Source of the DNA: a virus
Virus record (IMG/VR): IMGVR_UViG_3300025102_000355
Location: 1-21,121 of that record
Reading direction: 5' to 3' (one strand)
Length of the DNA stretch: 21,121 nucleotides
Under the pieces are notes generated by a model, which had not been told where the DNA came from, made no database searches, and saw only the letters and a program-made list of their open reading frames with translations. Positions 1 to 21,121 of the stretch are shown here, piece by piece (positions within the stretch are counted from its first letter, which is position 1; each line of letters begins with the position of its first letter). The position numbers and the translations under genes were made by a program.

Positions 1-93
1 AATAGCAAATAATTCAAGAGACTTCATGTCCATGCCATCGACGACCATCTTGGCATAGTTGATTCGGAATTGTTCAAGTTGCTCAGGAGTCAT
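1..93 (-). CDS. Partial small conserved cyanophage-type protein (N-terminus only)
   Basis: The first 31 codons of a gene that runs off the left edge. It begins MTPEQLEQFRINYAKMVVDG and continues with a mixed acidic/hydrophobic helix-like sequence. No catalytic motif is visible. The start is the ATG whose complement is at 91-93. No Shine-Dalgarno sequence precedes it, but a TATACT -10 hexamer lies 23 nt upstream at 116-121. From memory, proteins with this opening are common small unknowns in T4-like cyanophages; that was not checked. Function unknown. Confidence 0.7.
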   Translation of the reverse strand, partial: MTPEQLEQFRINYAKMVVDGMDMKSLELFAI

Positions 94-102
94 GGTGTTT
101 GT

Positions 103-127
103 TTGAACTGAAATTAGTATAGGGCAG
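103..127 (-). repeat. 25-bp direct repeat with promoter -10, copy 1
   Basis: 25 bp identical except for one base to 412-436. Read on the minus strand, both copies contain TATACTAATTTCAGTTCAA. Each copy sits just upstream of a gene start (93 and 403), with TATACT at the same distance (22-23 nt) from the ATG. This looks like a duplicated promoter/leader. Confidence 0.8.
116..121 (-). promoter_or_regulatory. Putative -10 element (TATACT) for the gene at 1-93
   Basis: TATACT on the minus strand, predicting a start about 16 nt before the ATG. No recognisable TTGACA lies 17 nt upstream. Instead the upstream side holds three GGGCAGA-type iterons (122-152), so recognition may need another factor. 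Motif reading only. Confidence 0.5.
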
Positions 128-152
128 AGTGGGGCAGATCAGGGGCAGAGTG
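122..152. repeat. Three 10-11 bp iterons abutting a promoter
   Basis: On the plus strand, GGGCAGAGTG (122-131), GGGCAGATCA (132-141) and GGGCAGAGTG (143-152). They lie directly upstream of the TATACT hexamer at 116-121, with a period near one helical turn. They lie outside the genes that end at 158 and start at 93. Could be an operator or activator site; function inferred from position only. Confidence 0.55.
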
Positions 153-157
153 GACAC

Positions 158-403
158 TTAACGTGCTGGCACAATCTTCCAGTATTTTCTGGCAGAATGA
201 GATCTGTGCCTTACCATGCTCAGTTCCTTATGCAACCTGTTGATTCTGATGAGCGTCAACTTACCTTCTTCAGTATTGGGTTTTGGCCACTCAAGATAGT
301 TAGTTCCTTCAATCTCATTCCTACATCTAGCCAAATAATGAAGAATGATGCTAATATCATCTTCAGTAAGAGGAGTTTCCTCAGGTGAGCGAAGAATGGT
401 CAT
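158..403 (-). CDS. Small hypothetical protein, 81 aa
   Basis: Starts MTILRSPEETPL and has a helical middle ending in a basic tail (RHRSHSARKYWKIVPAR). No family motif, signal peptide or membrane segment is visible. The ATG is preceded by no clear Shine-Dalgarno sequence, but a TATACT -10 box lies 22 nt upstream at 425-430, inside the second copy of the 25-bp repeat. It therefore probably has its own short-leader transcript. Function unknown. Confidence 0.7.
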   Translation of the reverse strand: MTILRSPEETPLTEDDISIILHYLARCRNEIEGTNYLEWPKPNTEEGKLTLIRINRLHKELSMVRHRSHSARKYWKIVPAR

Positions 404-411
404 TAGTTTGA

Positions 412-436
412 TTGAACTGAAATTAGTATAGGGTAG
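412..436 (-). repeat. 25-bp direct repeat with promoter -10, copy 2
   Basis: Second copy of the 103-127 repeat with one mismatch (434). Its TATACT hexamer is at 425-430, 22 nt before the start codon at 401-403. Its upstream half merges into a perfect 8-bp inverted repeat (429-450). Confidence 0.8.
425..430 (-). promoter_or_regulatory. Putative -10 element (TATACT) for the gene at 158-403
   Basis: TATACT on the minus strand at the spacing seen before several genes in this window. No good -35 hexamer is present. An inverted repeat overlaps the upstream side. Confidence 0.5.
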
Positions 437-450
437 GCAGTGCTACCCTA
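429..450. promoter_or_regulatory. Perfect inverted repeat overlapping a promoter
   Basis: TAGGGTAG (429-436), a 6-nt loop GCAGTG, and CTACCCTA (443-450). It overlaps the upstream bases of the -10 hexamer at 425-430. There is no T-tract, so it is not a standard terminator. It could be an operator or the stem-loop part of a promoter/stem-loop cassette. Confidence 0.55.
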
Positions 451-461
451 ATGGTTGTGTG

Positions 462-479
462 TACCAGTTCGGAGACTGT
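462..479 (-). repeat. GACAGT-N5-AACTG hairpin element, copy 1
   Basis: On the minus strand GACAGTCTCCGAACTGG followed by TACACA, just after the stop codon of the 479-610 gene. The same pattern (GACAGT, five variable bases, AACTG, then YACA) recurs near 3863-3882 and 4736-4756. This copy has the weakest stem: CAGT/ACTG. Confidence 0.5.
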
Positions 480-610
480 CACATCTCATCAATACTGCGT
501 TGAATTGTTTCAGTGCGATCTTTGATGATTTGTGTCATATCAGAATCCAAAAGATCAATTAGAAAATTAGCACACAACACAATTCCGATGATTGAAAATA
601 GAAAACGCAT
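479..610 (-). CDS. Small membrane protein, 43 aa
   Basis: Starts MRFLFSIIGIVLCANFLIDL, a hydrophobic segment of about 20 residues at the extreme N-terminus (signal anchor or single membrane helix). A charged helix-like tail follows (DSDMTQIIKDRTETIQRSIDE). The ATG complement is at 608-610 and the TGA at 479-481. Likely inserts in the host inner or thylakoid membrane. No family recognised; the clean hydrophobic-then-charged pattern supports a real gene. Confidence 0.6.
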   Translation of the reverse strand: MRFLFSIIGIVLCANFLIDLLDSDMTQIIKDRTETIQRSIDEM

Positions 611-649
611 GATTTTATGTAATAAAGGACAGATTGAAACTGTTGCTAC

Positions 650-775
650 TCAATAATCATAATCTCCTTTTAGATACTCATCAACATCAAACCTTTCATC
701 TTGCATTTCAGGAATGTCATAGATTTCATCCGACGATTCCATAAGGTCGCGGAGAATTAGATCTTCTTGGTTCAT
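650..775 (-). CDS. Acidic small protein, 41 aa
   Basis: Begins MNQEDLILRDLMESSDEIYD and ends DVDEYLKGDYDY. It is strongly acidic, with no cysteine or membrane segment. Its ATG overlaps the TGA of the upstream 57-aa gene as ATGA (772-775), the translational-coupling arrangement used throughout this window. Function unknown. Confidence 0.6.
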   Translation of the reverse strand: MNQEDLILRDLMESSDEIYDIPEMQDERFDVDEYLKGDYDY

Positions 776-945
776 GCGTTGAGTGCCTCCATAGTAATAC
801 CTTCTTCAGCAAAAGCATCAGATACGATGCCACATAGTGCTGTAACCTCAAAGTCGCTGAGTTCCCAAAGTTCACCAGCAATTTGAATTTGCTCTTGAAT
901 GTTCTCAGAAATAGTGAGAAGTTTGGTCAGTTCTGTAGCGTTCAT
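772..945 (-). CDS. Small hypothetical protein, 57 aa
   Basis: Begins MNATELTKLLTISENIQEQI and reads as an all-helical acidic protein. The ATG (943-945) overlaps the stop of the upstream gene (TGATG, 943-947), and its own stop overlaps the next start (ATGA). The double coupling supports a real operon member. Function unknown. Confidence 0.65.
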   Translation of the reverse strand: MNATELTKLLTISENIQEQIQIAGELWELSDFEVTALCGIVSDAFAEEGITMEALNA

Positions 946-1226
946 CAGACTAGCTCCTGCTGTTGTTGCATAACTTGCTCTTCTGTAACCTCATCCACAC
1001 ACTCTTGAATGACCTGATAGATGTAATCGATGTTGCCTACATCATCAAAGATACGCTCAAGAACCTCAGGATCTTCTACTGTGTTACCATAATCAAACTC
1101 ACCATCTTTGTCCTTCAAATGACAATCTTCTTTGGTGTAAATCCACGCTGCACATTGTGCATCTTCACCTTGCTGTTCAACCAGTTTGTTGACGCGCTCT
1201 TGGAGTTGCTTGAGAGTGTAGTTCAT
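945..1226 (-). CDS. Acidic hypothetical protein, 93 aa
   Basis: Begins MNYTLKQLQERVNKLVEQQG and is rich in Glu, Asp and Gln, with a glutamine run near the C-terminus (EEQVMQQQQELV). I prefer the ATG at 1224-1226 over an in-frame start 13 codons upstream. The longer form would overlap the preceding gene by 37 nt, and a purine-rich AGGAAAAAAG-type region lies close by. The first 15 residues could form a coiled coil. Function unknown. Confidence 0.65.
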   Translation of the reverse strand: MNYTLKQLQERVNKLVEQQGEDAQCAAWIYTKEDCHLKDKDGEFDYGNTVEDPEVLERIFDDVGNIDYIYQVIQECVDEVTEEQVMQQQQELV

Positions 1227-1228
1227 GA

Positions 1229-1429
1229 TCAGGAAAAAAGAGGAGTTACAGTGTGGCGGATGCAATCACGGCGACCGACGTACTTATCAACCCACCGAAC
1301 TAATCTGTCGTTCTGTGCAACAATACCCTTGTGTGTTGTTGGTTTGGTGGGCATCGTTCGGTTGAAGTCTTCTACAGTTCCGTCACGATATTCGATCCGG
1401 ATGTTGTAGGTGGCAGTGGTTGTTTTCAT
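1229..1429 (-). CDS. Basic small hypothetical protein, 66 aa
   Basis: Begins MKTTTATYNIRIEYRDGTVE, a beta-strand-like start, then a basic middle (PTKPTTHKGIVAQNDRLVRW) and a Arg/His-rich end. Its ATG overlaps the upstream TGA (TGATG, 1427-1431) and its stop lies 2 nt from the next start. No family motif was recognised. Confidence 0.65.
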   Translation of the reverse strand: MKTTTATYNIRIEYRDGTVEDFNRTMPTKPTTHKGIVAQNDRLVRWVDKYVGRRDCIRHTVTPLFS

Positions 1430-1590
1430 CAGAATACGTTAGTCCAGCGTTCGTGTTGGATGGCGGTGATGCGCCCCTCTTTTAACATACCGTCACAAAC
1501 CTGACAGAAGATCTCAAACTTTTGACTCCGGGTCAGATCATGACCAGAGGCGGTTTCGGCAATCACTTTGGCAAGGTTTTGTTTGAGCAT
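1429..1590 (-). CDS. Small hypothetical protein, 53 aa
   Basis: Begins MLKQNLAKVIAETASGHDLT. It contains two cysteines close together (EIFCQVCDG, residues 29 and 32; CxxC) but no second pair, so a zinc ribbon would need a dimer. It is the first gene after the 1598-1624 repeat and overlaps the next gene (TGATG). An AAGGGA-type Shine-Dalgarno sequence lies within that repeat. Function unknown. Confidence 0.6.
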   Translation of the reverse strand: MLKQNLAKVIAETASGHDLTRSQKFEIFCQVCDGMLKEGRITAIQHERWTNVF

Positions 1591-1597
1591 GAGGGTT

Positions 1598-1624
1598 GGT
1601 TCCCTTGACTACCCTGTAATCATA
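1598..1624 (-). repeat. 27-bp direct repeat, left copy (flanks HNH-methyltransferase pair)
   Basis: 25 of 27 bases match 2855-2881. Read on the minus strand, both copies run TATGAT, then GGTAGTCAAGGGAACC, and both end 7 nt before an ATG. The methyltransferase stop codon (1620-1622) lies within this copy. The repeat supplies the AAGGGA ribosome-binding sequence for the 53-aa gene. Confidence 0.85.
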
Positions 1625-2477
1625 CAGACTCCATGGCAACCTGTAGTGGGTTCTGGGACACTTCCTCAACTGTCACACTCTCAATTCTCTTTTTTGCCTC
1701 TGTAAAGTATTCTACTTCTCTCTCAATACCAATAAAGTTTCGGTTTGTTTTCTTACATGCAACACCAGTTGTGCCTGAACCCATACAATTATCCAGCACA
1801 GTTTCACCTTCGTTACTGTAAGTTTTAATGAGATATTCCATCAAAGCAACAGGTTTTTGTGTGGGATGAATTGTATCATGATCCAATCCAAATTCAATTA
1901 TTTCTGATGGATAGTTAGTCCACTTCTGTTCATACTCAGTTTCATGTAGAAGTTTGTTACCTTCTCCCATGTGTTCTGGTTGATGTAAAAACTTACCCAG
2001 ACGTTTAGCATTATTTTTCTTCTTTACTCTTTTCTCAACCAATCCTTGCGGATTGTATGTCATATTCTTGTTTACTTTGACTGAACCACCACTAGCACCC
2101 ATAGGAGAAAAAACTAAGATGTCTTCAGTTTCTTTCATAGGTCTGGCATTAGCATGTAAAAATCCAGTTACCTTTCTCTTTTTCCAAATCCACTCATATT
2201 TGAACCATTCCAAATTACTGACAACTAATTGACTAGTAAATGGTTGATCTGCTGTTAGTACCACAGCACCTGATGGTTTCAATACTCTCCTATATTGTTC
2301 CCATAGTTTGTCAAGTGGGATAACAGTATCCCAGGACAGAACTCTGTTATCACCTTTATCTGAAATACCTTTACGATCTGTAGTACCGTATGGCAAATCA
2401 CAGAGGATCAGATCAACTGATCCATCTGCAACTTGATCCATTTCTACCAAGCAATCACCACAATATAACTCAAACAT
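1620..2477 (-). CDS. DNA amino-methyltransferase, beta-class (probable N6-adenine), 285 aa
   Basis: Predicted to transfer a methyl group from S-adenosylmethionine to an exocyclic amino group in DNA. The catalytic motif IV is DLPYGT (residues 27-32), a variant of DPPY that usually marks adenine methylation. The AdoMet-binding region lies at the C-terminal end: HPTQKPV (204-210), then VLDNCMGSGTTG (about 227-238) and NFIGIERE. Motif IV before the AdoMet-binding motif is the beta-class (N6_N4_Mtase) order. The middle (about 130-190) is lysine-rich and probably recognises target DNA. Length is normal for the family. It overlaps the HNH gene by 8 nt, so the two are probably co-translated. No cognate restriction gene other than that HNH protein is visible. 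Likely roles are protection from host restriction or control of phage DNA; the target sequence is unknown. Confidence 0.88.
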   Translation of the reverse strand: MFELYCGDCLVEMDQVADGSVDLILCDLPYGTTDRKGISDKGDNRVLSWDTVIPLDKLWEQYRRVLKPSGAVVLTADQPFTSQLVVSNLEWFKYEWIWKKRKVTGFLHANARPMKETEDILVFSPMGASGGSVKVNKNMTYNPQGLVEKRVKKKNNAKRLGKFLHQPEHMGEGNKLLHETEYEQKWTNYPSEIIEFGLDHDTIHPTQKPVALMEYLIKTYSNEGETVLDNCMGSGTTGVACKKTNRNFIGIEREVEYFTEAKKRIESVTVEEVSQNPLQVAMESV

Positions 2478-2847
2478 GTAAGTTGCCCTCTTTCAGATAT
2501 TTAATTGCACGTTCAAGAGATTCGATTGTGTCACCCAACATGCCAATACTACGATTGCAGTTGTCACACAACCATCCACGATGCTCTAGCGTTTCGTGGT
2601 CATGATCAAACACCAATTTTTTATCAGTTCTTCCACAATTATAGCATGGAGTTCCCAGTGGTGGACGCTCGGGATGACCAGCAAGTTTTAATGCTTGATT
2701 TTTGCCTTGTCCTGCCTTTTTGGTGCACTTCTTACACTCAGGACGAAAATACTTATCACCACCAGTATTGGTGGATTGATTTTTGGCAAAAAACTCTTCA
2801 GTCAGTGGATGCTCTGCACCACACTTAGAACAGATTCGAGTTAGCAT
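2470..2847 (-). CDS. Endonuclease VII-type HNH nuclease, 125 aa
   Basis: Has four CxxC pairs (C6/C9, C38/C41, C68/C71, C94/C97) and the core LVFDHDHETLEHRGWLCDNC (about 78-97), the signature of the recombination endonuclease VII (His-Me finger) fold. DHDH (81-84) supplies catalytic and metal residues. The N-terminal half (CSKCG, then CKKC) looks like a separate zinc-binding DNA-contact module, as in free-standing phage HNH proteins. It is shorter than T4 gp49, so a mobile or homing-type nuclease is more likely than the main Holliday-junction resolvase. It overlaps the methyltransferase, and both lie between the 27-bp repeats. Confidence 0.85.
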   Translation of the reverse strand: MLTRICSKCGAEHPLTEEFFAKNQSTNTGGDKYFRPECKKCTKKAGQGKNQALKLAGHPERPPLGTPCYNCGRTDKKLVFDHDHETLEHRGWLCDNCNRSIGMLGDTIESLERAIKYLKEGNLHV

Positions 2848-2854
2848 AGAGAGT

Positions 2855-2881
2855 GGTTCCCTTGACTACCTTGTCATCATA
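2855..2881 (-). repeat. 27-bp direct repeat, right copy (flanks HNH-methyltransferase pair)
   Basis: Matches 1598-1624 at 25 of 27 bases. It covers the last codons and TAG stop of the SprT-like gene and the leader of the HNH gene. The distance to the ATG (7 nt) is the same as in the left copy. Confidence 0.85.
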
Positions 2882-3366
2882 GCGCCACCACATAGACGGT
2901 TGCACCATCCCTGTGACGGTTCTTCAGGTGGCACAACCTGTTTCTCATTTAAGTAGCGTTCATATAACCTTGTTTCTTCCTTTCGTGCCTCAATTTCGTG
3001 TGGTTGTTTTTCGTACTCGTAATTTTCCACTGGTTCAAGTGAATAACACAATTTTCCATATCGGTGTCGCAGAGAACCACGTACCCACTGTGCCATGTGG
3101 GTCAGTTCATGTAAAAGAGTTAATGAATAAGTTTTCTCATCCATGTAAGTGTCAAGCTCAATCAGGAAATTGCGTGGTCTATGTGGATATTCTTCCACAT
3201 CAGTCATCACATCACAGTAACCCAGAGCGTGTTCACGTTTCAACCCACGATGTAAAACTGTGACGTTAATTTTATGACGTGGAAAGAAGTTATTCACAAA
3301 CCAAGAGGTAATATCCTCACAGAGGACTTTAGAATAACCGTATCCACAATGATAGATGTTAGACAT
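2866..3366 (-). CDS. SprT-like zinc metallopeptidase, 166 aa
   Basis: Contains HELTH (residues 86-90 from the chosen start), the HExxH zinc/catalytic motif. About 30 residues later comes QPHEIEAR, which can give the third ligand. The surrounding LLHELTHMAQW matches SprT-type metallopeptidases. The chosen ATG (3364-3366, MSNIYHCGYGYSK) has GGGGAA just upstream; a longer reading would need a TTG start. SprT/Spartan proteins act on DNA-bound proteins or other DNA-linked substrates; the phage substrate is not known. The stop lies in the right copy of the 27-bp repeat. The C-terminus is Cys- and Pro-rich (VVPPEEPSQGWCNRLCGG). Confidence 0.82.
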   Translation of the reverse strand: MSNIYHCGYGYSKVLCEDITSWFVNNFFPRHKINVTVLHRGLKREHALGYCDVMTDVEEYPHRPRNFLIELDTYMDEKTYSLTLLHELTHMAQWVRGSLRHRYGKLCYSLEPVENYEYEKQPHEIEARKEETRLYERYLNEKQVVPPEEPSQGWCNRLCGGAMMTR

Positions 3367-3437
3367 GTTCCCCAGTGCATTAACCAAATAAATGATCCGA
3401 CAAAGACAAGTTTCTCTTTAGATGTCATTTGACTCAT
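3294..3437 (-). CDS. Possible overlapping small membrane protein, 47 aa
   Basis: Reads MSQMTSKEKLVFVGSFIWLM and then HWGTCLTSIIVDTVIL, with hydrophobic residues from about 9 to 38. Its ATG overlaps the TGA of the upstream gene as ATGA (3434-3437), the coupling arrangement common here. Its last 73 nt overlap the SprT-like gene in another frame. The coupling argues for translation; the long overlap argues against a conserved protein. It could instead be a coupling reading frame that delivers ribosomes to the SprT start. Confidence 0.35.
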   Translation of the reverse strand: MSQMTSKEKLVFVGSFIWLMHWGTCLTSIIVDTVILKSSVRILPLGL

Positions 3438-3802
3438 CGAATGTAAAGGTAACCACCTGCCCAATCGGCACGGGAGAAACATTCCTCACGGGATGCAATC
3501 TCCAGAAGATTGTACCGAACAATCTTTGCAGGTGCTTTGTAAGATGCTGCCTTGTAAACTTCACCCGTTTTCTTATCAACAAAGGCATGAACACTACAGG
3601 ACTGAGTGTTAGTCTCCATGATTAGTTTGTGATACTTACGACCAGACTCGATGTAGAACTTGTAGGGACCAGAATTGGGATGATGTGTCTTGAAATCAAG
3701 TTCAAGTGCATCACACAACATCAGTGCGTACTTACGGACATTAAGTTGAATTGTGTTTCGTGCGTCTTGTGTGGCAGCGAAATCAGCAAATTCAGTAGTC
3801 AT
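3434..3802 (-). CDS. Conserved-type hypothetical protein, 122 aa
   Basis: Begins MTTEFADFAATQDARNTIQL. The C-terminal half (VHAFVDKKTGEVYKAAS, then APAKIVRYNLLE, then ADWAGGYLYIR) resembles a small unknown protein I recall from many T4-like cyanophages; this was not searched. FVDKKTGEVYKA looks like a beta-hairpin. No catalytic motif. It probably has its own promoter (TACAAT at 3826-3831, 24 nt before the ATG). Confidence 0.78.
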   Translation of the reverse strand: MTTEFADFAATQDARNTIQLNVRKYALMLCDALELDFKTHHPNSGPYKFYIESGRKYHKLIMETNTQSCSVHAFVDKKTGEVYKAASYKAPAKIVRYNLLEIASREECFSRADWAGGYLYIR

Positions 3803-3825
3803 GGTGTAAACCTGTGAATGAACTT

Positions 3826-3831
3826 ATTGTA
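3826..3831 (-). promoter_or_regulatory. Putative -10 element (TACAAT) for the gene at 3434-3802
   Basis: TACAAT on the minus strand, 24 nt before the start codon. A GC-rich inverted repeat (3834-3867) abuts its upstream side. No TTGACA lies at 17 nt. Confidence 0.5.
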
Positions 3832-3833
3832 GG

Positions 3834-3867
3834 GGCACAGAGACGCCTTTTAGGGGGTCTGTGTGCC
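3834..3867. promoter_or_regulatory. Inverted repeat abutting a promoter
   Basis: GGCACAGAGAC (3834-3844) pairs with GTCTGTGTGCC (3857-3867) with one mismatch, 10 of 11. It begins in the last codons of the gene ending at 3850 and ends 2 nt from the TACAAT hexamer. Without a T-tract, an operator or promoter/stem-loop unit is as likely as a terminator. Confidence 0.5.
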
Positions 3868-4143
3868 AGTTATGCAACTGTCTCTAACCGTACTTGACCA
3901 TTTAGAAGCATTAGGTTCAAGATTGGGCATCAGATACCCAATCTCAGTGCCATACTTCTCTTCCCATGCAGTGCATGCACTTTTAATAAAACTTGCATGT
4001 GCCTGCCCAAAAGTATGTAAAGGAAACAAATAATGAATTAAATCTTTGTATCCATAAGGCATGTTCCGATAACCAAGCTCCCACCAGATAGAGAGAACAT
4101 TTAGAACTTGATCAAAAACGATTTGGCGATTAAGTTTTTGCAT
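3850..4143 (-). CDS. Hypothetical protein, 97 aa
   Basis: Begins MQKLNRQIVFDQVLNVLSIW and contains an aromatic-rich middle (GYRNMPYGYKDLIHYLFPLH). No known motif. It starts 2 nt after the upstream stop, so it is probably co-transcribed with the 141-aa gene. Its 3' end carries the second GACAGT-N5-AACTG hairpin. Function unknown. Confidence 0.7.
   Translation of the reverse strand: MQKLNRQIVFDQVLNVLSIWWELGYRNMPYGYKDLIHYLFPLHTFGQAHASFIKSACTAWEEKYGTEIGYLMPNLEPNASKWSSTVRDSCITGTQTP
3863..3882 (-). repeat. GACAGT-N5-AACTG hairpin element, copy 2
   Basis: Minus strand GACAGTTGCATAACTGG followed by CACACA. The stem is CAGTT/AACTG with a 4-nt loop. It lies in the last codons of the 3850-4143 gene, next to the inverted repeat at 3834-3867. 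Confidence 0.55.
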
Positions 4144-4145
4144 GT

Positions 4146-4571
4146 TCAGTCAGTAACAGATCCAGCGGGAATCTCAACCTTCTCAGGTTGCTTATCATCA
4201 TCAAATTGATTCATCTTTCTACAAACCCATTTGTTATTGACTGTCCAGATGTAAGCATATTCTTCGTTATTATCCTTTTCAAGGAAATCGAAGATGCTTT
4301 CATCATGTCGTGGTGCATTACTCTCCAAAGATTCACCACGGGAAGTATAGTAGAGAGCACCCATTTCAGGCAGAGTTTCATTACTCCAACCAGCATTTGT
4401 CCAGGTACAGGACATGTCACCACCGTCAATCAGTTGTTCCACCTTTTCCTTCGTATCGTAAAATTCACGAAGAACGCGACCGTTGAAGGAAGGATAACCA
4501 TCGTAGTGGCAGTAGACAGAAAGAACAGAGTTGTCCTTAAGTTGGATACCGATGCGAGAACGAGTGCCCAT
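4146..4571 (-). CDS. Conserved-type hypothetical protein, 141 aa
   Basis: Begins MGTRSRIGIQLKDNSVLSVY and continues with CHYDGYPSFNGRVL, a signature I recall from widespread phage and bacterial unknowns of similar length. Later segments are GDMSCTWTNAGWSNETLPEM and AYIWTVNNKWVCRKM. It is probably a soluble beta-rich cytosolic protein; no catalytic residues can be assigned. Its leader of about 120 nt is far longer than the roughly 15-nt leaders elsewhere here and contains a structured element (4620-4657) behind a terminator/promoter (4701-4736). Confidence 0.8.
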   Translation of the reverse strand: MGTRSRIGIQLKDNSVLSVYCHYDGYPSFNGRVLREFYDTKEKVEQLIDGGDMSCTWTNAGWSNETLPEMGALYYTSRGESLESNAPRHDESIFDFLEKDNNEEYAYIWTVNNKWVCRKMNQFDDDKQPEKVEIPAGSVTD

Positions 4572-4619
4572 AATAGAGAAATGTGTGTGAGAGGTATCGA
4601 ATGTTTGTGTGCCTTTACA

Positions 4620-4657
4620 ATCACGTCATGTCCCCGCTTCTAAGTCGGGGTAGTGAT
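4620..4657 (-). promoter_or_regulatory. Structured RNA leader (two-stem hairpin)
   Basis: Outer stem ATCAC (minus-strand read of 4653-4657) with GTGAT (4620-4624), an asymmetric internal loop, inner stem CCCCG (4646-4650) with CGGGG (4632-4636), and a 9-nt loop. It lies midway between the predicted promoter at 4701-4729 and the gene start at 4571. No T-tract follows. Possible cis-regulatory RNA or processing site; no known riboswitch class recognised. Confidence 0.45.
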
Positions 4658-4700
4658 CAACCTCTCTGTGTGTTGTCTCGGGTCTCCCCTCGACTCCTTT

Positions 4701-4729
4701 AATATCGCACAAAAAAAGCACCCTGTCAA
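4701..4729 (-). promoter_or_regulatory. Putative sigma70-type promoter nested in a terminator
   Basis: TTGACA (4724-4729) matches the -35 consensus exactly. A 17-nt spacer follows, then GATATT (4701-4706), 4 of 6 matches to the -10. The TTGACA is the loop of the terminator hairpin at 4711-4736. It would give the 4146-4571 gene a leader of about 120 nt. Confidence 0.45.
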
Positions 4730-4736
4730 GAGTGCT
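4711..4736 (-). terminator. Rho-independent terminator after the 51-aa gene
   Basis: Minus strand: AGCACTC stem, TTGACA loop, GGGTGCT stem, then seven Ts. The stem is 7 bp including one G-T pair. It lies 12 nt beyond the stop codon at 4748 and directly follows a second hairpin (4739-4756). It ends the transcript carrying cp12 and the small genes. Confidence 0.85.
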
Positions 4737-4738
4737 GT

Positions 4739-4756
4739 GACAGTTGTCTAACTGTC
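4739..4756 (-). repeat. GACAGT-N5-AACTG hairpin element, copy 3
   Basis: GACAGTT, a 4-nt loop, and AACTGTC form a perfect 7-bp stem. It overlaps the TAG stop of the 51-aa gene and is 2 nt from the terminator, giving tandem hairpins. Same consensus as 462-479 and 3863-3882. Confidence 0.65.
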
Positions 4757-4903
4757 CATGTTTTGATAGTAAGTGCTCTCACACTTGTAGTAAATTCGTA
4801 ATTGAATGAACTTTGGATCTTTGTATTCAGTTTGTTTTGGTTTGCAGTATTGTCTATAAGGATTACGGTGGATTAAAATGTGATCGTATTTGTTTGGGGT
4901 CAT
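4748..4903 (-). CDS. Basic tyrosine-rich small protein, 51 aa
   Basis: Begins MTPNKYDHILIHRNPYRQYC and continues KPKQTEYKDPKFIQLRIYYK. It has two cysteines and eight tyrosines. The start is the only suitable ATG and lies at the base of an 8-bp hairpin (4904-4923). It is the last gene before the terminator at 4711-4736. No family recognised. Confidence 0.55.
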   Translation of the reverse strand: MTPNKYDHILIHRNPYRQYCKPKQTEYKDPKFIQLRIYYKCESTYYQNMDS

Positions 4904-4923
4904 AAACTACCTAAAGGCAGTTT
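4904..4923 (-). promoter_or_regulatory. Hairpin touching the start codon of the 51-aa gene
   Basis: Minus strand AAACTGCC, loop TTTA, then GGTAGTTT, immediately followed by ATG. It has 8 bp including one G-T pair. The only purine-rich ribosome-site candidate (AGG) lies in the loop and 3' arm, so the structure could limit translation. Inference from folding by eye. Confidence 0.4.
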
Positions 4924-4933
4924 ATATATCACA

Positions 4934-5161
4934 TCAATCGTCGTAAATTAAACACTCAGGTTCTGATGGATTTTGATCACAATAAAGTTCTAAGAAAGAT
5001 GGATCATGATGATCACCACTCTCAATTTCCTCTTTGTGATGCTCTGCATACTCTTCTAAGTCATGCAGTTCTCCTTCAATATGACGACGCATTTGTGGAG
5101 ATACTGTAGGATCATGAAGGATTTCTTTATCCTTCTCAATGTGTTTTTCTATACTTTCCAT
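4934..5161 (-). CDS. cp12: CP12, Calvin-cycle inhibitor (phage auxiliary metabolic gene), 75 aa
   Basis: The C-terminus FLELYCDQNPSEPECLIYDD carries the CP12 Cys pair, here C61 and C70 (C-x8-C), and the acidic YDD end. The ELHDLEEYAEHH stretch (31-42) corresponds to the helical core of host CP12. Host CP12 binds phosphoribulokinase and GAPDH in an oxidised complex and switches off carbon fixation. Phage copies are known to redirect carbon flow toward the pentose phosphate pathway and nucleotide synthesis during infection. The N-terminal half (MESIEKHIEKDKEILHDPTV) lacks the second Cys pair found in full host CP12, so only the GAPDH-binding half can be redox-controlled. It lies in a run of small genes; a TCTAAATA motif is 27 nt upstream. 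Confidence 0.87.
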   Translation of the reverse strand: MESIEKHIEKDKEILHDPTVSPQMRRHIEGELHDLEEYAEHHKEEIESGDHHDPSFLELYCDQNPSEPECLIYDD

Positions 5162-5187
5162 TTACAAATTCTGTAAAGCGATGTTAC

Positions 5188-5195
5188 TATTTAGA
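5188..5195 (-). promoter_or_regulatory. Weak late-promoter-like motif before cp12
   Basis: TCTAAATA on the minus strand, one base off the T4 late octamer TATAAATA, 27 nt before the cp12 ATG. It could be chance in AT-rich DNA. Confidence 0.25.
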
Positions 5196-5197
5196 TC

Positions 5198-5383
5198 TCA
5201 ATCCTCTAAAGGACCACCCGTTCTCCAGTGTTTACCGGCACCTTTCAAGCGAGAAACCAATTCTTCAGCAAACGCTTCCATCTTTTCAGGATGAATTTGC
5301 TGTATTCCTGCATCTTTCACAGCATTTTCAATACTAGAGACTTCATTTTTATTGAGTTTAGGTGCTTTGGATGGCAGTGTCAT
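5198..5383 (-). CDS. Small hypothetical protein, 61 aa
   Basis: Begins MTLPSKAPKLNKNEVSSIEN and contains helical segments HPEKMEAFAEELVSRLKGAG. The start is the ATG at 5381-5383 because AGGAGA lies 6 nt upstream; the longer frame would begin at GTG without such a site. A TAAAAT hexamer (5404-5409) lies 21 nt before the ATG. Directly upstream of cp12. Function unknown. Confidence 0.7.
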   Translation of the reverse strand: MTLPSKAPKLNKNEVSSIENAVKDAGIQQIHPEKMEAFAEELVSRLKGAGKHWRTGGPLED

Positions 5384-5436
5384 GGGTTTCTCCTGTTTTC
5401 GGTATTTTAGGGTATCCACACAAAATAATTAGATAT

Positions 5437-5601
5437 TTAAGGTTTTCTTTGGGATTGAGTTATGGGAGTCAGGGGTTCAATAGAGTCCATTTCATTCCAA
5501 ATGGTTTCAAAATCATCCTGAGTCCAAGTTTCGTATGCTTCTAAATCACTCCAAAAATCTTCCCAATCTTTGGCGGAATCAGTCACATCTTTGATTGCCA
5601 T
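5437..5601 (-). CDS. Acidic aromatic small protein, 54 aa
   Basis: Begins MAIKDVTDSAKDWEDFWSDL and is rich in Trp, Asp and Glu (EAYETWTQDDFETIWNEM), ending basic (QSQRKP). The ATG at 5599-5601 has a strong GGAGG 6 nt upstream, inside the end of the preceding gene, with which it overlaps by 23 nt in another frame. Highly acidic small phage proteins often bind host proteins; no specific family is seen. Confidence 0.65.
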   Translation of the reverse strand: MAIKDVTDSAKDWEDFWSDLEAYETWTQDDFETIWNEMDSIEPLTPITQSQRKP

Positions 5602-5752
5602 CAAAATCCTCCATAAGTGCCTGCTCTAGTATAGACTCGATTTCTTTGGATGTCATCCCATTCAAAAAATTCCACTGCGGATCTTCCTTATCCCATTCAA
5701 GGGTGAATGTACCGTCTTCATTTTGATTTACTTTTAGACTGTCAACACTCAT
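5579..5752 (-). CDS. Conserved-type small protein, 57 aa
   Basis: Begins MSVDSLKVNQNEDGTFTLEW and continues DKEDPQWNFLNGMTSKEIES, a beta-hairpin followed by a helix. I recall similar short proteins in many cyanophage genomes (not searched). The last 23 nt overlap the next gene and contain its ribosome-binding site. Its own start overlaps the upstream gene by 11 nt. Function unknown. Confidence 0.7.
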   Translation of the reverse strand: MSVDSLKVNQNEDGTFTLEWDKEDPQWNFLNGMTSKEIESILEQALMEDFDGNQRCD

Positions 5753-5921
5753 CTTTCTTAAACTGTTTACGACATTTTTTTAGTTCTTTAAGTTCATTCT
5801 TAATCATTTGATAGGAATCTTCTGGAGAGATTTTTCTTCCCATTTCCATGGCAATTACAAACTCAACTCTTGTTCCAAAATGTTTTAGTGCTTCTTCAAA
5901 ACAATTAAGTTCCTCATACAT
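5742..5921 (-). CDS. Small helical protein, 59 aa
   Basis: Begins MYEELNCFEEALKHFGTRVE and ends in a lysine-rich helix (KNELKELKKCRKQFKKDEC) with coiled-coil character. The ATG (5919-5921) overlaps the TGA of the preceding gene as TGATG. Both ends overlap neighbours, consistent with an operon gene. Function unknown. Confidence 0.65.
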   Translation of the reverse strand: MYEELNCFEEALKHFGTRVEFVIAMEMGRKISPEDSYQMIKNELKELKKCRKQFKKDEC

Positions 5922-6172
5922 CAGAGATCTACCCTAGAACCACTGCCATCTATAACACGAACACTGTCCTGTGGCCAACCTTCCTGTTCACATTTAAGGT
6001 GCCATCGTGTCATCGTAATGACATTATCTCTAACGGCACCTGTCAACATTTGACGACCTTTAACTGTCATTGAAGAAAATAGTCCGAATCTTGTCTCCCA
6101 AACATAGAAACAATCATCAAATAATTCTGCACCGTCAGGTACAATTATTTCATCAGTTGCTGTCTGAATCAT
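5921..6172 (-). CDS. Conserved-type hypothetical protein, 83 aa
   Basis: Begins MIQTATDEIIVPDGAELFDD, followed by CFYVWETRFGLFSSMTVKGR and MTRWHLKCEQEGWPQDSVRV. This pattern matches a small unknown protein I remember from numerous T4-like cyanophages. The start ATG (6170-6172) has AGAGG upstream; a longer frame would need GTG. It overlaps the upstream gene by 20 nt. Function unknown. Confidence 0.75.
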   Translation of the reverse strand: MIQTATDEIIVPDGAELFDDCFYVWETRFGLFSSMTVKGRQMLTGAVRDNVITMTRWHLKCEQEGWPQDSVRVIDGSGSRVDL

Positions 6173-6335
6173 CACTAACCTCTGGTTCTGGTACTGGAAG
6201 TGTAACACCAGTTTGTGTCAGATATTCAATAGCACCAGTTACTTTGTAAAGTGTTTCTCTTGTGCGCTCTAAAGACCTAGTAAGTTCTTCTCTTTGATTG
6301 AGAAGATTGCTAAGGTGTTCTTGTTGCTCAGTCAT
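6153..6335 (-). CDS. Coiled-coil small protein, 60 aa
   Basis: Begins MTEQQEHLSNLLNQREELTR. A heptad-like helix over about residues 3-35 is followed by AIEYLTQTGVTLPVPEPE and an acidic tail ending SDDSDSN. The ATG at 6333-6335 was chosen because GAGGAAAA lies about 7 nt upstream. The helix-plus-TLP-tail layout resembles a common cyanophage unknown. Probably oligomeric; partner unknown. Confidence 0.72.
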   Translation of the reverse strand: MTEQQEHLSNLLNQREELTRSLERTRETLYKVTGAIEYLTQTGVTLPVPEPEVSDDSDSN

Positions 6336-6376
6336 CGTTGTTTTCCTCTTTTTTGTTAAATGCAAATTATCTTTTA

Positions 6377-6670
6377 TTAAAGATTATATGCCGCCCACTG
6401 ATCATTGGAATAAATTGCCACAGTTCCGGGCGGTGAATCCTCTGAAGATGTTAAAGTTGGTGCTCCATCTTCATTAACTTTTTTCTTAAATCCAAATGGA
6501 CCTTCTTTATCATCTAAAGCAAGTTTGAGTGCGATACTACCAACTGCTTCCATCACTTTCAGAATGTCTTCTGTTTTGGCATTTTCGCCAAGTTCTTTTG
6601 CGATGTACCAATACTTAGGCCAAAAAGTTTCTCCTGCTTTTTGATAGTCTTCAAGTGTAAGTAGTTTCAT
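6377..6670 (-). CDS. Conserved-type hypothetical protein, 97 aa
   Basis: Begins MKLLTLEDYQKAGETFWPKY, followed by a helical middle (TEDILKVMEAVGSIALKLAL) and EGPFGFKKKV. From memory the opening and GPFGF motif recur in cyanophage genomes. The ATG overlaps the upstream stop as ATGA (6667-6670). No catalytic motif or membrane helix. Function unknown. Confidence 0.75.
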   Translation of the reverse strand: MKLLTLEDYQKAGETFWPKYWYIAKELGENAKTEDILKVMEAVGSIALKLALDDKEGPFGFKKKVNEDGAPTLTSSEDSPPGTVAIYSNDQWAAYNL

Positions 6671-6858
6671 TTTTCTATAGAATCAGTTGTAGGTCTCTGT
6701 TTTGGTCTCTTTAACTCAGGATGTGGAGCATACAGTGGTCCTTGATAATTTCCTGCAAATACAGGTTTATTAAGTTTTTTGAGTGCTTCAACAAGTTCTG
6801 GAGTTTCATCCCACTCAAAAGTGTCACCACTTTTATTAGTAAATTTTTTGGTAGTCAT
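6667..6858 (-). CDS. Small hypothetical protein, 63 aa
   Basis: Begins MTTKKFTNKSGDTFEWDETP and ends in a proline/lysine-rich tail (APHPELKRPKQRPTTDSIEK). The start overlaps the preceding stop (6855-6858, ATGA) and the stop overlaps the next start. Probably soluble; unknown role. Confidence 0.68.
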   Translation of the reverse strand: MTTKKFTNKSGDTFEWDETPELVEALKKLNKPVFAGNYQGPLYAPHPELKRPKQRPTTDSIEK

Positions 6859-7001
6859 GATACACTGTTTCTAGCATTTTTTAGTGTGGTAAGCAAGTGC
6901 ATGTTACCATGAAAGTATCCTAGCACAACAACGCTGAATGTGACAAGTAAAACAAATACAAATGATATTACATTTGCCCATGGTGTTTTATCGTCAAGCA
7001 T
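6855..7001 (-). CDS. Small single-span membrane protein, 48 aa
   Basis: Begins MLDDKTPWANVISFVFVLLV, followed by TFSVVVLGYF. A membrane helix covers about residues 10-31, with an acidic N-terminus and a C-terminus ending KNARNSVS. Start at 6999-7001, overlapping the upstream gene by 8 nt; stop coupled to the next gene by ATGA. Probably an inner or thylakoid membrane protein. Function unknown. Confidence 0.68.
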   Translation of the reverse strand: MLDDKTPWANVISFVFVLLVTFSVVVLGYFHGNMHLLTTLKNARNSVS

Positions 7002-7188
7002 TGAATCGCGAATACAAGTCGTCTAATTTTTTATACTCATCCAGAGATGCAACCATTTTGTCATTCAGGATGTCCATAATATCTGTGTAGATAGTGTCTA
7101 CCTCCACATAATCATCAAAATACGCATCTAAAGCCTCTTTTAGGTATCTTTTACGATGCCATTCAGGCGAATAAGGTTTGTAGTCCAT
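6994..7188 (-). CDS. Conserved-type small protein, 64 aa
   Basis: Begins MDYKPYSPEWHRKRYLKEAL, then an acidic helical region (DAYFDDYVEVDTIYTDIMDI). The opening is one I associate with cyanophage small-gene clusters (memory only). It is the first gene after the well-formed promoter at 7210-7238, giving a leader of about 15 nt. Function unknown. Confidence 0.75.
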   Translation of the reverse strand: MDYKPYSPEWHRKRYLKEALDAYFDDYVEVDTIYTDIMDILNDKMVASLDEYKKLDDLYSRFNA

Positions 7189-7209
7189 GATGCAATTTTA
7201 TTATGATGT

Positions 7210-7238
7210 AGTATAGCACTATCTATTCTTTGGGTCAA
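7210..7238 (-). promoter_or_regulatory. Sigma70-type promoter with extended -10
   Basis: TTGACC (7233-7238), a 17-nt spacer, then TGC-TATACT with the hexamer at 7210-7215. Five of six matches at each hexamer plus the TGn extension. It overlaps the end of the upstream gene and should drive the 6994-7188 gene and those after it, probably early using host sigma factor. Confidence 0.75.
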
Positions 7239-7449
7239 GTCCCATATCTTCAAGATACTTTATCCACCAGTCCTGATCCTTAATATATCTCCAATTAGGA
7301 ACAGGTAAATTATTTTCTACCACGTAATACTGATAGAGTGCATCATCTATAATCTGTGCGACTTGTAAATTCTTCTTCCTCCTCATCAACGTCTGCATAT
7401 GGGTTTTCCACATATGGTCCATGTGGTTTTCTGGATTCTGCTCTGACAT
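7219..7449 (-). CDS. Conserved-type small protein, 76 aa
   Basis: Begins MSEQNPENHMDHMWKTHMQT. It has a basic stretch (LMRRKKNLQVAQ), then ALYQYYVVENNLPVPNWR and DQDWWIKYLEDMG. The YYVVENNLPVP and WW segments look like a family I recall from cyanophages. The ATG at 7447-7449 is used because the longer frame opens with TTG. Its first 107 nt overlap the membrane-protein gene at 7343-7552 in another frame; the start could be later (MDHMWKTHM) with a shorter overlap. Function unknown. Confidence 0.7.
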   Translation of the reverse strand: MSEQNPENHMDHMWKTHMQTLMRRKKNLQVAQIIDDALYQYYVVENNLPVPNWRYIKDQDWWIKYLEDMGLDPKNR

Positions 7450-7552
7450 AATTCTGTTCGTCGTTAACAGCGGCAATCCATAATGAGAGTTTCATTACTA
7501 TCCAAATTACTGCAATAGGAGAAAAACAAGCAATAAGGATTACAGGGTTCAT
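7343..7552 (-). CDS. Small membrane protein with acidic tail, 69 aa
   Basis: Begins MNPVILIACFSPIAVIWIVM, with a membrane helix over about residues 2-28. A cytosolic part follows (KPHGPYVENPYADVDEEEEE), ending FTSRTDYR. The start overlaps the glutaredoxin-like gene's stop as ATGA (7549-7552). The tail is encoded in DNA shared with the next gene in another frame. Function unknown. Confidence 0.7.
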   Translation of the reverse strand: MNPVILIACFSPIAVIWIVMKLSLWIAAVNDEQNYVRAESRKPHGPYVENPYADVDEEEEEFTSRTDYR

Positions 7553-7785
7553 AGTAGATTATTCTCTTGAAAGTAGTGTAAAGTATCTTTTAATCCACCA
7601 ATATGTTTATATCCAATAGCAACTTGTGGATATTCTGCTTCTTCACCAAATTCTGATACAAATGATCTCTCTGTAAAATGATTACCAAGTTTGTATTCTT
7701 GAATTTGAACTTTGAGTGTTTCTAAAAGCGTCTTAGCACGTTCACACTCTTGATTTCCATTTGAATATAAAACTATTGGTCCCAT
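7549..7785 (-). CDS. Glutaredoxin-like protein, 78 aa
   Basis: Thioredoxin-fold features: strand IVLYS (4-8), active-site loop GNQEC with C14, helix ERAKTLLETL, cis-proline segment YPQVAIG (52-58) and HIGGLKD (61-67), the glutathione-binding GG. Glutaredoxins reduce disulfides with glutathione and can support ribonucleotide reductase during phage DNA synthesis. The usual CPYC is NQEC here, so the normal nucleophilic first Cys is missing and only the second remains. Start at 7783-7785, overlapping the upstream stop as TAATG. The fold assignment is firm; redox activity is less so. Confidence 0.82.
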   Translation of the reverse strand: MGPIVLYSNGNQECERAKTLLETLKVQIQEYKLGNHFTERSFVSEFGEEAEYPQVAIGYKHIGGLKDTLHYFQENNLL

Positions 7786-7949
7786 TAGGTGTTCTCCTTG
7801 TATTCGATTACAATTTTATTACTTAATTCACCAGATTGTTCATAGATATTCCAGTGAGTTAGTTTTCCACCAAGCAATTTTGCCGCATTTTTTAGAAGTT
7901 GATTAGCAATAGTTTTGTCAGTTACTTTAATCACGTTGTCTCCAATCAT
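7785..7949 (-). CDS. Small hypothetical protein, 54 aa
   Basis: Begins MIGDNVIKVTDKTIANQLLK and continues NAAKLLGGKLTHWNIYEQSG, with a helix then strands ending in KIVIEYKENT. The ATG start (7947-7949) is chosen over a TTG nine codons upstream. It overlaps the preceding gene by 23 nt and the glutaredoxin-like gene by 1 nt. Function unknown. Confidence 0.6.
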   Translation of the reverse strand: MIGDNVIKVTDKTIANQLLKNAAKLLGGKLTHWNIYEQSGELSNKIVIEYKENT

Positions 7950-8244
7950 CAGGTTTGTCACGTTGAAACCAATCAACTATTTCATCAGCACCATCAAACC
8001 CCATTTTATGATTGGACGGGTCGGGGTCACCTAATCCCATCCTATTCATAAAATCATCCATGCTACCTTCCTGAATATCAGGATTTGCAGCAGTTCGACG
8101 TGCTTTTCTTAACCACTCACGAGCGGTAGTATTTGCTTTGGACAACTTCTCTGCCCAGATCATGTCTTCAAGTTTTACCTCTTCATCATTAGCAATACGT
8201 TTGCAAATAAACTCCAACCGAAGTCGGTATTGTGTAGATAACAT
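7927..8244 (-). CDS. Conserved-type hypothetical protein, 105 aa
   Basis: Begins MLSTQYRLRLEFICKRIAND, has a basic helical region (about 38-52, NTTAREWLRKARRTAANPDI), then an acidic C-terminus (DDFMNRMGLGDPDPSNH, ADEIVDWFQRD). The charge split suggests an adaptor protein, but no family motif is clear. A late-type octamer GATAAATA (8266-8273) lies 22 nt before the ATG, so late transcription is predicted. Confidence 0.75.
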   Translation of the reverse strand: MLSTQYRLRLEFICKRIANDEEVKLEDMIWAEKLSKANTTAREWLRKARRTAANPDIQEGSMDDFMNRMGLGDPDPSNHKMGFDGADEIVDWFQRDKPDDWRQRD

Positions 8245-8265
8245 TAGTTTGACACAATCTACAGA

Positions 8266-8273
8266 TATTTATC
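8266..8273 (-). promoter_or_regulatory. T4-like late promoter octamer (GATAAATA)
   Basis: Seven of eight matches to TATAAATA, 22 nt before the ATG at 8242-8244. The TAA stop of the upstream gene (8269-8271) lies inside the octamer. Confidence 0.65.
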
Positions 8274-8448
8274 CAAACTCCTGATTTCTTTTAGTATCAA
8301 GATATTCAATAATTTCAGTTCGCCACTCCATCAATTCGTTGTAACATTCCTGATTGTGAGCGCACTGACGGAGTTGATGATCTGGTTTTAGTACACTTTC
8401 ATAAAAGAGACCAAGAGCATCACGACGTTTTTCGCTTTTTCCGGACAT
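8269..8448 (-). CDS. Small hypothetical protein, 59 aa
   Basis: Begins MSGKSEKRRDALGLFYESVL, then KPDHQLRQCAHNQECYNELM. It is helical, with two cysteines in an HN/CY context. The ATG at 8446-8448 has AAGGAG 6 nt upstream, so the longer frame starting far upstream is rejected. It overlaps the preceding gene by 29 nt. Function unknown. Confidence 0.7.
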   Translation of the reverse strand: MSGKSEKRRDALGLFYESVLKPDHQLRQCAHNQECYNELMEWRTEIIEYLDTKRNQEFG

Positions 8449-8686
8449 TAGAACTCCTTGATTTGCGTTTCTTTGTTTTGAGTTGGTTGTTAATGAAGTC
8501 AACTGCTTGATTGTATGTATTGAGAGTTGTAACTTGGGTTCCTTGGTGAATAATAACATATTTTTTACTATTACCAAGGGGAATGGCAGCCCACATACCA
8601 TCATTAGTAACGTAACCTAATGGATTTTTAGGTTTTGGGTCAAGAATGGATGGAAAGGGGATGAATGGTTTTAGAAATTTGCTCAA
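8420..8686 (-). CDS. Conserved-type hypothetical protein, 88 aa
   Basis: Begins MSKFLKPFIPFPSILDPKPK, followed by NPLGYVTNDGMWAAIPLGNS and KYVIIHQGTQVTTLNTY, a beta-rich domain. It ends in a strongly basic tail (KTKKRKSRSSNVRKKRKTS) that may bind nucleic acid. The ATG overlaps the upstream stop (ATGA, 8683-8686). The first 50 residues resemble a recurrent cyanophage unknown (memory). Function unknown. Confidence 0.76.
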   Translation of the reverse strand: MSKFLKPFIPFPSILDPKPKNPLGYVTNDGMWAAIPLGNSKKYVIIHQGTQVTTLNTYNQAVDFINNQLKTKKRKSRSSNVRKKRKTS

Positions 8687-8823
8687 AATACTGCGGTCAC
8701 ACTAATTACAGTGGCACCAGGATTTCGTGCTAATGCCACTTCTTTGGCATCTTCATAGTCATTTGCAATAACGATTTCGTCAAAGACTTTGCCGACTTTG
8801 AACAGTTGAACTCGAACTTTCAT
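8683..8823 (-). CDS. Small conserved-type protein, 46 aa
   Basis: Begins MKVRVQLFKVGKVFDEIVIA, then NDYEDAKEVALARNPGATVI: a beta-beta-alpha-beta pattern, compact and cysteine-free. Starts 2 nt after the helicase stop and couples to the next gene by ATGA. I recall near-identical short proteins in cyanophages. Probably co-expressed with the helicase. Confidence 0.7.
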   Translation of the reverse strand: MKVRVQLFKVGKVFDEIVIANDYEDAKEVALARNPGATVISVTAVF

Positions 8824-8825
8824 GA

Positions 8826-9995
8826 TTAGCGACGGATAGTAGAAATGGCGGGTTGACCCTGTTCAAATACAGTGTCTACCACTGTCTGAACGGACCTGGC
8901 GGTGCCTATGCCCACTTTATCATAGACAGGCACACAAACCAAGCCAAAGGTCTTGTGACGGTTTCCTAAGCGGATCACACGTCCAATAGACTGACTGATA
9001 CCGATGTAGTCCATGTTACGCATAAACAGAACTGCTTCCAGTCCCTTGACGTTGATACCTTCAGAAAGGATACTATGGTGCATGACAACAAAACGAGTGT
9101 CATCAGTGCCCCACTGGTTCAGAGTTTTGAAGAACTCTTCACGGGACACTTTCTTACCGTTGATGATAGCACCAGTCTTGCTAGTGATATACATCCAGTT
9201 GTATCCACGTTGTTGCAACTCATAGCAGAAGTCGGACTGTGAAACAAGACGCACAATCTGTTTGGTAGAACGTGCAGCAATCAGAATCTTATTGAGCGAG
9301 TTTGCATCAATAGTATCCAAAAGGTTTCTCTCATCAGACTGCTTGAAATCACCCTGAGGTAATTCCTGAACCACAACCTTTGGAGGAAGAATATAACCTT
9401 CCTCAACCAGTTTAGGTGCAGGAACACTACAAATTACCTGACCATAAACCTCAGCATCATTCATTCCTGGTTTGAAGATGGTAAGAGAATGCTTAGGAGT
9501 AGCAGTAAAAAAGTAGCAACGATCAGCATCGTGAGAGAAATGTTCTGTAGCAGGGAAGAAGTTGCGTTGCACACTGTTGTGTGCCTCATCAAAGTAAATG
9601 GTGTTCACCTCAATATCTGCTTCTTTGATACGATGCAAAGAATGATATGTGGTAAAGATGATGCAATTTTCACCTGCTGTGCGAGCAACATTAGCAAACA
9701 AGTGAATTTTCTCAGGATTGGTAGTGTGAAAATACTCAACATCGCCACTATGAACGTGCATAATGTGAGTGTAAGTATCTGACAACACTTCAAGGAACTC
9801 TTTACAGAGTTGTTCTGCCAGCAGAATACGAGGAGCAACTACAACAATAGTTCTGCTATGAAGAAGATCAATACGGGCATCTTCAATCATGCACATAGTC
9901 TTGCCACCACCAGTAGGGATGATGACCTGACCTTTGTCATGCTGTCGCATGGCATCTAATGCTTTGCTTTGGTGAGGACGAAGGGTGACAGTCAT
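8826..9995 (-). CDS. SF2 DEAH-box DNA helicase, 389 aa
   Basis: ATP-dependent nucleic-acid motor. Motif I IPTGGGKT (26-33, Walker A), Ia VVVAPRILLAEQ (51-62), motif II DEAH (136-139), motif III FTATP (163-167), motif V ILSEGINVKGLE (309-320) and motif VI QSIGRVIRLG (335-344). The type III restriction/UvsW-like SF2 arrangement fits branched-DNA remodelling or replication-recombination. At 389 residues it is shorter than the T4 UvsW I recall, so it may be a separate cyanophage helicase; the symbol is left blank. It has its own promoter (TGC-TATAAT at 10017-10025) with a leader of about 15 nt, suggesting early or middle expression. Base composition is more GC-rich than the upstream hydroxylase cluster. 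Confidence 0.9.
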   Translation of the reverse strand: MTVTLRPHQSKALDAMRQHDKGQVIIPTGGGKTMCMIEDARIDLLHSRTIVVVAPRILLAEQLCKEFLEVLSDTYTHIMHVHSGDVEYFHTTNPEKIHLFANVARTAGENCIIFTTYHSLHRIKEADIEVNTIYFDEAHNSVQRNFFPATEHFSHDADRCYFFTATPKHSLTIFKPGMNDAEVYGQVICSVPAPKLVEEGYILPPKVVVQELPQGDFKQSDERNLLDTIDANSLNKILIAARSTKQIVRLVSQSDFCYELQQRGYNWMYITSKTGAIINGKKVSREEFFKTLNQWGTDDTRFVVMHHSILSEGINVKGLEAVLFMRNMDYIGISQSIGRVIRLGNRHKTFGLVCVPVYDKVGIGTARSVQTVVDTVFEQGQPAISTIRR

Positions 9996-10016
9996 CGGGT
10001 TTGGTGTCTTGCAGTT

Positions 10017-10025
10017 ATTATAGCA
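10017..10025 (-). promoter_or_regulatory. Extended -10 promoter for the helicase
   Basis: Perfect TATAAT (10017-10022) with the TGn extension (10023-10025), 22 nt before the helicase ATG. The -35 region is weak, as is usual for extended -10 promoters. Confidence 0.7.
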
Positions 10026-10062
10026 CGTCTCTACCGATGAACCCTATTGTGTTTTAAGCTCA

Positions 10063-10076
10063 TGATGTTCCCATCA
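10063..10076 (-). other. Small hairpin in the helicase upstream region
   Basis: TGATG, loop GGAA (minus strand), CATCA: a 5-bp stem. The 9996-10116 gap otherwise holds the promoter at 10017-10025 and the inverted repeat at 10092-10120. Confidence 0.3.
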
Positions 10077-10091
10077 ACCGCGACAAGGCAC

Positions 10092-10120
10092 AGTCTAAAG
10101 TCTTTTGGGACTTTTGTCAA
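10092..10120 (-). promoter_or_regulatory. Possible promoter with an inverted repeat filling the spacer
   Basis: TTGACA (10115-10120), exactly 17 nt, then TAGACT (10092-10097). The spacer is covered by AAAGTC / GACTTT (10097-10102 and 10109-10114) with a 6-nt loop. The upstream gene's TGA lies inside TTGACA. Could also be a weak terminator, but there is no T-tract. Confidence 0.4.
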
Positions 10121-10737
10121 GTGTGCTTGCTTCCAAAGAAAGATGTGATAGAATATCTGCCATGCCCTTCAAAGTAATCAGAGTCTTCTATTGACACTTT
10201 ATTCACACCATGTTCTACCCAACCAGGCATCATGATTAAAGAATTGTTATGACAACCAAAACTGTAATTGTATTTTGGAAAGATCAATTCACCACCATTA
10301 AACACTTTCGGTTCTTTGTGAAAGTATGAAAATGCTAAAAATTGCATGGATTTATCAATGTGTGGTTCATAGTATTCACCATTATGATAATATCTGACTT
10401 TGGTGCAGTCCCAATTAGAATATCTAGCAATAGAGCAGCAATCATGTAGTTCGGAAAATACATCCAAAACAGAACTATCAAACACTTTTCTGGTGACAGT
10501 TAGAATGTTTGATAATTTTCTATGTTCATCTGAATAGATGTCATCTAGTAGCAACGCATGCGAATTAGTTTTATCAACTACTCCACCATAATCCTTCGCT
10601 TCTAGAAATTTTCCAGGTCTAGTATAAAAATCTAGTTCTTGCCAAATTAAATCTAGTTCATCTTTGTTATAAAAATTATGAAAGATTACATGCGGGAATG
10701 GTTCATAAAATACCTCAGCTTCAATATTTTCCATCAT
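10117..10737 (-). CDS. 2-oxoglutarate/Fe(II) oxygenase (prolyl-hydroxylase-like), 206 aa
   Basis: Double-stranded beta-helix oxygenase. Iron ligands HID (H126, D128 in YYEPHIDKSM) and distal H176 (PGWVEHGV); R194 (GRYSITSFF) is the expected 2-oxoglutarate contact. The family hydroxylates protein side chains or small molecules using O2, Fe(II) and 2-oxoglutarate. Length is normal for a single-domain enzyme. The start overlaps the upstream gene by ATGA (10734-10737); a second ATG follows at once. Last gene of an AT-rich five-gene cluster behind a late promoter (12603-12610). Substrate unknown; neighbouring fibre proteins are a plausible target. Confidence 0.82.
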   Translation of the reverse strand: MMENIEAEVFYEPFPHVIFHNFYNKDELDLIWQELDFYTRPGKFLEAKDYGGVVDKTNSHALLLDDIYSDEHRKLSNILTVTRKVFDSSVLDVFSELHDCCSIARYSNWDCTKVRYYHNGEYYEPHIDKSMQFLAFSYFHKEPKVFNGGELIFPKYNYSFGCHNNSLIMMPGWVEHGVNKVSIEDSDYFEGHGRYSITSFFGSKHT

Positions 10738-11207
10738 TCAACCTCTATATCAAATTTTACGTCAACATATAAAAATTCCATGGTTGTGTTAGAATTATTA
10801 GCACCCTGATGTTCTTGTTCCACATTAAAAATTTCTGATCTACCTTCCTTCCAGTAAACTTTCTCACCAGTAGCAGTCCATTCAATATAACCATCTTCAA
10901 CCTTTGTGGGTATCTGAATCCTTTTATATGGTTGACGATGTGGATTGTAGTCTCGATGTGGAGGTGCAATCATATTTGGCGGATAACTTAAAAAGTAAAC
11001 ACCTAGAATGTCTTCATTCTCAATAATATGAATCACTGGTTCAGATAATTCTCTATTTGGATATTGAATTAAATTAACTCCGCCCTTAATGTAACAAATT
11101 TTAAGACCATATCCCATGTATTTTGATGTAATACGCTCATTTCTTAATGGAAAATCAGTATTTTTTGCCCATTTATATAATGAATCTAAATCTTGTTTAG
11201 TGATCAT
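10734..11207 (-). CDS. Aspartyl/asparaginyl beta-hydroxylase-like protein, 157 aa
   Basis: APPHRDYNPH gives H84 and D86 (HxD), followed by KRIQIPTKVEDGYIEW, then EGRSEIFNVEQEHQGANNSN with distal H133 and ending FLYVDV. This order and spacing match the Asp/Asn beta-hydroxylase (PF05118-type) fold, which uses Fe(II) and 2-oxoglutarate. The usual arginine late in the motif is replaced by TTMEF, so cofactor binding may differ. Coupled by ATGA to genes on both sides. Probable protein hydroxylase; substrate unknown. Confidence 0.72.
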   Translation of the reverse strand: MITKQDLDSLYKWAKNTDFPLRNERITSKYMGYGLKICYIKGGVNLIQYPNRELSEPVIHIIENEDILGVYFLSYPPNMIAPPHRDYNPHRQPYKRIQIPTKVEDGYIEWTATGEKVYWKEGRSEIFNVEQEHQGANNSNTTMEFLYVDVKFDIEVE

Positions 11208-11674
11208 ATCTTTGTGAATACTCCCAATAAAGCATCAGCGACTTCAACCTCATAATCTTTATCTTCTAATTTTGCATAATCAAATTTTTTAACTATTTTT
11301 CCATTTATAGTTGCACTACCATCAAAACATATAATCCAACTGTTGCTATCTCCTTTGAAAGATGACGTTATTTTTTTAGCATCCCAATCCTGTGATGGTG
11401 TTAAGGGATTGAATCCATAAACTTCATAAAAATCTTCACCATCTTTATCAGATACAAGAACTCTATCTTTACCCAACACTGATTTACAATTAACAATATC
11501 TCCCCTACTACCATCAATCGATGTTGAATCAAAAGTTGTAATCAGTCTTCCTTTTCCTTTAACTATAATTTGAAATAGAGTTATAGAATTTTCTTTTGAT
11601 TCTGCAAAAACTTCTCTTTTTTTATCTTTTGATCCACAAATGTAAAACTCCTCACATCTCTTAAAGTATTTCAT
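11204..11674 (-). CDS. Unknown beta-rich protein, possibly cupin-like, 156 aa
   Basis: Begins MKYFKRCEEFYICGSKDKKR. The sequence is alternating strands (ITLFQIIVKGKGRLITTF; SWIICFDGSATINGKIVKKF), and SWIICFDGSATING resembles a cupin barrel segment, but no HxH metal motif is seen. It lies between two hydroxylase-type genes with ATGA overlaps on both sides. No firm family; could be an accessory protein of the cluster or a structural protein. Confidence 0.6.
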   Translation of the reverse strand: MKYFKRCEEFYICGSKDKKREVFAESKENSITLFQIIVKGKGRLITTFDSTSIDGSRGDIVNCKSVLGKDRVLVSDKDGEDFYEVYGFNPLTPSQDWDAKKITSSFKGDSNSWIICFDGSATINGKIVKKFDYAKLEDKDYEVEVADALLGVFTKI

Positions 11675-12021
11675 AATTCAATCCTCTTCATTTTAATAGG
11701 ATATTTGGGTCTGGAAAAATACTTGCCCTCTATAACTTTACCTACCAGATCTTCCAAGTTGAATTCATCATCAGAAATAGATTTTGAAATATTAGATGGA
11801 TTTATTGTTCGTTTATTTATTTGTTGCTCAATAATATCCAATCCATGATTTCTGACTAGAGAGTCTGAGAAAAAATCTGAATCAGTCATATCTAAGTAAT
11901 CACAATTTATTGAATATGCTTTGTAATTGTCAATTGGAATGGTTGACTTTTCATCGCAAAATTTTACTTCAATCCTATTTTCATCAGGATAATATTCAAC
12001 TATTTTAAATATTACCTTCAT
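11671..12021 (-). CDS. Conserved-type hypothetical protein, 116 aa
   Basis: Begins MKVIFKIVEYYPDENRIEVK, then FCDEKSTIPIDNYKAYSINC, with DLVGKVIEGK near the C-terminus. I recall a related protein among cyanophage structural genes, but not its role. Overlaps its upstream neighbour by 17 nt and its downstream neighbour by ATGA. No catalytic motif; probably part of the late operon. Confidence 0.7.
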   Translation of the reverse strand: MKVIFKIVEYYPDENRIEVKFCDEKSTIPIDNYKAYSINCDYLDMTDSDFFSDSLVRNHGLDIIEQQINKRTINPSNISKSISDDEFNLEDLVGKVIEGKYFSRPKYPIKMKRIEL

Positions 12022-12583
12022 CTTGTATGACTCCCCATGATGTTGCTATGTATTTTGTTCCTCCTAAAGGAGGATTTCCTCTATGAGTATGTGTAAATGA
12101 AGCAGGAAACATAATAACATCTCCTGCTATTGATTCTTCTCTTCTCTGTTGATATAAAAATTCTGTCTCACCACCTTCAAAGTCATCATTTAAATATAGT
12201 TGAACGACAAATTGTCTTGGTGCTACAGATAAAGCACCATTTTCATAATGCCATGCATGAAATCCTCCACCCGGAGGTATTTTTTTCAGTTTCAGATCAT
12301 GTAAAAGAAATTTTCTGTTTCCCAAAATACTAAAAGTTTCCAGATATTCCTCTAAACAGGGTTTGAATCCTGGAAATATCATTGTGGATAATTTATTTGA
12401 TGCTACAAAGTTATAGTCGTGCGTGACATTTATCGTCTTATGATCTTCTTTATGCAGACTACCTCTATCATAAGTTAAAATGTGATTATTTTCAAAAAAT
12501 TCAATATAATTTATTATCTCCTTACATTCTTCTTTTGAAAAAGCACCACGATACCTTCGTATCAAATCAAACTCAGATGCCAT
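12005..12583 (-). CDS. 2-oxoglutarate/Fe(II) oxygenase-like protein with HxE variant, 192 aa
   Basis: The core reads KKIPPGGGFHAWHYENG, then RQFVVQLYLNDDFEGGETEF, GDVIMFPASFTHTHRGNPP and GTKYIATSWG. These are typical 2OG oxygenase/prolyl-hydroxylase landmarks: first ligand pair at H112-Y-E114 (HxE in place of HxD; H109 is an alternative), distal His at 165 or 167, and K177 for 2-oxoglutarate. The Glu replacement may be tolerated or may alter activity. It starts 20 nt after a late octamer CATAAATA (12603-12610) and is the first gene of the hydroxylase cluster. Confidence 0.8.
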   Translation of the reverse strand: MASEFDLIRRYRGAFSKEECKEIINYIEFFENNHILTYDRGSLHKEDHKTINVTHDYNFVASNKLSTMIFPGFKPCLEEYLETFSILGNRKFLLHDLKLKKIPPGGGFHAWHYENGALSVAPRQFVVQLYLNDDFEGGETEFLYQQRREESIAGDVIMFPASFTHTHRGNPPLGGTKYIATSWGVIQDEGNI

Positions 12584-12602
12584 AATAAAACTTCAGATGT
12601 TT

Positions 12603-12610
12603 TATTTATG
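12603..12610 (-). promoter_or_regulatory. T4-like late promoter octamer (CATAAATA)
   Basis: Seven of eight matches to TATAAATA, 20 nt before the ATG of the 12005-12583 gene. The TAA stop of the Gly-rich protein gene (12606-12608) lies within it. Confidence 0.75.
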
Positions 12611-13631
12611 CCACCCCTGTAGCACTCGTAGATCCCCTAATTGTTCCGTTATTTACTACTGATATTGTGACACCACTTTGTCTTCTTATAGCAGCACCAT
12701 CTCCTCCTCCTGATCCACCGCTACCTGTTTCCTCTCCTGATCCTCCTCCACCATTATTAGCTCCTTCACCATTACTTCCACCACTTCCTCCAGCACCGCC
12801 TCTTGCTTCACCATCATTATCACCACCAGAACCACCTGACCCCGCAGAATTCAATCCACCACTACTACCACTAGCACCACTCTTATCGGATGAACCACCA
12901 GATCCACCACTACCTGCTGGGAAACCGGCACCACCGCCACCGCCACCTCCTGAGGCATTTCTTCTTTTATCAGACTTACCTTTCCCTCCTTCATCGAACT
13001 GATATGCAGCACCGCCACCGCCACCGCCACCAAATCCGGCAGAAATTGTTCCACTGTTGTTAATTACAGTGGTTCCATCAGAAGATTCGTGGTCAATACC
13101 TAATCCACTATTTCCATCTTCTCCGCCTGAACCACTATTACTACCACTATTACCACCTTTACCACCATTACCACCAGCACCACCGATATAACCTTCAGAT
13201 CCAACATCAACCCTTAATAAACAATCAGAACCATATTCTCCAGTTCTTAGTGCAACTACATTTTTTGCTTTACCTTTTTCAGATTTAAATGATTTATTGA
13301 CATTAATAATTACTTTAATTCCAGTTGGAGGGCTTGGATGAGACCTAAAACCTCCAACAACACTTACCTGATTGCTATTATATTTTGTTTTAGCATTTCC
13401 TCTCGCTTCTGTAGAACCAGAATGGCAATCAACGACTACATTCAATCTTCTACCGTAAAAATCACTAAATTTTATCTCACCCGTCTGAGGGATATTACTA
13501 TCTAAAGGAATATTTGAAAGAGATCCATGATTTTCAGATACACGAAAAGCTCCTAAATTACTGTTACTAGGAGTTCCAAACTCACTAGTAATATTGGAAA
13601 AAGTAATTTGACCCGTAGATTGTAGTGTCAT
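12606..13631 (-). CDS. Glycine-rich tail-fibre/adhesin-like protein, 341 aa
   Basis: The N-terminal part (1-140, MTLQSTGQITFSNITSEFGT, then SGxIxFSDFYG at about 50-60) is a beta-rich attachment domain. Residues about 150-315 are glycine-rich (GGAGGNGGKGG; FGGGGGGG; GGSGGSGG), and the end returns to strands (VTISVVNNGTIRGS). Two VxNNxGTI motifs (about 188-198 and 324-332) flank the Gly region. Polyglycine-II bundles form receptor-binding tips in T4-type adhesins such as S16 gp38; the composition here fits that idea. Starts 6 nt after the preceding fibre gene, so co-transcribed. Could instead be a capsid decoration protein. Confidence 0.72.
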   Translation of the reverse strand: MTLQSTGQITFSNITSEFGTPSNSNLGAFRVSENHGSLSNIPLDSNIPQTGEIKFSDFYGRRLNVVVDCHSGSTEARGNAKTKYNSNQVSVVGGFRSHPSPPTGIKVIINVNKSFKSEKGKAKNVVALRTGEYGSDCLLRVDVGSEGYIGGAGGNGGKGGNSGSNSGSGGEDGNSGLGIDHESSDGTTVINNSGTISAGFGGGGGGGAAYQFDEGGKGKSDKRRNASGGGGGGGAGFPAGSGGSGGSSDKSGASGSSGGLNSAGSGGSGGDNDGEARGGAGGSGGSNGEGANNGGGGSGEETGSGGSGGGDGAAIRRQSGVTISVVNNGTIRGSTSATGVA

Positions 13632-13637
13632 ATGTTA

Positions 13638-15491
13638 TTAGAAGCAATCGTTCCAGGATGAACCATTCCAAACTTGAAGTTTGTTGGTGGTTGTGTTGTA
13701 AATCATAGCACCTGCCTCATCAGTATCAAGTGCATTACCAAGAGTATCCTTCAAAGCATTTCTTTGAGTTGTCGTCACTCTAGGTGGAATCATATATGCA
13801 ATAGTTGCCCTTGATGTGCCACCGTCGCCCACAACATCAACTACACTTGACATATCAACAGCACATTTTGGAGATGTAGTTGGACCAACAACTAAACCAT
13901 GTTGTGCCTGAACATCTCCTCTGACATCAAGTTCCATGTCGGGGAGTATCGTATCAGTTTTTACACCAACATTTCCATTTTCGTCAACTTTTAATATATT
14001 CGAAAGAGCTGAACCCAAACTTACTATGTCTGTAGTCGTAATGCCACTTTGAGTATTGATGTTATTAGTGACAACTAAATTAGTAAAAGTTGAAACTCCT
14101 GTTGCCGCATTAACATTACCAGTAAGATTTCCAGTAACGTTTCCAGTAAGATTTGAAGAGAAACTATCAACAGTTAAGTTACCTTCAATATTAACATTAC
14201 CATTACAATAGATATTACTAGTGAATGTGGAAATACCGGAAACACTTAATTTATGTGATGGATTTGTGATTCCTATCCCTAAGTTGCCACCATAGGTAAG
14301 TGACATTAACCTAGAAGTATTTTTTCCTCTGTGCCAGTGGAAATCACCTGTCCCTACACCAGCAGTTCCTGCCTCAAGATAGAAGTTGACATTACCCGTA
14401 TCATAGTTAATAACGTCAAAAGATTTGGATGAACTATATGGGAAAGATCCTAGTGGGTTTCCGAATCTAATCGCTCCAGATGTGGTCTCTGTAGGAGCGC
14501 CGCGGCCAAGTGTGATGATGGAAGAATTATCTGCGCTTCTTAAGTGCACCGAAGATAATCCGGATGCAGTTCTAATCTCCAAGTTGGCATCAGGATTTGC
14601 AGCTCCGAATGCCGCTTTATTTTGTAACGCGGTGAACATTGTGCCACCAGCACCAACATTTAACTCATTCGTTGCGGTAATGATGCCCGCAGTTGGTAAG
14701 TTTAAGGAATTTGCTGTAATTTCTGTAGCACTGATTGTTCCAACCGTAATATTTGGGGTGCCTATCAGACCTCTAGCAGTTGTGGCAATACCAACAACAT
14801 CACCAGTTACATTACCTGTTAGGTTGCCAGAAAAACCGCCACTGAAAGTAGTTGCTGTGATGACACCAAGAGTTGCAGTGATGTTACTACCAACTTTAAG
14901 ATCAGTGAATGTAGAAACACCTGTAGAGTTTATATTTCCTGTGACACTACCGGTAAACTTATCACCTACAAATTGTGTAGCAGTGATAATACCAGTCGCT
15001 TTAATGTGACCAAGAGAACTAATACCAACACCACCAGGAACTGTACCAGTAAGTAATGGATTACCACCAACCTGGAGATTCATCCTAGGATCATTAGTGG
15101 ATACTCCAACAAATCCCGTATTGTAGATACTTGTAAATCCTAAACCAACATCAATATCCACCCACTGAGATGTCGGAATATTTGATAAGTTAGAACCGTC
15201 ACCAAAATAAGTGACAACACCAGACACGGCAGTGGCAATACCCGCAGCATTTACATTCAGGTTTCCTATAGAACCTGAAGTAATTGTGCTAACGCCAGTC
15301 ACTTCCAAGTTCTTGATGATACCACTTGATGCAGTAACAAGACCAACTACTCTTGCGGTCCCTCTAACATCCAAAGACTCAGTTGGTACGGTCGTGCCTA
15401 TACCAACCAAGCCATTAGCGTTTACAACTAAGTTATCATCGTCAACTTGAACACCATTACGAAAATTAAACGATTTTCTATAATTCGCCAT
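13638..15491 (-). CDS. Tail-fibre-like repeat protein, 617 aa
   Basis: Begins MANYRKSFNFRNGVQVDDDN. Repeated short beta motifs run throughout: GLVGIGTTVPTESLDVRG, GNLTGNVNAATGVSTFTNL, YFGDGSNLSNIP and GIGTT-type turns, as in trimeric phage fibres with long beta-structured shafts. The C-terminal TNKLQVWNGSSWNDCF is a typical fibre/structural end. It shares GDGSxL motifs with the 1798-residue fibre, suggesting modular duplication. A late octamer CATAAATA (15511-15518) lies 20 nt before the ATG. No enzyme motif. Confidence 0.78.
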   Translation of the reverse strand: MANYRKSFNFRNGVQVDDDNLVVNANGLVGIGTTVPTESLDVRGTARVVGLVTASSGIIKNLEVTGVSTITSGSIGNLNVNAAGIATAVSGVVTYFGDGSNLSNIPTSQWVDIDVGLGFTSIYNTGFVGVSTNDPRMNLQVGGNPLLTGTVPGGVGISSLGHIKATGIITATQFVGDKFTGSVTGNINSTGVSTFTDLKVGSNITATLGVITATTFSGGFSGNLTGNVTGDVVGIATTARGLIGTPNITVGTISATEITANSLNLPTAGIITATNELNVGAGGTMFTALQNKAAFGAANPDANLEIRTASGLSSVHLRSADNSSIITLGRGAPTETTSGAIRFGNPLGSFPYSSSKSFDVINYDTGNVNFYLEAGTAGVGTGDFHWHRGKNTSRLMSLTYGGNLGIGITNPSHKLSVSGISTFTSNIYCNGNVNIEGNLTVDSFSSNLTGNVTGNLTGNVNAATGVSTFTNLVVTNNINTQSGITTTDIVSLGSALSNILKVDENGNVGVKTDTILPDMELDVRGDVQAQHGLVVGPTTSPKCAVDMSSVVDVVGDGGTSRATIAYMIPPRVTTTQRNALKDTLGNALDTDEAGAMIYNTTTNKLQVWNGSSWNDCF

Positions 15492-15509
15492 CTCTGGATG
15501 CTTTTCTAG

Positions 15510-18500
15510 TTATTTATGGTGGTCATCAACTTTCGCATTAAGTTGTTTAATTGCCTCAATAAGTAGAGGGACAAGTTTTTCATAACGAACTGCCATATAT
15601 CCATCATCTCTAGTTGTATAAAGACCTGGTAAATCAAGACCTGCAACTTCCTGAGCGATAACACCGATGTCAAGTCCTTCCTTATCAGACTTGTCATTCC
15701 ATTCAAATGTATTGCCACTAAGACTCAAGACCTTAGCGATGGCATCTTCAATAGGTTCAACATTATCTTTCAATCTTTGGTCAGAAGTGGAGAACGCGAT
15801 AAGATCACCTGTGAATGTACCAGCACCAGAAACCGAAAGGGCACCAGCAAATGTATGGGTGCCAGTTCCATTAACATCAAGATTATCATTAACAACAAGT
15901 GTTCCACTATTAGAATCAAGAGTTAAGTTTCCGCTGGTGGTAGTAACAGTGCTTCCGTCAATTCTTACATTATCAATATCTGCTCTGCCATTTACATCCA
16001 GTATTCCAGTTACAGTTGCTCCAGTTGTTGTTCCTTCAACTCTTACATCACCATCTGAATCATACAGTATTGTTGTAGTAATACCGGTCAGTGTAGATCC
16101 ATCACCATAGAAGTTTGTGGCAGTAACACTCGTTCCTGCGCCAGTAGCAGTGATGTTACCACCAACATGCAGATTCTTATCAATACCAACACCACCATCT
16201 ACAGTCAGAGCACCAGTTCCAACACTACTAGATTCTGTAGTATCTGTGATATTAAACACTCCTGTAACTTTAACAGAGGCATCAACATCAATATTTTCAT
16301 TAAACTTCGTTTCACCATTAAAGGTAACAGGACCATCAAACTGAGAAAGAACAGTGCCAGAATTGCCACCCTCAACAATTAGTCTCTCCTTAACTATAAC
16401 CTCATCAAACACTACACTGTTTACACTAGCATCTTCACCAGTTACAGTTGGGATAGGAATATCAAAGGTCTTCTCTTTACCAGTGGCAGAGTTAATCTTC
16501 TTGTTACCGATATAGAAGTCACCATCATTATTCATACCAGTGTAAACAACAATACCACAATTCTTCTCTTGTGCCTGTGCTAGAGTTTCCTCTTCTTCGT
16601 TCAGAGATCTTACTTGAACCTGAGGAAGTGCGGTAGAGTAGTTACCTGGACCATAACCAAGATACTCAAATGTATGACCAGATGCTCTCAAATACGTTGG
16701 TCTGTGGAACTCAATTGCCTTGAGATCAATCTTCTTAATGAGTGCTCCACCAGAATGATTCTCCTTAACTGTTCCCATAGCACCACGGATAACAGTCATC
16801 TCATTATTAGCAGAGCCTGAAAGAACATTACTGGTGACTCTCATAATCTCATTATCAACTTGGATATAAGATCCAAGTTCAAATCTAGCAGCAGTGGCAA
16901 CACCGACATTTGTAGTCTTGACTTTAATCGTCGTTTCATTAGTAATGCTAGACTTTAGAATAGCAGTCTCATTACCGAAGAACGACAAACCTCTAGATCC
17001 TAAGTTCTCACCATTCTTATCAGATGTCAGATCATTAGCGGATAAACCATGCTTCAGCAGGAACTTAGGTCCATGGATTGTAACACCAACACCAACGTTT
17101 GCTGTGACTGTGGTTGTGGTAACACCAGTAACATCATAGTGTCCAAGATCAGCATCACTGTTGTTTTTAACGGTCAACCTGTTACCAACCACGAAACCGT
17201 GTGGTTCAGTTGTTGTAAATGTGGTAATACCAGAAGTAATTGTAGTGGTAGCAGTAGAAACTGTGATCTCAGGAGCGATATTGATAAGATATTGTCCCTG
17301 GATTGGTCTCGCATCAGTGTTACTGATAGCAATCGCAACTTGATTCTTACCAGGAACACCAGTAATTCTAAAGTGTCCACTGGTGTGGGTGCCAATACCA
17401 GTCAGTTGAATTGTATTGCCATTAACAGTAGAAATACCGGAAGTAGAAATAGTGACACCTGCACCAGTTCCACCACCAACTCTAGAAGTATCAAAGTCTA
17501 ACTCTTCGTTGTTTGTATATCCAGAACCACCAGAGGTGATGTCAACATTAGATACTTTACCACCAGCGACAACAACTCTTGCTGTGGCACCATCCCATGT
17601 TGTTGTGCCGTTGTTGAACAGTTTAACATTATGGTAAGTGCCATTAACGTAACCAGAACCACCAGTCAGAGCACTGTAAGTTACAATACCGTTAAAGTTG
17701 TGGTTTTCATGGAAGGTAATCGTGGCAACACCAACTGTATTTGATGTGAATGATGTGGTGACACCAGAAATAGTAAGACCAATACCAAGTGTAGGAAGAA
17801 GATTGTCAATACTTTCTCTAGTAATACTCTTCTTCAAGTCACTTGTAGTTACATCACCTACTGGTGATCTCATCGCAAAGGATGCAGCAGACTCTGGATT
17901 ATCATTCACATTATCCTTATCCTGCTGTGGATAAAGATCATCAACCTTTTGACTGTAATAGTGAGTGGTATATTCTGCTGGAATATCATTGTTTGCGTTC
18001 AGAACATAGAGATGATAGATACCATCACTTACATTTTCAACATATGGTGTGATAACTTCATTTCTATAAATGTAGAAGTTGCCCTTCCAGTCAGTTCTCT
18101 CAAATCTAGGTAGAGCAATTGTTCTAGTGCTTGTATTGTTGGTAAAACTACCACCATTATGAGTGATGTCATCAACATCAGTTGTGGAGTGAGTAAATGT
18201 CTTATCATCAGGAATAGACAAAACAGTGAATACACCATTATATCCTTTGTTCTCTGTACCAGCAGTATTTCCTGTACTGGTTACATTCTTAATTGTAATC
18301 TTCTCACCAACTTTAATGTTGTGTGGAATCTCAGAGATGACAGTTACTGTAGAACTTGAAGTAGAACAAGTGCTAATAAATCTTGGATTTCTATTAAAGT
18401 CTGGATCAGAAGTTGTGATGCCCGTAGCGGTAAAATCTGCATTAGATCTCAGTGATGTAGTGCTAGATTCCTGGATAACAAATCCTTCCTCTGGTTCCTT

Positions 18501-20906
18501 ACAATTAGAGAGTTCCTTTGGAACAACAACTCTTAACTTATACAGTTTTTCATCAAGACTTCTGGAATCCTCTTTTCTTTTGATAAAACTGGTTGTTGTT
18601 CTAGTGCCAAGGGTTCCTGTTCCAAGAGTATTAAAAGCATTATAAATTGCGTTACCGGCAGATGACTTGACAAACCAGTTTCCATTACCTGCATCGAATT
18701 GAATTGGAGAACCAATTTCGCCAGAACTCTTTTCAGAAACTCTACTGCGAACTCTCAAACTTTCTCCACCATACAGTGTGATTGCCTCATCATTCTCAGC
18801 GTTTGTAATAGATGCTGCAACTTTAATAGTAGTGGCACTTGCCTTAATAGCAAAATAAACCTTGTGTGCTTCAATATTTTCTGGAAGATCTCCAGTGTCA
18901 CTGTTAATTACAATTTTCTCACCAGTAATTATTTGATGCGACCCAATAGTAAAAGTGCTATTGGTTACTGAGGTTACTTTATATTCTTTGACAGAGCTGG
19001 TTTCCCCAAGGGCAGAAGTAGTGGCAGTAGTGCTTATTTCATTGTCAACCATCAGAACATCTGCAGTGTAGGTGGTTCCAGAACCTACAAAGGATAGTTT
19101 CTCGTTCAGTTTGGCACCAATACGATAACCTTGAATCTTATGTGGTGGTTTAATATTCTTGTTATTATATCCAAAGAGATATAGATGACTAGTAATACCG
19201 ACAGAAGTTGTAAGACCAACATCAAGAGTTACCCAATCAATATCTTCTTCTTTGGTTACGACTGCTTTAGGGGTGATAACCGATGTGATATATCCTTTAT
19301 TATCCTTATTAAATGCTGCTTTCTTAAATCCAACACCATTTAGAGAAATTTGTCCAAAGTTAGAGTTGGAGTTTGTGATGCTCATGTCAGCACCATTTCT
19401 ACCATCAAAGTGATAGGCAAAACCAATAGCGAAGACTGAAACAATCTGTAAGAAGGAATCGTTTGAACCTTTGATATGAGAACTTTCCCATCCAATTCTA
19501 TACTGCGCCTCACTGTCTAAGTGATAGACTTTAGTGGCATCAGTAGATGAAGAACCACTAGCGAGAGCAGCACCAGTTACCTTAGATACACTAATACCCT
19601 CATAAACTCTTGAAGATTCATTATACTTAACGAACGCTCTGTCATCCTTTTGAAGACCGACAGCGGTGAACTGGGCAACAACCATGGAACGGAATCCAGT
19701 TGCCTTTGCACCATCAGCATGCATACCGTTCATGCCAAAGACTGAACGTAGTGAGATATTAAAGATGTATGGAGAGGCACCCTGGACAGTATCAGTCTCA
19801 ATAGTAACAGTAGAACCTGAAGCACTAGGAGATGCTGTCAGATTGTTTCTAACGAATGGAAGCAAGAATGTAAATGTTCTAGCATCAGTGACATTCTGAA
19901 CTGTGGTAGCGATATTATAATCTTCTACACTGACACCTTTAATCTTAATTGGTGTCCCTGATGTCAGTTTGTGATCAGTGCTTGTCGTTACTGTGATAAT
20001 ACTACTTGGCGTAGATCCATCACCAGAAATAATAGTGGAAATATTGACAGGATCATCGGCAAATGCACCGACAATTTCAAATTCTGGACGCTTAGCAGCA
20101 AAACCAAGTGGATCTGCTGGCCACTTCTGGTCAATATTTCTTCCAGTTTCTGTATTATAAGCATTAGAAAGCTTACTATAATACATCGCTAAGTCAGAGA
20201 TAGTATAACCTGTTGGAATGGTTACACCATCAGCGTATTCAAATACAGTAAGTTTGTGGTGAGAGAATGTAGGAGTAGCGGTATTAGCAGATGAAAAGTC
20301 CTGACTGTCAGTATAAACAGTTCCACTTTGATCACCATCAAAGATGGAGAATTGCCAGAAGTAACAAGTACCAGTTACTCTGAACAGAGCAGTTCCAGAT
20401 AAGTTATCATCTGTTGGATTTGGTACATATTTTGGTCTCAGTTTAGTTTTTCTTAAGTCAAGACCAACAATAGAGGTTCCACGGGGAACAATAACACCAC
20501 CGTTGATGCTGTTGAACTTGTAGAGAATATTATCTTCTTGAGTTAAATCAAATATTGAGTCTGTAGTTAATGTAAGAGTAGTTTGAGCACTTGTTGTTGC
20601 ACCAGAGGGAGAAACAGCAGTTGCGGTTCCACTCACATCTTTAATTGCAAAACCAGGTCTGTTATCAATAAGATGTTCTCCTGGATACAGAAGAATGGTT
20701 GTTTTCTCAATAATATCATTATCACTTCCCCTCAAATAGGAGAATCTTGCTGCCTCTAGCAGTGCTCTTTGGACAGTTTTAAAAGGTTTAGTTAATGAGT
20801 TTCCCTGATTTTCAATCGCGTCAGTAGCATCAAGGTCACTAGGGTTTACATAAAGAATACGACCTTCTGTATTCTTAATGAAGTTTTCCAGCTTATTAAG
20901 AGGCAT
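15510..20906 (-). CDS. Giant tail fibre with C-terminal S74 chaperone domain, 1798 aa
   Basis: The N-terminus (MPLNKLENFIKNTEGRILYV; SLTKPFKTVQRALLEAARFS) resembles the opening of pectin-lyase-like beta-helix fibre proteins. The long middle has repeated Thr/Ser/Gly beta motifs. The C-terminus SDQRLKDNVEPIEDAIAKVL, then FEWNDKS, GVIAQEV and VRYEKLVPLLIEAIKQL is an S74 intramolecular chaperone; S1708-D1709 is the expected self-cleavage site. Such domains trimerise the fibre and are then released. It should be a virion tail-fibre or baseplate-associated protein. A GDGSTLTGI motif near residue 1600 is shared with the 617-aa protein. A late octamer GATAAATA (20939-20946) lies 33 nt upstream. Confidence 0.85.
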   Translation of the reverse strand: MPLNKLENFIKNTEGRILYVNPSDLDATDAIENQGNSLTKPFKTVQRALLEAARFSYLRGSDNDIIEKTTILLYPGEHLIDNRPGFAIKDVSGTATAVSPSGATTSAQTTLTLTTDSIFDLTQEDNILYKFNSINGGVIVPRGTSIVGLDLRKTKLRPKYVPNPTDDNLSGTALFRVTGTCYFWQFSIFDGDQSGTVYTDSQDFSSANTATPTFSHHKLTVFEYADGVTIPTGYTISDLAMYYSKLSNAYNTETGRNIDQKWPADPLGFAAKRPEFEIVGAFADDPVNISTIISGDGSTPSSIITVTTSTDHKLTSGTPIKIKGVSVEDYNIATTVQNVTDARTFTFLLPFVRNNLTASPSASGSTVTIETDTVQGASPYIFNISLRSVFGMNGMHADGAKATGFRSMVVAQFTAVGLQKDDRAFVKYNESSRVYEGISVSKVTGAALASGSSSTDATKVYHLDSEAQYRIGWESSHIKGSNDSFLQIVSVFAIGFAYHFDGRNGADMSITNSNSNFGQISLNGVGFKKAAFNKDNKGYITSVITPKAVVTKEEDIDWVTLDVGLTTSVGITSHLYLFGYNNKNIKPPHKIQGYRIGAKLNEKLSFVGSGTTYTADVLMVDNEISTTATTSALGETSSVKEYKVTSVTNSTFTIGSHQIITGEKIVINSDTGDLPENIEAHKVYFAIKASATTIKVAASITNAENDEAITLYGGESLRVRSRVSEKSSGEIGSPIQFDAGNGNWFVKSSAGNAIYNAFNTLGTGTLGTRTTTSFIKRKEDSRSLDEKLYKLRVVVPKELSNCKEPEEGFVIQESSTTSLRSNADFTATGITTSDPDFNRNPRFISTCSTSSSTVTVISEIPHNIKVGEKITIKNVTSTGNTAGTENKGYNGVFTVLSIPDDKTFTHSTTDVDDITHNGGSFTNNTSTRTIALPRFERTDWKGNFYIYRNEVITPYVENVSDGIYHLYVLNANNDIPAEYTTHYYSQKVDDLYPQQDKDNVNDNPESAASFAMRSPVGDVTTSDLKKSITRESIDNLLPTLGIGLTISGVTTSFTSNTVGVATITFHENHNFNGIVTYSALTGGSGYVNGTYHNVKLFNNGTTTWDGATARVVVAGGKVSNVDITSGGSGYTNNEELDFDTSRVGGGTGAGVTISTSGISTVNGNTIQLTGIGTHTSGHFRITGVPGKNQVAIAISNTDARPIQGQYLINIAPEITVSTATTTITSGITTFTTTEPHGFVVGNRLTVKNNSDADLGHYDVTGVTTTTVTANVGVGVTIHGPKFLLKHGLSANDLTSDKNGENLGSRGLSFFGNETAILKSSITNETTIKVKTTNVGVATAARFELGSYIQVDNEIMRVTSNVLSGSANNEMTVIRGAMGTVKENHSGGALIKKIDLKAIEFHRPTYLRASGHTFEYLGYGPGNYSTALPQVQVRSLNEEEETLAQAQEKNCGIVVYTGMNNDGDFYIGNKKINSATGKEKTFDIPIPTVTGEDASVNSVVFDEVIVKERLIVEGGNSGTVLSQFDGPVTFNGETKFNENIDVDASVKVTGVFNITDTTESSSVGTGALTVDGGVGIDKNLHVGGNITATGAGTSVTATNFYGDGSTLTGITTTILYDSDGDVRVEGTTTGATVTGILDVNGRADIDNVRIDGSTVTTTSGNLTLDSNSGTLVVNDNLDVNGTGTHTFAGALSVSGAGTFTGDLIAFSTSDQRLKDNVEPIEDAIAKVLSLSGNTFEWNDKSDKEGLDIGVIAQEVAGLDLPGLYTTRDDGYMAVRYEKLVPLLIEAIKQLNAKVDDHHK
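15511..15518 (-). promoter_or_regulatory. T4-like late promoter octamer (CATAAATA)
   Basis: 20 nt before the ATG of the 617-aa fibre gene. It overlaps the TAA stop (15510-15512) of the giant fibre gene. Confidence 0.75.
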
Positions 20907-20938
20907 CGGATTATGACGACCATTAGATTTCTATGTTC

Positions 20939-20946
20939 TATTTATC
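20939..20946 (-). promoter_or_regulatory. T4-like late promoter octamer (GATAAATA)
   Basis: 33 nt before the giant fibre ATG. The TAA stop of the right-edge gene (20942-20944) lies inside it. Confidence 0.65.
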
Positions 20947-21121
20947 CCCTCAAATCTTCCTCGTCAAAATATGGTATCAGATCATCTGGAAGTTCATCCT
21001 TGTTCTCAATATCAATCATATCAAAGCAGGGATGACATTTTTCAAGAATTAAATATTGTGATCCGACATAAACATCGTTAATATCATAATCTTTTTCTTT
21101 GTCTGCTTGTTCCACTATGTC
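20942..21121 (-). CDS. 3' end of an unknown acidic protein (59 residues visible)
   Basis: The gene runs off the right edge. The visible end reads DIVEQADKEKDYDINDVYVG, then SQYLILEKCHPCFDMIDI and a very acidic terminus (DELPDDLIPYFDEEDLRG). A CHPC motif is present. No family recognised; its position before the fibre operon suggests a late or structural gene. Confidence 0.7.
   Translation of the reverse strand, partial: DIVEQADKEKDYDINDVYVGSQYLILEKCHPCFDMIDIENKDELPDDLIPYFDEEDLRG

Follow-up and report, generated by a model that had tools for sequence, protein, structure and literature searches.

Gene content of the predicted adhesin locus

The window (the whole stretch of DNA analyzed here, 21,121 bases long) is a fragment of a virus. 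The original prediction had placed a glycine-rich candidate receptor-binding protein at 12606-13631, without giving its strand. We found that the open reading frame (ORF) at this position is indeed single and complete and that it lies on the minus strand, encoding 341 amino acids between an ATG start at 13631 and a stop codon at 12606-12608. Over the same interval, frame 1 of the plus strand is interrupted by many stops, and a plus-strand Pro-rich ORF of 111 amino acids (12667-13002) corresponds to the Gly codons of the minus-strand gene read from the other strand. The encoded protein, referred to below as the predicted adhesin or simply the adhesin, follows two fiber genes in the reading direction, as had been proposed, and both of these belong to PHROG tail families (Table 1).

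The 1798-amino-acid fiber most resembled fibers of Synechococcus and Prochlorococcus myoviruses, with S-SRM01 as the top match (53.9% identity), while the helicase encoded at 8826-9995 shared 79% identity with the helicase of Synechococcus phage Sf-CH5. A relative of the adhesin was also present in a single-cell virus classed as Kyanoviridae. Thus, judging from these sequence similarities, the host of the window virus is likely to be a cyanobacterium.

Table 1. Positions of the predicted adhesin, its parts, and the adjoining genes in the window.
Feature	Position	Strand	Basis
1798-aa tail fiber with C-terminal Peptidase_S74 chaperone	15510..20906	-	PHROG tail family; PF13884, E 5e-12; S16 gp37 also has PF13884
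617-aa tail protein, directly upstream of the adhesin	13638..15491	-	PHROG phrog_3269; in 43 of 62 loci (window included), the closest upstream gene is of this type
Predicted gp38-type tail-fiber tip adhesin, 341 aa	12606..13631	-	ORF; AlphaFold2 model, pLDDT 91.7; gp38 fold match, Z 18.4 and 16.6
Anchor at the N terminus (residues 1-61) with three short helices	13449..13631	-	DSSP of model; conservation
Beta-rich stem, beta-helix-like, residues 62-149	13185..13448	-	DSSP strands; profile alignment with S16 gp38 from residue 87
First, short Gly-rich extension, residues 150-174	13110..13184	-	Sequence; pLDDT blocks 88-98; placed as the 18-residue extension of S16 gp38 (PMC6851490)
Beta segment between extensions, residues 175-198, with VINNSGTI	13038..13109	-	DSSP; aligned to NRLRINNQGWI of S16 gp38 (three-sequence comparison)
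Second, long Gly-rich extension, residues 199-312	12696..13037	-	Sequence and model; 104-155 aa in 61 aligned members
Putative distal loop D2 (residues 208-227), where the model is least certain	12951..13010	-	15 of 20 positions changed relative to L007 (gaps counted), with the same result for L008; pLDDT 61 at 211-220
Putative distal loop D3, residues 247-255	12867..12893	-	7 of 9 positions changed relative to both L007 and L008; residue 250 is followed by the largest single insertion site (40 members below 80% identity)
Closing beta segment, residues 313-341, with VVNNGTI	12609..12695	-	DSSP
2OG-Fe(II) oxygenase, directly downstream of the adhesin	12005..12583	-	PF13640; 2OG gene next in 47 of 60 loci

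Relatives of the adhesin

A search with the adhesin as a single protein found 5 viral contig loci, and a search with a five-protein alignment found 156 viral relatives, of which the best 80 were kept. The listing of relatives held 83 ORFs. After removal of L006, which is the window again, and of four ORFs cut by contig ends (L051, L062, L063, and L072), the 78 remaining ORFs represented 62 distinct complete proteins, that of the window included. All but one of these had lengths of 332 to 411 amino acids, the exception being L070 with 548, which we chose to leave out of the alignment. The latter, referred to as A2, thus contains the window protein and 60 relatives (61 sequences). Conservation in A2 was high in the N-terminal anchor (IKFSDFYG and its surroundings) and in the glycine runs 199-207 and 228-236, and low at residues 161-168, 208-220, 241-260, and 291-310.

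In a collection of phages, the whole adhesin retrieved two records, both marine and from single cells. The anchor used as a query retrieved nine, namely the same two at E values of 1e-12 and 0.02, and seven from phages of Agrobacterium, Rhizobium, and Xanthomonas at E values of 0.03-0.3. Two longer relatives, L091:9001-11097 (marine virus AG-345-D19, 698 amino acids) and L087:8319-11762 (PSSM2_035 of P-SSM2, 1147 amino acids), carry extra segments that, judged by eye, look like insertions around the Gly-rich part.

Composition and predicted fold of the Gly-rich region

Residues 150-315 comprise 71 glycines and 27 serines (98 of 166), in agreement with the earlier description of this region as mostly Gly and Ser. 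The same description had the region bracketed by VxNNxGTI motifs, which stands in part: VINNSGTI (189-196) fits the pattern, while VVNNGTI (325-331) is one variable position short. Moreover, the two motifs enclose the long Gly-rich stretch 199-312, but the shorter stretch 150-174 precedes the first motif and so lies outside the pair. Within residues 147-312, glycines recurred in excess at a lag of three (0.252 vs 0.186; z 3.3, p 0.0008, 5000 shuffles); among the nine lags tested, 1, 2, 4, 6, and 9 were at expectation and 5, 7, and 8 below it.

An AlphaFold2 model built from the 61 sequences of A2 had a mean pLDDT of 91.7 and a pTM of 0.88. From the N terminus, it shows helices at 11-18, 26-29, and 55-58, strands within 63-150, the extension 150-174, strands within 175-197, the extension 199-312, and strands within 315-332. 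The 10-residue blocks from 151 to 320 reached pLDDT values of 83-98, with the single exception of block 211-220 (61; the following block, 221-230, had 83). By our own count, the long extension probably holds eight polyglycine helices.

On composition, the region could also be a Gly/Ser linker that is disordered or elastic and does not fold by itself. The structure prediction, however, returned an ordered Gly-rich region with mostly high pLDDT, and on this ground we rejected the disordered linker. In addition, the glycine runs 199-207 and 228-236 are nearly constant across the family (entropy 0.50 and 0.17, respectively), and the region keeps the register of gp38 in the profile alignment. We therefore consider a mere linker very improbable.

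Structural similarity to gp38 adhesins

The adhesin gp38 of phage S16 is described as a helical anchor, three tryptophans of which enter pockets of the gp37 trimer, followed by a beta-helix; two turns of this beta-helix extend as ten Gly-rich polyglycine II motifs, the variable loops of which are the proposed receptor site (PMC6851490). A Foldseek search of the PDB with the adhesin model gave seven matches. Three chains matched at E ≤ 0.001 and all of them were gp38 (9v85_A, 5.3e-6; 9v85_C, 8.4e-6; 6f45_D, 1.5e-4), whereas the four others had E values of 3.9 or worse. The Foldseek TM-scores of the model with gp38 were modest (0.29-0.48). VIA-align superposed the model on S16 gp38 (6f45_D) with Z 18.4 and an rmsd of 5.5 over 246 of 248 residues (model range 2..336), and on the head of PP01 gp38 (9v85_A) with Z 16.6 and an rmsd of 3.2 over 211 residues (model range 62..337); the next entry, a Bxb1 tail tip chain, had Z 3.9. 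Because the rmsd is larger for the whole S16 chain, the placement of the anchor is less certain than that of the head. Thus, the model, which matches both 6f45_D and 9v85_A, predicts a beta-helix with two extensions that would form a polyglycine II sandwich, and the polyglycine adhesin tip of T4-type phages, brought up initially as a similarity in character, now appears as a common predicted fold. We take the AlphaFold2 weights used to have been trained on structures released before 6F45, in which case the match to gp38 would not be a memory of that entry.

Among predicted viral structures (BFVD), the model had 13 matches at E ≤ 0.001, three of them named Gp38. The matches are tail proteins, Gp38, and many uncharacterized proteins, and include proteins of Prochlorococcus phage MED4-213 and P-SSM2.

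Sequence similarity to gp38

We then compared the family with gp38 at the level of sequence. An hhalign comparison with S16 gp38 and two of its relatives aligned residues 87-248 (P 0.00057, probability 29.5), pairing TTVINNSGTISAGFGGGGGGG with the S16 stretch NRLRINNQGWICGGGGGGGG, and GGGGGAGFPAGSGG with GGGGGRPLGAGG. With S16 gp38 alone, the score was 27.96 (probability 9.4) and the alignment spanned residues 87-159 only; the maximum for 100 controls, in which S16 gp38 was shuffled within 1-110 and within 111-249, was 24.0, this control applying to the S16-alone comparison. Another run against S16 alone gave P 0.014 and a probability of 3.2; the hhalign probabilities were thus low in all of these comparisons.

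The Pfam family GP38 (PF05268) matched 5 of the 61 members of A2 at E ≤ 0.01 (best 2e-6), while the window adhesin by itself matched neither GP38 nor Gp38_N in Pfam, and GP38 remained unmatched up to an E value of 1 in ten proteins scanned singly, among them the S-SRM01 adhesin and PSSM2_035 of P-SSM2. PHROG 2056, annotated as "host specificity" and the family of S16 gp38 itself, was matched by 16 of the 61 members, the window protein having an E value of 0.011; PSSM2_035 and the AG-345-L05 relative had no match in the PHROG scan. A sequence search of the PDB with the window adhesin found no match, and the A2 profile retrieved seven chains up to E 10 through low-complexity glycine runs, with 9v85_A as the last (E 5.3). 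The sequence evidence for kinship with gp38 thus appears real but thin, and the case rests on the fold.

The gp38 structures in the PDB, the PHROG tail families, and Pfam GP38 in 5 of the 61 members agree with a tail rather than a capsid protein. A capsid or other non-tail identity was rejected, as PHROG and Pfam gave no such match and every non-gp38 match in Foldseek had an E value of at least 3.9.

The N-terminal anchor

Each of the three anchor helices carries a conserved aromatic residue: F18 (61 of 61 members), Y/F29 (61 of 61), and F58 (60 of 61). These would be the counterpart of the S16 anchor tryptophans. Gp38_N (PF21721), which does match S16 gp38, found no match at E 0.01 among the 61 members. 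In contrast to gp38 anchors of the S16/T2 kind, in which Gp38_N bears three tryptophans on the helix tips, the adhesin has Phe or Tyr instead. The shape of the anchor may nevertheless be common to both, since the alignment of the model with S16 gp38 starts at residue 2. A pseudo-threefold repeat of the anchor was only partly borne out: motifs 1 and 3 were alike at p ≤ 0.05 in 29 of the 61 members, but motif 2 resembled motif 1 in 3 members and motif 3 in 7.

On this evidence, the window protein can be modeled as a gp38 head on another anchor, which suggests that a gp38 cap can attach through a different anchor.

The probable fiber partner of the adhesin

We examined the gene order around the adhesin using one locus per distinct adhesin, with gene calls based solely on length and names assigned from the best BLAST hit to the genes of the window. 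Among the 62 loci, window included, the nearest upstream gene was of the 617-type in 43, of the 1798-type in 9, and another in 10, so that one of the two fiber-associated types was nearest in 52; in all loci it lay on the same strand. PF13884 is common to S16 gp37, the AG-345-L05 fiber, and the 1798-amino-acid fiber, which is likely to be the gp37 equivalent. As in S16, T2, and PP01, the adhesin gene lies downstream of a fiber with the Peptidase_S74 chaperone and encodes Gly motifs with differing loops. Unlike in those phages, the 617-amino-acid tail gene intervenes in the window, and the virus belongs to another group. In AG-345-L05, the S74 fiber gene is directly followed by the adhesin gene and then by the 617-type gene.

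Gene order by itself would allow the adhesin to sit on the 617-amino-acid protein. By analogy with S16, we lean toward the S74-bearing 1798-amino-acid fiber as the one that it caps, with the 617-amino-acid protein as the alternative. The residues preceding S74 in 1798-type fibers did not settle whether the end of this fiber is the docking site. The motif pattern used missed many S74 domains, so that the members called as having no S74 are no evidence of its absence.

The position directly downstream of fiber genes would also fit a chaperone of fiber assembly. Such a role is known for gp38 of T4, which assists the folding and assembly of the fiber and is reported to be very unlike S16 gp38 in sequence (PMC6851490). 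The fold predicted for the window protein, on the other hand, is that of the adhesin gp38, and the 1798-amino-acid fiber brings its own chaperone (PF13884). We regard a chaperone as very improbable.

At six loci (L042, L043, L046, L047, L056, and L063), a protein of 90-100 amino acids ending in GLLFPRGVYGR is encoded directly upstream of the adhesin in place of the 617-amino-acid gene, and a protein of about 800 amino acids, or a cut part of one, precedes it. These loci possibly represent another fiber type with the same kind of adhesin.

Variation of the putative finger tips

To compare parts of the extensions, we divided them by hand into ten helices, five far loops, and three near turns. 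The division was guided by where strands end, by the distribution of glycines, and by a spacing of about 13 residues rather than by coordinates, and was made after block conservation had been seen. Against L007, one of two relatives about 74% identical to the window adhesin, 35 of 50 positions had changed in the putative loops (gaps counted), compared with 18 of 78 in the Gly helices and 1 of 11 in the near turns. The corresponding numbers for the other, L008, were 35, 19, and 1; given the similarity between L007 and L008, the two comparisons are not independent. Toward the close relative L001, we counted 5 changes in loops, 6 in helices, and none in near turns.

Across the 40 members below 80% identity, the loops took 0.90-4.88 inserted residues per sequence, the near turns 0.00, and the helices 0-0.90, with helices 5-9 accounting for values of 0.25-0.90. 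The entropy of the loops in the same 40 members (2.04-2.77) was not separated from that of near turns P2 (2.62) and P3 (2.93). Thus, constant Gly motifs with hypervariable loops are seen in the comparison with L007, while the pattern is weaker across the 40 diverse members and depends on hand-drawn boundaries.

Against L001, the closest relative, the dN/dS of the adhesin gene was 0.70, versus 0.12 for the 1798-amino-acid fiber, 0.16 for the 617-amino-acid protein, 0 for the 2OG oxygenase, 0.15 for a 156-amino-acid protein, 0.06 for a 206-amino-acid protein, and 0.06 for the helicase; these are the six computable neighbors, the value for the 116-amino-acid gene being undefined. Toward L007 and L008, respectively, we obtained 0.36 and 0.34 for the adhesin, 0.13 and 0.14 for the 617-amino-acid protein, and 0.08 and 0.09 for the oxygenase, and toward L037 0.43 for the adhesin, 0.23 for the 617-amino-acid protein, and 0.06 for the 1798-amino-acid fiber. 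The 156-amino-acid protein (11204-11674), which has no PHROG match, showed a dN/dS of 0.42 toward both L007 and L008 (39-40% identity), above the adhesin.

A gp38-like fold could also belong to a structural decoration or a collar-type tail protein, that is, a rigid cap, with the receptor bound by another fiber. The virus has several fiber genes (1798 and 617 amino acids), so the adhesin need not be the sole or main binder, and the mixture of upstream gene types among the 62 loci would allow for more than one partner fiber. One would not, however, expect a purely structural cap to vary most at its tips (35 of 50 positions vs L007) while keeping its framework. We regard this possibility as unlikely.

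Instead, the protein is very probably a gp38-type adhesin, present as a monomer on the end of the trimeric tail fiber of a cyanophage-type T4-like virus, with loops that bind the host receptor. The predicted fold, the order of its parts, the gene context, and the greater variation of loops than of framework among near relatives were all computed here; the location of the adhesin on the virion and the binding of the receptor by the loops would follow the gp38 model. The N-terminal three-helix anchor would dock on the fiber end, and the beta-helix stem would bear the two Gly-rich extensions, folded back and forth as a rigid stack of polyglycine II helices. The host receptor would be contacted by the loops at the distal ends of the stack. 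With the Gly framework constant while the loops vary, binding could be altered and the fold retained. The adhesin is thus probably a part that recognizes the host cell, and from its predicted gp38-type fold and the differing finger tips of near relatives, we infer that it may set the host range.

Relation to known adhesins

To our knowledge, little is understood of how individual proteins determine the choice of host in T4-like cyanophages. With its loops delimited, the predicted gp38-type tip, found in at least 61 distinct complete relatives besides the window, names residues for testing. It also suggests that the tip design of S16 and T2, an S74-matured fiber with a monomeric glycine-fingered cap, extends beyond enterobacterial phages. 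Within this group, our structure comparison covered gp38 of S16 and PP01. Much work exists on gp38 adhesins with variable loops (PMC12892980, PMC6851490). The window adhesin resembles those of S16 (6F45) and PP01 (9V85) in predicted fold, with the Z scores given above, and, like S16 gp38, has a short and a long Gly extension on the beta-helix. The extensions are longer in the window protein, with about 25 and 114 residues compared with 18 and 77 in S16 (PMC6851490), and its anchor sequence is another module, with Phe or Tyr for the tryptophans of S16.

The idea of a gp38 in cyanophages is not new, a homologue having been annotated earlier in S-SRM01: gp053 was assigned to PF05268 by HHpred at 3.9E-07 (PMC8557907). 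This "adhesin tip complex" of a Kyanoviridae member is similarly Gly-rich and follows 1798- and 617-type fiber genes; it differs from the window adhesin in its 362 amino acids, a Cys-rich insert, and a tryptophan halogenase gene between fiber and adhesin.

More distant parallels exist. Host-range mutations in haloarchaeal hafunaviruses are reported in the gene for a glycine-rich adhesin and in the next gene (PMC8651126); these are viruses of archaea, and their adhesins are likened to that of the window by description. The tail fiber gp24 of the myocyanophage Pam3 likewise stacks 12 glycine-rich motifs whose tips vary, but, unlike the window adhesin, it is described as trimeric, with a TNF-like domain and the chaperone gp25 (PMC9608196). 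Pam3 gp24 was not among the seven Foldseek PDB matches listed for the adhesin model, which does not exclude a likeness.

Oxygenase genes next to the adhesin

The gene directly downstream of the adhesin encodes a 2OG-Fe(II) oxygenase. In 47 of 60 loci, the adhesin gene is immediately followed by a 2OG gene, which shares its strand in 43 cases and has the opposite orientation in 4; within a distance of two genes, such a gene is present in 52 of 60 (48 on the same strand). We collected 46 distinct complete copies with the window enzyme as their best match, and H112, E114, H167, and K177 were each kept in 45 or 46 of them; we presume these to be the metal and cosubstrate residues. Searched against the PDB, the oxygenase gave weak matches to PiuC (E 0.077) and to the collagen lysine hydroxylase LH3 (E 0.24). 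Fe(II)-dependent oxygenases are tabled under "host recognition" in the variable islands of marine phages, and gp38 is also named among the genes of these islands (PMC3909814).

One could imagine the 2OG oxygenase as a dedicated modifier that hydroxylates the adhesin or the fiber during assembly, altering or diversifying receptor binding beyond what the loop sequences provide. We hold this to be unlikely; were it true, the order of fiber, adhesin, and oxygenase would form one functional cassette in cyanophage-type viruses. In the open-access literature, we found no paper joining cyanophage tail fiber, oxygenase, and prolyl hydroxylase.

Two further oxygenase-like genes lie nearby, at 10117-10737 (2OG-FeII_Oxy_3, E 2e-6) and at 10734-11207 (aspartyl/asparaginyl beta-hydroxylase, PF05118, E 3e-5). 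In S-SRM01, the tryptophan halogenase gene located between the fiber genes and the gp38-type adhesin is gp052 (L088:8181-9638), possibly another modifying enzyme at an adhesin locus.
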